From Dysgonomonas sp. Marseille-P4361 (GTDB lineage: Bacteria; Bacteroidota; Bacteroidia; Bacteroidales; Dysgonomonadaceae), in NCBI RefSeq assembly GCF_900343125.1, contig NZ_OPYL01000009.1, positions 1 to 64,000 of the forward strand: a DNA stretch of 64,000 nt, read 5' to 3'. The first letter of the stretch is position 1. Each line of letters begins with the position of its first letter. The translations under genes and the position numbers were made by a program. The notes under the pieces are model-generated. The model searched no databases. It saw nothing but the letters and a program-made list of their open reading frames with translations, and was not told the origin of the DNA. Shown here in pieces: positions 1 to 64,000 of the stretch.

Positions 1-13
1 CAACAGCAAGAAA

Positions 14-125
<112 letters not shown>

Positions 126-132
126 TAAAGTC

Positions 133-172
133 AGTAGCGTCTTTTAGTTTAACTAGAGGACGCTACTTTTTT
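133..172 (+). terminator. rRNA operon terminator
   Basis: Inverted repeat AGTAGCGTC (133-141) with GACGCTACT (159-167), the stem extended inward by G-T pairs, followed by six T. It sits just after the 5S gene and would end the rRNA transcript. Confidence 0.9.
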
Positions 173-440
173 GTATATATACACGACCTCTACCATTGAA
201 TATAGACTCTATCCTAATTTTATTACTATCTACACAAACACAAAGACTTTTTTCAGGTCAAAAGCAATAGTAATGCAATGCTTGAGTATAACTGTTTAAT
301 TGTTAGCTGTTTATGTGTAGGTACTTCTTCTTTATAATGTATTTATAGTCAAGTGTTTACAGTGTTCTTTGTAGGTTTAGATATTAAAAAGAGTAAAGAA
401 TAGGAAAGCAGGAATAAAATACAGCTCTTTATAATGAAAT
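173..440. other. Gene-free spacer downstream of the rRNA operon
   Basis: AT-rich spacer between the rRNA terminator and the terminator of the small minus-strand gene. I see no open reading frame with coding character, no tRNA and no repeat here. Confidence 0.5.
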
Positions 441-469
441 AAAAAAGTCCGAAAGTAATTCGGACTTTT
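441..469 (-). terminator. Terminator of the Cys/Lys-rich gene
   Basis: Perfect stem AAAAGTCCGAA with TTCGGACTTTT around a five-base loop; on the minus strand it ends in a run of T. It lies about 20 bases after the stop of the small gene at 490-723 and may serve both directions. Confidence 0.85.
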
Positions 470-489
470 GCAATCTAAGGGATAGATTA

Positions 490-723
490 TTATTTCTTTT
501 TTGTATCAGCTGCTTTTTTTGAAGTACAACAAGATTTTTTGTTAGCATCTTTTTTTGTACATTCTTTTTTGTCTTTTGTACAGCAAGATTTTTTATCAGC
601 TTCTTTTTTAGTACATTCTGTTTTAGCTTTACAACAAGTAGCTTTTTTAGAGTCTTGGGCCATTACTGCTGTAGATCCTAAAAGTGCGATACACATAACA
701 GCAGACATTATAAGTTTTTTCAT
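490..723 (-). CDS. Small exported Cys/Lys-rich repeat protein
   Basis: Predicted 77-residue protein with an N-terminal signal peptide (MKKLIMSAVMCIALLGSTA, cleavage probably after VMA). The mature part is almost entirely Lys, Cys, Thr, Asp and Ala in about 2.5 copies of an 18-residue unit of pattern KK-x-x-CC-x(4)-EC-TKK-x-A-D. It has eight cysteines in three CC pairs and two EC sites. No known family is recognised. The paired cysteines in a highly basic exported peptide suggest metal binding or disulfide chemistry, but that is only inference. It has its own downstream terminator and the next gene is over 100 bases away, so it is probably monocistronic. The low-complexity DNA could mislead gene finders, yet the clean signal peptide and terminator argue that it is real. 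Confidence 0.75.
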   Translation of the reverse strand: MKKLIMSAVMCIALLGSTAVMAQDSKKATCCKAKTECTKKEADKKSCCTKDKKECTKKDANKKSCCTSKKAADTKKK

Positions 724-835
724 ATACGTTATCTTTATTAGTTTTTTAATTTGATTGAAATTTCTTATATCATTGTTTGCAAATATAATCGCATTTTAGT
801 TAAGATAGTATTAACCAAAGTTAAATAATATTATG

Positions 836-2005
836 CTACTCGTAATAGAATTCTCCAAACTCACTTTTTATAATCAACTCTTTTTTATCAGATTTTTCAA
901 CGAATCCAACAACTTGTGCATCAATGTTATATGATTTTGAAATATTTATGATATCTTGAGCATATTGTGAAGGAACATATAATTCCATTCTGTGCCCCAT
1001 ATTGAATACTTTATACATTTCTTTCCAATCTGTTCTGGATTGTTCTTGAATTAGCTTAAATAGTGGTGGTACAGGGAACATGTTATTCTTTGTTATTTTT
1101 ACATTATCGACAAAGTGTAAAACCTTTGCTTGAGCACCTCCAGAGCAGTGAATCATTCCATGCACCACAGAACGGAATTGATCAAGTATCTGTTTGATTA
1201 CAGGAGCGTAAGTACGGGTAGGAGAAAGTACTAGCTTTCCAGCATCTATGTCTAATCCATTTATCTTATCAGTTAATTTCATATTTCCTGAATAAACTAG
1301 ATTCTCAGGAATAGAGGCATCATAGCTTTCTGGATATTTTTTTGCAAGATAATTTGCAAATACATCATGGCGAGCAGATGTTAAGCCATTGCTCCCCATT
1401 CCTCCATTATATTCATTTTCATATGTCGCCTGACCTGAAGACGATAATCCGACTATAACATCTCCATCCTGTATTTTGTCGTTCGAAATAACGTCAGAAC
1501 GTTTCATGCGACATGTTACTGTACTATCTACTATTATTGTACGAACTAGATCGCCCACATCGGCTGTTTCTCCGCCCGTAGGGTAAATATTTACTCCTAG
1601 CTTGGCTAATTCCTCACAAAGTTCGTTTGTGCCATTAATTATAGCCGAAATAACTTCTCCTGGGATAAGCATTTTATTTCTTCCAATTGTAGATGAAAGA
1701 AGTATATTATCTGTAGCTCCAACACATAGAAGGTCATCAATATTCATTATCAGTGCATCCTGAGCAATGCCTTTCCAAATAGATATATCACCTGTTTCTT
1801 TCCAATACATATAGGCAAGAGAAGATTTAGTGCCAGCTCCATCAGCATGCATGATATTGCAATATTCAGGGTCGTTTCCTAAAATATCGGGTATAATCTT
1901 GCAAAAGGCTTTAGGAAAGATGCCTTTGTCAATATTCTTAATTGCATTGTGTACATCTTCTTTAGATGCTGATACTCCTCGTTGATTATATCGTTGGTCG
2001 CTCAT
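836..2005 (-). CDS. purM: Phosphoribosylformylglycinamidine cyclo-ligase (AIR synthase), long Bacteroidota form
   Basis: 389 residues, longer than the roughly 345 of E. coli PurM, as is usual for the Bacteroidota form. PurM closes the imidazole ring of FGAM with ATP to give AIR in de novo purine synthesis. The ATP/substrate loop DGAGTK (residues 55-60) corresponds to the family DGVGTK motif, followed by MNIDDLLCVGA (87-97) and the Gly-rich PTGGETADVGD segment. A two-domain AIRS fold with a C-terminal half running to the end is consistent. The start is ATG at 2005. Its neighbours are an unrelated small gene and a glucokinase, so it looks like a single-gene unit; purH lies far away in this window. 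Confidence 0.88.
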   Translation of the reverse strand: MSDQRYNQRGVSASKEDVHNAIKNIDKGIFPKAFCKIIPDILGNDPEYCNIMHADGAGTKSSLAYMYWKETGDISIWKGIAQDALIMNIDDLLCVGATDNILLSSTIGRNKMLIPGEVISAIINGTNELCEELAKLGVNIYPTGGETADVGDLVRTIIVDSTVTCRMKRSDVISNDKIQDGDVIVGLSSSGQATYENEYNGGMGSNGLTSARHDVFANYLAKKYPESYDASIPENLVYSGNMKLTDKINGLDIDAGKLVLSPTRTYAPVIKQILDQFRSVVHGMIHCSGGAQAKVLHFVDNVKITKNNMFPVPPLFKLIQEQSRTDWKEMYKVFNMGHRMELYVPSQYAQDIINISKSYNIDAQVVGFVEKSDKKELIIKSEFGEFYYE

Positions 2006-2093
2006 GATTACTACAAGAATTTATTGTATTTGATTTTAGTCTACAAAGGTAAATAAAAACAGTATGAATAGAAAATTGTTGCTTGCTAAAGAT

Positions 2094-2124
2094 AACAGCC
2101 TGCAAAGATTACTTTACAGGCTGT
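2094..2124 (-). terminator. Terminator after the glucokinase gene
   Basis: Inverted repeat ACAGCCTGCAAAG / CTTTACAGGCTGT with a four-base loop and one mismatch, about 40 bases after the stop of the ROK kinase gene. The T tract on the minus strand is weak. Confidence 0.55.
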
Positions 2125-2160
2125 ATATTATTTATTTATCAATATTGTATTGTTATGGGA

Positions 2161-3123
2161 TTAGTAATCCTTCACTTCCCAACCAAGCGCACTAGCTCCA
2201 AGTACAGCAGCATCGCTTTCTTTCAATTCAGACATTAATAGTTTAATTTTATTGCGATAAATAGGCAACATGTTTTCTTCCATATGTTTGCGTACCGGAT
2301 CGAAAATGAATTTACCTGATTTAGATAATCCTCCGAAAAGAATAATAGCCTCAGGACTAGAGAACGCAACAAAGTCAGCAAATGATTCGCCTAGAAGTTT
2401 TCCTGTATATTCAAAAATTTCTAAAGCAAGTTTATCTCCTTTTACTGCAGCATCGTATACATCTTTCGATTCTATTGTCTCCAGATCTAACTCTCTAAGT
2501 AAACTAGGTTCTTTTCTTGTTTGAAGGTATTCTTTTGCTGTACGAGCAACTCCCGTAGCAGAAGTGTATGTTTCCAGACAGCCTTTTTTACCACATCCAC
2601 AAACTCTTCCTCCTGGAATAATTGTAGTATGTCCTAGCTCTCCAGCAAATCCGTCATGACCATAAACTAACTGACCATTGATAACAATTCCACTACCTAC
2701 GCCTGTACCTAGAGTGATAACGATAAAGTCTTTCATCCCTCTAGCAGCTCCGTATGTCATTTCACCAATAGCAGCAGCATTAGCGTCATTCGTCAAAGCT
2801 ACAGGAACATTTAGTTTGTCAGTAAGCATTTGCGCTAAAGGAATAACTCCTTTCCAAGGTAGGTTAGGTGCAAACTCGATACATCCAGTAAAGAAGTTTC
2901 CGTTTGGAGCTCCAACACCTATTCCTTTAATACTACTCGAACCTCCAACCTGATCTATAATTTCTTGTACGCTAGCAGACAGATTACTAATGTAGTCGTT
3001 AATTTCTTTATAAGTACCAGTTTTTATTGAACCTTGATTTATAATATGACCTCTCTTATCTACGACGCCAAAAATAGTGTTAGTTCCACCGATATCAATA
3101 CCAATTGCATATGGTTTTTCCAT
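2161..3123 (-). CDS. ROK-family glucokinase
   Basis: 320 residues. It phosphorylates glucose (ROK family) with ATP at the head of glycolysis in the cytoplasm. Phosphate loop DIGGTNT at residues 10-16, catalytic Asp in TNDANAAAIG (Asp113), sugar-binding E-x-G-H (Glu162, His165) and the ROK zinc site C-G-C-G-K-K-G-C (Cys175, 177, 182). Glucose specificity is inferred from similarity to bacterial GlcK; ManNAc or fructose kinases share the motifs. The start is placed at ATG 3123 because the in-frame upstream codon at 3129 is TTG and two codons earlier adds nothing conserved. Flanked by purM and meaB with long gaps, so probably its own transcript. Confidence 0.88.
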   Translation of the reverse strand: MEKPYAIGIDIGGTNTIFGVVDKRGHIINQGSIKTGTYKEINDYISNLSASVQEIIDQVGGSSSIKGIGVGAPNGNFFTGCIEFAPNLPWKGVIPLAQMLTDKLNVPVALTNDANAAAIGEMTYGAARGMKDFIVITLGTGVGSGIVINGQLVYGHDGFAGELGHTTIIPGGRVCGCGKKGCLETYTSATGVARTAKEYLQTRKEPSLLRELDLETIESKDVYDAAVKGDKLALEIFEYTGKLLGESFADFVAFSSPEAIILFGGLSKSGKFIFDPVRKHMEENMLPIYRNKIKLLMSELKESDAAVLGASALGWEVKDY

Positions 3124-3255
3124 GATCAATTATATGTTAATTTTACAATGATGTTATTTCATTTTATTTAGTGATACAAATATAATCTTTTTCGAAAAAA
3201 AACGGGCTTCTTGAGAGGCAATATTATGCATAAAAAAGCTCTAAATATTAATATT

Positions 3256-4347
3256 TTAGTGTTTTAGATAAATATCTAATACTTTATTTGCTGCAGCAAA
3301 AGAACTGATTTGTGAACTTAAGATTTGTTGCTCTAAAGATTTCAATTCCTGCTGTATTTTTGGATTGTTGTAAAAATTGCTCTTAAGTTGTTCATTTATA
3401 GATTCGTACATCCAATATTTAGCTTGTTCATTTCGTCTGTATTCAAAATATCCATTGTTCTTCACAAAAGTTATATATTCTTCTATCATATCCCAGACTT
3501 CTGCAATCCCTATTTCGTAATATCCGGAATAGGTTAGTACTTTAGGAGACCATCCAGAATCGGGTAGGGGGAATAGGTGTAAAGCATTTTTGAAGTGGCT
3601 TTGTGCCAATTTAGCTTTATCAATATTATTTCCGTCAGCTTTATTTATGACAATGCCATCAGCCATTTCCATAATGCCGCGCTTTATACCTTGCAATTCA
3701 TCACCAGTTCCAGCAAGTTGGATCAATAAAAAGAAGTCTACCATAGAATGTACAGCTGTCTCAGATTGACCTACACCAACAGTTTCAACAATGATTCTAT
3801 TAAAGCCGGCAGCTTCACAAAGAATGATTGTTTCTCTAGTTTTTCTAGCAACTCCACCTAAGGATCCGGCAGAAGGAGAGGGGCGTATGAAAGCGTTCTT
3901 TTCTGTAGATAATCTTTCCATACGGGTTTTATCTCCCAAAATACTTCCTTTTGTAACTTCGCTGGATGGATCGATAGCTAATACTGCTAACTTATTATTT
4001 CCTTTAAGAATATGCATTCCGAATGAATCGATAGAAGTACTTTTTCCAGCACCGGGAACACCTGTAATACCAATTCTGACAGAATCGCCTGTATAAGGTA
4101 GACATTTTTCAATAACTTCTTGGGCTATAGGATAATGATCAGGATTAGAACTCTCTATAAGTGTTACAGCTTGCCCTAGAATACTTATATTTCCTTTTCG
4201 AATTCCTTCCACATATTCTGAAACAGTATATGATTTGCGTTTAAATTTTTTGAAATTATTTAGATAAGGATTAACTGAGGGTTGTTCTGATGTTCCTTTA
4301 TTTACTCGTAATCCTTGAAATTGTTTATCATTTTCAATATGGTCCAT
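3256..4347 (-). CDS. meaB: MeaB/ArgK-type G-protein chaperone of methylmalonyl-CoA mutase
   Basis: 363 residues. MeaB loads and protects the B12-dependent methylmalonyl-CoA mutase using GTP. Visible are Walker A GVPGAGKST (residues 96-104), the IDPSS element (125-129), the G3 stretch ETVGVGQSE (188-196) and the guanine-specificity motif NKAD (235-238); the C-terminal helices are the dimerisation arm of the family. The mutase subunits (mutA/mutB) are not in this window, where the family gene usually sits beside them. Together with sucCD elsewhere in the window it fits a succinate-to-propionate pathway, which is inference. Start ATG at 4347. Confidence 0.9.
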   Translation of the reverse strand: MDHIENDKQFQGLRVNKGTSEQPSVNPYLNNFKKFKRKSYTVSEYVEGIRKGNISILGQAVTLIESSNPDHYPIAQEVIEKCLPYTGDSVRIGITGVPGAGKSTSIDSFGMHILKGNNKLAVLAIDPSSEVTKGSILGDKTRMERLSTEKNAFIRPSPSAGSLGGVARKTRETIILCEAAGFNRIIVETVGVGQSETAVHSMVDFFLLIQLAGTGDELQGIKRGIMEMADGIVINKADGNNIDKAKLAQSHFKNALHLFPLPDSGWSPKVLTYSGYYEIGIAEVWDMIEEYITFVKNNGYFEYRRNEQAKYWMYESINEQLKSNFYNNPKIQQELKSLEQQILSSQISSFAAANKVLDIYLKH

Positions 4348-4541
4348 GATGCTTATTGTATTTATAGTGTTAGAACTTAATTGAAATGTAAATATACAAA
4401 TAAAATAGGGACTTCAATTTGAATATCTTTCTTAAAACTAAAATGTTTATTTCTGTAATTAAACATAATAGTAATTATGTAACTTTTGAGTGTGGAAAAG
4501 AATTACTCGAATTTTACGATAATTAGGAATATTAAATAAAT

Positions 4542-4578
4542 AAAGAAGGTCTGTGAATAGTACTCACAGACCTTCTTT
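4542..4578 (-). terminator. Terminator of the gyrA-TPR unit
   Basis: Perfect 15-bp stem AAAGAAGGTCTGTGA / TCACAGACCTTCTTT with a seven-base loop and T-rich flanks on both strands, 22 bases past the stop of the TPR gene. Confidence 0.9.
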
Positions 4579-4600
4579 ATTTTATATATCAGTTTATATA

Positions 4601-5890
4601 TTATAGACCTAATTCTTTATCAATAGCTTCTAGTTCTTTAGATTTATCAATCTTCAATAAACTCAAATTGTAATATACATTTTGTAGTTTAGTTAAAGCT
4701 AATCTAATATCAGCTTGATCTGCGTTACGAGCTCTTAATAAGTCTGTATATTTTTCTAGATATGGCAGAGCTTTCAGATATAAAGCAGATGTTTTTTCAT
4801 CAAGTTCAGCTTGTTCTTTTCTGTTTGTAGTTTGTCCAGCAACTTCTTTCATATCTTGAGCTTGAAGTACATATAGAACACCAACTCCTTCTAATGCTTT
4901 CTCACAGTTCTCATCAGCATTTAAAGCTGCTAAATAAGTAGGTTCTGCATTAGTATAATCCTTTTGTTCTGCATATAATGATGCTTTTACAGTCATCAGG
5001 TCGCAAGTATTATTAGGATCGTTTGCAATAGCTTGATCTAGATATGTAAGTGCATCTTGTATTCTGCCACCTTTGATATATTCATTAATCAAGTTAGAAG
5101 TAAAGAATACATTATCAGGGAAAAGTTGAGCTCCTTTTGCTAATACATTAGAGAAAGATACGCTATCATTTTTAGTTTTATACTCAGCAGCAAGTAATTC
5201 ATATGGATCACTTTCTTTGTAAGCTGAATTCGGTGCATATCCTTCATCAATAATTTTATTTAAAAGTCTGATAGCACGATCGTGTTCTTGAGCTTGAACA
5301 GCGCTAATAGATGCATAATACTTAATCACATGGTAAGTATTAGCTGTATCAAGAGGGTTGATAAGTGGTAATTTACTGTCTTTGAACATATCAAGATTTG
5401 GCATTTCCCAGTAGATTTCGAAGAAATCAGCAGCCTTCTTAAAATCTTGCTTGTCATTGTAATAAATACCTCCATTTATATAATATCCATGAGCACTTCT
5501 TAGGTTTTTTTGGATATCGTCTCTTACTTTATTCTTAACTTTTCCTTTACTGTCAGGAAGTTGTCCTAATTCATCTGCCTTAACATATGGAGCATACATA
5601 TTGTATAGCCCAGTATACATTGCAGCTTCGTCCGAACCTTTACCTGTTGCATCTTTCAAAGATTCTATTGTTCTTTGATCATCAAATACTTTATACTCAA
5701 TGTCTCCAGCTATTTTCCATGTCTCCGGATCTGTAGCTGTTTCAGGATTATCTAAAGCTGGTTTAATTAAATCTCTAGCTTCCTGGATGTTATTTTTCAT
5801 TGCCGATTTAGCATCTTTCACTGCTTTCTTTTGAGCAAAAGAAAAAGAAGCTAATAAGCACAATGATGTTACAAATAAAATACGTTTCAT
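4601..5890 (-). CDS. Exported tetratricopeptide-repeat protein
   Basis: 429 residues beginning with a signal peptide (MKRILFVTSLCLLASFSFA, cut before QKK). The rest is helical with TPR-type repeats, clearest around residues 215-345 (for example ALTYLDQAIANDPNN and AEPTYLAALNADENC). It follows gyrA by 25 bases on the same strand and shares its terminator, so the two are probably cotranscribed. TPR proteins of this sort are common beside gyrA in Bacteroidales as I remember it. A periplasmic scaffolding role is likely but no specific partner can be named. Confidence 0.8.
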   Translation of the reverse strand: MKRILFVTSLCLLASFSFAQKKAVKDAKSAMKNNIQEARDLIKPALDNPETATDPETWKIAGDIEYKVFDDQRTIESLKDATGKGSDEAAMYTGLYNMYAPYVKADELGQLPDSKGKVKNKVRDDIQKNLRSAHGYYINGGIYYNDKQDFKKAADFFEIYWEMPNLDMFKDSKLPLINPLDTANTYHVIKYYASISAVQAQEHDRAIRLLNKIIDEGYAPNSAYKESDPYELLAAEYKTKNDSVSFSNVLAKGAQLFPDNVFFTSNLINEYIKGGRIQDALTYLDQAIANDPNNTCDLMTVKASLYAEQKDYTNAEPTYLAALNADENCEKALEGVGVLYVLQAQDMKEVAGQTTNRKEQAELDEKTSALYLKALPYLEKYTDLLRARNADQADIRLALTKLQNVYYNLSLLKIDKSKELEAIDKELGL

Positions 5891-5915
5891 AAGTTTTTTA
5901 TTTTAATAATTGTGT

Positions 5916-8498
5916 TTAATTGTTTGTTTCATTATTAATTTCCTCTATTCCATCAGTTGAAATATTTTCATCTATTTCGTCTGTTTCTGTCTCTGAATCG
6001 ACTTTACATACTGATGCTATTTCGTCGTTTCTCTTTCCTAGATTGATGAGTCTAACTCCTTGAGTAGCTCGTCCCATGGTGCGAATATCTGAAACTTTTA
6101 GACGAATTGTAATACCAGACTTGTTAATAATCATTAAATCGTTATCGTCTGTAACACTATTTATAGAAACAAGCTTACCTGTTTTGTCTGTAATGTTTAA
6201 AGTCTTAACTCCTTTACCTCCGCGACTGGTAATACGATATACAGGAATAATTTCGCCATTTTCGTCAAGGATCTCGTTGCCTTCTTCATCCTTTTCATTC
6301 AGATTGGTGCGTTTTCCATATCCTTGTTCCGATACTACCATAATAGTATTCGTTGCTTGTGCTTCTTTAGACATAGCAATCATACCTACAATTTCGTCTT
6401 GTCCGTCTTCGTCAATGCGCATACCTCTAACTCCTGTAGCGGTACGTCCCATTTCTCTTACTTCTGATTCATGGAAACGAATAGCCCTACCATTACGATT
6501 TGCAAGAAGAACTTCGCTATCGCCATCTGTCATCAATACGTCTATAACTTTGTCATCTTCGCGTATAGTTATGGCATTTACACCATTCTGACGAGGACGA
6601 GAATAAGCTTCCAGCTTAGTTTTCTTAACAACACCTTGTTTGGTACAGAATAGCAGATAGTGAGTATTCAGATAATCTGCATCACTGAATCCTCTAACTC
6701 GGATAAAGGCAGTAGCTTTATCATCGGATTCTATATTCAAAAGATTTTGAATAGCTCTTCCTTTCGAATTTTTAGTTCCTTCAGGGATATCAAATACACG
6801 TAGCCAGTAACATTTACCTTTCTGAGTGAAAAGCAGAATGTAATTGTGCATAGATGCCGGATAGATGTGCTCAATAAAATCTTCGTCGCGAGTCTCAGAA
6901 CCTTTGGCTCCTACTCCACCTCTGTTTTGAGCTCTAAATTCTGTTAATGGTGTACGTTTGATATAACCTAAATGAGATACAGTGATGATCATTTCATCAT
7001 TTGCATAGAAATCTTCAGGGTTTAGTTCTTCTGAAGCGTAAACAATTTCTGTGCGGCGTGCATCACCATATTTATCTTTAATTTCAATTAATTCATCTTT
7101 AATAACTTGCATTAAAAGATCTTCGTTTGATAGAATTTCGTTTAAGTAAGCAATTAATTTCAGAATTTCTTCATATTCATTTCTTAACTTATCTTGCTCT
7201 AGACCAGTCAATTGCCTTAATCTCATTTCGACGATTGCACGTGCTTGAATTTCGCTAAGACTAAATCTGTTAATTAAACCTTCGATAGCTTCTTGAGGTG
7301 ATTTTGATCCTCTGATAATAGCTATAACTTCGTCAATATTGTCTGAAGCAATAATCAAACCTTCAAGAATATGAGCTCTTTCTTCAGCCTTACGTAGATC
7401 GAATCGAGTACGACGAGTAACTACATCTACTCTGTGATCTACGAATAAGGAGATCATATCCTTTAGATTCAATGTTCTAGGTCGTCCATTGACAAGAGCA
7501 ATGTTGTTAATGCTAAAAGATGATTGTAAGGCAGTTAGCTTATATAGTTTGTTAAGGACTACATTTGCATTTGCATCACGTTTAACATCTACAACAATGC
7601 GCATACCTTGACGGTCTGACTCATCGTTTACATTACTGATCCCTTCCAGTCTTTTTTCACCAACAAGGTCTGCAATGTGTTTAATCAGTTCTGCTTTATT
7701 AACAAGATAAGGAATTTCGGTAATTACGATTTTTTCATGATTACCTTCCATTTCTATCTCGGCACGTCCACGCATTACTACACGTCCACGACCTGTTTCG
7801 AAAGCATCTTTAACTCCCTGATAACCATAGATGAAACCTCCTGATGGAAAGTCCGGAGCTTTTATGTATTCAATAAGACCTTCTGTGTCTATATCTCTGT
7901 TGTCAATATAAGCGATAGTGGCATTGATAGCCTCTGTCATATTGTGTGGAGCCATGTTTGTAGCCATACCTACAGCAATACCCGAAGCTCCGTTTATAAG
8001 CAGATTTGGTATACGTGTAGGAAGAACTGTAGGCTCTTTCAGTGTGTCATCAAAGTTCAGCTGAAAATCGACTGTTTCTTTGTCGATATCTTTTAGCATT
8101 TCTTCAGCTAAACGACTCAAACGAGCTTCGGTATAACGCATGGCTGCAGGGCTGTCTCCATCGACACTACCCATATTACCTTGACCATCTACCAAAAGAT
8201 AACGCATGCTCCACTCTTGAGCCATACGTACCATTGCAAAATATACAGAAGAGTCTCCATGAGGATGGTACTTACCTAGTACTTCCCCCACAATTCTTGC
8301 TGATTTTTTATGTGGTTTATTTGAGTTGTTTCCTAATTCATTCATACCAAATAGGATACGACGGTGTACAGGTTTAAATCCGTCCCTTACATCAGGCAAT
8401 GCTCTGGAAACGATAACCGACATTGAATAGTCAATGTAGGCTGATTTCATTTCATCCTCGATGTTTATCCTAATAATTCTGTCTTCTGTCTCTGCCAT
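5916..8498 (-). CDS. gyrA: DNA gyrase subunit A
   Basis: 860 residues, the breakage-reunion and DNA-wrapping subunit of gyrase. The active-site tyrosine is Tyr122 in RYTEARL, at the E. coli number. The quinolone-determining region reads [10 protein letters not shown] (78-87): Ser83 is wild type and position 87 is Phe rather than the enterobacterial Asp; I believe this is normal for Bacteroidota. A GyrA-box-like [10 protein letters not shown] starts the C-terminal pinwheel (about 500 onward), and the tail is acidic. The TPR gene follows closely. gyrB is not in the window. Confidence 0.97.
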
Positions 8499-8608
8499 TA
8501 TTTTTGATAAATTTTTATTTCCAATAAATTTGCGTAAGAGCTTTTTATAGTATCAAAAAAGCATGCTAAGATACGAAATTTGTTTGTATTGAGAAAATAT
8601 TAGTAAAG

Positions 8609-8646
8609 CAAAAAGCCCGAAGGTATTACTTTCCTTCAGGCTTTTT
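8609..8646 (-). terminator. Terminator of the secA unit
   Basis: Stem AAAAAGCC-CGAAGG with CCTTC-AGGCTTTTT around a short loop, 30 bases after the secA stop and ending in T on the minus strand. Confidence 0.85.
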
Positions 8647-8674
8647 ATTAACTAATTAAAATATCTTTTATGTC

Positions 8675-11600
8675 TTATTCATCACGTCCGTGGCAGTTCT
8701 TATATTTCTTGCCACTTCCACAGAAACAAGGTTCATTTCTTCCCGGTTTTTTGTCAACATGTATCGGAGCTGTTGGTCTTGGTCTTTCAGGACCTTGAGG
8801 TTCTCCTGCTTGTCCGCTTCTAGGCTCCATGTCGTTGCGTTCTGTTCTGTAGCGACTATAATCGGTTTTTTGTTCAGGAGCTGCCTGACGCACTTCTTCC
8901 GGTTCTCGCACAGGTATTTGACCTCTCATCAATATGGTTACAGCCTTGTTGTTAATAACGTTAACCATTGATTTGAATAAATTGAATGATTCTAACTTGT
9001 AGATCAATAGAGGATCTTTTTGCTCATAACTAGCATTCTGAACAGATTGACGTAGATCATCCATTGCTCGTAGATGCTCTTTCCATTCTTCATCGATTGT
9101 GTGAAGCACAATAGACTTCTCAAAAGATTTGATAATATCTTTTGATTCAGAATTATATGCATCTTTTAGATTACAAGAGATGTTGTAAACTCGCTTACCA
9201 TCAGTAATAGGGATAAGAATATTCTCAAATTTATCTCCTTGCTCTTCATAAACTTGTTTGATTACAGGATTAGCAATATCTGCTAAACGGTCCATTTTGC
9301 TCTTGAAGTTAGAAACAGCTTTTTCGTATACTTCATCAGTAAGATTCTCAGATTTTGAAGAACGGAATTTCGCTTCATCAAATGGTAATTCCATTGCAAA
9401 CAGACGGTATACATCCATTTTCAAATCTTCGTAATCTAGAGTGTCAGCATGTTGTTCTACTAAGTTTACTGCAGAATCGTAGAACATATTAACGATATCG
9501 ATTCCGATACGTTCTCCCATCAAGGCATGACGACGACGTTTGTAGATAACTTCACGTTGTGCATTCATAACGTCATCATATTCGAGCAAACGTTTACGAA
9601 TACCGAAGTTATTTTCTTCAACTTTCTTCTGAGCTCTTTCTACAGACTTGCTAAGCATATTATGCTCAAGCATTTCTCCTTCTTTGAAGCCCATACGATC
9701 CATCATTCCGGCAATACGTTCCGAAGCAAATAGACGCATCAAATCGTCTTCAAGAGAGATATAGAATACTGAAGATCCCGGGTCTCCCTGACGTCCTGCA
9801 CGTCCACGTAACTGACGGTCGACACGACGAGACTCGTGACGCTCTGTACCAATAATAGCAAGACCTCCAGCTTCTTTTACACTAGGTGCAAGCTTGATGT
9901 CGGTACCACGACCAGCCATATTGGTAGCGATGGTTACAGCTCCCGGTTGTCCGGCTGTAGCAACCACTTCTGCTTCTCTTTGGTGCAATTTAGCATTCAA
10001 TACGTTATGCTTAATCTTGCGCATTGTTAGCATCTTGCTTAACAATTCGGATATTTCGACAGAGGTAGTACCCACAAGAACAGCGCGTCCTTGTTCTACT
10101 AAGTCGACAATCTCTTGAATTACAGCGTTATATTTTTCACGTTTAGTCTTGTAGATACGGTCATTCATATCAATACGGGCAATTGGCCTGTTGGTAGGAA
10201 TAACTACAACGTCTAACTTATAGATGTTCCACAACTCACCAGCTTCTGTTTCGGCAGTACCTGTCATACCGGCTAGTTTGTTGTACATACGGAAATAATT
10301 CTGTAATGTAACTGTTGCAAATGTTTGAGTTGCAGCTTCTACTTTAACTCTTTCTTTTGCTTCTATCGCTTGATGAAGACCATCAGAATAACGACGTCCG
10401 TCCATGATACGGCCAGTCTGTTCGTCTACAATCATTACCTTATTGTCTACAACTACATATTCGTCATCTCTTTCGAATAGAGAGTATGCTTTAAGTAATT
10501 GGTTAACAGTGTGAACGCGCTCAGATTTGATAGAGTAATTTTGCATCAACTCATCTTTCTTCTCAGCTCTTTCAGAGTCATTTAAGTTGATATTCTCTAG
10601 CTCAGAAAGTTGCGATCCTATATCAGGAAGAACAAAGAATTGAGGGTCATCTGAATTTCCAGTAAGCAAGTCAATACCCTTATCTGTTAGTTCGATACTG
10701 TTATTTTTTTCATCGATAATAAAATACAGTTCATCTGTAACAATATGCATATTACGCATTTGTTCAGCCATATAATGTTCTTCGGTCTTAAGCATTGCTG
10801 CTTTGATTCCCGGTTCACTTAAGAATTTGATGAGTGGCTTATTCTTAGGTAGTCCTTTGAATGAACGGTATAATAATAGAGCTCCTTCTTCTTGTTCTTT
10901 TTTATCTTCCGAAGCCATTTTAGATTTTGCTTCAGCAAGTAATTTAGTACAAAGGTCTCTTTGCGCTTTTACAATAATTTCTACACGTGGACGGAACTCT
11001 TCAAAAAGTTGTTGATCTCCCTTAGGAGTTGGTCCTGATATGATTAGAGGGGTACGAGCATCATCGATCAGTACCGAGTCAACCTCGTCGACAATAGCAA
11101 AGTTATGTTTGCGTTGTACTAAATCTGATGGGCTGATAGCCATATTGTCACGCAGGTAGTCGAAACCAAATTCGTTGTTTGTACCGAATGTGATATCTGC
11201 TAAATAAGCCTGACGACGACCTTCCGAGTTCGGTTGGTGTTTGTCTATACAGTCAACAGATAGTCCGTTGAACATGTAGATTGGTCCCATCCATTCAGAG
11301 TCACGTTTTGCCAGATAGTCATTTACTGTTACAACGTGAACACCTTCACCTGTTAAGGCATTAAGGAATACAGGTAAAGTTCCTACAAGGGTTTTTCCTT
11401 CCCCTGTAGCCATTTCGGCAATTTTACCTTTATGCAGTACAACTCCACCAAATAATTGTACATCGTAGTGGATCATTTCCCAAACGATTTCATTACCTCC
11501 GGCTACCCAATGGTTTTGGTAGATTGCTTTATCTCCATCGATGCGTACGAAGTCATGATCTTCTGCTAATTTACGATCGAAGTCAGTTGCTGTAACTTCT

Positions 11601-11980
11601 ATTTCTTCGTTTTGGGTAAAACGGCGAGCAGTATCTTTAACAATAGAGAATACTTCGGGAAGTACTTTTTCCAGAATTTCTTCATACTTTTCAGTAATCG
11701 TTTTTTCCAGCTTGTCTACTTCGCTCCATACTTCTTCACGCTGATCGATTTCAAGTGTTTCTATACTTGCTTTTAGTTCAGCTATTTTGTTCTTTTCTGT
11801 TGCTACATAATCTTGAATTTGCTGTCTTATTTCTACAGTTTTAGCACGGAGCCCATCGTGAGAAAGACGCTCTATTTCAGGATATACGGCTTTGATTTTA
11901 TCTACAAAAGGGTTTATTTCTTTTAAGTCCCTTTGAGATTTGTTGCCAAATAATGATGTTAAAAATTCAGTAAATCCCAT
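8675..11980 (-). CDS. secA: Preprotein translocase ATPase SecA
   Basis: 1101 residues. SecA drives Sec-dependent export of preproteins through SecYEG. Walker A ATGEGKT at residues 191-197, the [19 protein letters not shown] segment with the DEAD-box Asp, the helicase motif [10 protein letters not shown], and a C-terminal zinc finger C-F-C-x(8)-CH that binds SecB or ribosomes. The N-terminal region contains an extra charged helical segment (about 60-110), common in Bacteroidota SecA. I start it at ATG 11980 ([12 protein letters not shown]); a 31-residue upstream extension is open but overlaps the preceding gene and has no family similarity. Confidence 0.97.
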
Positions 11981-12035
11981 ATATTTAGTTTGTTTATTTT
12001 TTTTCTGTTTTTGTAATAAATTAAATTCAAATAGT

Positions 12036-13634
12036 TTAAAGTAATTCGGATAATACCTCTGCTTTAGCCGCATTTGGAGCTCTTATGCGCATTACATAAG
12101 ATACAGATGGTGCTATCTCAGTTGCTTTAATTGTCCTTTTTATTCGTTCAGGTTTTATATTGCTTCCGAAAAATATAACAGGACATACAACAGCATTGTT
12201 TCTTACTTGCTTATTGTTTAACGATTCGTCTTGCTCACTTATAATTTTAAAACCTGGTTGAAGTTCAACAAAAAGATCTCCGGAATTTTCCTTAGTGTAA
12301 GCGTTTCTGTAATACTCCATAACAGGGTTCCACTCGCCATGTAGAAGTTGGTGAGAAGTATATACTTCTTGTACCCCTGTAAATTCTGAAACGAATTCGG
12401 CAGCTTTATCTTGAATTTCTTTTAACGAAACCTCTTTTTGTTTAATTAATTCCTTGTTCAAATATATTTGTCCATTATGGAATTTATCGACCCACTTGTT
12501 GTCTTTTCCATAAATGGCCATTAAATACATATTGAGAAGAGCTTCGCAGCGGTTTACATGGAATTTTTTCTCCGGTATATTCGAACTTGCTGTTTTATCG
12601 TCTTTATACTCAGATTCATTCGAGTTGTAATAACCCGTAGAAGAGATAAAAATAAAAGCATTTTTTAGCCCGACAGATTTATCAACAGCATCAAGTAAAG
12701 CCTCAATATCGCGGTCAAGACGTGTATAGACATCTTGAATTTCATATGAATAGTCACTTACATCTTGGTAGTTTCCTGCATAGAATGTAAGTGAAAGAAA
12801 ATCAGGACTTGTGCGTTTTCCTAATTCGGCTTTTGTTAGTAATTTGATTGCACCTTCTCTGACGTTTTCGTTTGCCACAGGCATTTTCTTAGCCAGAATA
12901 TATGTCGATTTGTCAGTCCCTGTAGCATGTTGGAATGTAGCTTTACCCTGAACATAAGGGAATGCCTTGTATTCTTCGATCGGTAATAATGGATTCCACC
13001 ACATAGACCAGGCTTTGGTAGAGAAGTTTGAATTACTACGATTTTCCTGATCAATAGCCCAATAAAAGTCTTTGTAGTAGGTTGTTGATGCCCATTTTCC
13101 GGTATAGTCGTCAATCCAATAAGCGCTATTTCCTCTTGTGCCAGCTGTAATCAGGGCTTGAGGTATTTGCGGAGCAAAAGAGTACACATCAGAAGTGCCT
13201 TTTGACGCAAGTTTCAGTTCGTCTGTGATTGTAGAAGACTTCAGTGCAAGCGGTGACACTTTATCGTCAGTGTAATTTCCTAAAAAGTTAGGATCGGAGA
13301 AAGTTGAAACCTCCTGCTGTTTGGCTGCTAAATACTTTCTGCTACCTACAATTCCATGATAAAATGGGTTTGTACCTGTATATATTGTTGCAATAGCTGA
13401 TGCATCATCCAGATAAGGAAAGTCGAACTTAATATTTTGAAATACTAAGCCTTCGTTTAATAATCGTTTAAAACCTCTTTCGGTAAATGTATGCTGGAAA
13501 AGTTCGAGATAATCTCCTCTTAGTTGATCTATAGTGATGCCAATCACTAATTTAGGTGTTTCTCGTACAGTCGATTGAGCTTGTACTGCACCTATTGTTA
13601 ATACTGCAACTAAAGAGGTTATAATTCTTCTCAT
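12036..13634 (-). CDS. Alkaline-phosphatase-fold exported protein lacking the metal-site residues
   Basis: 532 residues with a signal peptide ([19 protein letters not shown]). The N-terminal part matches the type I phosphodiesterase / PafA alkaline phosphatase family: metal Asp36 in ITIDQLRGD and the Thr nucleophile position in [12 protein letters not shown] (Thr83). The other signatures are degenerate. Where active relatives have T-D-Y-I-G-H this protein has GNYQDV (287-292); where they have T-A-D-H-G it has SSTGY (331-335); the K-D-R substrate clamp and the C-terminal H-G-x-P-Y are also gone. I infer a non-catalytic binding or structural protein. It overlaps the DUF4105 gene by 4 bases and lies 55 bases before secA, so it is probably in one operon with them. 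Confidence 0.75.
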
Positions 13635-14911
13635 CTTACTCTGGGTAAGCTATAATCAGCTTTTTTGTTTATCTTTTTATATTGTAATATATTCATAATC
13701 GACCTTGTGCCAATGGTTAGAATATATGGTATAAATGCGATTTCTAATTGTTGTGGAATCAAACACCATGCCAAAAGAAATAGCGAAAGCGAGGCAAAGT
13801 TAATAAAATGATAATAATATACGTATTTTGAGAGTTTTTTTGCGAAGAATAAAGGAATTATTAATAGTTGAAGCGGATTTAACCACATAATATTCCAGTT
13901 AGGATTGGTACAAGGATGCTCTGAAAAGAACATTAAGAAAAAGATGATACATCCTCCCAGTCCGGCTATAAAAAATAATATAGTATCAAATACTTTACCC
14001 AAAGCATATAGTTGCTGATTGTATATCAGTAAGGATAAAAGAAGGGTGAATAAAAATAGTATGCATCCTACGATAAGAGGCCAGTCTGTAGCTTTCTGGA
14101 TATTATCTGCCTGTGGATTGGTATATGTAAGCTGTTCTTGTACGGGTGTTAACAAAGTGTTAGTAGACTCAACGAGTATTCTGTTTATTGTATCTCCTTC
14201 GATAATAGCTCCTTCGTAAGCACCCATTAGGTATAATGGAAGAAAATCTTTTTGGCGATCTGTAATTTTCTTGTCAGCATCTGCCCCAATCACTAAATCA
14301 ATTCCAAATCTAGCCCATGGTTGCGCACTGGTGCATTCCCAAACAAGATCTCTATAGCTTTGTTCTTTTACGGTCGGCGTATATTTTATCTTACCACTTA
14401 TATTTTTCTCAATAATGTCTCGCGGACGTGTAGCACAATTGTCGTAGAAATAATTGTAGCGATAAGTTCTGTTTTCGGGAAGTGAATTTATAATTAGTGC
14501 ATCTAGGATCTTCTGTTTTTCTGTTTGATCTATGTTCAGTTGTTGTTCAAAAACACCAACACCTCGCTCTTTATATTCATACAAATAATCATCAAAGCCT
14601 ACATAGCCTACAATATAATCAGTTTCTCCTTTTACAAAACGGTACATGAAATTGGGGGTGTTGAAACTAAAAAGACCATAATTAAAAACAATGTCAAGTT
14701 TCTTTAATCCCAACTCTCTGACTTCGATAGTGTCTTTTACCCTTATTGCTGTATGTCCGAATAAAGCATAAATAGCCCCATTCCAAGGAGTGCTGGTTAA
14801 TAAGCTTACTTCGGCTTTGTCACTCAAGGTAATGTATGAAGATGGGGAAGCCTTCGCAGTAGTGGTCAGACACAGAAGTGTGAGTATGAATAATAGTATT
14901 GTTTTCTTCAT
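13631..14911 (-). CDS. DUF4105 membrane protein
   Basis: 426 residues: a signal peptide (MKKTILLFILTLLCLTTTAKA), an extracytoplasmic DUF4105 domain (about 25-260) with its conserved ALFGHTAIRV and YNYFYDNCATRPRD segments, and a C-terminal membrane part of about five helices starting at WPLIVGCILFLFTLL. DUF4105 resembles NlpC/P60-like cysteine hydrolases; the His in FGHT and Cys in DNCATRPRD are plausible catalytic residues, but no substrate is known. The start at ATG 14911 is chosen because it begins a normal signal peptide; a 22-residue upstream extension has none. First gene of the DUF4105 / phosphatase-fold / secA unit. Confidence 0.8.
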   Translation of the reverse strand: MKKTILLFILTLLCLTTTAKASPSSYITLSDKAEVSLLTSTPWNGAIYALFGHTAIRVKDTIEVRELGLKKLDIVFNYGLFSFNTPNFMYRFVKGETDYIVGYVGFDDYLYEYKERGVGVFEQQLNIDQTEKQKILDALIINSLPENRTYRYNYFYDNCATRPRDIIEKNISGKIKYTPTVKEQSYRDLVWECTSAQPWARFGIDLVIGADADKKITDRQKDFLPLYLMGAYEGAIIEGDTINRILVESTNTLLTPVQEQLTYTNPQADNIQKATDWPLIVGCILFLFTLLLSLLIYNQQLYALGKVFDTILFFIAGLGGCIIFFLMFFSEHPCTNPNWNIMWLNPLQLLIIPLFFAKKLSKYVYYYHFINFASLSLFLLAWCLIPQQLEIAFIPYILTIGTRSIMNILQYKKINKKADYSLPRVR

Positions 14912-15046
14912 TTTTGTATTTTCTACAGGCAAAGATAAGATATATGTTAATAGTTTTTGTTTTTTTATTAAACTCATTCTTTCCCATCTTGTGAATTTTA
15001 CTTAAAAACAGAGGGTGTAAGTTCAATATATAGTGTGATTTATAGC

Positions 15047-15075
15047 TTGTAATTCTCAAACTTTGAATATTTTTG
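15047..15075 (+). promoter_or_regulatory. Promoter of the nitroreductase gene
   Basis: Bacteroidota-type boxes: TTG at 15047-15049, an 18-base spacer and TATTTTTG (TAnnTTTG) at 15068-15075, 31 bases before the start codon. Confidence 0.65.
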
Positions 15076-15106
15076 TATAGATAGAAACACTTTAAATTTT
15101 TATAGC

Positions 15107-15709
15107 ATGAAGAAAATTATATTACTTATAATCTCCTTTGTTTTTGTATGTAGTCTTTTGGCTCAGGATATTCAATTGGTGTCTCCACAAAGAACAGGTG
15201 GTAAACCGTTAATGGATGCTTTGAACGAACGCCAGTCTCGTCGTGATTTTGAGAAGAAAGAGCTCTCCCCTCAGATGTTGTCTGATTTGTTATGGGCAGC
15301 AAATGGTTTTAATAGAGATGATAAGCGTACTGTTCCTACCTCTCAAAATAGGCAGGAGATGGATGTATATGTGATGTTTGATACAGGTATTTACCTTTAC
15401 GATGCTAAAGGACATGTATTAAAACTTATAAAGAAAGGTGATTTCAGAAAAGATCTGGGGCAAGCAAATATATCTGACAACGCAGCTTTTTCGCTGATCT
15501 ATGTGGCTAATATGGATCGGGCGTCTAATCGCGAAGCTGGTTTTATAGATAGTGGTTTCATCGCTCAGAATGTTTATCTCTATTGTGCTTCAGCGGGATT
15601 GGGTACTGTGGTAAGAGGTTCTTTCACAAGACCTAATCTTCATAATACGATGGAGTTGACAAAAGATCAGGAGATAACAATTGTACAAGCTGTCGGCTTT
15701 ATAAAATAA
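15107..15709 (+). CDS. Exported nitroreductase-family (SagB-like) protein
   Basis: 200 residues with an N-terminal signal peptide (MKKIILLIISFVFVCSLLAQ) followed by a nitroreductase-like domain. FMN-binding features of the SagB/ThcOx branch are visible: ERQSRRDF near residue 43, LSDLLWAANGFNR, and the C-terminal SAGLGTVVRG segment where other members bind FMN. Members use FMN to reduce nitro, quinone or thiazoline-type substrates; the substrate here is unknown. Export is unusual for an FMN enzyme but common in this Bacteroidales subgroup as I recall. Monocistronic, with its own promoter and a strong shared terminator. Confidence 0.8.
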   Translation: MKKIILLIISFVFVCSLLAQDIQLVSPQRTGGKPLMDALNERQSRRDFEKKELSPQMLSDLLWAANGFNRDDKRTVPTSQNRQEMDVYVMFDTGIYLYDAKGHVLKLIKKGDFRKDLGQANISDNAAFSLIYVANMDRASNREAGFIDSGFIAQNVYLYCASAGLGTVVRGSFTRPNLHNTMELTKDQEITIVQAVGFIK

Positions 15710-15724
15710 GAGAAACCTGTTTAA

Positions 15725-15765
15725 AATACAAAAGGTCGAAACCCTGCGTTTCGACCTTTTGTATT
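15725..15765. terminator. Bidirectional terminator between convergent genes
   Basis: Perfect 17-bp stem, AATACAAAAGGTCGAAA with TTTCGACCTTTTGTATT, around a seven-base loop, between the convergent nitroreductase and pyrD genes. It has T tracts on both strands. Confidence 0.92.
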
Positions 15766-15786
15766 TTATATAAATCAATGAATGTT

Positions 15787-16698
15787 CTACATTTTCAAAG
15801 CGCCTACAAGCTCTTTTATCGAGCTGATATTATGCTTGTCCAGATATTCAGCTATTCCGTCTACCACTTTTACAGATATAGATGGATCTACAAAATTATG
15901 AGTACCAATCTGTATGGCCGAAGATCCGGCAAGGATGAATTCGATAGCATCTTGCCAGCAAGAAATGCCACCCATACCTATTACCGGTATTTTTACGGCG
16001 TTGTATGTCTGCCAAACCATTCTCAAGGCTACGGGTTTAACGCATGGACCCGAAAGACCTCCGGTTACTGTAGATAATACAGGGCGTTTACTGTTGATGT
16101 CAACTGCCATTCCTAGCAATGTATTTATCAAAGATACCGCGTCAGCACCTACACCTTCTACCGCTTTTGCTATTTCGGTTATATCTGTAACGTTTGGAGA
16201 TAATTTTACGATCAGAGTTTTATCCCAAACTTTACGAACAGCTTCAGTAACTTCTCCTGCCATGTCAGGACATACCCCAAAAGCCATACCTCCTTCTTTC
16301 ACGTTAGGACACGAAATATTAAGCTCAATTGCCGGAATTTTATCCAATCCGACTAGCTTTTCGGTACATTCTACATAGTCTTCGATGGTTGAACCCGATA
16401 CATTTACAATAATATTTGTATCAATGTCTTTTATCTCCGGATAAATGTTCGAAACAAAGTAGTCAACTCCCTTATTTTGCAGTCCCACAGCGTTTAACAT
16501 ACCATATGGGGTTTCAGCCATACGAGGATAGTCATTACCTTGTCTTTCGCGAATAGTGGTTCCTTTTACAAATATTCCACCTATTCGCGATAAGTCTATA
16601 AAGTCTGAATACTCTTTTCCATAGCCAAAAGTACCCGATGCAGTCATTACCGGATTCTTTAATTCCAGTTTACCTATGTTTATTGCTAGTCTATCCAT
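15787..16698 (-). CDS. pyrD: Dihydroorotate dehydrogenase B, catalytic subunit
   Basis: 303 residues. It oxidises dihydroorotate to orotate in pyrimidine synthesis with FMN. Family motifs: [10 protein letters not shown] (19-28), the [13 protein letters not shown] loop that includes the active-site region of class 1B enzymes, VKLSPNVTD, and the FMN phosphate site [24 protein letters not shown]. The Cys in ISCPNV is the class 1B catalytic base. The gene overlaps pyrK by 13 bases, which supports the NAD-dependent PyrDB-PyrK complex. Confidence 0.95.
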
Positions 16699-17468
16699 GT
16701 CAACTTTTCTATATTAAATACGGGACCATCTGTGCATACACATATATTCCCTTCGCGAGTTTTTTCTACACAACACAAACATGCTCCAAATCCGCATGCC
16801 ATAACGTTTTCGAGAGATACTTCGCAGTTGATTTTGTTTACATTTGCATACTTTGCTACCGCCATCATCATTGGCTTAGGTCCACATGTATAAATGGATG
16901 AAAATTTAGTGTTTTTTAGTACAGAATGATCTGTAACATATCCTTTTTCTCCAAAGCTGCCATCTTCGGTAGTACAATAGACTTCTCCGTATTGTCTAAA
17001 ATCGTCTAATTGTAGCAAATCATTCTTCGATCTGGCACCTAAAAGAAACATTGGAGTAAAACCTTTTTCTTTTAGGCAAGCTCCTAGGTATAACATTGGT
17101 GCAGTACCTACACCACCTCCAATTAATAACAATTCCTGACCGCTATCTTTAGAAGGTATTGTAAAGGTATTTCCTAGAGGTAATAGCAGATTTACGATAT
17201 CTCCTTGTTTATATTCACTCATCTTTTGTGTACCATCTCCAATCACTTGTACTAACAACCATAATTCGTTGGTTGCTTTGTCTACGTAATTTACAGAAAT
17301 AGGACGTCTTAGATAAGTGGATGGTGAACTGTCTACCTTTACTTCTACAAACTGTCCGGGAAACATGCTCGGTAAAGGGCTGCTGTCTGGTGTTGTAAGT
17401 TTTATAAGGCAGTAGTTTTGATTTAGTTTATCGTTTTGGGTAACAACTAAATCTAGCATTTTTTTCAT
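16686..17468 (-). CDS. pyrK: Dihydroorotate dehydrogenase B, electron-transfer subunit
   Basis: 260 residues. PyrK passes electrons from the FMN of PyrD through a [2Fe-2S] cluster and FAD to NAD+. Visible are the FAD motif YLRRPISVN, the NAD(P)-binding [16 protein letters not shown] and the C-terminal cluster ligands in [10 protein letters not shown] and CVCTDGP. The gene lies directly upstream of pyrD. A -7 box of the Bacteroidota form (TAACTTTG on the minus strand, complement of 17511-17518) lies 43 bases upstream, without a clear -33 TTG. A start at the later Met (MLDLVV) would also be possible. Confidence 0.95.
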
Positions 17469-17723
17469 TTACCTTGATTTTTAGTAGATAAATACTCTTT
17501 TTTCGAAATACAAAGTTAGTAAAATTTGAGCTTATACTAAAATGTAGGTAGAGCTTAATTATCCCAGATTATTTTATAACTTTATGTGGTTAGTTATAAT
17601 GTGTAAAAAGTAAACCTATGAACATACACAGTACAAATACCTTATATTGCCCTATATTCCTTAATATAAAGGATAGAGATCATTATAACTAATTTTCCAA
17701 AACCTCTTTTCAATTAAGCTTTT

Positions 17724-17751
17724 GTAACCATACTTCTTAGAGTATAGTTAC
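17724..17751 (+). promoter_or_regulatory. Hairpin in the tryptophanase upstream region
   Basis: GTAACCATACT (17724-17734) can pair with AGTATAGTTAC (17741-17751) with one mismatch and a six-base loop, ending 35 bases before the tryptophanase start. No T tract follows, so it is not a classic terminator. It could be an mRNA structure or an operator. The rest of the 318-base spacer (17469-17786) shows nothing else I can support. Confidence 0.4.
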
Positions 17752-17786
17752 AGATTATTTATTCATTATTTTAACATAATATTACT

Positions 17787-19163
17787 ATGAAATTACCATA
17801 TGCAGAACCATGGAAAATAAAGATGGTTGAACCTATCCGAAGCAGCACATACGAAGAGCGTCTAAAATGGCTCGAAGCAGCTAAATATAATATGTTTCAA
17901 CTAAGGGCAGATCAAGTTTATATAGATTTGATAACAGATTCGGGAACCGGAGCAATGAGTGATCGTCAGTGGGCGGGAATGATGCTTGGTGATGAGAGCT
18001 ATGCGGGAGCTAGTTCTTTTTACATGATGGAAGAAGCTGTAAGACGTATTACCGGATTCAAATATGTATTACCTACTCATCAAGGAAGAGCTGCTGAGAA
18101 TGTATTGTTCTCTTGTTTGATTAAGGAAGGTGATGTTTGTCCCGGAAATTCTCACTTTGATACAACTAAAGGACATATTGAGTCCAGAAAAGCTATAGCC
18201 CTAGACTGCACGATTGATGAAGCAAGAGATACACAATTAGAAATTCCTTTTAAAGGAAATGTTGACCTTCACAAACTAGATGAAGCTTTAAGTTTATATA
18301 AAGATCGTATTCCGTTCGTTATAATAACGATTACAAACAATACAGCTGGAGGACAGCCTGTATCGATGGAAAATCTCAGAGAGGCTCGCAAAATAGCTAA
18401 TAAGTATAATAAACCTGTGTTATTAGACTCTGCTCGCTTTGCCGAGAATGCTTATTTCATAAAAACAAGGGAAAAGGGATACAGTGATAAGAGCATAAAA
18501 GAGATCTGTCTGGAGATGTTTTCTTATGCTGATGCCATGACTATGAGCGCAAAGAAAGATGCCATAGTTAATATGGGTGGTTTTATTGCTACCAATATAA
18601 AGGATTGGTATGAAGCAGCTAAAGTAAAAGGTATTGCTTTTGAAGGCTTTACAACTTATGGCGGTATGAATGGGCGTGATATGAATGCTTTGGCTATTGG
18701 TTTGGACGAAAATACAGAATTTGAAAACCTGGAGAGTCGTATCAAACAAGTGCAATATTTGGGAAACAAGTTAGATGAATACGGTATTCCGTATCAACGA
18801 CCAGCGGGTGGACATGCTATATTTGTAGATGCTTCTAAGATTCTGACACATGTGCCGAAAGAGCAGTTTCCTGCTCAAACTTTGACTGTAGAACTTTATC
18901 TGGAGGCAGGTATACGAGGTTGCGAAATAGGGTATATTCTTGCCGACAGAGATCCAATAACCAGAGAAAATCGTTTTGATGGATTAGATTTATTAAGATT
19001 AGCAATTCCTCGTCGGGTATATACGAACAATCATATGGACGTAGTTGCTGCTGCTTTGAAAAATATCTTTGATCGACGAAGCTCAATAACTAGAGGAATG
19101 AAGATTGTAAAAGAGGCTGAACTATTGCGGCATTTTACTGTAGAGTTGGAAAGAGTTGAGTAA
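17787..19163 (+). CDS. tnaA: Tryptophanase (beta-eliminating lyase)
   Basis: 458 residues of the PLP beta-eliminating lyase family. The PLP lysine is Lys257 in SAKKDAIVNMGG. Tryptophanase and tyrosine phenol-lyase are close; two sites favour tryptophanase. The segment HFDTTKGH has Asp125 as in TnaA, where tyrosine phenol-lyase has FTTT; and GIRGCEIG has Ile where tyrosine phenol-lyase has the specificity Arg381. The enzyme splits L-tryptophan into indole, pyruvate and ammonia. It stands alone with a terminator, without a tryptophan permease next to it. Bacteroidales relatives with this sequence type make indole. Confidence 0.85.
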   Translation: MKLPYAEPWKIKMVEPIRSSTYEERLKWLEAAKYNMFQLRADQVYIDLITDSGTGAMSDRQWAGMMLGDESYAGASSFYMMEEAVRRITGFKYVLPTHQGRAAENVLFSCLIKEGDVCPGNSHFDTTKGHIESRKAIALDCTIDEARDTQLEIPFKGNVDLHKLDEALSLYKDRIPFVIITITNNTAGGQPVSMENLREARKIANKYNKPVLLDSARFAENAYFIKTREKGYSDKSIKEICLEMFSYADAMTMSAKKDAIVNMGGFIATNIKDWYEAAKVKGIAFEGFTTYGGMNGRDMNALAIGLDENTEFENLESRIKQVQYLGNKLDEYGIPYQRPAGGHAIFVDASKILTHVPKEQFPAQTLTVELYLEAGIRGCEIGYILADRDPITRENRFDGLDLLRLAIPRRVYTNNHMDVVAAALKNIFDRRSSITRGMKIVKEAELLRHFTVELERVE

Positions 19164-19175
19164 TCATAAAAATTA

Positions 19176-19201
19176 AGAGCTGATGAAAATTCATCGGCTC
19201 T
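19176..19201. terminator. Terminator between tnaA and the XRE gene
   Basis: Stem AGAGCTGATGAA / TTCATCGGCTCT with one G-T pair and a two-base loop, between two convergent genes, followed by CATTTTATT. It probably serves both directions. Confidence 0.85.
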
Positions 19202-19208
19202 CATTTTA

Positions 19209-19703
19209 TTATAATGGTTTATTATCTGCATTAAATACTTCGAATGTGTTATCCGAATAATAAATAATTATTTTGGATATTTTCTTTTCAGGTATTTTTT
19301 GATATATAACTTGTTTGTTTACAGTGTTTTCATCGCTAATAAGCGACTCCTTAACCCCAATTTCCTTGCGATATTCTTTTTCTTCCGTAGGATTAAACGG
19401 AAAAACTGCATTCTGAGAGAATAAATCAGGTTCATTTCTTTTGTTCGAAAATAAATCGCTCTGTTGCGATGAAGTCGATTGACCTTCATGTTCCGATTTA
19501 TACATTTCTCCATTTCCCGTAATTAGCCAATCAGAATTAATATAATCCATCTTAGACAAAATTCGTGTGACTACATCCAAGCTCGGATTGTTGCGCCCAT
19601 TCAATATATGAGATATAACAGCCCGACCCAGTTGCAACTTATCGGCAAATGCCGAAGGTGTCAGTTGCTCGTTATCCATAATTTGCTTGATCCTGTCTTT
19701 CAT
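19209..19703 (-). CDS. XRE-family transcriptional regulator
   Basis: 164 residues. An N-terminal XRE helix-turn-helix spans about residues 1-62, with LTPSAFADKLQLGRAVISHI as the two HTH helices. A variable linker follows, then a conserved C-terminal element (KKISKIIIYYSDNTFEVF) that many Bacteroidota XRE regulators share. Targets are not known from sequence. Its own upstream region carries several TAC-N4-GTA palindromes, one over a TACATTTG -7 box (complement of 19734-19741), which suggests autoregulation. A matching perfect palindrome lies in front of the divergent dipeptidase gene. Confidence 0.85.
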   Translation of the reverse strand: MKDRIKQIMDNEQLTPSAFADKLQLGRAVISHILNGRNNPSLDVVTRILSKMDYINSDWLITGNGEMYKSEHEGQSTSSQQSDLFSNKRNEPDLFSQNAVFPFNPTEEKEYRKEIGVKESLISDENTVNKQVIYQKIPEKKISKIIIYYSDNTFEVFNADNKPL

Positions 19704-19728
19704 CTACATTAATAAGTATATAAATGTT

Positions 19729-19847
19729 TAGTACAAATGTAAATAAATAGATTTACAAATGAAAATTACAATTGTTTATAAATGTAATTAACATAAATAT
19801 ACAATAGAATACATTTGTATCGATTCGCTATGTTTACAATGGTAAAT
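19729..19847. promoter_or_regulatory. Array of candidate operator palindromes
   Basis: Five 6-4-6 inverted repeats resembling GTTTAC-N4-GTAAAC begin at 19729, 19751, 19774, 19807 and 19832, that is 22-33 bases apart and mostly near multiples of the helical turn. The best is GTTTAC-AATG-GTAAAT at 19832-19847; three have an exact TAC-N4-GTA core. The first overlaps the -7 box of the XRE gene. The background is very AT-rich, so some similarity is expected by chance. The remaining spacer (19848-20160) holds nothing I can identify. Confidence 0.4.
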
Positions 19848-20160
19848 CTATGTAAAGTTTAAGTTTATAAAATAATCATATTTAATTAATAATTAATATA
19901 TTATGCGTATAAGTTATGGGGTTCTAAGCTGTTTTAATAGTCGATAGAAGGGTATATTCTTTATTCTTTATATTATTACTTTATATTATTTAATTATTAT
20001 ATTCATATTAAGTATATTGGTTATTAAATATTGGCTTATTTGTTGCCTTGTTATGTGATATACATTATTAAACAATATTTGTAATCTGCGTTGTTTCTGA
20101 TTGTATTTTTAATAATTTACATATGTTTAATCGTATAAAAAAATAGCCTTATTTTTAATT

Positions 20161-20176
20161 GTTTACTTTTGTAAAC
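20161..20176 (+). promoter_or_regulatory. Perfect palindrome over a -7 box upstream of the C69 gene
   Basis: GTTTAC-TTTT-GTAAAC, a perfect 6-4-6 inverted repeat. It contains TACTTTTG (20164-20171), a match to the Bacteroidota -7 box TAnnTTTG, 124 bases before the dipeptidase start. It is the perfect version of the motif repeated upstream of the divergent XRE gene. Confidence 0.5.
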
Positions 20177-20294
20177 CAGTTTAAAGTAAATCACCTTTTG
20201 TATATTTATCCGTTTTTTTTCATAGTAACAAAATATAAGTATCTTTATGGATATTATTATAAAAATTAATATTGTAACGATAACTAATCCAATT

Positions 20295-21938
20295 ATGAGA
20301 AAAATTTCGATCATTACTCTTCTCTGTTTACTCTGCGAGATTCACGTATTTGCGTGCACAAATCTATTAGTAGGTAAATATGCGTCTGTAGACGGGTCTA
20401 CTATGATTACCTATTCCGCCGATTCATACGACCTATTTGGTGAATTATATCATTGGCCTGCTAAAAGGTGGTCTAAAGGCGATATGTTGAAAGTACATGA
20501 ATGGGATAGCGGAAATGTAAAATACCTTGGTAGCATTGCTCAAGTAGCCCAAACATATAACGTAGTGGGTAACATGAATGAGCATCAGCTTACTATTGCA
20601 GAAACAACATTCGGGGGGCGCTCTGAGCTAGTTAACCCGAATGGAGTGTTAGATTATGGTAGTCTTATCTATATTACTCTACAACGTGCTAAAACTGCGA
20701 GAGAGGCTATTAAAGTAATGACTGATCTTGTGGCTGAGTATGGTTACAATAGTAGTGGTGAATCTTTCTCGATAGGAGATCCAAACGAAGTGTGGGTACT
20801 TGAAATGATAGGCAAAGGCTCTGAAGAAAAAGGTGCAGTATGGGTAGCTGTTCGTATTCCTGATGATTGCATTTCGGCTCATGCTAATCAGGCAAGAATA
20901 CAGCAATTTCCATTAAATGATACTGAAAACTGTATTTATTCTAAAGATGTGATCTCTTTTGCTAAAAAGAAAGGTTATTATGAAGGAAAAGATAAAGATT
21001 TCAGTTTTGCTAAAGCTTATAATCCTCTTGATTTTGGAGGACAGCGTTTCTGTGAAGCGCGTGTATGGAGCTTCTTCAATCGTTATAATTCAGATATGGC
21101 TAAATATGTATCTTATGCCAAAGGAGAAACGCAAGAACCAATGCCTCTATATATCAAACCTGATAGAAAACTTTCATTGGCAGACCTACAAGAAATGATG
21201 AGAGACCACTATGAAGGAACGGCTCTGGACTGGACAAATGATATAGGTGCTGGTCAATTTAAATCTCCATACCGTTGGGCTCCATTGACATGGAAAGACT
21301 CTAAAGGTGAAGAATATTGCAACGAACGCCCTATTGCTACACAACAATCTGCTTTTGTATTTGTATCTCAAATGCGCTCTTGGTTACCTAACCCTGTTGG
21401 TGGAGTATTATGGTTCGGTACGGATGATGCTGCTCAAACAGTATTTACACCTATGTATTGCTCTATAACAGAAACACCTGAATGTTATCGTGTAGGAAAT
21501 GGTGATCTATATAACTTCTCTTGGACTTCAAGTTTTTGGATTCACAACTGGGTTTCTAATATGGTATATAACAGATATGATGCAATGCATGCAGATTTGA
21601 AAAAACTTCAGGGAGAATTAGAGAACAAGTTTATATCGGAGCAAGCTGCTATCGAAGAAGAAGCTGTTAAGTTATATAATGATTCACCAGATAAGGCTGT
21701 TCAATATTTGACAAACTACAGTAAAGAACAAGCACAATATGCATTCGATAAATGGAAAAAACTAGGAGAGTTTCTTATTGTAAAATATATGGATGGTATT
21801 GTTCGCAAAGAGGAAAATGGAGAATTCAGAAGAAGTGAATATGGAGGCCCTTCTTCTCCGCAACGAGTAGGATATCCGACAGAACACTACGACAGAATAG
21901 TGAAAGAAACTGGAGATAAATATAAAGTACTCTACTAA
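20295..21938 (+). CDS. Exported peptidase family C69 (dipeptidase) protein
   Basis: 547 residues. A short signal peptide (MRKISIITLLCLLCEIHVFA) ends right before Cys21 in CTNLLVGKYASVDGS; in family C69 this Cys is the N-terminal nucleophile freed by processing. Ntn-hydrolase features follow (NPNGVLDYGSLIYI, GDPNEVWVLEM, and the WAPLTW and PCYC-like core in the second half). C69 enzymes cleave dipeptides or the peptide side of bile-salt-like amides. The start at ATG 20295 gives a normal signal peptide; a 16-residue upstream extension is hydrophobic but unneeded. It has its own promoter region and is followed by a strong terminator. Confidence 0.85.
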   Translation: MRKISIITLLCLLCEIHVFACTNLLVGKYASVDGSTMITYSADSYDLFGELYHWPAKRWSKGDMLKVHEWDSGNVKYLGSIAQVAQTYNVVGNMNEHQLTIAETTFGGRSELVNPNGVLDYGSLIYITLQRAKTAREAIKVMTDLVAEYGYNSSGESFSIGDPNEVWVLEMIGKGSEEKGAVWVAVRIPDDCISAHANQARIQQFPLNDTENCIYSKDVISFAKKKGYYEGKDKDFSFAKAYNPLDFGGQRFCEARVWSFFNRYNSDMAKYVSYAKGETQEPMPLYIKPDRKLSLADLQEMMRDHYEGTALDWTNDIGAGQFKSPYRWAPLTWKDSKGEEYCNERPIATQQSAFVFVSQMRSWLPNPVGGVLWFGTDDAAQTVFTPMYCSITETPECYRVGNGDLYNFSWTSSFWIHNWVSNMVYNRYDAMHADLKKLQGELENKFISEQAAIEEEAVKLYNDSPDKAVQYLTNYSKEQAQYAFDKWKKLGEFLIVKYMDGIVRKEENGEFRRSEYGGPSSPQRVGYPTEHYDRIVKETGDKYKVLY

Positions 21939-21951
21939 AAAATAAATAACT

Positions 21952-21980
21952 TAGACCCCTCAATTCGAGGGGTCTATTTT
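21952..21980 (+). terminator. Terminator after the C69 gene
   Basis: Perfect 10-bp GC-rich stem TAGACCCCTC / GAGGGGTCTA, five-base loop, then TTTT. It lies only 18 bases before the start of the permease gene, so it either insulates that gene or acts as an attenuator for it. Confidence 0.9.
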
Positions 21981-21993
21981 ATAATAAAGAAAG

Positions 21994-23025
21994 ATGTCAA
22001 AAGGACTGTTATATAGCTTAGTTTTCTCTATAAGTATAATCTTGCTTTTCATTGCAAGTCTATTCTTAGGCTCAGTATCTATACCGTTTCATGCCGTTTG
22101 GGATATATTGATAGGTAATGGAGCCGAGAAACAGGCTTGGTCATATATTGTTTTAGAATCACGTTTGCCACAGACTATTACTGCTCTGGTTTCCGGTGGC
22201 GCAATAGCCGTATCGGGTCTGCTTTTACAAACAACTTTCAGAAACCCTTTAGCTGATGCGGGAATTCTAGGAATTAGCTCGGGAGCAAATCTAGGAGTAG
22301 CTCTGGTTATTATGTTGATTGGCACTAATTTAGGCTCTATCGGAGGGTTTAGTCTCTCCTACTCTATGCTAATCGTTATCGGAGCCTTCATTGGAGCATC
22401 TGTTATCTTGTTGATTATTATGGGTTTTGCTTCGGTTGTCCGTAACAATATAATGCTTCTTATCATCGGAATAATGGTTGGATATTTGACATCGTCCGTT
22501 ATTTCCATTCTAAAATTCTGGAGTACTAGCGAAGATGCCTACTCTTTTATGATATGGGGAATGGGGGATTTTTCTGGTGTTACGATGGATGAATTACCTT
22601 TTTATTGTGCTGTAATTGCTATAGGATTACTTATTTCCATACTACTGATAAAGCCTTTGAATGCCTTATTATTAGGCGAAAGATACGCTGTTAATTTAGG
22701 TGTAAATATCAAGCTTATACGCTTCTTGTTACTCTTATGCGCAGGTCTTATTACAGCTATTACTTGTGCCTTTTGCGGGCCGATCGCTTTCATTGGACTG
22801 GCAGTGCCTCATATAGCAAGATTGCTGCTCGGAACCTCTAATCATAAATCTTTATTGCCCCTAACTATATTGATAGGCTCAGTAATGGCTCTTCTATGTA
22901 ATCTCATTAGCGCTGTAGCAGGTGCAAATGGAGGCTTACCATTAAATGCAATAACTCCGATATTTGGAGCACCGGTAATCATCTATGTAATTTTGAATCA
23001 GAAAAAAATACAATATTTCAATTAA
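21994..23025 (+). CDS. FecCD-family ABC transporter permease
   Basis: 343 residues, almost entirely hydrophobic with about nine or ten membrane helices. The family signatures are present: ESRLPQTITALVSGGAIAVSG near residues 48-68 (region of the coupling loop), GLLLQTTFRNPLADAGILGI, and GLAVPHIARLLLG toward the end. Such permeases import ferric siderophores, haem or cobalamin. It is followed 2 bases later by its ATPase, but no substrate-binding protein or TonB receptor is next to it, so the substrate cannot be stated. Its start lies only 18 bases after a terminator hairpin. Confidence 0.88.
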   Translation: MSKGLLYSLVFSISIILLFIASLFLGSVSIPFHAVWDILIGNGAEKQAWSYIVLESRLPQTITALVSGGAIAVSGLLLQTTFRNPLADAGILGISSGANLGVALVIMLIGTNLGSIGGFSLSYSMLIVIGAFIGASVILLIIMGFASVVRNNIMLLIIGIMVGYLTSSVISILKFWSTSEDAYSFMIWGMGDFSGVTMDELPFYCAVIAIGLLISILLIKPLNALLLGERYAVNLGVNIKLIRFLLLLCAGLITAITCAFCGPIAFIGLAVPHIARLLLGTSNHKSLLPLTILIGSVMALLCNLISAVAGANGGLPLNAITPIFGAPVIIYVILNQKKIQYFN

Positions 23026-23027
23026 TA

Positions 23028-24050
23028 ATGGCAAGAGAAGCAATTATTTCGGCTACAAATATAAGTATTGGATATCATCGAAAAAAGCATGAAGATACTT
23101 CAGCATTATATACAGGCTTATCTTTCAATTTATATGAAGGAGAACTTGTTTGTTTATTAGGTGCGAATGGAGCCGGGAAATCTACTCTGTTGCGTACAAT
23201 AAGTGCTTCGCAGCCTATTTTAGAAGGAAGTATAAAGTTTAATGGAAAAGAAGTATCCGACTACTCCGAAAAAGAATTATCCAAGCTATTAGGGCTTGTA
23301 TTAACGGATAAAACATCGGCGGGAGGATTATTGGTTAGAGAGTTGGTAGAGCTGGGGCGTTATCCTTATACAGGTTTTTTCGGTCAATTAGATATCGATG
23401 ATAAAGAAATAGTGAAGAAGGCTATGAGAGATGTTGGTATTTCTCACAAAGCGAATTCTTATGTAGCTGAATTATCCGATGGTGAAAGACAAAAGGCTAT
23501 GATTGCTAAAGCCCTGGCACAAGAAAGCCCTATTGTTTTCCTGGACGAACCGACCGCTTTTTTAGATATAGAAAGCCGTATAGAAATAATGAACTTATTG
23601 CATAATCTGACTATGTATCAGGGGAAGACTATTTTATTATCAACACATGATATTGATCTGGCTTTGCTCTTAGCCGATCAATTGTGGCTGTTGTCCAGAG
23701 ATAATGGACTTTTCTGTGGTGTAACAGAGGATATTGTATTATCAGGTATGCTAGATAAATTCTTTAAGGGCGAAAATATTGTGTTTAATAAAGAAACAGG
23801 AAATTTTCTTCCTAATAGACAGAGTGATAAGAAAGTATTTATCGAGTTTGAAGAGAGTCTATTACATAAATATTACCATTGGGTTAAGAATATATTGGAA
23901 AGACATGGATATGCTATTTGTGAAAATAGCGAATCTGGTTTATTTTCAATCAATATAAAATCGCCTAAAGAAATGATCCTAAAGGTACAAAATAACGAAA
24001 TTCGACTGAATAACTTTGAAGAATTGGCTAATTGGTTAAAGAATTATTAG
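23028..24050 (+). CDS. ABC transporter ATPase, FecE/BtuD type with C-terminal extension
   Basis: 340 residues. Walker A GANGAGKST at 45-53, signature ELSDGERQKAMIAKAL and Walker B IVFLDEPTAF in the usual order, and a switch His in STHD. The family is about 255 residues long; here an extra domain of about 85 residues (260-340) follows, with no motif I recognise. It energises the permease encoded just upstream and is cotranslated with it (2-base gap). It converges with rodA, whose stop is 9 bases away, without an obvious hairpin between them. Confidence 0.88.
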   Translation: MAREAIISATNISIGYHRKKHEDTSALYTGLSFNLYEGELVCLLGANGAGKSTLLRTISASQPILEGSIKFNGKEVSDYSEKELSKLLGLVLTDKTSAGGLLVRELVELGRYPYTGFFGQLDIDDKEIVKKAMRDVGISHKANSYVAELSDGERQKAMIAKALAQESPIVFLDEPTAFLDIESRIEIMNLLHNLTMYQGKTILLSTHDIDLALLLADQLWLLSRDNGLFCGVTEDIVLSGMLDKFFKGENIVFNKETGNFLPNRQSDKKVFIEFEESLLHKYYHWVKNILERHGYAICENSESGLFSINIKSPKEMILKVQNNEIRLNNFEELANWLKNY

Positions 24051-24058
24051 TTAAGTTA

Positions 24059-25519
24059 TTATCTTCTCTTTCTTGCCATATCTATACGCAAGAAGATAAA
24101 CAATAAGATAGTAAAACCCCACAAAGAAGAACCTCCATAACTGAAAAAAGGTAATGGGATCCCGATTACTGGGGTTAAGCCAATAACCATTCCTATATTA
24201 ATGGCGATGTGAAAAAATAATATACAAGCTACAGAATAACCATACACCCTTCCAAAAGTATTCTTTTGTCTCTCAGCAAGATATATTAATCTCAGTATTA
24301 GAGCTAGAAATAATGATAATACCAATACAGATCCAACAAACCCTTGTTCTTCACCTACTGTACAAAAAATGAAGTCAGTATCTTGCTCCGGAACGTATTT
24401 TAGTTTTGTTTGTGTACCATTCAGATAGCCTTTTCCGAGGAAGCCTCCGGAACCGATAGCAATCTTAGACTGATTGACATTATATCCGGCTCCCATCAAG
24501 TCTTCTTCCATTCCTAATGTAACCTTTATGCGCATTTGCTGGTGAGGTTGCATTACCTCAGTAAAAATATAGTCAATAGAACCTACATAGAGGATGCTGC
24601 CTATTGCAAAGGCAGCGATAAGTAGATAGGTTTTAGACCAAAACTTCTTAGCAAGTACAAGTAAATAAATAACTAATAGAGCAACAGAGGTGAGAGCTAC
24701 TATTCCGAAATTTACTGGAGCCCCGGTGTAGTGCAATAAATAAGTAAGTCCATATAAAATCAAAGAACCTATTAGTAAATTTCTAGCTACTGTCTTTCCT
24801 TTTTCATAATTGAAAAATAAGTATAGGATACTAAATATGATGACCAATATGATTGTAATAAATTCTCCTAAAGAGATAATTCCCATATCAGTTTCTGAAT
24901 ATTTAAGCCCTACAACAAAGAACACAATGGCTGCAACAGCTATCGATAAAATCATCCCGGGTAATCCTTCTCTATACAACATCAAGATAAAAACAGAGTA
25001 GACCAAGGCAGAGCCAGTCTCTTTCTGTAAAATAATAAGTAGCATTGGTGCTAGTATCAGAGCTGCAATGATGAACAAATTCTTTGCTTTAAGCAACTTA
25101 AAGTTATATGTATTCATAAATCGGGCAAGTGCCAAGGCTACAGCGAATTTTGCAAATTCAGCAGGCTGTATCTGTATAGAATCTGTTAGTTTCAGCCAAG
25201 ATCGGCTTCCTCTGGTATCGGTAGCAACAGCAATAGTTAGTATGAGTAACAGTATGAAAAATGCATATATATAGTACGCCAGAACGTCGTATAGATTGCT
25301 GTCTAGCTTTAATATGATAAATCCTAATACTAAAGATGTACCAATCCATACTAACTGCATACCAGCTCTGCCCGAAAGGTCAAACATGCTTGTAACATGC
25401 TCGTAATCATAACTAGCTCCATATATACTAAACCATCCACAGATGACTAATATAATATACAGACCAATTGTGATCCAGTCAAGACTCTTTTTTATACTTT
25501 CTTCTTCTCTCTGATACAT
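24059..25519 (-). CDS. rodA: Rod-shape peptidoglycan polymerase RodA
   Basis: 486 residues of the SEDS family with ten or more membrane helices, somewhat longer than E. coli RodA (370) as is usual in Bacteroidota. Motifs: GSRSWLKL and IQPAEFAKFAVALALA, the ALILAPMLLIILQKETGSALVYSV region with the essential Asp position occupied by the QKETGSA form, and the C-terminal GLTPVIGIPLPFFSYGGSS. RodA polymerises glycan strands together with PBP2, encoded upstream. Last gene of the purH-mre-mrdA-rodA run, separated from mrdA by 30 bases. Confidence 0.93.
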   Translation of the reverse strand: MYQREEESIKKSLDWITIGLYIILVICGWFSIYGASYDYEHVTSMFDLSGRAGMQLVWIGTSLVLGFIILKLDSNLYDVLAYYIYAFFILLLILTIAVATDTRGSRSWLKLTDSIQIQPAEFAKFAVALALARFMNTYNFKLLKAKNLFIIAALILAPMLLIILQKETGSALVYSVFILMLYREGLPGMILSIAVAAIVFFVVGLKYSETDMGIISLGEFITIILVIIFSILYLFFNYEKGKTVARNLLIGSLILYGLTYLLHYTGAPVNFGIVALTSVALLVIYLLVLAKKFWSKTYLLIAAFAIGSILYVGSIDYIFTEVMQPHQQMRIKVTLGMEEDLMGAGYNVNQSKIAIGSGGFLGKGYLNGTQTKLKYVPEQDTDFIFCTVGEEQGFVGSVLVLSLFLALILRLIYLAERQKNTFGRVYGYSVACILFFHIAINIGMVIGLTPVIGIPLPFFSYGGSSLWGFTILLFIFLRIDMARKRR

Positions 25520-25549
25520 TTACTTCTCGAGACTTACTCTGTTTAACTA

Positions 25550-27493
25550 TTATTCTATTGTTGGTTTGAATGGTTTGATTCCATTACTATCTCCGGTTGA
25601 TCCATCACTCTCTGTACTGCGCTTTTTGGTGTTTAGGTTGACAAAACGCTGAGGGAGTATCACCGAGTTTGCTATTCTATCTTCTATCCACTTATCACTT
25701 TCGGAAATTTCTCCTTTCAAATATTTTTGCATCATCAGTCGCCCTACAGGAACTCCAAATGTAGCACCAAAACCACCATTTTCTACAATAACGCAAATAG
25801 CAACCTTAGGATTATCTTTAGGTGCGAATCCCATGAATAGAGAGTGATCTCTACCATGTGGGTTTTCAGCAGTACCGGTTTTGCCACATACTTGTATGTC
25901 TGGTAATAAGTTCGCACCTCTACATGTACCCGAAGTAACGGCTTGTGCCATTCCTTCAACGGTGGCTTCGTAGTGTTCTCTCTTGATAGGAACTATATTC
26001 TTTGTTGTATATTCAGCTTCAAGAGGGGTATCTTGTATTTTCTTAACCACATGGGGAGTATAGAAAAAACCTCTGTTAGCAATCGTAGCAGCCAAATTAG
26101 CAACCTGAAGAGGCGTAGTCGTTATCTCTCCTTGACCTATGCTTATTGAGATAACATTAGATGCTCTCCAATTTTTACCTTTGTACCTGTCGTAAAACTT
26201 GCTGCTAGGTATAAAACCGGATGATTCGGAAGGAAGGTCTACTCCCACTCTACGACCAAATCCCATATCTGTCATATACTCATTCCATACATCCATTGCA
26301 TCCTGTATAGTCGCATACTTTTGTCTGTTGCCTAGCATATTAGCTAATCCATAGCAGAAGAAAGAGTTACAAGATGTTGCTATTGCAGGAATTAAAGGTA
26401 GTGGCGAACCATGTCCATGACATTTAGGTCTACCTCCTAACGGAGGGTAGCCACCTGCACAGGAGAACATGGTAGAAGTATTTATTATATCTTCTTCAAG
26501 GAAGACTAATCCTTGAGCTACTTTGTAGGTCGATCCAGGAGGAAATATACCTTGTATTGGTCTGTTAATAAGAGGTTTTAGTGGATCATCGGCAAGCTGT
26601 TTGTAGTTTTTACTGAAATCTCTACCTAATAATAATGCCGGATCGTAAGATGGTGAGGTAACCATGCACAGTATTTCTCCTGTTTCTGGTTCTATCATGA
26701 CAATACTACCTACTTTATTTTGCAGTAAATATTCGCCATAAGCCTGAAGTTCGATGTCGATGGATAATGTCAGATTTTTTCCCGAAGATGGCGCTACATC
26801 ATGTGCTCCATTTTCGTATTTTCCTTGTATTCTTCCGTGAGCATCTCTTAACAGAACTTCAACTCCTTTCTCTCCTCGTAAATACTTTTCATAAGAGATT
26901 TCTATACCAGATTTACCTCCATAATCTCCACGAGCATAATAGCTGTCATTCTCCATCTGCTTTCTACTAACTTCGGCTACATAACCTAGAAGTAATCCCG
27001 CATTAGGATAGTTATATTGTCTGAGAGTTCTTTTTTGAATAAAGAACCCCGGAAATTTATAGAGTTTTTCTTGAAGGATACCGCTTTCCTGAGCTGTTAG
27101 CTGAGTCATAAACGTTTGCATTGTATAGGCTGAGTATCCTGGATTGAGGCGTTTATTCTTTACATCTGCTAAACGATTATCAAATTGCTCACGTGTAATA
27201 TCTAAAGCCCGACAAAGTTCTAAGGTGTCGAATGGTTGTACTTGTCTTGGAATATAAACTAGATCGTAAGTCGGTTGATTATAAACCAACAAGCGATCTT
27301 CTCTATCGTACATCACCCCTCTTGCAGGATATAAAGTCTTATTAAAGAATGCATTGCCATCGGCAGATTCTTTGTAGGTGCTTTTTATTATCTGTAGGTT
27401 GAATAATTGAATTATATATATTAAGATAACTAAACTGACAACACTTCCTATGATATATTTTCGTTTAGTAAGGTCTATACTGTTTTTTGCCAT
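25550..27493 (-). CDS. mrdA: Penicillin-binding protein 2 (transpeptidase)
   Basis: 647 residues. One N-terminal membrane anchor (about 12-33), a PBP dimerisation domain, then the transpeptidase domain with the S-x-x-K box STYK (Ser321, Lys324), S-x-N as SCN (374-376) and KTG at 538-540. PBP2 crosslinks lateral wall peptidoglycan in the Rod complex with RodA and MreBCD. It overlaps mreD by 19 bases. The C-terminal tail after residue 620 is Lys/Ser-rich and not conserved. Confidence 0.95.
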   Translation of the reverse strand: MAKNSIDLTKRKYIIGSVVSLVILIYIIQLFNLQIIKSTYKESADGNAFFNKTLYPARGVMYDREDRLLVYNQPTYDLVYIPRQVQPFDTLELCRALDITREQFDNRLADVKNKRLNPGYSAYTMQTFMTQLTAQESGILQEKLYKFPGFFIQKRTLRQYNYPNAGLLLGYVAEVSRKQMENDSYYARGDYGGKSGIEISYEKYLRGEKGVEVLLRDAHGRIQGKYENGAHDVAPSSGKNLTLSIDIELQAYGEYLLQNKVGSIVMIEPETGEILCMVTSPSYDPALLLGRDFSKNYKQLADDPLKPLINRPIQGIFPPGSTYKVAQGLVFLEEDIINTSTMFSCAGGYPPLGGRPKCHGHGSPLPLIPAIATSCNSFFCYGLANMLGNRQKYATIQDAMDVWNEYMTDMGFGRRVGVDLPSESSGFIPSSKFYDRYKGKNWRASNVISISIGQGEITTTPLQVANLAATIANRGFFYTPHVVKKIQDTPLEAEYTTKNIVPIKREHYEATVEGMAQAVTSGTCRGANLLPDIQVCGKTGTAENPHGRDHSLFMGFAPKDNPKVAICVIVENGGFGATFGVPVGRLMMQKYLKGEISESDKWIEDRIANSVILPQRFVNLNTKKRSTESDGSTGDSNGIKPFKPTIE

Positions 27494-28002
27494 GAGTTTT
27501 TCTTCTTAGTTGAGAATCCTTCAAATGCAAAAATAAGGATTGAAGTGAGAATCGTTGATGCTACTATTCTTAATAGCATAAGTTTTACATTGAAAAAAGA
27601 GAAAGACTCTATCGAGATAAGAGCTGCATGATGTACTAAAGTAAGAAGAATAGCATATTTCATAAAAGAGAATCCGAGCAAACCAAAACTAGGAGTCTGG
27701 TCTTCATAATCATCTGTCATAAAGAATAGTCCTTGCACAGGTCTGCAAAGAAAAGCCAACAAAGTGGTTGCTGCTGCATTTATTCCGGGTGTACTGCAAA
27801 GTAAATCGATACATAGCCCCAGGATAAAACCTAAAAGAAGAGTCATGTTTCTGTTGTAACCAACAGGTAGCTTCAAAATAAAATATATATAGCTAAATGG
27901 TACAGCATAGCCAAGGAAAGAGATTCTGTTAAGTACCAATACCTGTAGCAATACAAGTACAATAAACAAAATTGAGTATTTTATTACACTACTTTTTAAC
28001 AT
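27475..28002 (-). CDS. mreD: Rod-shape protein MreD
   Basis: 175 residues, strongly hydrophobic with about five helices. MreD is the membrane adaptor of the elongasome that contacts MreC and PBP2. Sequence motifs are weak in this family; the call rests on size, hydropathy, the PVGYNRNMTLLLGFILGL segment and the position between mreC and mrdA, with a 14-base overlap with mreC and a 19-base overlap with mrdA. Confidence 0.85.
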   Translation of the reverse strand: MLKSSVIKYSILFIVLVLLQVLVLNRISFLGYAVPFSYIYFILKLPVGYNRNMTLLLGFILGLCIDLLCSTPGINAAATTLLAFLCRPVQGLFFMTDDYEDQTPSFGLLGFSFMKYAILLTLVHHAALISIESFSFFNVKLMLLRIVASTILTSILIFAFEGFSTKKKNSWQKTV

Positions 28003-28852
28003 TTTTCAGCTGCTCTTCTAATCCTTTTATTTCGTCATTAGTATTCTTTACTAAAACAACATTCTTGATAGAACCAAAATCTGTAAATAATTTGACTTTC
28101 AGACTGTAAAAGTTATCATCTGTCTCGCTCTTGATATCGTCAACTACACCAATAGGCAGATCTTCAGGGAAAAAGTCAGAATAACCACTTGTTACTATAG
28201 TATCTCCTATCTGAATGTCTTCATACTTAGGATATTCTGTTAATCTTGCATATCTGGTATCTCCACCATCCCAAACAAGTATTCCAGCTGAGCTTGAACC
28301 TTTTCTTTTAGAACTAAATCTGCTATTTGAGTTAAGTAGAGATTGAACAATAGATGAGTTGTCTCCTACAACTCTAACTATACCCACAATTCCACCGTTG
28401 TGAGACATGACTCCCATATCGGTACTTATGCCATCCGTAATACCTTTATTTATGATAATATAATTATCTAATAAAGAGATACTATTTTTTTGTACTCTTG
28501 CTATAACTGGAGCCGAAAGATGTGTATTTCGCTGAAAAATATAGTTTAGAGTAGAATCTCTTTTTATTGAGTCTCCTTCTATAGTTAGCAGATAATTTTT
28601 TAGCTCATCGATTTGACCCCGAAGTTCAGCATTACGTTCTAGTAATTCTTGATTATCTTCTATTAGTCCGAAGTAGGAAGATATATTCCCCGAAATAGAG
28701 TAAACTTTGTTGCTAACTTCATTCGAAGCTTTAAAGAATACGTTTCCCTGATAAGAGTTATTATTAAAAACTAAATAAAAACAGATTAGTTCAAGAAATA
28801 TGAAAACGAACCATGAGCTATTTCTTAATAAAAAGTTAATAAGGTTGCGCAT
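27989..28852 (-). CDS. mreC: Rod-shape protein MreC
   Basis: 287 residues. One N-terminal membrane helix (about 13-30), a coiled coil (about 60-95) and the beta-rich periplasmic domain. Typical MreC features: LLDNYIIINKGITDGI, the GIVGIVRVVGDNSSIVQSLLN block and TIVTSGYSDFFPEDLPIGVV. MreC bridges MreB-RodZ inside and PBP2 outside. It follows mreB by 86 bases on the same strand. Confidence 0.95.
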   Translation of the reverse strand: MRNLINFLLRNSSWFVFIFLELICFYLVFNNNSYQGNVFFKASNEVSNKVYSISGNISSYFGLIEDNQELLERNAELRGQIDELKNYLLTIEGDSIKRDSTLNYIFQRNTHLSAPVIARVQKNSISLLDNYIIINKGITDGISTDMGVMSHNGGIVGIVRVVGDNSSIVQSLLNSNSRFSSKRKGSSSAGILVWDGGDTRYARLTEYPKYEDIQIGDTIVTSGYSDFFPEDLPIGVVDDIKSETDDNFYSLKVKLFTDFGSIKNVVLVKNTNDEIKGLEEQLKNVKK

Positions 28853-28938
28853 ATATCTTATATCCCTTTAATCTGTTTTTATTTATCATATTAGAAAGTT
28901 GAAATCTACTGTAATATAGAGTAGGCTTCAACTTTTAA

Positions 28939-29964
28939 TTATCTCATTAAGAAATTGAATTTCTCTATATTTTTAAGAGCAATGCCTGTACCTTTTGCTA
29001 CTGCATGTAATGGATCTTCAGCTACGTGAAATTGGATACCAATTCTATCAGTAAAGCGTTTGCTCAAACCTCTTAACAGAGCTCCACCACCTGTAAGGTA
29101 AATACCGTTACGAACAATATCGGCATATAGTTCGGGAGGTGTTTGTTCTAAAGCACTAAGAATTGCAGAGTCCATTTTAGAAATAGATTTATCTAAACAG
29201 TGAGCCATTTCTTGGTACGATACAGGAATATCCATCGGCAAAGATGTCATACGATTAGGTCCATGTACAATGAAATCCTCAGGCATATCTTCTTCCGGCA
29301 ATTCGGTAAGGGCTGCTCCTACTGCTATCTTAATATTTTCAGCAGTGCGCTCTCCTACTTTAATGTTGTGCTGACGTCCCATATATTCCTGAATATCTTC
29401 AGTAAGGTCATCACCTGCAATCTTAATAGATTTATTGGAAACAATACCTCCTAGAGAGATAACAGCAATTTCGGTTGTACCTCCACCTATATCAACAATC
29501 ATGTTTCCTTCAGGGGCTTCAACATCTATTCCGATACCCAGAGCGGCAGCCATTGGTTCGTAAATCATATAAACATCGCGACCTCCTGCATGTTCGGCAG
29601 AGTCTCTAATTGCACGAGTCTCTACTTCTGTACTTCCTGAAGGAATACATATAACGATACGTAGAGATGGAGAGAATAAGCGACTTCTGCTATTGAACAT
29701 TTTTATTAAACCGCGAATCATTTGTTCTGCTGCAGTAAAGTCTGCAATAACCCCATCTTTCAGAGGTCTGACAGTACGTATATCTTCGTGAGTTTTTCCA
29801 TGCATTTGTCTTGCCTTCTCTCCTACTGCTATCACCTTGCCATTTTTACGTTCCAAGGCAATAACAGAAGGCTGATCAACAACGATCTTGCCATTATGTA
29901 TGATGATGGTATTGGCAGTACCAAGGTCCATCGCTATTTCTTGAGTAAAAGAAAATAATCCCAT
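28939..29964 (-). CDS. mreB: Rod-shape actin-like protein MreB
   Basis: 341 residues. Actin-fold motifs: phosphate 1 DLGTANT (14-20), EPMAAALGIG, phosphate 2 DIGGGTTEIAVIS and adenosine site GGGALLRG. MreB filaments organise the elongasome. It lies 28 bases after purH and starts the mreB-mreC-mreD-mrdA-rodA sequence, the order usual in Bacteroidota. The length (341) and lack of extensions are typical. Confidence 0.97.
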   Translation of the reverse strand: MGLFSFTQEIAMDLGTANTIIIHNGKIVVDQPSVIALERKNGKVIAVGEKARQMHGKTHEDIRTVRPLKDGVIADFTAAEQMIRGLIKMFNSRSRLFSPSLRIVICIPSGSTEVETRAIRDSAEHAGGRDVYMIYEPMAAALGIGIDVEAPEGNMIVDIGGGTTEIAVISLGGIVSNKSIKIAGDDLTEDIQEYMGRQHNIKVGERTAENIKIAVGAALTELPEEDMPEDFIVHGPNRMTSLPMDIPVSYQEMAHCLDKSISKMDSAILSALEQTPPELYADIVRNGIYLTGGGALLRGLSKRFTDRIGIQFHVAEDPLHAVAKGTGIALKNIEKFNFLMR

Positions 29965-29992
29965 ATTTTACTATAGTTTATTAAAAAAGTAA

Positions 29993-31516
29993 TTAATGTT
30001 TAAAATGGCGTACTCCTGTAACTACCATAGAAATATTGTGTTCATTACAATATTCTATAGATAGCTTGTCATTAATCGAACCTCCAGGTTGTACTACAGC
30101 AGTTACACCTACATTACCAGCTATCTCTACACAGTCTGGGAATGGAAAAAATGCATCGGATGCCATAACAGATCCATCTAGATTGAAGCCAAAAGAGTTT
30201 GCTTTTTCTATTGCTTGCTTCAAGGCGTCAACACGCGATGTCTGTCCTGTTCCTCCAGCGCATAACTGCTTGTTCTTAACAAGAATAATAGCATTTGATT
30301 TTGTATGCTTTACTAATTTGTTAGCAAAGATAAGATCTTCAATTTCTGAATCTAGTAAAGCTCTGTTGGTTACAAGTTCTAAATCAGACGCCGTCTGTAT
30401 GCTTAAATCTTTATCTTGTTCCAAAACACCATTCAATAACGAACGGAATTGTTTTGTTCCGCTTAATCCTTGTTTTTGGACTAAGATAATACGATTTTTC
30501 TTTTGTTTTAATATTTCTAAAGCCTCATTGTCATATTCGGGAGCAATGATGATTTCGAAGAATATTTTATTGATTTCTTCAGCAGCTTCTTTGTCAATCT
30601 TTCTATTGCTCACAATAATTCCACCAAAAGCAGAAACCGGATCTCCAGCCAAAGCATCTTTCCAAGCTTCTACTACAGTAGGTCGAGAGGCAATACCACA
30701 TGCATTGTTGTGTTTCAAAATTGCAAGCGTTGTATCATCGAATTCGCTTATCAAACTTACTGAGGCTTCTATATCAAGGAGGTTATTGTATGAAATTTCG
30801 CGACCATGTAGTTGATCGAACATAGCATTGAAGTCTCCATAGAAAGTTCCTTTTTGGTGAGGGTTTTCCCCATAACGCAGATGCATAGCATTATCTTCTG
30901 CATATCTGAAAGCCGAACCTTCATAGTTATCCATATAATTGAAAATAGCAGTATCGTAAGAAGAAGATACAGAGAAAGCTTCCTTGGCAAAGAATTTTCT
31001 GTCATTTATATCGGATACTCCATTTTTTTCTTCGATTAGCTTCATCAAAGGAGCATATTGTTGTTTTGATGCAACAATGATTACATCTTTGAAATTCTTA
31101 GCAGCAGCACGTATCAATGATATACCACCTATATCTATTTTCTCAATTATATCTTGTTCTTCTGCGCCCGAAGCTACAGTTTCTTCGAAAGGATAAAGGT
31201 CTACAATAACAAGATCGATTTCTTGTATGTCATAGGCTTTAATTTGTTTCATATCTTCAGGCAGTTCTCGGCGACACAGAATACCTCCAAATATTTTTGG
31301 ATGCAACGTTTTCACTCTACCTCCCAATATAGACGGATAGCCTGTAGTATCTTCAACAGCAGCACATTCTATTCCTAGTGATTCAATAAAAGTTTTTGTG
31401 CCACCAGTAGAGATAAAGCGAACGCCTTGACTATTTAATTTTTTAATTATATCATCGAGTCCATCTTTATGATAAACCGAAACCAAAGCCGTTTTAATTT
31501 TTTTTTCTAAAGACAT
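29993..31516 (-). CDS. purH: Bifunctional AICAR transformylase / IMP cyclohydrolase
   Basis: 507 residues. The N-terminal MGS-like cyclohydrolase domain carries FISTGGTKTFIES and GGRVKTLHPKIFGGIL; the C-terminal transformylase has the LKHNNACGIA motif and KHTKSNAIILVKN. PurH performs the last two steps of IMP synthesis. A -7 box TAACTTTG (complement of 31552-31559) lies 36 bases upstream without a clear -33. It is probably cotranscribed with mreB, 28 bases downstream. Confidence 0.96.
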   Translation of the reverse strand: MSLEKKIKTALVSVYHKDGLDDIIKKLNSQGVRFISTGGTKTFIESLGIECAAVEDTTGYPSILGGRVKTLHPKIFGGILCRRELPEDMKQIKAYDIQEIDLVIVDLYPFEETVASGAEEQDIIEKIDIGGISLIRAAAKNFKDVIIVASKQQYAPLMKLIEEKNGVSDINDRKFFAKEAFSVSSSYDTAIFNYMDNYEGSAFRYAEDNAMHLRYGENPHQKGTFYGDFNAMFDQLHGREISYNNLLDIEASVSLISEFDDTTLAILKHNNACGIASRPTVVEAWKDALAGDPVSAFGGIIVSNRKIDKEAAEEINKIFFEIIIAPEYDNEALEILKQKKNRIILVQKQGLSGTKQFRSLLNGVLEQDKDLSIQTASDLELVTNRALLDSEIEDLIFANKLVKHTKSNAIILVKNKQLCAGGTGQTSRVDALKQAIEKANSFGFNLDGSVMASDAFFPFPDCVEIAGNVGVTAVVQPGGSINDKLSIEYCNEHNISMVVTGVRHFKH

Positions 31517-31695
31517 GTTATGTATTGATTTTCCGTTTATTTTTAGGGAAACAAAGTTATAAAAACTATTATTACTAGAGCCCTTTTTTAGATAAATTTT
31601 TAAGAATAAATAAGATGCGTAAAATATTACGTAAAAATCAGATGTTATTCTTAATTAATGTTTATATTCGTGAATATAGTTAACCTTTGAAGCAG

Positions 31696-33522
31696 ATGAG
31701 ATACTACATATTATTTTTATTTACACTTATTTCCGTTTTACTGCATAGTCAATCTCATAAGAGTGAAATAATATTATACAAATCTTTAAGTAAAGTAGAA
31801 AACAATAAACTAACAAGAATAGATACTATTGTCTTACAAATAAATGACCGAGCTGGCGACAATGATGTCAGAATCAGCATAGACTATACAAAAGGAGATA
31901 AATTATCTATAGGAAGTGCATGGATAGAAGATTTAGAGGGAAATATTATCAGGAAATTAAATAAAAAGGACATTGAAGACAGAAATTCGATCTCTGATAT
32001 TTCTTTATATGAGGATGATTTTGTAAAAACATTTGAATTGAAACATAATGTATATCCTTATAGAATTGTTTACTCTTACAAAAAAACATTCTCTAAATTC
32101 TTTTCTGTATTTTCCATAAATTATGCAGAGAGTTTAACTCCCGTCAGAGAAGCTATCATTACAGTAGATGTAGATTCTAAAAAAGAAATTAAGTACAGAC
32201 AAAGAAATGTGGATGATCCTGAGATTATTGACTCTTCGGGACGAAACAAATATATATGGAGATATACTTACAATCCTCCCGATAAAATAGAAAGGAATAT
32301 TTCTATTAATAGGCAAGATGCCCCTTTCATTCAGGTATTACCTGTGAACTTTAAGTATGGAGTAGAAGGCAGTTATGAAAACTGGAAAACATTTGGGGAT
32401 TGGATTTTTAATCTTAATAAAGGTAGATATGAACTGACAGATTCAGAAAAACAGAAGATTAATTCTTTATTGGCTGGAGTTGATAAGGATATAGAGAAAG
32501 CCAAGATTTTATATAAATACCTGCAAGACTACACCAGATATGTAAATGTTAATATAGATATTGGAGGTATGCAAACATATCCGGCCAGCTATGTGTGTAC
32601 GAATAAATATGGAGACTGTAAAGCTCTCTCTAATTATATGCAGGCTATGTTAAAATATGCAGGTATTAAATCTTATTATACACTGATAAGAGCAGGACGT
32701 AGGATATTAGATATAGATACAAATTTTCCGGAACAAAAATTTAATCATGCAATTTTAACGCTTCCTATCGATAAGGATACTGTTTTTTTAGAATGTACAT
32801 CAAAGAATACTCCGTTTGGCTATATTTCGAGTTCTATTCAAGGTCGGAAAGCTTTATTAATTGATGAAAGAAATAGTCGATTTGTAGATATTCCAACCAA
32901 ACAGCTTAATGACGTGAAATGTACTCGTCATATCGAAGTAGATATTGATAATCAAAATGTAGACCTTCTTATAGAAAACAGAGGCTCAGAATATGAGTAT
33001 CTTACATATCTACTAAAGGAAAAAAACAGAAATGTACTCGAGAAATATATTCGTGAGAATATTTTGCATGGCTCTTATGAACTACTAGACTATAGTATTG
33101 AAAAAGATGAATCTAAAGTTCCGAATATAGAACTTAAAGCTTCATGCAAAGTGAATAATTTATATAAGAAATATGGAAATAATCTGGTTTTAAAAATATT
33201 CCCAATCAATACACCTAAATATGAGTTGCCTGAAAACAGGACGCAGGATGTGAAAATTGAGCTGCCTGAATACTATTCTGATACTATAGTTTATGATATC
33301 GCAAACTTTGATATCGCAAAAGTTCCGAATGATATAAATATAGAATCAAAATATGGTCGGTATGAAATGACTATAAAATCAGATGAAAATAAAGTAATTG
33401 TATCTAAGTCTGTTATAATCTATCAGGGAGAATATAGTATATCTGAATATCAGGATTTCTTTAATTTTATCTTGTCTGTATGGAATAATGAACGGACGAA
33501 CTTATACATCGAAATATTATGA
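31696..33522 (+). CDS. Exported DUF3857/transglutaminase-like protein, active-site type
   Basis: 608 residues with a signal peptide (MRYYILFLFTLISVLLHSQ), an N-terminal DUF3857 beta domain (about 40-225) and a transglutaminase-like core (about 265-400). The core keeps the Cys of the triad in NKYGDCKALSNY and His in FNHAIL; the third position reads LECTSKN, with Glu where Asp is common. Beta-sandwich repeats form the C-terminus. Function in Bacteroidota is unknown; such proteins may process peptides or envelope proteins. The start is ATG 31696; three codons upstream an in-frame TTG also exists. It overlaps the next DUF3857 gene by 4 bases. Confidence 0.85.
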   Translation: MRYYILFLFTLISVLLHSQSHKSEIILYKSLSKVENNKLTRIDTIVLQINDRAGDNDVRISIDYTKGDKLSIGSAWIEDLEGNIIRKLNKKDIEDRNSISDISLYEDDFVKTFELKHNVYPYRIVYSYKKTFSKFFSVFSINYAESLTPVREAIITVDVDSKKEIKYRQRNVDDPEIIDSSGRNKYIWRYTYNPPDKIERNISINRQDAPFIQVLPVNFKYGVEGSYENWKTFGDWIFNLNKGRYELTDSEKQKINSLLAGVDKDIEKAKILYKYLQDYTRYVNVNIDIGGMQTYPASYVCTNKYGDCKALSNYMQAMLKYAGIKSYYTLIRAGRRILDIDTNFPEQKFNHAILTLPIDKDTVFLECTSKNTPFGYISSSIQGRKALLIDERNSRFVDIPTKQLNDVKCTRHIEVDIDNQNVDLLIENRGSEYEYLTYLLKEKNRNVLEKYIRENILHGSYELLDYSIEKDESKVPNIELKASCKVNNLYKKYGNNLVLKIFPINTPKYELPENRTQDVKIELPEYYSDTIVYDIANFDIAKVPNDINIESKYGRYEMTIKSDENKVIVSKSVIIYQGEYSISEYQDFFNFILSVWNNERTNLYIEIL

Positions 33523-35480
33523 AAAGAACTAGTGTTATTATTGTCTTACTAACCTTGATGCTAAAAGGTTATTCTCAGGAGAATTATACTCAAGAGGAAG
33601 GGAAAGTTACTCAGTATGAAATGAGTATGAAAGAATATGAGAAAGATAAAGATGCAGAAGCTCTTGTTGTCTACGATCTTGGAGATTATTATTTTCAGGG
33701 AGATATTTTGAATGGGTTACTACTGCATATGACAAAACATATAAAGATTAAAATACTGAAACAGGCTGGAGTTGAATATGCTAGTTTCGAAATTCCGTAC
33801 TATATGGAAGGGCGAGATTGGGAATCTATTGAATATATTGAAGGTACAACCTTTAATTATGAAAATGGAGAATTATCGAAAACAGCTTTGACAAGTAAAA
33901 ATATTTTTGAAGAAAAAGTTAATAATAATATAAGTGTTAAAAAGGTAACCTTTGCAGATGTAAGGGAAGGCTCTGTTGTTGAATTAAAATATAAGATAGT
34001 CACACCTTATTTCTATCATATGAGAGAGTGGCAATTTCAACGTAAAATTCCAGTAGTTTATAGTCAACTAAAATATAAGGCAATCCCTTATTATGAGTAT
34101 GCATACTTAGTTAAAGGAACAGAGACGTTTGATGTTCAAACATCTGAATTATTAAATGATAATAAACAATTTGGTCGATTTACTTATAAAGAGAAAGAAT
34201 TTACTTTCGGTAAGAAAGATATTCCAGCCTTTAGAGATGAGTTGTATGTAACATCAGCCAATGATTATATGATGGCTATTAAATTTCAGTTAGCTAAATA
34301 TACTTTGCCTACAGGTGGATCTCAAGAGTTAATTACTACTTGGTCTGCGATGAGTGATGATTTTCTTAAAGATGATAGATTTGGAAAGTTTATAAAGAAC
34401 AGTAAGAAAGAATCAAAAAAAATACTAGAGACATTAGATATTGCAGATAAGACTCCTATACAAAAAGTAGAGGTAATAGCTGACTATGTGAAGAATAATT
34501 ATTTCTGGGATGGTTTCTATGGTAAATATGCTTCTGATAAACTTTCTTCGTTATTAAAGCAAAAGACAGGTAATATAGGGAGTTTGAATCTTTTTCTCAT
34601 AGGTCTGCTCGAGGGGGCTGAAATAGAAGTATATCCGATCGTTCTCAGTACTAGAGGGCACGGATTGATAAGTATAAGTGCTCCTTTTACTCAATCTTTT
34701 AACTATGTAATAGCTATGGCTGTAGTTGATGGTAAGCCTATTTATATCGATGCTTCAGAACCATTATTGTATTACAATAGTTTACCTCCAAGATGTATTA
34801 ATGTAGAAGGATTGGTTATAAAACCTAAATCGGAAGAATGGACACAAATGTTTCAACGAAGGAATTCTTTAGAACAGAAAGAATTTAAAATAACTATAAA
34901 TTCAGAAAAAAAAGAAGCAAATGTGGGCGCTGTATTTTTTGGTACGGATTATGAAGCTTATAATTATCGAAAGATTTATATGGGAAAAGAAGATAATCTT
35001 ATCAAACATCTTAAAGATAAAAATAATATAGATGTCAAGAATGGAGTAAAAGTAGTTCAGAATGATAAACTAAACAGACCTTTTGTTTTCTCTTTTGACT
35101 TTTCTTCGCTCATTGAAAGTTCTGCAGATAAGCTTTTTATTCATCCATATTTTAATATATCTATATCGGATAACCCTTTTAAGCAAAAAGAAAGAAAACT
35201 TCCTGTTGACCTGATGTTTATTCAAGGTGAGATTTATAAATCGAAGTTAGAGATACCTGAGGGTTATAAGGTTGAATATATGCCAGAAAGCTATATGGAA
35301 GACAATGATGTTGTTAAGATAGATTATGTCTGCCAAAAACATGATAATATTATAGAAACAAATGCTTACTATACATTAAAACGTAATATGTATAATGCTT
35401 CTGATTACGAAAGACTAAAACAATCTTTCGCCGAAATAATAAAACGATTTTCCGAAATGATAGTATTAGTCAAGGAATGA
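33519..35480 (+). CDS. Exported DUF3857/transglutaminase-like protein lacking the catalytic Cys and His
   Basis: 653 residues with a signal peptide (MKRTSVIIVLLTLMLKGYSQ), a DUF3857 domain and a transglutaminase fold, paralogous to the upstream gene. At the Cys position of the family (G-D-C-K-A-L) this protein reads TGNIGSLNLF, and at the His position (F-N-H) it reads SFNYVIA; the Asp in PIYIDASEP remains. So it is probably a non-catalytic partner of the upstream protein, with which it is translationally coupled (ATGA overlap). Residues 1-190 are beta-rich; the C-terminus is a beta-sandwich. Confidence 0.82.
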   Translation: MKRTSVIIVLLTLMLKGYSQENYTQEEGKVTQYEMSMKEYEKDKDAEALVVYDLGDYYFQGDILNGLLLHMTKHIKIKILKQAGVEYASFEIPYYMEGRDWESIEYIEGTTFNYENGELSKTALTSKNIFEEKVNNNISVKKVTFADVREGSVVELKYKIVTPYFYHMREWQFQRKIPVVYSQLKYKAIPYYEYAYLVKGTETFDVQTSELLNDNKQFGRFTYKEKEFTFGKKDIPAFRDELYVTSANDYMMAIKFQLAKYTLPTGGSQELITTWSAMSDDFLKDDRFGKFIKNSKKESKKILETLDIADKTPIQKVEVIADYVKNNYFWDGFYGKYASDKLSSLLKQKTGNIGSLNLFLIGLLEGAEIEVYPIVLSTRGHGLISISAPFTQSFNYVIAMAVVDGKPIYIDASEPLLYYNSLPPRCINVEGLVIKPKSEEWTQMFQRRNSLEQKEFKITINSEKKEANVGAVFFGTDYEAYNYRKIYMGKEDNLIKHLKDKNNIDVKNGVKVVQNDKLNRPFVFSFDFSSLIESSADKLFIHPYFNISISDNPFKQKERKLPVDLMFIQGEIYKSKLEIPEGYKVEYMPESYMEDNDVVKIDYVCQKHDNIIETNAYYTLKRNMYNASDYERLKQSFAEIIKRFSEMIVLVKE

Positions 35481-35493
35481 TCAGTCCTAGATG

Positions 35494-35535
35494 ATAAATT
35501 ACAGCTTAAGTAGAATTACTTAAGCTGTAATTTAT
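35494..35535. terminator. Bidirectional terminator overlapping the GNAT stop codon
   Basis: Perfect 19-bp stem, ATAAATTACAGCTTAAGTA with TACTTAAGCTGTAATTTAT, with a four-base loop, between convergent genes. The stop codon of the minus-strand acetyltransferase (35516-35518) lies inside the hairpin. Confidence 0.92.
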
Positions 35536-35947
35536 AATAATTAGTTTCTCTTTTCTCGAATCCTAACTTTTGATAAAGTTTGTTTGCTGCTACCCTACTT
35601 GGATTTGAAGTTAATTCTACCTGTACGACCTTTTCCTCACGAGCATAACAAATAGCAGCATCCAATAAAGCCTTCCCTACTCCTTTGCCTTGTGCTGAGT
35701 TGTCAACAACTACATCTTCGATATAGGCCTTTTTAGAAGTTGGAATAGTGAAGATATTGAGAGTCAATGCTCCTATTATTAAAGAATTTTCGGCTCTGGC
35801 AATAAATAGATGAGAATTCTTTTCAGCCAATAGCTGTTTAAGATACTCTTCATCTATCTGACCAAAATTACTTGTTAATCGAGGCATCAGGCGGTTGATG
35901 GCCTCTAGTAATTCATCTGAATATTCCTTAACTAACTCAATATTCAC
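35516..35947 (-). CDS. GNAT-family N-acetyltransferase
   Basis: 143 residues. The acetyl-CoA signature VVDNSAQGKGVGKALLDAAI (motif A, Q/R-x-x-G-x-G/A as QGKGVG) and the closing NKLYQKLGFEKRETNYYKL segment are clear. The substrate cannot be inferred; many members acetylate small amines or protein N-termini. The start is GTG at 35947; no ATG lies near. It follows the antiporter by 12 bases on the same strand and is probably cotranscribed with it. Confidence 0.85.
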   Translation of the reverse strand: MNIELVKEYSDELLEAINRLMPRLTSNFGQIDEEYLKQLLAEKNSHLFIARAENSLIIGALTLNIFTIPTSKKAYIEDVVVDNSAQGKGVGKALLDAAICYAREEKVVQVELTSNPSRVAANKLYQKLGFEKRETNYYKLQLK

Positions 35948-35959
35948 TTCTTTTTTCTT

Positions 35960-38281
35960 TTAAAAATGAAAGTTCTCTTTCAATATTTCGTAAATGCTTT
36001 CTTTATTGCCAACAATCCAAATGATGTCATCCTCTTTGAATACTGTTGAAGCAAGAGGGTTTATTTCGTATCCGGTACTTCTTTCCACTCCAACGACATA
36101 GCCCTTTCCTCTTTTACCCATTTCAGATTGCAGCAAGCTTTTCTCATATAATCCTGAATCCTTATCAATGATAAGAGAAACACATTTAATCTTAGAGTCC
36201 GGATCCTGATCTTGTTTTTTTGCAAACTGATGAATAGTCTTCAAATATGTCCGTTCAAGAGTTATTTGATTCTTATCTGAGGCTAATCTGTTTATTTGCT
36301 CAATATTACCAACTACTGTAATGTCATCATTTTCTAATAGAATGAACTCTCCATTAGGGAAATACAGGTCTTCCTTATTTCTAATAACATCAATAATAAT
36401 CAAACCGTATCTTGATCTGAAGTCAGTATCTTTTAGTTTTACATTTTCATAATCCGACCCTTTGCCTAATTTGAATTTTCCTACATAAAGGTTTTGTTCT
36501 ATCCAACTTTCGTTTTTGAGTTCAAATGTTGTAACGCCTTCATGTTCCTTATTTTTTATCCGTTTTTCATTAATGATTCTTTGATTGAAATTAATGACAA
36601 AACGGTATTCCATATTCCAGTATAATTTCAAAAGATATTTAGAGCGGAATAAGATTAGCAAAAGTGCGATTGCAGCAATAGCTGATACCCAGATAGGTAC
36701 ATCTAAGAATTTCCAGAATATGTAGTATACAAATCCGAATGCGATGATATATCTTATAACAATAAGAGTAGATAATATAAATCTGTATTTAACATCCTGC
36801 TTCCACAGTTTTAGGATAAGAAAAGGTTGTTCGCCACCTCTATATACCAATCCTTTAAGGATAGGTGATATAGCTATTAATGTGATTAATAAACATATAA
36901 TATTAACCCATGGCCATCCTACAATAGTAGAAATATGAGGAAATAGGAAAGTAAAAGAGAGTAACACTATTGCTATTCCCAGAGAGATGAAAATAATGAT
37001 ATTAAACAGATAATTCTTTAAAAATTTAGCCCATAAAGATGTTGGCTCTGGGGATTCTAATTTTTTATCCTTAGCAAGAATGCTATCTCTCCACGAAGTA
37101 GGGATGGTTCTCATCATAAAGTCATAGGCAGCAGGACATACAGCCATCAGGTAAGGAGTTGTAAATGTTGTGATAACAGATACAGCAATAATGATTGGGT
37201 ATATAAAATTATCAGCAAGTCCGTAAGCAATAGCAGTACCGGCCACAATGAAGGCAAACTCCCCTACTTGTGCCATACTAAACCCAGATTGCATTGAGAC
37301 TAGCATCGACTCTCCAGATATACGAGCGCCCCATGTAGTAAAGACAATCTTTCCGACAAGAACAAGAAGTGTAATTAATATTATACTTTGATAATTATCT
37401 GTAACGATAGCTGGATCCATTAACATTCCTACGGATACGAAGAATATGGCTCCAAAGAAATCTTTGATAGGCTTGGTGACTCTTTCTATGTTTTCTAAAG
37501 CTACTGTTTCAGCTAAAATAGACCCCATAATGAATGCTCCCAGTGCAGAAGATAAATCTACTTTCGTAGCAAATACAACCATACCCAAGCAAAGACCAAG
37601 GGAAATAATTAGTAAAGTTTCATCATTTAGCCAGCGTCTCACTTTTTTTAAGAAAGTAGGAATAATAAAGATTCCGCAAACAACCCATACAACCATGAAG
37701 AAGACTAGCTTTCCTAAGCTCATTAATATTTCAGTACCTTCTATATGTTGGCTACTTACGGCTATCGTACCTAAGAATACCATTACCAGTATGGCAAACA
37801 GGTCGTCAAAAATTAATATTCCAAAAACAACTTCAGTAAAACGTTTTCCTCTATATTTTGGATCTTCGAAACCTTTGACTATTATGGTTGTAGAAGACAG
37901 ACAGAGCATACACCCAAGGATGATACTGTCCCACTGACTCCATCCCATCCATGTACCGAGAAAGAATCCCGATACTCCGAGCCCTAGAGCAATCATAAGA
38001 AGAGTAATAAATCCAGTCTTACTATTACTCATCAGCTTTTTGAAACTAAATTCCAGTCCCATACCGAACAGGAGGAATATAACTCCTATTTCTCCCCAGA
38101 TGTTGATACTATCTGTGTCAGAAACTGTAGGGAAAAAATTAAAATGAGGTCCGGTGATAAATCCGGCAATAATATATCCTAAAACAACAGGCTGTTTTAA
38201 CCATTTGAAGATAATGGTTACAATTCCAGCTACGATTAACATAAAAGCAAGATCGCTAATAATCGGTGGCAAATGCGTCAT
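35960..38281 (-). CDS. CPA2-family cation/proton antiporter with two TrkA-C domains
   Basis: 773 residues. The N-terminal 390 residues hold about 12 helices of the Na/H exchanger fold with GYIIAGFITGPH (34-45), FLLFGMGLEFS (69-79) and LSSALGAFIMGSILAE. A second hydrophobic block of about four helices (about 420-560) is followed by two RCK_C/TrkA_C domains (about 600-680 and 690-773). This matches the KefB/RosB-like antiporters of Bacteroidota that exchange K+ or Na+ for H+ and are gated by ligand-binding domains. No TrkA_N NAD-binding domain is seen. The gene ends 12 bases before the acetyltransferase. Confidence 0.88.
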   Translation of the reverse strand: MTHLPPIISDLAFMLIVAGIVTIIFKWLKQPVVLGYIIAGFITGPHFNFFPTVSDTDSINIWGEIGVIFLLFGMGLEFSFKKLMSNSKTGFITLLMIALGLGVSGFFLGTWMGWSQWDSIILGCMLCLSSTTIIVKGFEDPKYRGKRFTEVVFGILIFDDLFAILVMVFLGTIAVSSQHIEGTEILMSLGKLVFFMVVWVVCGIFIIPTFLKKVRRWLNDETLLIISLGLCLGMVVFATKVDLSSALGAFIMGSILAETVALENIERVTKPIKDFFGAIFFVSVGMLMDPAIVTDNYQSIILITLLVLVGKIVFTTWGARISGESMLVSMQSGFSMAQVGEFAFIVAGTAIAYGLADNFIYPIIIAVSVITTFTTPYLMAVCPAAYDFMMRTIPTSWRDSILAKDKKLESPEPTSLWAKFLKNYLFNIIIFISLGIAIVLLSFTFLFPHISTIVGWPWVNIICLLITLIAISPILKGLVYRGGEQPFLILKLWKQDVKYRFILSTLIVIRYIIAFGFVYYIFWKFLDVPIWVSAIAAIALLLILFRSKYLLKLYWNMEYRFVINFNQRIINEKRIKNKEHEGVTTFELKNESWIEQNLYVGKFKLGKGSDYENVKLKDTDFRSRYGLIIIDVIRNKEDLYFPNGEFILLENDDITVVGNIEQINRLASDKNQITLERTYLKTIHQFAKKQDQDPDSKIKCVSLIIDKDSGLYEKSLLQSEMGKRGKGYVVGVERSTGYEINPLASTVFKEDDIIWIVGNKESIYEILKENFHF

Positions 38282-38474
38282 AAAATTTTATATTTTATTC
38301 TTAAAAGCTCAATATTTATAAAAAATCTTTGCCAAATTTAATAAAAAAGAGGCAAAAATTCAAGGTTTTCATTCATCTATTTTGTTTTCTGTAGTCGAAA
38401 GATCAAGGGGTTATTCTTTTTGTAATTTATAAATAAAAGCTATAAGCTTTATGGTCTTATAGTTGAATGAAATA

Positions 38475-38518
38475 ATAAACCTTCATAAGTTTGTCGCTTA
38501 TAAAGGTTTATGTTTTTT
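38475..38518. terminator. Terminator downstream of sucCD
   Basis: Stem ATAAACCTTCATAAG / CTTATAAAGGTTTAT with one mismatch and a seven-base loop, followed by GTTTTTT. It lies about 95 bases after the sucD stop and is the only structured element in the 327-base spacer 38282-38608; the rest is AT-rich without genes. Confidence 0.65.
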
Positions 38519-38608
38519 ATAAAATTATGATATTTATAAACTCTTGTACAAATAGAATTGAGTTTTCTATCTTATTAAGTTATTCTTGAAAATTAAAAAT
38601 AACATTTT

Positions 38609-39484
38609 TTATTTATTACAAAGTCTTTCAATTAGCATTTCTGGTATTTCAGAAGGCTCTTTTGCTACTTTTACTCCGGCTGCTTCCAGAGCAGATATTT
38701 TCTCTTGAGCTGTACCTGATCCACTTGATATGATTGCACCTGCATGTCCCATTTGCTTTCCTACAGGTGCAGCCTGACCGGCTATAAACCCCACAACGGG
38801 TTTCGATACATGTTTTTTTATATATTCGGCAGCTTGCTCTTCTGCATTGCCTCCTATTTCGCCAATCAATACAATCGCTTCAGTCTCGGGATCACCTTGG
38901 AACATCTTTAATAATTCACAGAAATATAGTCCAACGACAGGGTCTCCTCCCATTCCTATTGCGGTAGATTGTCCCAAGCCTTTATTTGTGAGGTGATAAA
39001 CAATCTCATATGTTAAAGTTCCGCTTCTGCTTATCACACCAATATTTCCTTTCTTGAAAATTTGTCCGGGTAATATTCCTGTCAGAGATTCTTCAGGAGA
39101 CATCAAACCCGGACAATTTGGACCTATTAGCATTGCTCCTTTTGAATTAATGTAATGATATGCTTTCACGACATCTAAGGTAGGCACTCCTTCGGATATA
39201 CATATGATTAATTGTATGCCTGCATCGGCTGCTTCCATCATAGCATCAGCAGCAAAACGGGCAGGAACAAAAATAATTGAAGTGTTAGCTTTGGTTTGTT
39301 CTACTGCTTCATACATGGTATTGAAGATGGGAATTCCTTCTACTGAAGTCCCTCCTTTTCCGGGAGAGGTCCCTCCTACTATATTCGTGCCATAAGCTTT
39401 CATTTTTTGAGTGTGGAATCTCCCATCTCGTCCGGTTATTCCTTGTACGATCAATCTTGTTGTTTTATTTATTAAGATGCTCAT
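38609..39484 (-). CDS. sucD: Succinyl-CoA synthetase alpha subunit
   Basis: 291 residues. It carries the CoA-binding [19 protein letters not shown] start, the phosphohistidine His247 in GHAGAI (with KQM before it) and [11 protein letters not shown]. With SucC it interconverts succinyl-CoA and succinate with a nucleoside triphosphate. It lies 51 bases after sucC. Confidence 0.95.
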
Positions 39485-39535
39485 AATTCATTTTTTTTAG
39501 ATATAAACTTAATCAGGAGATAAAGAATCAAACTT

Positions 39536-40666
39536 TCAGATACTTTTAACAGCCATACTAACAGCTTCACTCATAGTTTCTGCTACTTTAAATCGAGTGT
39601 TTTCTAATATTTTACGTCCCTCTTGTTCATTGGTTCCTGTAAGGCGAACGATAACAGGAATATCTGTTTTGAGTTGATCAAATGCTTTGATTAGCCCTGA
39701 AGCTACATCATCGCAACGAGTAATTCCTCCAAATATATTTATCAAAACAACCCTAACTTGAGGGTCTTTTAATAGTAATGTCATTGCATCTATTACCTTT
39801 TGAGGATTGGAGCTTCCACCTATATCTAGAAAGTTAGCAGGAGTTCCACCATATAATTTGATCATATCCATTGTTGCCATAGCTAACCCCGCACCATTCA
39901 CCATACATCCTATATTCCCCTCCAGATGGACATAACTGAACCCTTTCTCTTTAGCATTAGCTTCTATTAATTCCTCTTCTGTTGGCTCAAAGAATTCTTG
40001 TAAATCGGGTTGTCTATAAAGGGCATTATTATCAAACATCATTTTTCCATCTATAGCAATTAATTTATTTTCGTCAGTCAGGACTAAAGGGTTGATTTCT
40101 GCTAACGAAGCATCTTTGTCTATAAATAATTGGTATAGTTTCTGTATTATCTGCCCAAGCTGGGTGACTAAGTAAATATCATCTAAGATGGAAAGAGCAA
40201 ACTTACGGGCAAGAAAATCAGGTATGCCTATACTGGGATCTATCGGAAATTTATATATTTTATCCGGCTTTTTTACAGCCACTTCTTCTATATCCATTCC
40301 CCCTTCGTCGCTTAGGATTAATACAGCCGATTTCGCATTACGATCTATGGTAAAACTTATATAATATTCGGATTTGATATTTACAGCTTCACTTATAATT
40401 ACTTTCCGAACGGGTAGATTTTTTATGCTCATATTGAGGATAGCCTCAGAATATAACTTTACTTCGTCTTTTGTCTTGGCTAATTTAATCCCTCCAGCCT
40501 TTCCTCTACCACCTGTAAGGACTTGGGCCTTTACCACTACTCTTTCAGTGGGCATTGTATTGTATGCATTCAACGATTCTTCAGAAGTTTTACTCAAAAT
40601 GAATTTTTCTACGGGAATTCCATAAGAATAAAATAATTGCTTGGCTTGATGTTCGTGTATTTTCAT
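39536..40666 (-). CDS. sucC: Succinyl-CoA synthetase beta subunit
   Basis: 376 residues. ATP-grasp domain with KAQVLTGGRGKAGGIKLAK near residues 46-64, metal/nucleotide segment SLAEINPLVLTD, and the CoA-ligase domain with NIFGGITRCDDVA. First gene of sucCD. In a Bacteroidales cell it would serve TCA-type or succinate/propionate metabolism, consistent with meaB elsewhere in the window. Confidence 0.95.
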   Translation of the reverse strand: MKIHEHQAKQLFYSYGIPVEKFILSKTSEESLNAYNTMPTERVVVKAQVLTGGRGKAGGIKLAKTKDEVKLYSEAILNMSIKNLPVRKVIISEAVNIKSEYYISFTIDRNAKSAVLILSDEGGMDIEEVAVKKPDKIYKFPIDPSIGIPDFLARKFALSILDDIYLVTQLGQIIQKLYQLFIDKDASLAEINPLVLTDENKLIAIDGKMMFDNNALYRQPDLQEFFEPTEEELIEANAKEKGFSYVHLEGNIGCMVNGAGLAMATMDMIKLYGGTPANFLDIGGSSNPQKVIDAMTLLLKDPQVRVVLINIFGGITRCDDVASGLIKAFDQLKTDIPVIVRLTGTNEQEGRKILENTRFKVAETMSEAVSMAVKSI

Positions 40667-40915
40667 GGACTTTTAATTTTGAATTTATTAAAAGATATAC
40701 TATTCCTGTCTTTTTAACACGTTGTTGGGGTATAAAGTTCTATAAGTTAATAGGTTTTGTGAATTTCTTTTTGATAGCGAAAAATATTATGCTTTTATAA
40801 TTCTAAGTTGAGGCTATATAACTAATAAAAAAGCTTTTCAAAAGTGATATTAAGTTAAGAGATGCTTTATAAAAAATGAGAGTTTCTACATTTGAAAAAT
40901 AAAAAGGAATCAAAT

Positions 40916-41158
40916 ATGGTACAGTCTAAAATTATAATAGAAGCATTAAATCCGGTAAATAAATCTAATATTGATACTATAATACATTCCATTTCTAAAA
41001 TGGAAGGAGTATCATCTGTGGGTTTAAATTTTGATGACCAATATAAATTTATTTTTTATGTTGATTACGATGAAGCTTTACTTCAGGCTATCAAAGGACA
41101 GATAAAATCGTTATTAATGTTTTATGGGTCGGTAATTTTAACGATGAAAGAGGGATAA
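40916..41158 (+). CDS. Small protein of unknown function (alpha-beta fold)
   Basis: 80 residues, no family recognised. Predicted secondary structure from the pattern of hydrophobics is beta-alpha-beta-beta-alpha-beta (IIIEALNP, a helix around IIHSISKM, VGLNFDD, FIFYVDYD, a helix, VILTMKEG), like ACT or heavy-metal-associated domains, but no CxxC is present. The start at ATG 40916 is preferred: it has AAAAGGAAT just upstream, and the alternative eight codons earlier is TTG. A -7 box TACATTTG lies at 40887-40894. It stands alone between sucC and the FISUMP gene. Confidence 0.6.
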   Translation: MVQSKIIIEALNPVNKSNIDTIIHSISKMEGVSSVGLNFDDQYKFIFYVDYDEALLQAIKGQIKSLLMFYGSVILTMKEG

Positions 41159-41549
41159 CTAAGACTAAATAAATCTCTATCAGTCTGTAGTAGCGATTAA
41201 GAGTATATTTGTATTTATCTCTATTTTTGCTAGCTACCTATAGTGAAGCAAGGTATAGTAAGCTAAATCAAAAAAGAAGATTTCAGCTATAAGTTTTATC
41301 TGAGAATATAGTTTATAAGAAGAAAGGGTACTAACTTCACAGTCAATACCCTTTTAGTCCTTTCACACACACATAGCAAGGACTTATGTACATTTAATGA
41401 TTGTCGTTTCGAATATATTGTTAATATATATTCATGTTTTATGATCTGAGAATTAAATAATGTAATGTATTTGTGTTGAACTTTGCTTCAAAGGTCGAAG
41501 AGTCTCTATGTTTATTTAAAGTAGTATATTAACATAGTTATTACTTTTC
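41159..41549. other. Gene-free spacer
   Basis: 391 bases of AT-rich DNA. The only structure is a weak inverted repeat AAAGGGTA (41323-41330) with TACCCTTT (41347-41354), loop 16, followed by TAG; it may be a poor terminator for the small upstream gene. Confidence 0.4.
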
Positions 41550-42764
41550 CTATTCTATAATATTATCATGTTGAATTTCACTTGTCTTTTTTATCGGTTC
41601 AGATGATTTCACAGTATCATCTTTCTTGCATCTTATAGGGTAAAATCCTGTATTCCCAACCCAAAAGCCTACTGAATTTTGATCGGCCAGGAGAGTAAAA
41701 GAAAGTTGTTTATTGCTTGATAAGTAGATTCCTCTTTCTCCTACCCATTTAGACTGAAGTCCCCTAATATTACCGTTTTCATCTAAACCATTATCGAAAT
41801 ATATCCATCCTAATAATGGACTATCAAATCCCCCTTGCTCAGTTGTCCGACTAGCACCATTGGGTGTATACTCTCGTGATTGCATATTATACCCAAAATT
41901 CTCATTTACTTTACTATGAGCATATGGACAAGGGTTATAGTAAATAATATCGCTTAGAAAATCCCATTCTTCTTGTGTTGGTAGATGCCAACCATTAGGG
42001 CAAATACCTTGCCCTTTGGTAGCTTCACTTGCATATTCAGGAAGTGTTGATGTTCTTGCTGCAGCATGCCAATTATATACATAACCATGCTGGGGATGAT
42101 TAAGAAAATATTCTTCATCGTATTTGGGATAGTAATAACGAGCTTGTGTATGCTCAGGAGTGTACTGTTGCACAGGCAGCCCTTTAGAAATGTTTAAATC
42201 AGTAGTATTCCCATCAGGCCATATCTCAGCTCGTAGATTTTCTAACATCCACCATCCGGCATCAGCAACTCTTCCGTCAGGTAGTACATATTTGAATCTA
42301 CCTACTTTATACTGTACAGGTTTAGCAGGATCACGTTCATCAATTAAAATATCTGTTTCACTAGGGAAAACTCCTTTGGATAGAGGCATCCATTTACTTC
42401 CATCCCACACTTGAACTCCTGGATAGAGTTCTTCACAAAAATCAGTATTCAGATTGTATACAACCAAGCCTATATGGGATGCATCCTCTTCATTTTTCTT
42501 CCCATTTATATTGTTCTGATAGTCTGAATCCTCTATAAACATGGGATATAAGTTGCCTCTATCTGTCAAGTTGACCCTCGGCAGCCCTAACCCTTTTGAC
42601 GAATTAGCCATAGTATTTGTATTTTGTTTAAGATCAAGGAGTGCTCCTTCAGAGGGTTTATTCCCTGATCCAATGGTAACTTGTGCATTTAAAGAAGAAG
42701 TTTGTATTAACAAAATAGTAGTAATGCTCATTAGTTTTAAGTAAAGTCTATTCATCTGTATCAT
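41550..42764 (-). CDS. FISUMP-domain exported protein
   Basis: 404 residues with a signal peptide (MNRLYLKLMSITTILLIQTS from the second Met, cleavage near LNA). The N-terminal third resembles Bacteroidota surface proteins (TIGSGNKPSEGALLDLK). The C-terminal two-thirds is a Fibrobacter succinogenes major paralogous domain with WWMLENLRAEIW, YVYNWHAAAR, GICPNGWHLPTQEEW and a final VGFWVGNTGFYPIRC. Such proteins are secreted or surface-located with unknown roles. The start may be ATG 42764 or ATG 42755. It is divergent from the TPR-AraC gene (287-base spacer), and the regulator may act on it; that is inference. Confidence 0.82.
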   Translation of the reverse strand: MIQMNRLYLKLMSITTILLIQTSSLNAQVTIGSGNKPSEGALLDLKQNTNTMANSSKGLGLPRVNLTDRGNLYPMFIEDSDYQNNINGKKNEEDASHIGLVVYNLNTDFCEELYPGVQVWDGSKWMPLSKGVFPSETDILIDERDPAKPVQYKVGRFKYVLPDGRVADAGWWMLENLRAEIWPDGNTTDLNISKGLPVQQYTPEHTQARYYYPKYDEEYFLNHPQHGYVYNWHAAARTSTLPEYASEATKGQGICPNGWHLPTQEEWDFLSDIIYYNPCPYAHSKVNENFGYNMQSREYTPNGASRTTEQGGFDSPLLGWIYFDNGLDENGNIRGLQSKWVGERGIYLSSNKQLSFTLLADQNSVGFWVGNTGFYPIRCKKDDTVKSSEPIKKTSEIQHDNIIE

Positions 42765-43060
42765 ATATTTTATTATTGTGTGAGTTTTGATCTAATAACA
42801 AGGTGTTTCGGTGTTAATATTGTTATAATTTATATCAGATGCTAAAGTAGAAATTGAGGAAAATACATATCATCCATTACTTCAAAATATATTGCCATCA
42901 CGACAAAAGGATATATCATTAGGGCAATTTAACATACCATTACTTCAATCTGCTTATATTCAGTGTTATTTTTTCTATGTTGATAATCAGTTTGAGCCAT
43001 TATATTTTGTCATATTTGTAATATGGTTACAGAAAGAATACACACACATATATGTATACA

Positions 43061-44785
43061 ATGAAATTTAATAAATGGGTAATAGTCCTTATACTATTCT
43101 CTTTTACAACAATCTGTTCTCTTTCAGCTCAAACTGATAGTTTACTATTGCAGAAAATAGATAAAGCTAAGGGTGAAAGAAAATTGGAACTAATACTTGA
43201 ACTTGCTGATATTTATGCTAATACTGAAAAGTTGTTGGATATTTCTAAACAGATAGAACAAGAGGCTAAAAGTCAAAAGAATATGGAATATCTAGCTAAA
43301 AGTTATCATGTAAGAGCTAGTTATTACATGATAACTAGTAGTTCTGATAGTGTTATATTTTATGTTAGACTGGCTGATCAAACGTATGATAAATACAATA
43401 TTAAAAATACATATTTAGGTTATTACTATTTAAGTATCTTATACTTAAATATGGGATGCTATGATTTAGCTATTTATAATCTTAAATATTATTTAAAAAA
43501 TAAGGTTGATAAAGCTAATGATATTGATGCTTATAATTTATTAGGAATTGCTTATATTTTATCAGAGGAGTATGATTTGGCACAGGAAAACCTGGAAAAA
43601 GCAATAAGCTTATTTAAATTAAGAGACGATGACAGTTCACAAACCTTATTAAGACTGTACGACCCTTTAGCAGGTTTGTTTTACTATAAGAAAGAATATG
43701 ATAAAGCCCTGGAAATTTGTGTAATAATGGAAGATTTTAGTAATAGAAATGAGAAAATTCTGCCAGAAGCGGTATTTAATCTTTATCAGTTTAGAATAAA
43801 TTTAATATATGCAGGTGTATATATTGGAATGAGAGATACCGAAAAAAGTAAATCACATATTGATAAATCTAAACACTATGCAGATCTGATAGAGTATGAA
43901 GCTGGTCAATATGAATTAAAGGGAATGGAAGGAGAATATTATGCTTTATTGAAAGAATATGATAAAGCTTTAGCTTATTTTGATGAATCTTTGCTTTACT
44001 TCAGAGAGAAGGAGCCCAATCCAGAAGTTTTTTTTGAAATAACAAGACAGAAAATTGATGTTTTAAAAATAGCAGGAAGGTTGGATGAAGCTCTTGAATT
44101 ACAATCTGATTTTATTCATTATAAGGATTCGGTTTCCAAAAAAAATATTCCCTTACAAATATCGGAGCTGTCAAAGTCATATGAATTAGAAAAAGCTAGT
44201 ATAGAGAAAGTGAAAGATAAAATTAAACTAGAAAGAAGTCAGATGGTAATTATAGCGCTTCTTATTATTACTATTTTGCTTATATCAATACTTTATATTG
44301 TGAGACGTAATACTAAATCTCTGAAAGAAAAAAACAAGATGTTATATAAGCAAAGAGAAGAAGTCGATGCATATATAAAGATGACAAAATCTACTGTTTC
44401 AACAACAAATGCAGAAGAGATATTAAGTAAAGAAAGTAGTATATTTAATAAGTTGGAACTGTATATGAATGAAGAGGAAGCATTTAGAAACTGTGAATTG
44501 AATAGAGAAGAAATAGCATCTATATTAGGAACGAATAGACAATATTTAGCTGATGCTGTGAAAGCTGAAACTGGAAAAACGTTCATGGATTATATAAATA
44601 ATTACAGATTAGATTATGCTCGTCGTCTACTTATTATTGATAATACTATTCCTGTAACATACATTATACGTGACTCCGGTTTCTCCTCAAATACTACTTT
44701 TTATCGACTTTTTAAAGAAAAATTTGGAATGAGTCCCAATGAACTGAGAAAAATAAAAGTCGAAATAGAAAAAGGAATAATATAA
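43061..44785 (+). CDS. Membrane-bound TPR sensor with AraC-type HTH
   Basis: 574 residues. Signal/anchor at the N-terminus (MKFNKWVIVLILFSFTTICS), a TPR-rich periplasmic region (about 40-370), a membrane helix (about 395-414), a coiled coil and a C-terminal AraC helix-turn-helix (about 480-574: EEIASILGTNRQYLADAVKAE in part, then SGFSSNTTFYRLFKEKFGMSP). The topology puts the TPR part outside and the DNA-binding part in the cytoplasm, as in Bacteroidota one-protein sensors. The ligand is unknown. An equally placed ATG three codons upstream (43052) exists. It precedes the integrated element and is divergent from the FISUMP gene. Confidence 0.85.
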   Translation: MKFNKWVIVLILFSFTTICSLSAQTDSLLLQKIDKAKGERKLELILELADIYANTEKLLDISKQIEQEAKSQKNMEYLAKSYHVRASYYMITSSSDSVIFYVRLADQTYDKYNIKNTYLGYYYLSILYLNMGCYDLAIYNLKYYLKNKVDKANDIDAYNLLGIAYILSEEYDLAQENLEKAISLFKLRDDDSSQTLLRLYDPLAGLFYYKKEYDKALEICVIMEDFSNRNEKILPEAVFNLYQFRINLIYAGVYIGMRDTEKSKSHIDKSKHYADLIEYEAGQYELKGMEGEYYALLKEYDKALAYFDESLLYFREKEPNPEVFFEITRQKIDVLKIAGRLDEALELQSDFIHYKDSVSKKNIPLQISELSKSYELEKASIEKVKDKIKLERSQMVIIALLIITILLISILYIVRRNTKSLKEKNKMLYKQREEVDAYIKMTKSTVSTTNAEEILSKESSIFNKLELYMNEEEAFRNCELNREEIASILGTNRQYLADAVKAETGKTFMDYINNYRLDYARRLLIIDNTIPVTYIIRDSGFSSNTTFYRLFKEKFGMSPNELRKIKVEIEKGII

Positions 44786-44810
44786 AACTACAACGATCTA
44801 AAAAAGAAAG

Positions 44811-44830
44811 ATTAGAAATTATTTTCTAAT
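44811..44830 (+). terminator. Terminator of the TPR-AraC gene
   Basis: Perfect 8-bp stem ATTAGAAA / TTTCTAAT with a four-base loop, 25 bases after the stop codon and 15 bases before the left attachment repeat. AT-only, so weak. Confidence 0.5.
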
Positions 44831-44845
44831 ATTTCAATGTACTTC

Positions 44846-44858
44846 GAGGTTCCTGGCG
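44846..44858 (+). repeat. attL, 13-bp direct repeat
   Basis: GAGGTTCCTGGCG, identical to the 3' end region of tRNA-Cys at 54528-54540. The bases after it complete a small inverted repeat GAGGTT-N7-AACCTC. Confidence 0.85.
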
Positions 44859-44973
44859 AACCTCAAAACTATACTTTATTCACTTTCAAAGTAAAATATA
44901 CAAATTACAAAGCATTGACAATCAATATTTATTTACTTTTCGCAGATAATAAGATAAAACTAAATAAAACTTT

Positions 44974-44993
44974 GGTTGTGCAAGGTTGTGCAA
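44974..44993 (+). repeat. Left tandem repeat, candidate integrase arm sites
   Basis: GGTTGTGCAA occurs twice in tandem (44974-44983 and 44984-44993), 115 bases inside attL and 49 bases before the integrase start. The core TGTGCAA is repeated in the same orientation near the right end. Confidence 0.65.
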
Positions 44994-45041
44994 GTTAAAA
45001 GAAAAATAGTTATCTTGTGTAAAATTAAACACTACAATATC

Positions 45042-46409
45042 ATGGCTACTTTAAGATTGTTCTTCCGCTCATCTAACAAGAAAGTTAAACATGTAAATCT
45101 ACGAGCAAGATTTAGCATAGATCGAGACAGCCAATTTTATGCAACATTGCAAACTGTTGTAAACATTGAAAAATGGGATAAAGACAACCAACGTTTAAAA
45201 CTGGAGAGTAAACCGAAAGACTTCCGCTCCTACTCTATTGAGGTGCAGAACGATATTATAGATAAAATAAATATTGCCAATGAAAAACTAATCGAAACTA
45301 ATGATCTACTAAGTAATCTTAGTGACTATGTTACAACCTCTTACAACAACCACACAGGCGAATTCGGGAGCGACTGGCTACAAAAAGTCACAGATTCATT
45401 TTATAGTAGCTTAAAACCTGCTATACCTCAGATAACATACACACTAAACACTTTCATATCATCATATATCAATGATTTAGAAACAGGGAAAAGGCTAAAA
45501 AAACGTTCAAATAGAAAAGTTAGTGAAGGTACCATAAAAAGCTACAAAGGCTTTCATTCTCAATTAAAAAACTATCAAGAGACTAGAAAAGTTATAGTAG
45601 ATTTTGATGACATTACGATGGATTTTTATAGAGACTTCACTAATTATCTACTCTTTGATCGTAAATATTCTGCAAACACTGTGGGAAGAATGATTAAAGT
45701 ATTAAAGACAGTCATGTATGCAGCAAAAGACATGAAACTTCACAATAATAGAGAGATAGAAAACAAAGACTTTGCCGCAAACTATGAAGATGTAGATAAT
45801 GTTTATCTTTCGGATGAGCGTGTTAATATACTCTATAACATGAATTTATCAGACAATATTGCATGGGAAAAGGTTCGAGATATATTTATAGTAGGTTGTT
45901 TGACTGGACAACGTGTTAGTGATTATAAGCGGATTAATTCCAGGATGATAGTTACCTTATCTAATGGGCTGGAATACATTGAACTAAAACAAGAAAAAAC
46001 AGATAAGACCGTTTATATCCCTTTGGATTGGAGAGTTAAAACTATACTAGACAAATATAACGGAGAACTACCTAAAACATACGACCAAAAAATAAACGAC
46101 TACATAAAGAAAATATGCGAAAAAGCAGGGTTTACAGAACTAGTTGATATAACGCAAAATAAAGCGGGGATGGAGGCAACCACACCGAAACGCTTTTGTG
46201 ATCTAGTAAAAACACACACTGCACGTCGTTCTTTATGTACCAACATGCAAAAGGCAGGCTGCAAGCTGTCAGATATTATTGCTATATCAGGTCATGAAAG
46301 CGAGGAACAATTAAAAACATATTTGAAATTAAATAACAAAGAAAAAGCCATGTTAGCAGATAGCGGATATTTTCAACGTGTAGAGATGAAAATAAAAGCA
46401 GCTAATTAG
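45042..46409 (+). CDS. int: Tyrosine recombinase (integrase) of the element
   Basis: 455 residues with the Bacteroidota architecture: N-terminal arm-binding domain (about 1-125), SAM-like core-binding domain (about 130-240) and catalytic domain (about 255-430). Catalytic residues: Arg291 in LTGQRVSD, a Lys in the beta-hairpin QEKTDKTVYI (319 or 322), His392 and Arg395 in THTARRS, His418 in SGHES and Tyr427 in LKTYLKL. The start at ATG 45042 avoids an extension that would overlap the tandem repeats. It lies 180 bases from attL and is followed by a strong terminator. Confidence 0.93.
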   Translation: MATLRLFFRSSNKKVKHVNLRARFSIDRDSQFYATLQTVVNIEKWDKDNQRLKLESKPKDFRSYSIEVQNDIIDKINIANEKLIETNDLLSNLSDYVTTSYNNHTGEFGSDWLQKVTDSFYSSLKPAIPQITYTLNTFISSYINDLETGKRLKKRSNRKVSEGTIKSYKGFHSQLKNYQETRKVIVDFDDITMDFYRDFTNYLLFDRKYSANTVGRMIKVLKTVMYAAKDMKLHNNREIENKDFAANYEDVDNVYLSDERVNILYNMNLSDNIAWEKVRDIFIVGCLTGQRVSDYKRINSRMIVTLSNGLEYIELKQEKTDKTVYIPLDWRVKTILDKYNGELPKTYDQKINDYIKKICEKAGFTELVDITQNKAGMEATTPKRFCDLVKTHTARRSLCTNMQKAGCKLSDIIAISGHESEEQLKTYLKLNNKEKAMLADSGYFQRVEMKIKAAN

Positions 46410-46505
46410 ACTTAGTTTGACGCTATAAACCATACTTGCATCATATTAAACAATTTTGTATATTTATAATAGTTAGATAAGACAATAAAATAAGAGACAC
46501 GATAC

Positions 46506-46546
46506 AGTCCAATATTCCTTTAAAAGGGGGTATTGGACTTTTTTTT
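46506..46546 (+). terminator. Terminator after the integrase gene
   Basis: AGTCCAATA (46506-46514) pairs with TATTGGACT (46531-46539), with further pairing CCTTT/AAAGG inside, followed by eight T. It ends the integrase transcript 23 bases before the next gene. Confidence 0.92.
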
Positions 46547-46568
46547 ATTTATAAATACAAAAACAATA

Positions 46569-46748
46569 ATGAGCAGTGAATTAAAAACATTAAAAGAAGT
46601 ATGTGAACTAATGCGAGTTAGTAAAGGAACCATCTACAATTGGATGAATGAGGGGCGGATTAATTGCGTAAAAATCGGAGGGCGGGTACTATTCGAACAA
46701 TCAGAAATAACCAGAGTGATTGAAAGTAATAGAGTTGTTAATCAATAA
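46569..46748 (+). CDS. HTH_17 excisionase-like DNA-binding protein
   Basis: 59 residues, a single MerR-type winged HTH: LKTLKEVCELMRVSKGTIYN, then the wing GRINCVKIGGRVLFEQSEI. This is the HTH_17 pattern shared by excisionases and small regulators of Bacteroidota mobile elements. It follows the integrase terminator and a spacer, and is 19 bases before a second HTH_17 gene. Excision or regulation of excision is inferred from type and position. The upstream in-frame codons (46533 on) lack an alternative good start. Confidence 0.8.
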   Translation: MSSELKTLKEVCELMRVSKGTIYNWMNEGRINCVKIGGRVLFEQSEITRVIESNRVVNQ

Positions 46749-46767
46749 TTAATAAAAAGAGGGAGAT

Positions 46768-47055
46768 ATGGCAGATAATAGGGAAATGATATTAATTAGT
46801 TACAATAAGGAAGAATTGCTCCAGATGATAGAAGGAGCCGTTTTAAAAGCAATAGAACAGAATAAACAGGACAAAGAAGCAGATCAGTATTTAAGCAGGC
46901 AGGAGACTGCAGCTCTGTGTTCTGTCACTGTCCAGACATTAAACAACTGGGTTAATGCTGGTAGAATAAAAGCACATAAGATCAATGGGCGAGTACTATT
47001 TCGGAGAAGTGATATTGATGCTGCATTAATAGAGAAAAAAATACTAAAACACTAA
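46768..47055 (+). CDS. HTH_17 excisionase-like DNA-binding protein with helical N-terminus
   Basis: 95 residues. An N-terminal helix of about 40 residues precedes an HTH_17 domain: YLSRQETAALCSVTVQTLNN, then GRIKAHKINGRVLFRRSDI. It has a good ribosome-binding site GGGAG 6 bases before the ATG. It overlaps no gene and is 3 bases before the next. Related to the preceding protein but not a copy. One of the two may be the excisionase, the other a regulator. Confidence 0.8.
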   Translation: MADNREMILISYNKEELLQMIEGAVLKAIEQNKQDKEADQYLSRQETAALCSVTVQTLNNWVNAGRIKAHKINGRVLFRRSDIDAALIEKKILKH

Positions 47056-47058
47056 CAC

Positions 47059-47325
47059 ATGACACAAACAAAAAAGGGAGCAAAAGCCCCCAATTCCACA
47101 CAGAATAAAGATAGCTATACTTCCATTCAAAAACAAATGGTATTAAAATACTTTCGGGAGCATACCACCACGATGTATAAATGTGAGAAGGACACAGGAA
47201 TATCCCGTCCAAATATCTGTAGATACATTGCAGAATTAGAGAGAAGGGGATTAATAACAAGACTAACCAAAGCAGTATGTCCTATATCGGGACATATGGC
47301 ACATTATTTCACTACACAAAAATAA
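47059..47325 (+). CDS. Small winged-helix protein of the element
   Basis: 88 residues. The pattern YKCEKDTGISRPNICRYIAEL followed by ERRGLITRL fits a winged helix-turn-helix of MarR/replication-initiator type, common in Bacteroidota prophages and ICEs; the basic, low-complexity N-terminus is variable. Function is unknown. It lies 3 bases after the HTH_17 gene and 13 bases before the next gene, in the same operon. Confidence 0.65.
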   Translation: MTQTKKGAKAPNSTQNKDSYTSIQKQMVLKYFREHTTTMYKCEKDTGISRPNICRYIAELERRGLITRLTKAVCPISGHMAHYFTTQK

Positions 47326-47338
47326 ACCGTATAAATAC

Positions 47339-47590
47339 ATGAGTATAGTTTACCTCAAAGATGTTGAATCGTCTGCGGTCTTGGAAGCCCAGCGAGATCG
47401 AGAGCGATTAGATGAATTAGGCATCAAATCACCTGATATTTCTAAGATGTATAAGTTGAAAATAGATAGCCAAACTATGTTCTATTTCGGCAACAAACAG
47501 AAAAGGGAAGCATTTATTTCTAAATACTACAATAGACGAAAAAAGATATTTGAGTTTGACAAAGATAAAAATATAAATGATGATGAATAG
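47339..47590 (+). CDS. Hypothetical protein of the element
   Basis: 83 residues, no family recognised. A helical N-terminus (about 10-25, RDRERLDELGI) and a charged Lys/Asp-rich C-terminus (KNINDDE). It overlaps the following 56-residue gene by 11 bases. Part of the operon that starts at 46569. Confidence 0.55.
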   Translation: MSIVYLKDVESSAVLEAQRDRERLDELGIKSPDISKMYKLKIDSQTMFYFGNKQKREAFISKYYNRRKKIFEFDKDKNINDDE

Positions 47591-47750
47591 CAATAACACT
47601 TTCGCTGAATATAAGGAGCGCAAACAAAGAGAAGGCAAACTGCCAGTGATCAATGATATGGAGTTATCACCGGAAGAAATAGTTAAAAGGAAATATGAAG
47701 AGTATAAACAAAAAAAACGCAGAGAAAATGAAAAACAAGATCACATTTAA
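47580..47750 (+). CDS. Small charged helical protein of the element
   Basis: 56 residues starting MMNSNNTFAEYKERKQREG, ending KQKKRRENEKQDHI. Very basic and acidic in alternation; probably one long helix. No family. It starts inside the end of the preceding gene and overlaps the next start by more than 20 bases, as expected in a tight phage-type operon. Confidence 0.5.
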   Translation: MMNSNNTFAEYKERKQREGKLPVINDMELSPEEIVKRKYEEYKQKKRRENEKQDHI

Positions 47751-48417
47751 AAGAGTTGAATTACCACAACAATGGATAGATGAAGCAAAGAGGTCATCTT
47801 ACAAAGAGAGGCTTATAAGCATAGAAGATAAGCTAAATAATGACATAAAGGAACAGATAGAGACTGAAGGACTTGAATTTAGCTTAACTCTTATAAATAA
47901 GATGAGAGGCTCAAATGACGCTATTAGAGTCGAAATGAATAAGGCTTATCTTGATTATACTAAGACTTTGAAGTTTATTCCAAAAGCAGAAATGCAACGA
48001 GTTAAGCAATCATTTGATGATATAGCCAACAGACTAGAAAGTATTAATATCTGGCTGTTTAATCAATTACAGTCTATTCCGATTAGATTGGTTGAGGTTA
48101 AAAATCGTATAATATTCGATTTAAAAGAAGTAGAACAACATATCGAAACTATCGGAGTCAGAAGCTTCACAGATACAGATAGAGAGTATGTGAAGCTATT
48201 GAATGAAGCAACCGAAACACTTGTAAAGGTCAGAAACTTTGAGATCGAAAACGGCTTTGCAGAGTATAGCACAAAAGCACTGCACGTTATTCCTAGTCTA
48301 ATGGAAGGACTTGCTCCTATGTTTGTCGCTTGTGGATTGAGTACAGATGCGACGCAAGGAATTGTGAACTTGCAGTATATCATAAATAATACACACCGCA
48401 TATTAGTAGATCAATAG
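47695..48417 (+). CDS. Helical protein of unknown function
   Basis: 240 residues, predicted almost entirely helical with heptad-like stretches (for example RLESINIWLFNQLQSIPIRL and KEVEQHIETIGVRSFTD). The last 35 residues (LAPMFVACGLSTDATQGIVN) are more hydrophobic. No family recognised. The start could also be ATG 47728, 11 codons later, which shortens the overlap with the previous gene; the earlier start has AAAAGG upstream. It precedes the GC-rich hairpin and the terminase-like gene. Confidence 0.55.
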   Translation: MKSINKKNAEKMKNKITFKRVELPQQWIDEAKRSSYKERLISIEDKLNNDIKEQIETEGLEFSLTLINKMRGSNDAIRVEMNKAYLDYTKTLKFIPKAEMQRVKQSFDDIANRLESINIWLFNQLQSIPIRLVEVKNRIIFDLKEVEQHIETIGVRSFTDTDREYVKLLNEATETLVKVRNFEIENGFAEYSTKALHVIPSLMEGLAPMFVACGLSTDATQGIVNLQYIINNTHRILVDQ

Positions 48418-48421
48418 CAAT

Positions 48422-48463
48422 CGTATGGGTGGGGGTGATCCCCTTTTCACCTCCTCCCATATC
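48422..48463 (+). repeat. GC-rich imperfect hairpin upstream of the TerS-like gene
   Basis: ATGGGTGGGGGTGA (48425-48438) pairs with TCACCTCCTCCCAT (48447-48460 region) with one mismatch and one G-T pair around an eight-base loop. It is the most GC-rich point in an AT-rich element, lies 53 bases before the TerS-like start and has no T tract. Cos sites of many phages and satellites lie beside terS, so this may be a packaging site; a transcript structure is the alternative. Confidence 0.5.
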
Positions 48464-48514
48464 GCACTTTCTACTGAGAAAAAGATTTTTTACTAAAACC
48501 TATATTAACACGAC

Positions 48515-48985
48515 ATGACCGAAAAAGAAACACTTATATCTAAACTATCCGATTTAGAGAAGTTCGCTTTGATAGGCTATATCTATACCAATGATCGCAT
48601 TAATGCTTACTTAGCCAGTAGAGGCAAAAAACTCACAGCCAACAAAAACAGTCTAAATGTGCAGTCTAGTAGGTGGATCAATAGCCCTGAAGTTCAAGCT
48701 TTTTTAGACGTAGAAAGAGCAAGAAGGTTCACAGCTATAGAACAAAGTACGGCTGAATCAGATACACGCAGCAAGGATGATGTTATTCGAGAGTTGAATC
48801 TATTAGCTAATCAAGAAACTGAGCCGAGAAGGAAGTCTGAGATATTGATGAAACTTGCAGACCTTCAGCAGATGAAAAAGCAAGATGAAGAAACAGAAGA
48901 ATCTAAAGTCAGCTTCTACAGACCGCTTAAGTGTAGCGAGTGTATACTTTACAAAAATGCTAAAAACGAATTAAATAAAGAATAA
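48515..48985 (+). CDS. Terminase small-subunit-like protein
   Basis: 156 residues. The N-terminal half looks like the DNA-recognition part of phage TerS (DLEKFALIGYIYTNDRINAY, then SRWINSPEVQAFLDVERARR), where the family has the 'rL-x-n-p-x-V-x-a-f-i' stretch. The second half matches what I remember of Bacteroidota TerS proteins (KDDVIRELNLLANQETEPRR, then LMKLADLQQMKK) and ends in a Cys-x2-Cys-containing tail (PLKCSECILYKNA). TerS selects the packaging site; no TerL is present in the element, as in phage satellites. Cotranslated with the next small gene. Confidence 0.6.
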   Translation: MTEKETLISKLSDLEKFALIGYIYTNDRINAYLASRGKKLTANKNSLNVQSSRWINSPEVQAFLDVERARRFTAIEQSTAESDTRSKDDVIRELNLLANQETEPRRKSEILMKLADLQQMKKQDEETEESKVSFYRPLKCSECILYKNAKNELNKE

Positions 48986-49149
48986 TGAGTAAGAACTATT
49001 TTGAAGATGCTCTGGACTTTTCAGAGGATTATAAACCCGTGAAATATTGGGAAAGTAAAGATATTGAAATGATCTGGTTTACTCGTAAACAGCTAAACCA
49101 ATTTATAAAACACATAATAGAATCCGAAAAAACTAAAACAGAAAAATAA
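48985..49149 (+). CDS. Small protein downstream of TerS
   Basis: 54 residues (MSKNYFEDALDFSEDYKP...). Its start overlaps the TerS-like stop by one base (TAATG). It is acidic at the front, basic at the end. No family recognised. Confidence 0.55.
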   Translation: MSKNYFEDALDFSEDYKPVKYWESKDIEMIWFTRKQLNQFIKHIIESEKTKTEK

Positions 49150-49150
49150 T

Positions 49151-49435
49151 ATGGATATTTTACAAATGATAGATGAGGGAAAGCTAATCAATGCAAATCA
49201 AGAAACATCCCTCCAGATGTTTGATGTACAGATCAAAGGTAAAGATTATATTTATTTCCAGATAGCTGGCTATGACAAAAAAATGGATTTATCTGTAAGT
49301 GCATGGCATTGTGTTGATACCGAAGATGCTCGAAGATTTGGAGAGTTTCTTATTGATTTTGCCAACAAGTACGAGCAAAAAGAAGAGAAAGAAGTAATAG
49401 TCACAGAAGTAGAGAATGAAATAATAAAAGAATAA
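49151..49435 (+). CDS. Hypothetical protein of the element
   Basis: 94 residues. A compact alpha-beta region up to about residue 75 (MFDVQIKGKDYIYFQIAGYD and WHCVDTEDARRFGEFLIDFA), then an acidic tail (EQKEEKEVIVTEVENE). No family recognised. Tightly coupled to the fibre gene: its stop overlaps the next ATG by one base. Confidence 0.5.
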   Translation: MDILQMIDEGKLINANQETSLQMFDVQIKGKDYIYFQIAGYDKKMDLSVSAWHCVDTEDARRFGEFLIDFANKYEQKEEKEVIVTEVENEIIKE

Positions 49436-50253
49436 TGAATTTTAGTGAGAGATATAAGAAGGCTATAGAGACGGACAAACAGATCGAAAGTCTTGAAAAA
49501 CTCAAGGCGGCAAGATTAAAAGTTGTCGATTCCTCATCCTCTAAAATAGAGGACGAACTAAAAGAACTTAAGAATATCCGTCAAACACTACCGCCTAAAG
49601 TGAACGAATTTCCAAATTCCCCACATTTAGGAAAGAATGTCGCTTTTTGGGCTGGGGGTAGTTTGGAGTCTGCATTCAATGCTCTGATAAATTATAAAGA
49701 TACAAGTAATACACAAGGTAGAGAGGTGGCAGGATGTGTTATCTCTCACGAGGGTGGACTAGTGGCAAATAACGCTTTTATTCGAGGCACTATAATGGCT
49801 ACAGATGGAGTGTTCTCAGGAACAATCTATGCTAACGAAGGACGATTCAGTGGAATGGTTTCAATTGCTAACGGAAAGATATTACTCAATACGGATGGTT
49901 CGGGACAGTTGGCTAGTGGGAATATACGTTGGGATAAAGATGGAAATATTCAAGTTGTAGGGAAATATCAAAGTAAAACTTCAGGCAATCGGTTTGAGAT
50001 AGACCCCGAAAATGAAAGTTTATTTATGTATGACAATCACGGGAATGTCTCTATGCGGTTATGGTATAGCGAGAATTTATCCCTGTTACAATTCTTTTTT
50101 GGAGATGAGGCTACCACCCAGATTAACGCTGCTGGCATTTATTTAAGAAAAGGAAGATTGATCTTAGATTACGATCATATGGATACATCTGACCCAAAAT
50201 CTAAAGGGGTAGTCTGGAGAGACGGCACCGATTTAAAAATATCGGCCGGTTAA
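49435..50253 (+). CDS. Tail-fibre / receptor-binding-like protein
   Basis: 272 residues. A coiled-coil N-terminus (about 8-50) is followed by a beta-helix-like region in which short repeats with Gly-turns recur: FIRGTIMATDGVFSGTIYAN, then EGRFSGMVSIANGKILLNTD and GSGQLASGNIRWDKDGNIQV (about 116-175). This repeat type is common in Bacteroidota phage tail fibres. The rest is beta-rich and ends WRDGTDLKISAG. It is the only structural-type gene in the element. Followed by a terminator. Confidence 0.65.
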   Translation: MNFSERYKKAIETDKQIESLEKLKAARLKVVDSSSSKIEDELKELKNIRQTLPPKVNEFPNSPHLGKNVAFWAGGSLESAFNALINYKDTSNTQGREVAGCVISHEGGLVANNAFIRGTIMATDGVFSGTIYANEGRFSGMVSIANGKILLNTDGSGQLASGNIRWDKDGNIQVVGKYQSKTSGNRFEIDPENESLFMYDNHGNVSMRLWYSENLSLLQFFFGDEATTQINAAGIYLRKGRLILDYDHMDTSDPKSKGVVWRDGTDLKISAG

Positions 50254-50277
50254 TTTTCTTTAGCGTTTTTAGTTTGT

Positions 50278-50308
50278 AGGTGCTATCTGTAATGGGTAGC
50301 ACCTTTTT
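50278..50308 (+). terminator. Terminator of the rightward TerS-fibre operon
   Basis: AGGTGCTA (50278-50285) pairs with TAGCACCT (50297-50304), loop 11, followed by TTTT. It stands between the convergent fibre gene and the small minus-strand cassette. Confidence 0.85.
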
Positions 50309-50309
50309 G

Positions 50310-50402
50310 CTATACGCACGCTTTAATTATCAGAATAAGCAATACTACTATCACTAATCCTTTCCATGCTCCTTTGAGAAATGCTATTATTAGTTTATCC
50401 AT
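50310..50402 (-). CDS. 30-residue membrane peptide
   Basis: MDKLIIAFLKGAWKGLVIVV is followed by LLILIIKACV: a basic face of five Lys residues and one membrane-spanning helix. It starts 6 bases after the DUF6169 stop on the same strand and ends at the fibre terminator. No family. Small single-span peptides of this size act as toxins, holin-like peptides or regulators; none can be claimed. Too short for most gene finders, so its reality rests on the tight operon position. Confidence 0.45.
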   Translation of the reverse strand: MDKLIIAFLKGAWKGLVIVVLLILIIKACV

Positions 50403-50407
50403 GATTG

Positions 50408-50896
50408 TTAGTCAATTAGTAGATCGGTCAATTCTATAAAAGACTTGATTGTTTTTTCTATATTCGGGTTGTCTCGATGAATTAGTAAAGATGCACACAG
50501 AGTATAATAATTCCCTTCTTTTTCAATATCTTCTTTGTGTATATGTTTCAGTCTATAACTATATTCTTTTCTCCATTTATCGAATAATCTTCTCCGACAA
50601 AGTTCACGACCATCTATACTATCACAGACGCAAATTACAGAATTAATATTTGAAATAAAGAATTGTTCGATAAGAGAAATTATAGTCTCTTTTATGCGAG
50701 GGTCATGTATATTCTTATTTTTGGGGACTTCTGGCTCAAAGTTAAAATTGTATGTGTTTTCCAAATTTTCATCATAGCACCCACTAGGAATAAAGAGGGC
50801 GATATATTTTATACCGCCGTCTGTTACAAAAGAATATACTAAATCTTCGTTTCTTGTAAAATTATATGGGAGCTGAAAGTCTGATCTTTCTTTCAT
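50408..50896 (-). CDS. DUF6169-like protein in a counter-oriented cassette
   Basis: 162 residues. It matches what I recall of Bacteroidota DUF6169: a beta-rich start (YSFVTDGGIKYIALFIPSG) and the signature VICVCDSIDGRELCRRRLFD-KW in the middle, then a helical end. The family has unknown function and is often carried on accessory DNA. It overlaps the small upstream gene by 35 bases and is followed 6 bases later by a membrane peptide. Cargo role (possible defence or exclusion) is inference. Confidence 0.55.
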   Translation of the reverse strand: MKERSDFQLPYNFTRNEDLVYSFVTDGGIKYIALFIPSGCYDENLENTYNFNFEPEVPKNKNIHDPRIKETIISLIEQFFISNINSVICVCDSIDGRELCRRRLFDKWRKEYSYRLKHIHKEDIEKEGNYYTLCASLLIHRDNPNIEKTIKSFIELTDLLID

Positions 50897-51005
50897 CTAA
50901 AACTTTTTTTATATCCCCATTTTCTCGTATACACTTCAATAGTGCTTTCTTATCCTCAAGCATCTTTTCAAGTGCATTCATCCGTTTTTCTTGATGCTTT
51001 TTCAT
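50862..51005 (-). CDS. 47-residue helical protein upstream of DUF6169
   Basis: MKKHQEKRMNALEKMLEDKK starts a Lys/Glu-rich helix; the end is ENGDIKKVLDERKIRLSAPI. No family. It overlaps the DUF6169 start by 35 bases and has a -7 box TATCTTTG 34 bases upstream, so it heads the three-gene minus-strand transcript. Confidence 0.5.
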   Translation of the reverse strand: MKKHQEKRMNALEKMLEDKKALLKCIRENGDIKKVLDERKIRLSAPI

Positions 51006-51039
51006 AATTATATAAATTTAGTTTGTTATAAACTGTATA

Positions 51040-51047
51040 CAAAGATA
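51040..51047 (-). promoter_or_regulatory. -7 box of the DUF6169 cassette
   Basis: TATCTTTG on the minus strand (complement of CAAAGATA) matches TAnnTTTG. A TTG lies 23 bases further upstream, slightly more than the usual 19-20. Confidence 0.5.
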
Positions 51048-51142
51048 ATTGTTTTATTTTTAATACTATGCAACTTATACATATAAATTTATAAAAAACA
51101 TATCACGAGTTACATTACATAGATAAAGATATAGAAATTTCT

Positions 51143-51391
51143 TTACAATTTCTTTTTCACCTCCAACTCAGTTCCACAGTTAGGGCAAGTGATTATGTTT
51201 TGTTGAGGTTGCTCGAATAAATCGGTGATTGGAACATTAAGGGCGGAGGCGATACGTTGGAGGGTATCAGTTGAGGTATTGTTACCTCCGATAATACGGC
51301 TTATACTTTCCCGTGCAATTCCTACCTTATCCGATAAATCCCCGATTGTTATTCCTTTTTCCTTACATAAGTCTTTAATTCTATAATTCAT
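51143..51391 (-). CDS. XRE-type repressor of the element
   Basis: 82 residues. HTH_3 domain (about 4-60) with ITIGDLSDKVGIARESISRI as the recognition part, then a short tail with CPNCG (69-73), half of a zinc-ribbon-like motif. It is transcribed away from the rightward early operon; TGTGATT half-sites lie in the divergent spacer. Comparable to the Stl/CI repressor of satellites and prophages by position. No peptidase domain, so it is probably relieved by a partner protein instead of RecA-driven self-cleavage; this is inference. Confidence 0.85.
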   Translation of the reverse strand: MNYRIKDLCKEKGITIGDLSDKVGIARESISRIIGGNNTSTDTLQRIASALNVPITDLFEQPQQNIITCPNCGTELEVKKKL

Positions 51392-51416
51392 ATTTGTGAT
51401 CTATAATGTTACAATG

Positions 51417-51449
51417 CAAAGATATAATAATTAACTCGAAGAATCACAA
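51417..51449 (-). promoter_or_regulatory. Promoter of the XRE repressor gene
   Basis: -7 box TATCTTTG (complement of 51417-51424) and TTG (complement of 51447-51449) 22 bases upstream. An AATCACA half-site (51442-51448) covers the -33 element. Confidence 0.55.
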
Positions 51450-51494
51450 TTTGAGATTAAAATAACATGATAGGTCAAAATAAGTACTGAAAAA

Positions 51495-51526
51495 TTTGTT
51501 AGATGTGATTCCTAGTGTTATATTTG
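51495..51526 (+). promoter_or_regulatory. Rightward early promoter
   Basis: TTTG at 51495-51498, a 20-base spacer, and TATATTTG at 51519-51526, the canonical Bacteroidota promoter. The half-site TGTGATTC (51504-51511) sits in the spacer. It drives the operon starting at 51564. Confidence 0.75.
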
Positions 51527-51563
51527 CGATATTATTTAACATCACGGATCAAATAACAATCAC

Positions 51564-51725
51564 ATGAAACCACTATCAGCAATCTATTTTCTCATCTGCT
51601 TACTCTTAATGACAGCAGAATACACAGGCGAAGCGGTCAGCACTATGCTACTATATTACGGCTTTATCGGGACTAACTTATACAATGCGAGCAGATTAAT
51701 TAATAAATATTTAAAAATTAAATGA
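51564..51725 (+). CDS. Small two-helix membrane protein
   Basis: 53 residues starting MKPLSAIYFLICLLLMTAEY, with a second hydrophobic stretch STMLLYYGFIGTNLYNASRL. It is the first gene after the rightward promoter and overlaps the next by ATGA. The AATCACA half-site covers its first bases. Unknown function. Confidence 0.55.
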   Translation: MKPLSAIYFLICLLLMTAEYTGEAVSTMLLYYGFIGTNLYNASRLINKYLKIK

Positions 51726-52048
51726 TTATGAAACAGAATAAAGAACAAACAATGACATTTCTTTTTATCGGACGAACCATAGACATGTCTATGGGGCTTT
51801 TTAATATGGATACAAACCTTCTTGTCGGGGCATTAAACAGTATATTTTTAAACCATAAATCTTTGATTGAGCAAGACGAAACTCTATGTGGAGAAGATAA
51901 AACAGAACTTATAAATGAAAATTTTGAAGTCATATTTGAGGCTGTAAATCGTATCACTACGTTAAGCGAAATAACTCATCAGTATAAAGAATACAAAATT
52001 AATCAAAGGTGTAAAGTTAAGGAAGATCAGAACACAACAATCAAATAA
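51722..52048 (+). CDS. Hypothetical early protein
   Basis: 108 residues, no family recognised. Moderately helical, with an acidic middle and a basic tail. The start overlaps the previous stop (ATGA), which marks it as part of one operon. Confidence 0.5.
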   Translation: MIMKQNKEQTMTFLFIGRTIDMSMGLFNMDTNLLVGALNSIFLNHKSLIEQDETLCGEDKTELINENFEVIFEAVNRITTLSEITHQYKEYKINQRCKVKEDQNTTIK

Positions 52049-52049
52049 C

Positions 52050-52313
52050 ATGGCGGAATTGACAAAGACAAGCGAGGATTGGATAAACGAGTATTATACC
52101 TCCTATTTTGAAGGCTACCCGATTACGTTTATTAAAAACAAACTTACAGGTGAAATACGCATCAATGCTGATGATATGGTGCGAGCCTTAGGCATTGCAG
52201 GCGATTTTGAAGAGTTCTTAGGCACTGACGAAGGGTTAGACCTTATTAACGAATGGAAGCAGAAGCACCCTGATATGCCGTTCTTTGGCGGTGCAGTAAT
52301 AACAAATAAATAA
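52050..52313 (+). CDS. Small early protein with a Bro-N-like pattern
   Basis: 87 residues. The run KLTGEIRINADDMVRALGIA then DEGLDLINEWKQKHPDMPFF resembles the start of BRO/AntA-like or KilA-N-like phage proteins, but I cannot place it in a family with confidence. One base after the previous gene, 16 before the next. Confidence 0.5.
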   Translation: MAELTKTSEDWINEYYTSYFEGYPITFIKNKLTGEIRINADDMVRALGIAGDFEEFLGTDEGLDLINEWKQKHPDMPFFGGAVITNK

Positions 52314-52329
52314 GCTAAATAATAATAAT

Positions 52330-52665
52330 ATGGAAGCAACAACAATTAAACCGAGTACACTCAACAAAGTAATGAAAGACGCAGTAGCAAATTGCGAAGA
52401 TTACCTAACAGATAATTACGAATCTGATTATTTTTCGCAAATTTGGTTCTCGCCTGACCAACTAAGCAAGGTTACTGCAAATATTTTAATGACATCCAAT
52501 TACTGGGATATAAACAGAGTACTGAATTTCGCTAAGCAGATAACCTGTCATGGTGAATCTAGGCAGCATCACTTTTTTATCTTTGATTATGAATTATTTG
52601 AGAATTTCATATTATATTGTGTTGGAGTTAAATTAGAATTGAGAGAACAAACTATTAGACATTAA
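52330..52665 (+). CDS. Hypothetical early protein
   Basis: 111 residues, no family recognised. Mixed alpha-beta with aromatic-rich ends (QIWFSPDQLSKV; HHFFIFDYELFENFILYCVG). Part of the rightward operon. Confidence 0.45.
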   Translation: MEATTIKPSTLNKVMKDAVANCEDYLTDNYESDYFSQIWFSPDQLSKVTANILMTSNYWDINRVLNFAKQITCHGESRQHHFFIFDYELFENFILYCVGVKLELREQTIRH

Positions 52666-52677
52666 AAATTTTAAATT

Positions 52678-52851
52678 ATGACAGAAGAACAAGAAAAAGA
52701 CTTAACGTTAAGAGAGGTTGCGATAACAGGGTTTCAGCAATTACTTAGAGCTGGAATAGCAAATAGTTATGCAGGAGTGTTTGGAGAATACAAAGAAGCT
52801 ATTGAAAGACAAATTGATAAACTTGAAGGATATAAATATATTGGAGTATGA
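52678..52851 (+). CDS. Small early protein
   Basis: 57 residues starting MTEEQEKDLTLREVAITGFQ, helical, ending GYKYIGV. Its stop overlaps the start of the replication gene by four bases (ATGA). No family recognised. Confidence 0.5.
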   Translation: MTEEQEKDLTLREVAITGFQQLLRAGIANSYAGVFGEYKEAIERQIDKLEGYKYIGV

Positions 52852-53231
52852 GTGAAGGATGGGTAAAATTATACAGAGGATTAACAAAAAAAGCATTTTA
52901 CAATACCGATTCTCAACGTGTTCATTTATGGATTCACTTATTACTTAAAGCAACACATACAGGTAGGGAAGAAATGCTTGGTGGTAAACCTGTTTTTTGT
53001 AAAGCTGGTCAGTTTACTGTTGGAAGAAAACAATTATCTATAGAAACAGGAATAAGCGAGAGTAAAATAGAGAGGACTCTGACCTATTTTGAAAAGATAG
53101 AGAGACAAATCGAACAACAAAAAACAAACACAAACCGCTTAATATCAATACTTAATTGGAGTGAATATCAATCAAGTGAACAACAAGTGAACAACGACCG
53201 AACAACGAGTGAACACACTACAAGAATGTAA
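52848..53231 (+). CDS. Phage-type replication initiator, N-terminal half (frameshifted)
   Basis: 127 residues ending early. MSEGWVKLYRGLTKKAFYN and the winged-helix part GQFTVGRKQLSIETGISESK followed by RLISILNWSEYQSSEQQVNN match the N-terminal domain of the replication (replisome organiser) proteins of Bacteroidota phages and elements. In that family the Gln/Asn-rich linker continues into a C-terminal domain. Here the frame runs into a stop at 53229, whereas the expected C-terminal domain is open in another frame (53209-53613). One further copy of the 11-bp repeat at 53170-53213 would join the two into a protein of about 258 residues. Confidence 0.65.
   Translation: MSEGWVKLYRGLTKKAFYNTDSQRVHLWIHLLLKATHTGREEMLGGKPVFCKAGQFTVGRKQLSIETGISESKIERTLTYFEKIERQIEQQKTNTNRLISILNWSEYQSSEQQVNNDRTTSEHTTRM
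53170..53213 (+). repeat. Four 11-bp tandem repeats in the replication gene linker
   Basis: Units AATCAAGTGAA (53170), CAACAAGTGAA (53181), CAACGACCGAA (53192) and CAACGAGTGAA (53203). As 11 is not a multiple of three, gain or loss of a unit shifts the frame; adding one unit brings the downstream frame in register. This explains the split of the replication gene. Confidence 0.85.
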
Positions 53232-53613
53232 AGAATGTAAAGAAGGAGAAGAATGTTTATCTCCTATAGAGAAAACGTGGAGGGATGACTTTAATGTTTA
53301 CCTAGACGAAGCTACTAAGGCTTATTATGATCTAATAGCTGATGTTGAGTTTCTAAAAGAAAGAGAAAGGTTTCATCACAATCTTGACATTAGACTGTCT
53401 TTGGAAAAATCATTTAAAGACTTCTGGGGTACTGAAGCAGGATGGAAGAATAAGAAAAAGAGTAGAAGTATAACTTTAGATTGGAAAAGCACATTTAGTA
53501 ATGCTTTAACTCAAAAAATGAATCAGGTTTATAAAAACAAGAATGATTTATTTTCTCAACAAGATTTTATTCCTGTTAAACCAACTAAACCACAAGGACG
53601 ATTATTACAATAA
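53209..53613 (+). pseudogene. Replication initiator, C-terminal half
   Basis: Open in frame from 53191 and listed here from its first GTG at 53209. The stretch FWGTEAGWKNKKKSRSITLD then WKSTFSNALTQKM corresponds to the family ending in which an aromatic-Gly-Trp motif is followed by a DW-K tail. Alone it has no normal start or promoter, so it is most likely the severed C-terminal domain of the preceding gene. If the element slips to add an 11-bp unit, the whole protein is restored. Confidence 0.6.
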
Positions 53614-54100
53614 ATGAAATAGAGATTAGAAAGGAAAAAGAATATTATTTTAAAATAATATATCAGGTGTTTATTATTCTTATGAAAAAACAACCTAAAA
53701 CAACCTAATGATAATAATAATGTAAATGTAAATGATAATGAAAATGTAAATCTCCTTATCGACCTAATTAAATCAGTTTTTAGCGACTTTCTCTGTTCTT
53801 CGACTAGCTAGGCTAGGTTAACTTATTAAAAATATCATATAGGGGCTAAAAAGTGGCAAATACGACATATTTACAATCAGGGTAGGTTTACAAATATCCT
53901 TAAAATTAAATTTAAGCTATCTGCGGATTGATTTACGACACTTTTGCATTAAAGACGAACACTTCTCATCTCAAGAATTATCCACTCTTAAATCGTCTTA
54001 AAATAAGCCGATCTTTTTAAAAGCTTATTTTGACGAATTTTCCAATATTGAGTAGATGGGGTAAGAAATCAAGAAGAGATAACCGAGAGAGATAAAAAAC
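53614..54100. other. Origin-like noncoding region
   Basis: No credible gene. It holds an AT-rich hexamer-like run with repeated AATGTAAAT/AATGATAAT (53719-53751), two TTTACAA copies (53870 and 53887), a DnaA-box-like TTATCCACT (53978-53986, one mismatch to TTATCCACA) and a long hairpin (53993-54036). Directly downstream of a replication protein, this looks like the element's origin; the claim rests on position and motifs only. Confidence 0.4.
53993..54036. repeat. Long inverted repeat
   Basis: TCGTCTTAAAATAAGC (53993-54008) and GCTTATTTTGACGA (54023-54036) pair with a two-base bulge and a 14-base loop. No T tract fits a terminator. Confidence 0.7.
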
Positions 54101-54322
54101 ATGGATGAAGCATGGTTTAAAATCACCCAATCCAATTTTGGACTCAGTGAACACAAGATGCAACTTTCATTAACGAGCCGAATTTCTATAAAACAGTTCT
54201 TCAATCTCGTAAGTCACAAGCTGAACCATGACAAAGCTAGGACTAAATTATCGAAGTTGAGATGTATTTACGTCAAAAGATTAAGAATTTCTCTTTTAAT
54301 GATTTTAGTAATAAAAGTATAA
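54101..54322 (+). CDS. Possible small basic ORF
   Basis: 73 codons with no similarity I recognise and an amino-acid mix rich in Lys, Arg, Ser and Leu, as random frames give here. Kept only as a possible gene because the stretch is otherwise empty. Confidence 0.15.
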   Translation: MDEAWFKITQSNFGLSEHKMQLSLTSRISIKQFFNLVSHKLNHDKARTKLSKLRCIYVKRLRISLLMILVIKV

Positions 54323-54431
54323 TCTTCAATTGCCTCACATTGGTTGTTCATGCAACTACCTTGGTGATAGTAAGCCGACTTATCATTTCATTAACTTGGA
54401 TAGGTTGAAATAGGTGTGGAGATATAAATAT

Positions 54432-54449
54432 TGTGCAAATACTGTGCAA
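54432..54449 (+). repeat. Right pair of TGTGCAA repeats, candidate integrase arm sites
   Basis: TGTGCAA at 54432-54438 and 54443-54449, 11 bases apart and in the same orientation as the two near the left end. They end 78 bases before attR. Confidence 0.65.
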
Positions 54450-54473
54450 GATGTTAAAATCACTTTTAAACAA

Positions 54474-54510
54474 AAACGCTAATCGACTTATTTAAAGAGG
54501 ATTAGCGTTT
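54474..54510 (-). terminator. Terminator of tRNA-Cys
   Basis: AAACGCTAATC (54474-54484) pairs with GATTAGCGTTT (54500-54510) around a 15-base loop; on the minus strand the stem is followed by a T-rich run. It lies 19 bases after the tRNA and inside the element, so the element brought its own terminator. Confidence 0.7.
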
Positions 54511-54527
54511 GTTTGAGCCGAGACTCT

Positions 54528-54540
54528 GAGGTTCCTGGCG
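54528..54540 (+). repeat. attR, 13-bp direct repeat in tRNA-Cys
   Basis: GAGGTTCCTGGCG, identical to attL at 44846-44858. It covers the 3' end of tRNA-Cys (acceptor and start of the T arm), so the tRNA gene stays intact after integration. Confidence 0.88.
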
Positions 54541-54599
54541 GATTCGAACCGCCGTAGACGGTTTTGCAGACCGGTGCCTAGCCACTCGGCCAAGGAACC
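54529..54599 (-). tRNA. tRNA-Cys (anticodon GCA)
   Basis: 71 nt reading GGTTCCTTGGCCGAGTGGCT at the 5' end. The anticodon loop CTGCAAA gives GCA (Cys). T arm GGTTCGAATCC and acceptor GGTTCCT / AGGAACC pair fully, with the U73 discriminator of tRNA-Cys. CCA is not encoded. Its 3' end is the attachment site of the element. Confidence 0.95.
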
Positions 54600-54617
54600 T
54601 TTTTGGTTTTGCGATTG

Positions 54618-54648
54618 CAAAGATATAAATTTTTATCCAAAAGACAAG
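54618..54648 (-). promoter_or_regulatory. Promoter of tRNA-Cys
   Basis: On the minus strand TTG (complement of 54645-54647), 19-base spacer, TATCTTTG (complement of 54618-54625), 18 bases before the tRNA. A full Bacteroidota consensus. Confidence 0.8.
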
Positions 54649-54708
54649 TGTTTGTCCTGATTTTTACAGTTCTTTATTCTAGCTAAATTATGAATATATA
54701 CTATCTAT

Positions 54709-57669
54709 TTATATTTCAGGCTTTAATATTGAACCTATATTTTTCTTTCCATTGATCTTTATTATCATTGGAGATGAAAAATGTACGTGTCGTATAAATT
54801 CAGATTCGTATATTGCTGGCTGTTCGTTCAAAAAGTCCTCATTAAAGATACCATCGTTTTCAAGGTATGGATTGATAGAAAAATAACCAACACCAAAAGA
54901 CGTCAGGTTTTGGAAGAAATGCGTTCCCTGACTTGGTTCTATCTTATAATTATCGAGAGCTAATTCTACTAGGATACGGGCATTCGATATTTGTGGCCAT
55001 TTAACGGGTATTCCTAACCAAGAGTCGCTACTACCCCATCTACCTGGACCTACAAGGATATAGTTTTTCTCTTGTTTTAAGAAGTTACTATTCAGATTAT
55101 CTATTTCAGATACAATTTTAGAATTGTTTATTGCATTGAAAGACTTCGTTTTTATATAGACAATATCATGAATATCATTAATAATGCCATGCCCTAAAGC
55201 ATTGTTAGAATGTAATATTTCGTCTTCTGGTTTTATTTGTGAAAGATCTTCTACTTGCAACTCCTTATTTTGAACTATTGGTCTGATCTGTAATAAGTAG
55301 AAAGAGCCCTCCCCTTTTTCTTTCAAATCAACAGCAAATTCGATTTCAACAGCACGTCCCATTTCCCGTTCACCAATTTGCAGAATTCTTTGTAGAATTT
55401 CCGCTAGAGGAAAAACATTATGTTGCAGAACATTGGCAAATGAAATTATCTTTCGTCCACTTTCATAATAACCGTCATAAATAACTTGATCTACAGGATC
55501 GTAGGTTGATGAAATATATCGGATAGAATTATCCTTTTCAGCATCCTTAATCGTTAATTTTAAAAGGTTAAAACCATCATCAGTAGTGAAGTTGTTATTT
55601 AAACCTCTCATATCCAATGCATAAAAAAAACGTTGTGTATCTCTCAATGCAAATTCGACGCTGCTAAGTTGTACTATATTATGCGGATGAGATGGCGAAA
55701 AACGTATACTAACTCCTCCCTCTACAATGTATTTTCCCAGTCCTAATACAATATTGGCAATTCCTTCTTCTGCTTTTTCGTTGCCAATAGGATAAAAATT
55801 TAATGATCGGGCTACCCCTGATATTGTTGGATAAAAATGATCACCATACCTTGTTCCAACAGCTTCTTGTATTACTATTGCCATTTTTTCTTGGTCAATA
55901 ATATTCTGAGTAGCTGCCATGTAAGTTTTACTATCTTTGTAAAATACAGATGCATAAACTGCTTTTATAGCCTTTCTTAATTGTTCAAGAGTATCCTCTT
56001 TGTTCTCGAGCATGGGAATCATGTAAGTGGCGTAAACTCCTGCAAAAGGCTGATAATGGGAGTCCTCTAGAAGACTTGAAGAACGAACTGCTATTGGAGA
56101 CTGAATCGTTTCGAGGAAAGCTATAAAATCATCTATTAGTCGCTCCGGTAATCTTGCCTCAATAAAATGTTCAAGTATTTCTTCATCAGTTTTATCCGAA
56201 AGAGCAATTGGATACAAATCGTTTGTTTCCATAAACTCATCAAAAATATCTGTACACAAGACTACGGTTCTTGGTATCTTGACAGGTATATTGTCATCGT
56301 CGTTTAGCTCCCAGTGTTCTTTTACAATATTATCCATAAAAGCAATGCTACGCCCTTTTCCTCCTATGGATCCATCCCCCATTCGTGCAAAATTGGAGAA
56401 CTCGTCGAAGCGATCTTTGTCAAAAATTGCTACTACTCCTGTATTTTTTACTTTACGATACTTGATTATCATATCGTAAATTAACTCCCTTGCTTCATCC
56501 ATGCTTTTGTAGTCTGTCACTTTTATACGTTTCAACCATTCGGCCATTGGGAACATGGCTCTGGAGTAGAAGAAACGAGAGAAGTGGTCATTCGACAAGT
56601 GGTAGATTAAAGACTCAGTAGGAATACTAAATATGTTTTTCTGTAGATCTTTAAGATTCCGTATTCTGAGTATTTCTTCTTTGGATTCTGGATTGACAAT
56701 AATGAAGTCACCAAAACCAAAGTTATTTATAACTTCTTTTTTTAGGTCTCTAGGAAAACTTTTCGAGTTCTTATCTATAAATGTACAACCAAGTTCATCT
56801 GCATATACTTTATTGGTGAGTTCAGAAGAAGTAAATACAATTGGTACAAATCGTTTTTGACTTCTCACCCATTTGGAGAAAGAGTAGCCAGCTAATTTTT
56901 CTTTAGTACCTCTGTGTGAATAGCTCATGTCGGTAACGACTCCTAATATATTGTTATAATAAGTAGTGTATATATCAACTGCTTCTTCGTAGGTACGGGC
57001 AAGCATTACTTTAGGACGGCCTCTCATGCGAAGCTTTTGTTGGTGTTCATTCAAGGCTTCTTTCGAGAAGTTGATAGATTCCTCCATAACGATCTTAAAC
57101 AATGTAGGCAGAGCAGAAGAGTAGAAACGGACAGAGTCTTCGATCAGAAGAACGATTTGCACTCCTACGCTCTCTGTGTCGTGTTCTACATTCATAGCAT
57201 CTTCCATCAGCTTTATAATGGCTAATAAAAGATCAGGATTGCCAAGCCAACTAAATACATAATCAACTCCTGATAGGTTTTCGTATGATAAACGCTTAGT
57301 TACTTCTCTCGAGAATGGTGTAAGTACTACAAAAGGAATATCCGGATACAGTTGTTTGACATGCTTAGCAGTAGCAAACATGTCAACATCATCCATATTC
57401 GGCATCTGGATGATTAATTCGTAGTGATTTTCTTCCAGTTCGGCTAAGGCCTCCTCTTCTGTAACTACCTGAGTAAAGCGAGGAGGATAGCTAAGGTTTA
57501 ATGAGGTATATTCATTAAAAATCTGTTCATCTATACGTCCATCATCTTCCAGCATGAAAGAGTCATATTTCGTAGCAATTAGTAGAACATTGAAGATGCG
57601 CTTAGTCATTAAGCTGGCAAAGGATGTATCTTTGAAGCGAAAAGCTTTTATATCTGGTAATTTTTCCAT
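54709..57669 (-). CDS. Receiver-domain protein with PEP/pyruvate-binding domain
   Basis: 986 residues. Residues 1-160 look like a degenerate receiver (VLLIATKYD, PFVVLTPFSRE, no acceptor Asp). Residues 170-305 look like a full receiver: LLIEDS (Glu177, Asp178), acceptor Asp247 in VVTDMSY, Thr/Ser at VFTSSE and Lys300 in FIDKNS. From about 440 the PEP/pyruvate-binding domain starts (GDGSIGGKGRSIAFM) and runs with AVRSSSLLEDS and IEFAVDLKEKGEGSF. No phospho-His swivel domain is obvious. The function is unknown; similar proteins occur in Bacteroidota. The start is ATG 57669; the longer frame has a poorer N-terminus. Last gene before tRNA-Cys, on its strand. Confidence 0.8.
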   Translation of the reverse strand: MEKLPDIKAFRFKDTSFASLMTKRIFNVLLIATKYDSFMLEDDGRIDEQIFNEYTSLNLSYPPRFTQVVTEEEALAELEENHYELIIQMPNMDDVDMFATAKHVKQLYPDIPFVVLTPFSREVTKRLSYENLSGVDYVFSWLGNPDLLLAIIKLMEDAMNVEHDTESVGVQIVLLIEDSVRFYSSALPTLFKIVMEESINFSKEALNEHQQKLRMRGRPKVMLARTYEEAVDIYTTYYNNILGVVTDMSYSHRGTKEKLAGYSFSKWVRSQKRFVPIVFTSSELTNKVYADELGCTFIDKNSKSFPRDLKKEVINNFGFGDFIIVNPESKEEILRIRNLKDLQKNIFSIPTESLIYHLSNDHFSRFFYSRAMFPMAEWLKRIKVTDYKSMDEARELIYDMIIKYRKVKNTGVVAIFDKDRFDEFSNFARMGDGSIGGKGRSIAFMDNIVKEHWELNDDDNIPVKIPRTVVLCTDIFDEFMETNDLYPIALSDKTDEEILEHFIEARLPERLIDDFIAFLETIQSPIAVRSSSLLEDSHYQPFAGVYATYMIPMLENKEDTLEQLRKAIKAVYASVFYKDSKTYMAATQNIIDQEKMAIVIQEAVGTRYGDHFYPTISGVARSLNFYPIGNEKAEEGIANIVLGLGKYIVEGGVSIRFSPSHPHNIVQLSSVEFALRDTQRFFYALDMRGLNNNFTTDDGFNLLKLTIKDAEKDNSIRYISSTYDPVDQVIYDGYYESGRKIISFANVLQHNVFPLAEILQRILQIGEREMGRAVEIEFAVDLKEKGEGSFYLLQIRPIVQNKELQVEDLSQIKPEDEILHSNNALGHGIINDIHDIVYIKTKSFNAINNSKIVSEIDNLNSNFLKQEKNYILVGPGRWGSSDSWLGIPVKWPQISNARILVELALDNYKIEPSQGTHFFQNLTSFGVGYFSINPYLENDGIFNEDFLNEQPAIYESEFIRHVHFSSPMIIKINGKKNIGSILKPEI

Positions 57670-57704
57670 AAAACTTATTTTGAGGGAGCAATATAATAAA
57701 AGAA

Positions 57705-57735
57705 AGAGCTGAATGATATAATTCCATTCAGCTCT
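57705..57735 (-). terminator. Terminator of the bamD-omega-DUF4293 unit
   Basis: AGAGCTGAATG (57705-57715) with CATTCAGCTCT (57725-57735), nine-base loop, 35 bases after the DUF4293 stop. Confidence 0.85.
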
Positions 57736-57769
57736 CAAATATAATATATATTATTTTGTTGATCTGCTT

Positions 57770-58228
57770 TTAACGTATGCGATCTAGAGATTTTACTAAT
57801 TTCTCATCTTTTTTTATTCTGGTCATTGCCAGTAAATCAAAGATTAGAGCCAATACAGGAAGTATTATTCCAAATTGAATATTTAAATTATAATCACTCT
57901 CTAGTTTGCTCAGATAGGCATTAAGATATACCAAAGTTGCAATGAAATAAACAACAATAGATAAAGCTGTTATAAGTGCTATATTTATCTGTAATTTTCT
58001 CTTTTTGAATAAAAAGATATTGATAAAAGCTAATAAACTGCTAATAATACCAAATGTAAGAATTCCCCATGTAGGATATTCTGCATTAAACATTTTTCCT
58101 ATTCCAAAAGAATGAAAAGTCAGAGCTAGTTTACCTCCTTCAACAATTTCGAATAATGGACAGAATACGGCAGAAGCCATAAATATAGCTGTCAACAATA
58201 AGAATATTGTCTGAATACGTTGTATCAT
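57770..58228 (-). CDS. DUF4293 membrane protein
   Basis: 152 residues, four membrane helices (beginning MIQRIQTIFLLLTAIFMASA), basic C-terminus. DUF4293 is a Bacteroidota family of unknown function that typically follows the omega-like gene, as here (3-base gap). Confidence 0.8.
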   Translation of the reverse strand: MIQRIQTIFLLLTAIFMASAVFCPLFEIVEGGKLALTFHSFGIGKMFNAEYPTWGILTFGIISSLLAFINIFLFKKRKLQINIALITALSIVVYFIATLVYLNAYLSKLESDYNLNIQFGIILPVLALIFDLLAMTRIKKDEKLVKSLDRIR

Positions 58229-58231
58229 TTC

Positions 58232-58564
58232 TTAGAAGTTATCTTTGTCCTTGTTTGGATTTCTGTAATAAAGTTTTCCTTCTGTAAATTCTTGAGCTGC
58301 AATTAGAGTTGGTTTAGGCAACTTCTCATAGTAACGAGAAATTTCGATTTGCTCTCTGTTTTCAAAAACCTCTTCAAGATTGTCGTTGTAAGATGCAAAT
58401 TCTTGTAGTTTTTTATCCAAGTCTTGCTTCATTTCAACAGAAATCTGATTTGCACGTTTTCCTATAATTCTAACAGTTTCGTATACATTGCCAGTCTCTT
58501 CAGATAGGCTCATCATATCTCTAGTTACTGTATTAGTTGGAGCATTTGACTTTCTATAATCCAT
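58232..58564 (-). CDS. RNA polymerase omega-like subunit (Rpb6 type)
   Basis: 110 residues. Rpb6/omega pattern: NVYETVRIIGKRANQISVEM near the front and KPTLIAAQEFTEGKLYYRN at the end. Omega stabilises the RNA polymerase core. The Bacteroidota form is divergent in the middle. It lies between bamD and the DUF4293 gene. Confidence 0.85.
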   Translation of the reverse strand: MDYRKSNAPTNTVTRDMMSLSEETGNVYETVRIIGKRANQISVEMKQDLDKKLQEFASYNDNLEEVFENREQIEISRYYEKLPKPTLIAAQEFTEGKLYYRNPNKDKDNF

Positions 58565-58594
58565 ATTACCTTAATTTATATATAAATTGATTTT

Positions 58595-59446
58595 TTATTT
58601 ACTTAATTCTTCTTGTACCGATTCGTTTGCTATTTCATCTATTTCTTGTCCTAATGCTTTTAGCGCACGACGATAATATTTTTCAGATTCTTTTGTGTAT
58701 TGTCCTTCAGGGAACATATTCTTGTAATTGAAATGCTCATCAATCAGGTCACGATAACGACCTTCTCTTTTTTCTTCGATACTATTTTCTGCTAATTCAA
58801 ATTTTGAACGAACGATTAATATTTGGAATTCCTCGGTGAAGGCAGAGAAAGGATAACTCTTCAATGCTTCTCTGGCTGTAACAACACAAGCGTCGTAGTT
58901 ATTGCCCATATATAGTCCTAAATTGTAATACAGACGAGCAGCTAATAGCTCTTTATAAGCTAGTTTCTCTTGAAGTTTGAAGATCAAATCCATTGCTTCC
59001 GGAGCTTTCTCGCTTTGAGGAAAATATTCTAAGAAGCTATTGAATTCCTGAATACTTTTTATCGTATTTGTTTGATCTAGTCTAACATCTGGAGAATCTA
59101 AATATAGACCATATGCGGAATTGAAACGGGCTAACTCAGTATAATCTCCTTTAGGGAACTTGTTGTAATATCGACTGTAATATGTACTGGCTGTAGGATA
59201 GTCGCCGTCGTAGAAGTAAGACTGGGCCAATAGAAATAATATCTCCTGTTCTTTAGGAGAACCCATATATACTGTTAAGATTTCATCTAATAAAGTCGCA
59301 GTCCTGCCATACTTTTTCTCATCAAAATACTTTTTTGCATAAGTATATTTTAGTTCTGCATCTCTACTTTTTAATATTTTATTATATTCTCCACACGAAG
59401 AAAATAATATAGTCAATAACAGTACTCCCAGAATTTTAATTTTCAT
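58595..59446 (-). CDS. bamD: Outer-membrane assembly lipoprotein BamD
   Basis: 283 residues. Lipoprotein signal peptide MKIKILGVLLLTILFSSC with the lipobox Cys, followed by TPRs: LLAQSYFYDGDYPTASTYYS, FPKGDYTELARFNSAYGLY and similar. BamD is the essential accessory of the BamA machine. The start is ATG 59446, since the in-frame upstream codon is TTG. First gene of the bamD-omega-DUF4293 unit. Confidence 0.92.
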   Translation of the reverse strand: MKIKILGVLLLTILFSSCGEYNKILKSRDAELKYTYAKKYFDEKKYGRTATLLDEILTVYMGSPKEQEILFLLAQSYFYDGDYPTASTYYSRYYNKFPKGDYTELARFNSAYGLYLDSPDVRLDQTNTIKSIQEFNSFLEYFPQSEKAPEAMDLIFKLQEKLAYKELLAARLYYNLGLYMGNNYDACVVTAREALKSYPFSAFTEEFQILIVRSKFELAENSIEEKREGRYRDLIDEHFNYKNMFPEGQYTKESEKYYRRALKALGQEIDEIANESVQEELSK

Positions 59447-59539
59447 CCTACTCAAAATTAGTTTGCAAATTTACACAAAGCTTTTATATTATAAAAATAA
59501 ACTTTTATAATTATGTTTTTTTTGAAAATAAGCGCTGTC

Positions 59540-60754
59540 TTATTCAAACATTGTAACAACGCGTTTTACACCTTCTATGAACTTGTCTATTTCTTCTTTA
59601 GTGTTATAGAAAGCAAACGATGCTCTTACAGTACCTTCTATACCAAGCTCTTCCATCAATGGTTGAGCGCAGTGGTGTCCGGTGCGAACAGCTATTCCCA
59701 TCTTGTCTAGCAACATACCCATATCATAATGGTGAATGTTTCCTACTAAGAACGAAACGACACTGCATTTATTATCAGAAGTACCAAATATACGAATGTT
59801 ATTTATTTTAGTAAGCTCGTCTGTACAATACTTTAATAATTGATCTTCGTATGCTTTTATCGAATCTAGACCAATGCTTTTTATGTAATCAATAGCTTTA
59901 GCTAGAGCGATAACATCAGGATAGTTTGGTGTGCCTGCCTCAAATTTGAAAGGTAAATCGTTGAATGTTGTCTTTTTGAACGAGACTTGGCTTATCATTT
60001 CACCTCCTCCCTGATAAGGGGGCATTTGATTCAGCCACTTCTCTTTTCCGTACAATACCCCTACTCCATTCGGACCATATAATTTATGTCCCGAGAAAAC
60101 GAGAAAGTCACAATCTAGTTTTTGAACATCTATTTCGATATGTTGTACTGACTGTGCAGCATCGATAAGAACAGGGATGTCGTGACTGTGAGCTATAGAG
60201 ACAATCTCTTCTATAGGATTTATAGTACCCAGTACATTCGATACATGCATGACCGATATAAGGCGAGTTCTTGGAGTAATGAGTTTCTTCATTTCGTCCA
60301 ACATAAGCTCTCCTTTATCGTTGATAGGTATAACTCTAAGTTTAATTCCTCTAATCGTCTCTTGTAGCTGCCACGATACAATATTTGCATGATGTTCCAT
60401 TGCCGAAATGATGATTTCATCACCTTCGGAGCAGAACTGTTGACAAAAACTATGGGCTACTAGATTGATTGACTCTGTTGTACCTTTGGTGAAGATAATC
60501 TCTTTACTATGCTCTGCATTAATGAATTGCTGTACAACAATACGAGATTCTTCAGCCAAATCGGTAGCTACCTGGCTTAAATGATGTACACCACGATGCA
60601 CATTTGCATTCGTGGTGTAATATATTTTTTCTATTTCTTCTACTACGCACTTTGGTTTCTGTGTAGTGGCTCCATTATCTAGATAAATAAGGGGTTTACC
60701 ATAAACAGTAGTGGAAAGTATAGGAAAGTCGGCTCTAATTTTTTCTACATTCAT
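59540..60754 (-). CDS. sufS: Cysteine desulfurase SufS
   Basis: 404 residues. PLP lysine Lys224 in SGHKLYGPNG, catalytic Cys362 in RTGHHCAQPL (type II SufS form). It mobilises sulfur from cysteine for Fe-S assembly. The gene is 62 bases downstream of sufD on the same strand; a hairpin lies between them. Confidence 0.95.
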   Translation of the reverse strand: MNVEKIRADFPILSTTVYGKPLIYLDNGATTQKPKCVVEEIEKIYYTTNANVHRGVHHLSQVATDLAEESRIVVQQFINAEHSKEIIFTKGTTESINLVAHSFCQQFCSEGDEIIISAMEHHANIVSWQLQETIRGIKLRVIPINDKGELMLDEMKKLITPRTRLISVMHVSNVLGTINPIEEIVSIAHSHDIPVLIDAAQSVQHIEIDVQKLDCDFLVFSGHKLYGPNGVGVLYGKEKWLNQMPPYQGGGEMISQVSFKKTTFNDLPFKFEAGTPNYPDVIALAKAIDYIKSIGLDSIKAYEDQLLKYCTDELTKINNIRIFGTSDNKCSVVSFLVGNIHHYDMGMLLDKMGIAVRTGHHCAQPLMEELGIEGTVRASFAFYNTKEEIDKFIEGVKRVVTMFE

Positions 60755-60770
60755 AGTTGTGAGAAAAATA

Positions 60771-60800
60771 GTTACTAGCCAAGAATGTTGAACTAGTAAC
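60771..60800 (-). terminator. Weak hairpin between sufD and sufS
   Basis: GTTACTAG (60771-60778) and CTAGTAAC (60793-60800) pair around a 14-base loop. No T tract; it may modulate the sufD-sufS transcript. Confidence 0.35.
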
Positions 60801-60816
60801 TAAACTTTATTTATGA

Positions 60817-62157
60817 TTATTTGCAAATTTCGCAATTACCACAACGTGCTCTTTCTCCTTTGAAACGTTTTTCAACCAATTCGGTCAAACGTTCTTTAAG
60901 GCTGTCGATGCGAACATGCTCTAAGACTCCTGCAGCAAAGGCCTGCATAAGCATCAAGCGTGCATTCTCTTCAGAGATACCTCTTGATCTTAAATAGAAC
61001 AATGCTTCTTCATCTAGCTGTCCTGTAGTAAGACCATGAGAACATTTCACGTCATCGGCATATATTTCCAACTGTGGCTTCGCGTACATGCGAGCATTAG
61101 GAGAAACACACAGATTGTTGTTTGACTGGTATGCCATTGTTTTTTGTGCATCTTTCTCTACTCTGATACGCCCGCAGAATGAACCTGTAGCTTCATCTTG
61201 TAAAACATATTTGAATAACTGTGTACTTGTACAGTTAGGCACAAGATGGTCTAAGAATGCAAAGTTGTCAACATACTGATTTCGGTCAGCAATTATCATT
61301 CCACATACATATGCTTCTGCATGTTCGCCAGATAATTTCACATTAAAGTTATTACGGCTAACACCTGTATTGAATGTCAAATTGTTTGCTAATACGCTCG
61401 AAGATTCCATCTGTTTAACAAATGTATTTGTCAGACGTGTTACTTTGTCGGAATTTTCTTCCATGTCGTAATAGTCTACTATTGCATTCCTTCCGGCGAA
61501 TATCTCTGTCACCTGAGTAACTAAGAATTGTGATTCATCAACAGTATGATCGCAAATTAGCAACTTCACTTGAGCATCATCTTCTGCAATGATAAGTATG
61601 CGGCGATTAACCAAGTAGTTGAACTTACTTTTTAGTATATTGATCAACTGTATTGGTTGTTCTACGATGACACCTTTTGGTACATAGATAACAAACCCGT
61701 CTTGTACAAACATTGTATTGAATGCTGTAACACTAGGTTTTTCCATATCTGCAATTTGTCCGTAGTAAGTAGCAAAAACTTCCGGATATTGTACCGAAAA
61801 ATCACTTAAACTACCAACAAACACTCCGTTAGGGTATTCTATTTGGGGTAAGTGTTCTGTATGAAACAGATCGTTTAGTACGAAATAAGTATTGGTTGTT
61901 AAATCGGGTACTTCGCACTTAAATGCTGTATATGGATTCCCTTTGAAAGGGACTCTGTTTATATTCAATGCATAATCAGGCAGGAATTCTGCAGCAACAT
62001 CCAGATAAAGATAATCCTCCAGTTTTTTTGTAGGAAATCCTTGTTCCTTGAATACCTCAAAAGCTTTATCGCGCATGCTATTTAACCCCGGAGTAGACTT
62101 ACTGTCTATAGTCTCTCTGTATTGGTTAAATATGTCTATATATTGAGATTCTATCAT
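60817..62157 (-). CDS. sufD: Fe-S assembly protein SufD
   Basis: 446 residues of the SufB/SufD beta-helix family: NNFNVKLSGEHAEAYVCGMI, the FKYVLQDEATGSFCGRIRVE region, and the DDVKCSHGLTTGQLDEEALF core; the tail has CGNCEICK. SufD forms the SufBCD scaffold with SufC. Its start overlaps the sufC stop by one base (TAATG). Confidence 0.95.
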   Translation of the reverse strand: MIESQYIDIFNQYRETIDSKSTPGLNSMRDKAFEVFKEQGFPTKKLEDYLYLDVAAEFLPDYALNINRVPFKGNPYTAFKCEVPDLTTNTYFVLNDLFHTEHLPQIEYPNGVFVGSLSDFSVQYPEVFATYYGQIADMEKPSVTAFNTMFVQDGFVIYVPKGVIVEQPIQLINILKSKFNYLVNRRILIIAEDDAQVKLLICDHTVDESQFLVTQVTEIFAGRNAIVDYYDMEENSDKVTRLTNTFVKQMESSSVLANNLTFNTGVSRNNFNVKLSGEHAEAYVCGMIIADRNQYVDNFAFLDHLVPNCTSTQLFKYVLQDEATGSFCGRIRVEKDAQKTMAYQSNNNLCVSPNARMYAKPQLEIYADDVKCSHGLTTGQLDEEALFYLRSRGISEENARLMLMQAFAAGVLEHVRIDSLKERLTELVEKRFKGERARCGNCEICK

Positions 62158-62915
62158 TATTGAAAATCTTTAATAATCCAGTCGTAACCTTTCTTTTCTA
62201 GTTCTAAAGCTAATTCAGGACCAGCTGTTTTCACTATTCTTCCTTTGTATAGGACATGAACAATGTCAGGCTTGATATAGTCAAGAAGACGTTGATAGTG
62301 AGTGATTACTACTGTAGCATTATCTTTTCTTCTTAGCTTGTTGACACCATTTGCAACGATGCGTAAAGCGTCAATATCCAGACCTGAATCTGTTTCGTCC
62401 AGTATAGCTAATTTAGGTTCTAGCATAGCCATTTGGAAAATCTCGTTACGTTTTTTCTCCCCACCCGAGAAACCTTCATTAACAGAACGTCCTGCCAAGT
62501 CTTTATCTAGTTCTACCAGTTCTCTTTTCTCTTTTATAAGCTTAAGAAATTCAGATGCTGCTATTGGTTCTTCGCCTCTGAACTTACGAATTTCGTTTAA
62601 TGAAGCGCGCATGAAATTTGTCATGCTTACCCCTGGTATTTCTACCGGATATTGGAAACTTAGGAATAGTCCCTCTCTCGCTCTGTCTTCCGGATCTAGA
62701 TCTAATAAGTCATGTCCTCTAAAGTCTATTTCACCCTCTGTTACTTCAAAGTTAGGGTTTCCTACAAGCACAGAAGCAAGTGTACTTTTTCCGGCACCAT
62801 TTGGTCCCATAATAGCATGAATCTCACCTTCATTAACTTCTAAATTTAATCCTCTTAGAATTTCCTTGCCTTCAACGTTTGCATGCAAGTTTTTTATGTT
62901 TAATAAATTCGCCAT
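62157..62915 (-). CDS. sufC: Fe-S assembly ATPase SufC
   Basis: 252 residues. Walker A GPNGAGKST, signature GFSGGEKKRNEIFQMAML and Walker B LAILDETDSGLD. SufC powers the SufBCD complex. It is the first gene of the cluster here; sufB, which usually precedes it, is absent from the window. Confidence 0.96.
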   Translation of the reverse strand: MANLLNIKNLHANVEGKEILRGLNLEVNEGEIHAIMGPNGAGKSTLASVLVGNPNFEVTEGEIDFRGHDLLDLDPEDRAREGLFLSFQYPVEIPGVSMTNFMRASLNEIRKFRGEEPIAASEFLKLIKEKRELVELDKDLAGRSVNEGFSGGEKKRNEIFQMAMLEPKLAILDETDSGLDIDALRIVANGVNKLRRKDNATVVITHYQRLLDYIKPDIVHVLYKGRIVKTAGPELALELEKKGYDWIIKDFQ

Positions 62916-62984
62916 TATATTTTTTATTAATAAAATTCAAAATCTCAGTGTTTTACTACGTGATTAACACTAAGAAGCCGTTTT

Positions 62985-63002
62985 AGTTCAAAGTTTTGAA
63001 CT
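62985..63002. promoter_or_regulatory. Palindrome upstream of sufC
   Basis: Perfect AGTTCAAA-GT-TTTGAACT, 70 bases before the sufC start. A possible operator; no promoter boxes with correct spacing could be fitted. Confidence 0.4.
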
Positions 63003-63033
63003 TTCGAATGCAAAATTAATAAATAAAAAAGAA

Positions 63034-63058
63034 AATAGCTTGTTTATCACAAGCTATT
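63034..63058 (-). terminator. Terminator of the xth gene
   Basis: AATAGCTTG / CAAGCTATT with a seven-base loop and a T-rich tract on the minus strand, 41 bases after the xth stop. Confidence 0.8.
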
Positions 63059-63099
63059 AGTTATTTATTAAATCTATATCTAGATTCTTTTGTTTTGTT

Positions 63100-63864
63100 T
63101 TATATATCGAGATCGACAACAACCGGGCAATGATCCGAAAAATCAATCTCATTTAAAATTTTGGCACCTTTAAGACGGTGTTTTGCTTCTTCTGTAATAA
63201 TATGATAGTCGATGCGCCATCCTAAGTTTTTGCCTCTGGCGCCTGCTCTGTAGCTCCACCAACTATACTTCTCCGGACTCTGGTCATATACCCTAAATGT
63301 ATCTATCATACCACTGTCGATAAATTCATCGAACCACTGACGTTCTTCGGGCAAGAATCCAGAACTTTTTGTATGACGTTCAGGATGGTTTATATCAATC
63401 GGTTTGTGACAAATATTGTAGTCTCCGCAGATTAATAATTGTGGTCTCGTTTTTCTGAGGTCGTTGATAAAATTGGTGAAGTCTGCTAAGAATTCCATTT
63501 TGAAATCTTGGCGTATATCTCCCATCGTTCCTGATGGAATATATACACAGATAACGGTCATATCTCCATAATCGGCACGTAATACACGACCTTCTTTATC
63601 ATAGACTGGATTATCCATTCCAATCTTTACAAAATCAGGTTTCTGTTTCGTTAGGATCCCTACCCCACTATATCCTTTTTTCTCTGCGGAATGGAAGTAA
63701 TAATGGTAGCCTAATGATTGAATTGTAAGAAGATTGATCTGATCTTCCATGGCTTTTATTTCCTGTAAACATAGAATATCCGGAGACTCTTGTTCGATCC
63801 ATTGGTACAGGCCTTTGTTTACTGCAGCACGTATGCCGTTTACATTATATGATATTATTTTCAT
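63100..63864 (-). CDS. xth: Exodeoxyribonuclease III (AP endonuclease)
   Basis: 254 residues. EEP-family residues: SYNVNGIRA at the start, LQEIKA (Glu), YIPSGTMGD, the GDYNICH motif (Asp, Asn) and the final [10 protein letters not shown] (Asp-His). It repairs abasic sites and 3' ends. It lies 4 bases after the partial ABC ATPase gene, so probably cotranscribed. Confidence 0.93.
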
Positions 63865-63868
63865 TTTT

Positions 63869-64000
63869 TTAAGTAAGTTTGATTCCTTCGTTTTCGGCAG
63901 CTTTCACTTTTTTGAACAGGTCTGAAGCAAATACAAAATCGTTAAAATCTTCATTTGTAGAAGACATAACATCTTTACTTGTGCCCTGCCATTCTAGGTG
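63869..64000 (-). CDS. C-terminal end of an ABC transporter ATPase (partial)
   Basis: 43 residues up to the stop, cut by the window edge; ends [20 protein letters not shown], then [19 protein letters not shown]. This resembles the tail of MlaF-type ABC ATPases of Bacteroidota as I recall it, but the motif-bearing part lies outside the window. Confidence 0.4.

Follow-up and report, generated by a model that had tools for sequence, protein, structure and literature searches.

The genome of Dysgonomonas sp. Marseille-P4361 carried a 9.7 kb element (44846-54540) that was bounded by att repeats and inserted in a tRNA-Cys gene. Other members of its bacterial family carried related elements at tRNA genes, with sizes between 3.8 and 13.8 kb. 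Given these relatives, the element was, as judged from the sequences, more than one broken prophage, and together they probably formed a PICI-like family of TerS-carrying satellites in Bacteroidota with LoVEphage-like helpers, whose packaging, induction and helper we infer. For the Dysgonomonas element itself, we considered it reasonably likely that it was a phage satellite of the PICI type. LoVEphage-like temperate phages would be its likeliest helpers because they encode the same TerS family.

The element in the tRNA-Cys gene

In the window (the whole 64,000-nt stretch of DNA that was analysed), the initial annotation had described exact 13-bp ends at tRNA-Cys, an integrase, HTH_17 proteins and an XRE switch. 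Both copies of the repeat were present and all of these proteins had Pfam matches (Table 1); overall, the observation was confirmed with two corrections, which concerned the frame of the replication protein and the origin. A third copy of the repeat was absent from both strands of the window. Chance was ruled out as its source since no exact 13-mer match arose in 400 order-1 Markov simulations (20 kb sequences against the 40 bases from 54528). Thus, the element had a site-specific integrase with att repeats as well as AlpA/HTH_17-type or XRE regulators, two features by which PICI-like satellites can be recognised.

A third such feature is the lack of TerL, portal, capsid or a tail module, and here one short fibre-like gene was the part present. 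It had been noted that TerL, capsid, portal, tape-measure and lysis genes were missing, and indeed none of these families was found among the 20 window proteins scanned with Pfam and PHROG. A TerL match in the window was obtained neither with phrog_2 nor with a LoVEphage-like TerL as the query. Comparison of 44860-52850 with phage records by blastn revealed no DNA similarity, and the Rfam hits for the element (E up to 1) were its tRNA plus a single one below its cut-off.

A replication protein of its own, which is also expected of PICIs, was present as a DnaD-like domain, but it was coded across two overlapping frames rather than in a single ORF. In a relative (G012), the C-terminal replication domain lay within one 295-aa ORF. 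Thus, of the replication protein with an origin that had been proposed initially, the DnaD-like domain stood and the single intact frame did not; the region of about 900 nt was AT-rich with short direct repeats and without a convincing ORF, and its naming as an origin was not borne out as such. The split coding spoke for another reading, namely that the satellite had decayed and become immobile through a broken replication gene. This reading overlapped with the preferred one, so that the two were not exclusive, and we regarded it as rather doubtful: the integrase, TerS-like, XRE and HTH_17 genes were all open, a translational frameshift or a two-subunit protein was possible, and replication by the helper could suffice.

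Table 1. Features of the element and its integration site in the window
Feature	Coordinates	Strand	Evidence
Left att core	44846..44858	.	13 bp GAGGTTCCTGGCG, exact repeat of tRNA-Cys 3' end; same core flanks element in another genus
Tyrosine integrase, 455 aa	45042..46409	+	Pfam Phage_int_SAM_5 8.6e-12, Phage_integrase 1.7e-8; 67% identical to G066:C21 integrase
HTH_17 / AlpA-like excisionase or regulator	46569..46748	+	HTH_17 2e-14, Phage_AlpA 0.0021; phrog_66 excisionase 3.1e-11
Second HTH_17 protein	46768..47055	+	HTH_17 1.9e-12
Winged-HTH-like 88-aa protein	47059..47325	+	weak MarR-type matches under curated cut-offs
83-aa protein, starts module common to C11 element	47339..47590	+	98% identical in C11 element
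57-aa protein of C11-shared module	47577..47750	+	95% identical in C11 element
p229, conserved in small integrase-bearing elements	47728..48417	+	92-94% identical in C11 element
TerS-like protein, 156 aa	48515..48985	+	AF2 model closest to TerS DNA-binding domains; related proteins in 4 LoVEphage-like prophages
54-aa protein	48985..49149	+	89% identical in C11 element
94-aa protein, variable region	49151..49435	+	no match in C11 element
Short tail-fibre-like protein, 272 aa	49435..50253	+	residues ~61-242 align with mostly C-terminal portions of phage tail proteins from 11 other genomes of the family
DUF6169 protein, possible cargo	50408..50896	-	PF19666 4.1e-18; no PADLOC match
XRE regulator, C-terminal zinc-ribbon-like end	51143..51391	-	HTH_3 4.8e-12; 85% identical in C11 element
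53-aa protein common to C11 element	51564..51725	+	89% identical
87-aa protein common to C11 element	52050..52313	+	93% identical
DnaD-like replication protein, N-terminal domain	52848..53231	+	phrog_2514 2.9e-24, positions 2-127 of 270; 70% identical to N-terminus of 317-aa G036 protein
Replication protein C-terminal domain, overlapping frame	53209..53613	+	61% identity with an 89-aa segment of 295-aa ORF in G012
AT-rich stretch, no convincing ORF, possible origin	53614..54527	.	short direct repeats at 53707-53751
Right att core	54528..54540	.	13 bp GAGGTTCCTGGCG, inside tRNA-Cys 3' end
tRNA-Cys (GCA), intact	54528..54599	-	ARAGORN; Rfam tRNA 2.7e-11

Relatives at tRNA genes and a further element in the host genome

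When the integrase was compared with 101 genomes of the family, one match had 67% identity, the next by E-value among the matches listed had 36%, and apart from the first none of those listed exceeded 40%. The 67% relative belonged to another genus, and its element (G066:C21) occupied the same tRNA-Cys att core. It carried HTH_17, an AAA_25 ATPase, a TerS protein and type I restriction genes, and no structural genes were seen in it. According to the initial annotation, relatives at this site whose TerL, capsid and tail genes lie between TerS and the fibre gene would mark the element as a deleted prophage; such genes were not seen in the one close integrase relative that the comparison covered in the 101 genomes, the tRNA-Cys sites of G002 and G023 lying outside it. 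Since this relative was also without structural genes, the satellite reading was favoured over a deleted prophage.

The same Dysgonomonas genome encoded another element (C11) that shared four blocks of 84-94% DNA identity with the window element. Its replication module and cargo were unlike those of the window element, and so was its integrase (33-34% identical); its ends showed a weak 12-bp repeat only, and no relaxase was found among its scanned proteins, which represented part of the element. Such modular exchange without structural genes pointed to a satellite lineage rather than to one deletion and, together with the same-site relative, supported the phage-satellite reading of the initial annotation. 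Its reference to a Bacteroidota version "with this gene order" was too strict because order and modules varied among the relatives.

Across the family, 11 TerS-like loci were read. Four were LoVEphage-like prophages with the structural module, and seven had no TerL in a search that was run with phrog_2, which alone missed the LoVEphage-like TerLs, and then with one TerL of that type as the query, so that further TerL types could escape it. No LoVEphage-like TerL was found in the host genome. Direct repeats of 13-58 bp at a tRNA were present in five of the seven TerL-less loci, among which the interchangeable modules comprised type I or III restriction, SoFic-type Fic and fimbrial-looking genes, a fibre and a tape measure (the last in the G109 element). 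The smallest of them was 3.8 kb long, and its integrase and terS resembled prophage genes with 64-78% identity at the DNA level.

It can be asked whether the element was instead what remained of a temperate phage after loss of the structural module, with the integrase, regulators, replication genes, TerS and a piece of the fibre retained. The prophage-like genes of the 3.8 kb element suggested that members of the family may descend from phages by deletion, and the split replication protein and the match of the fibre-like protein to parts of full-length prophage tail proteins were in line with this. We nevertheless considered such a remnant improbable. Namely, exact att repeats persisted in several elements, the relative in another genus shared the lack of structural genes, the cargo consisted of defence genes, and one module that occurs twice in a genome with different integrases and replication genes cannot be produced by one deletion.

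The TerS-like protein and the proposed helper phages

The TerS-like protein had no TerS-family match in Pfam, PHROG or NCBIfam. Nine of its ten homologues were also without a match in PHROG at 0.01, and one matched phrog_51. The AF2 model was of moderate quality (pLDDT 76, pTM 0.47), and Foldseek returned nothing at E 0.001 or better; the best matches of the model were TerS DNA-binding domains, all with VIA-align Z <8, which for helical proteins may reflect only a common arrangement. The C-terminal region was 41% identical to LoVEphage / Phocaeicola phage PV4-TP1. Thus, the TerS-like assignment was supported indirectly, by co-occurrence with prophages, the phrog_51 match of a homologue and the fold match, and the name given initially was retained on the prophage relatives and the fold, the direct database match having failed.

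Relatives of this protein occurred in 9 of the 101 family genomes. Its alignment was positive in five of 393 genomes of the order and strongly so only in G000 and G029, and therefore the TerS family looked narrow at that sensitivity. G121 and G011 had no TerS-like match, though their TerL were 32-35% identical to the LoVEphage-like TerL. In viral contigs, scanned with short peptide patterns only, no satellites of the TerS/p229 family were found: the single TerS sequence, the fibre and the p229 subset gave no match, and the TerS alignment gave three loci, all prophage, with match statistics equal to those of the G064:C4, G017 and G064:C20 prophages. The p229 family was present in eight of the 101 family genomes (nine places, two of them weak), and its alignment was positive in four of 295 order genomes, two of them weakly. 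In G309, from another family, p229 adjoined a protein that aligned at 19% with the window TerS and appeared TerS-like by eye. Moreover, p229 was found in small elements without a TerS-like gene. The p229 element of G081 had an integrase, an HTH_17-like protein and DUF3987.

The small elements without a TerS-like gene and the indirect identity of TerS were consistent with an integrative element that spreads by another route, such as conjugative hitch-hiking or general transduction, and whose TerS-like protein is only a DNA-binding regulator. Arrays of Int, HTH_17 and primase/AAA_25 are also known from Bacteroides mobilisable elements. However, we found this unlikely since no relaxase was seen among the 20 window proteins scanned with Pfam or in the scanned part of the C11 element, the TerS-like relatives were conserved in prophages, and shared DNA tied two members to those prophages.

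Two elements and three of the prophages had a segment of about 300 nt in common, which contained a covarying RNA core whose structure was derived from the same sequences on which it was tested. For L042 2700-6900, the Rfam hits (E up to 1) were two tRNAs and one further hit below its cut-off. The shared RNA may offer an independent handle on the satellite-helper interaction. As a link for the window element it was rejected: searches of the window, the C11 element and PV4-TP1 did not reveal the structured RNA, and the window element also lacked the stretch following terS. The fibre-like protein had phrog_9413 (tail, E 4.4e-5) as its best named PHROG match and was homologous to parts of 270-998-aa proteins, tail proteins among them, in 11 other family genomes (five contexts read), as its initial description had implied.

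On the preferred satellite reading, a circular element would have been inserted by the integrase at the 3' end of tRNA-Cys, leaving the tRNA intact. The XRE regulator on the opposite strand would keep the element quiet, as is suggested by its family, and the HTH_17/AlpA-like proteins would likewise promote excision upon infection by, or induction of, a helper phage. Replication of the element may then proceed through its DnaD-like protein, despite the split coding, and a putative nearby origin. The TerS-like protein would mark element DNA for the TerL of the helper and allow its travel in helper particles, and, more speculatively, helper tails may incorporate the short fibre protein, so that adsorption is altered or made more secure. 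LoVEphage-like temperate phages are described as common in human gut viromes (PMC8525569).

A broader scheme was possible though somewhat doubtful. Here, a class of Bacteroidota satellites would redirect LoVEphage-like packaging with its own TerS and remodel the helper tail by a replacement fibre (window) or tape measure (G109), down to a 3.8 kb form consisting of an integrase, TerS, a Fic defence gene and the structured RNA shared with phages. If satellites of this kind are real, Bacteroidota possess satellites whose helper group can be named; these satellites would spread restriction, Fic and fimbrial-looking genes among strains and provide a system in which packaging can be tested.

Comparison with known satellites and phages

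The best-documented phage satellites are those of Proteobacteria and Firmicutes. None described in Bacteroidota was found in the portions of the open-licence literature searched, which does not by itself establish absence in print. P4-like satellites have an integrase, an AlpA-type regulator, helper dependence and defence hotspots. The window element was similar in its integrase and AlpA-type regulator; in contrast, Pfam scans of the window showed no Psu, Sid or Delta families, and it carried the TerS-like protein. P4-like satellites are also treated as defence hotspots in PMC10803314. There, the PICMI model consists of int, AlpA (Pfam PF05930 or PF12728), a DUF3987-type primase and Fis, PICMIs have very small gene sets with defence genes, their helpers known so far are virulent phages, and the word terminase does not occur in the text as far as it was accessible. 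The present family resembled PICMIs in small gene sets and defence genes, and the G081 element combined int, an HTH_17-like protein and DUF3987. On the other hand, most elements here had TerS and resembled temperate Bacteroidota prophages, and the window element contained int and HTH_17 without DUF3987 or Fis (Pfam).

A conjugatively mobilised element would be expected to encode a relaxase, and the Pfam scans found no such family among the 20 window proteins. LoVEphage and PV4-TP1 belonged to the same phage group as the prophages of the Dysgonomonas family; however, they are complete temperate phages of 71-72 kb and have the capsid and tail that the window element lacked. It also differed from capsid-forming PICIs, which have their own capsid, portal and TerL genes.

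PICIs combine a small size class, att integration, int, AlpA/HTH_17-type and XRE regulators, a replication gene, TerS, no structural module and defence cargo. The present family was similar to PICIs (including SaPIs) in these features, although in the window element the replication protein was coded in two overlapping frames and the TerS-like protein was assigned indirectly. In comparison to PICIs, its host was a member of the Bacteroidota, its TerS was of the LoVEphage-like type, and some of its members added fibre or tape-measure genes.

Ends and same-site relative of the tRNA-Cys element

The compact phage-satellite-like element proposed in the initial annotation, on contig C5 (genome size 3.30 Mb, completeness 99.76%), was borne out by exact 13-bp ends, a match that never arose by chance in simulation, and by a right end coinciding with the 3' end of tRNA-Cys. 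Its genes were found as listed except for the replication protein, whose DnaD-like N-terminal domain and C-terminal domain lay in different, overlapping frames. In another genome (G012) this C-terminal domain was encoded within a single 295-aa ORF. The split frames may represent decay or a programmed shift.

Same-site relatives with TerL, capsid and tail genes had been named as the finding that would instead point to a deleted prophage. The window integrase was matched in 65 of 101 genomes, and the closest among the matches listed (67% identical, no other listed match exceeding 40%) belonged to an element of genome G066 at the same tRNA-Cys att core. This element carried HTH_17, AAA_25 and one TerS protein, along with type I genes for methylase and specificity; no nuclease subunit of this type was identified in it. 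The outcome from this one close relative favoured the satellite reading. The tRNA-Cys cores were also seen in G002 and G023. In G023, an integrase-like ORF, recognized by eye, lay next to one of these 13-bp cores and is possibly another element at this site.

TerS-like loci in elements and prophages

Relatives of the TerS-like protein (E 0.001 or better) were present in 9 of the 101 family genomes, and ORF lists were read for every one of the 11 loci, including that of the window. Four loci (G064:C4, G064:C20, G003:C1 and G017:C32) belonged to prophages that also encode TerL, portal, head and tape-measure proteins, the tape measure of G017:C32 being seen only in part, and seven belonged to elements lacking TerL (window, C11, G066, G002, G029, G109 and G075). 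Neither phrog_2 over 10 genomes nor LoVEphage-type TerL over 101 genomes detected TerL in any of the seven, including C11, other TerL types being judged by ORF reading alone. The G002 element combined an integrase and the TerS-like protein with a Fic gene of SoFic type and a structured RNA.

C11, the second element of the window's genome, shared with the first the genes for 83-aa, 57-aa, p229 (a conserved 229-aa protein), TerS-like (96%), 54-aa, XRE, 53-aa and 87-aa proteins, and their DNA matched in four blocks (84-94% identical; 88-94% in the three larger ones). It differed in its integrase (33-34% identity), its replication genes (AAA_25 and a BT4734-like/PriCT_2 primase) and its cargo, whose DUF6562 and DUF3575 genes resembled fimbrial ones by eye. 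Its end repeat was a weak candidate, as the comparison also turned up two other matching 12-mers.

The p229 family marked small integrase-bearing elements in the window, C11, G075, G109, G081, G106 and G309, and in G072 it was found on a 6.5-kb contig. The G081 element had no TerS-like gene. In G309, from another Bacteroidales family, a p229-like gene had a diverged TerS-like gene immediately after it. One p229 homologue weakly matched a virion structural family (E 0.0032).

Coordinates and properties of elements and features
Feature	Size	Site	Repeat	Coordinates	Genes
Window element		tRNA-Cys	13 bp, exact	44846-54540	
p229 (window)	229 aa			47728-48417	
TerS-like (window)	156 aa			48515-48985	
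Fibre-like (window)	272 aa			49435-50253	
C11 element		next to tRNA-Lys	12 bp, weak candidate	G000:C11, about 708.7-724 kb	
C11 cargo				L021:10661-16925	
G066 element	13.8 kb	tRNA-Cys	14 bp, contains window's att core		
G002 element	3.8 kb	tRNA-Gly	49 bp, exact	L042:2933-6773	
G029 element	12.4 kb	tRNA-Leu	58 bp		
G109 element	12.4 kb	tRNA-Arg	46 bp	L046:9271-20000 with L072:1-1747	
G075 element	cut by contig end		none found		
G081 p229 element	6.2 kb	tRNA-Gln	16 bp		int, HTH, DUF3987, DUF6371
G106 p229 element	7.5 kb	tRNA-Leu	12 bp		
G309 gene pair				L114:9982-11145	
G023 integrase-like ORF		tRNA-Cys core		L011:1667-2841	
~300-nt segment copies				L042:5125-5440; L043:831-1148; L071:11797-12105; L078:17788-18100; L117:1464-1767	

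Candidate helper phages and shared RNA

Judged by their genes, the TerS-bearing prophages are LoVEphage-like. The G064:C4 prophage resembled the induced Phocaeicola phage PV4-TP1 in TerL (54% identity), portal (39%), major head (34%) and tape measure (29%). Over its C-terminal part, the window TerS was 41% identical to a gene called hypothetical both in PV4-TP1 and in five other phage records; two stretches together spanning the PV4-TP1 record contained no annotated terminase small subunit. Since no LoVEphage-like TerL was found in the window's own genome, a helper would need to come from outside. A 45.5-kb contig of that genome (C7; L039, L040) had a TerL by phrog_2, tape-measure-like and head genes, by eye, scattered among lipoprotein genes, and a relaxase-like gene near the contig end.

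Part of the stretch that follows terS in the G002 element recurred downstream of terS in two prophages (G064:C4 and G017), and a fuller version of it was present in the G029 element. A segment of about 300 nt, upstream of the Fic gene in G002, occurred at five places in 4 of 101 genomes, namely the elements of G002 and G029 and three prophages (G017, G064:C4 and G064:C20); in these prophages its neighbours were the tape-measure gene on one side and a gene for 158-173 aa on the other. It was absent from G003, the window and C11 elements and PV4-TP1, and its G002 copy had no Rfam match. Its 121-nt core formed a covarying structure in which, among five sequences, both partners had changed at 7 of the 32 pairs (0 of 500 shuffles). 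A model search of 295 order genomes added two diverged copies from other Bacteroidales (G390 and G289), raising this to 17 of 32 (0 of 500) in a model-fitted alignment that leans towards the model.

Tail genes and likeness to PICI

The window fibre-like protein was similar to portions of proteins 270-998 aa long from 11 other genomes of the family, mostly C-terminally in the five contexts read, with exceptions in G081 and one G005 protein. The G109 element encoded a 1,371-aa tape-measure-like protein that matched phrog_14476 (virion structural, 1.2e-30) and phrog_20660 (tape measure, 1.1e-9), its two best matches being families of unknown function. Satellites altering helper tails, as these two members may do, would be unusual. 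While full membership among phage-inducible chromosomal islands (PICI) is not claimed, the anatomy of these elements, read from genes alone, appears to be that of a PICI-like satellite family with interchangeable modules within this Bacteroidota family.
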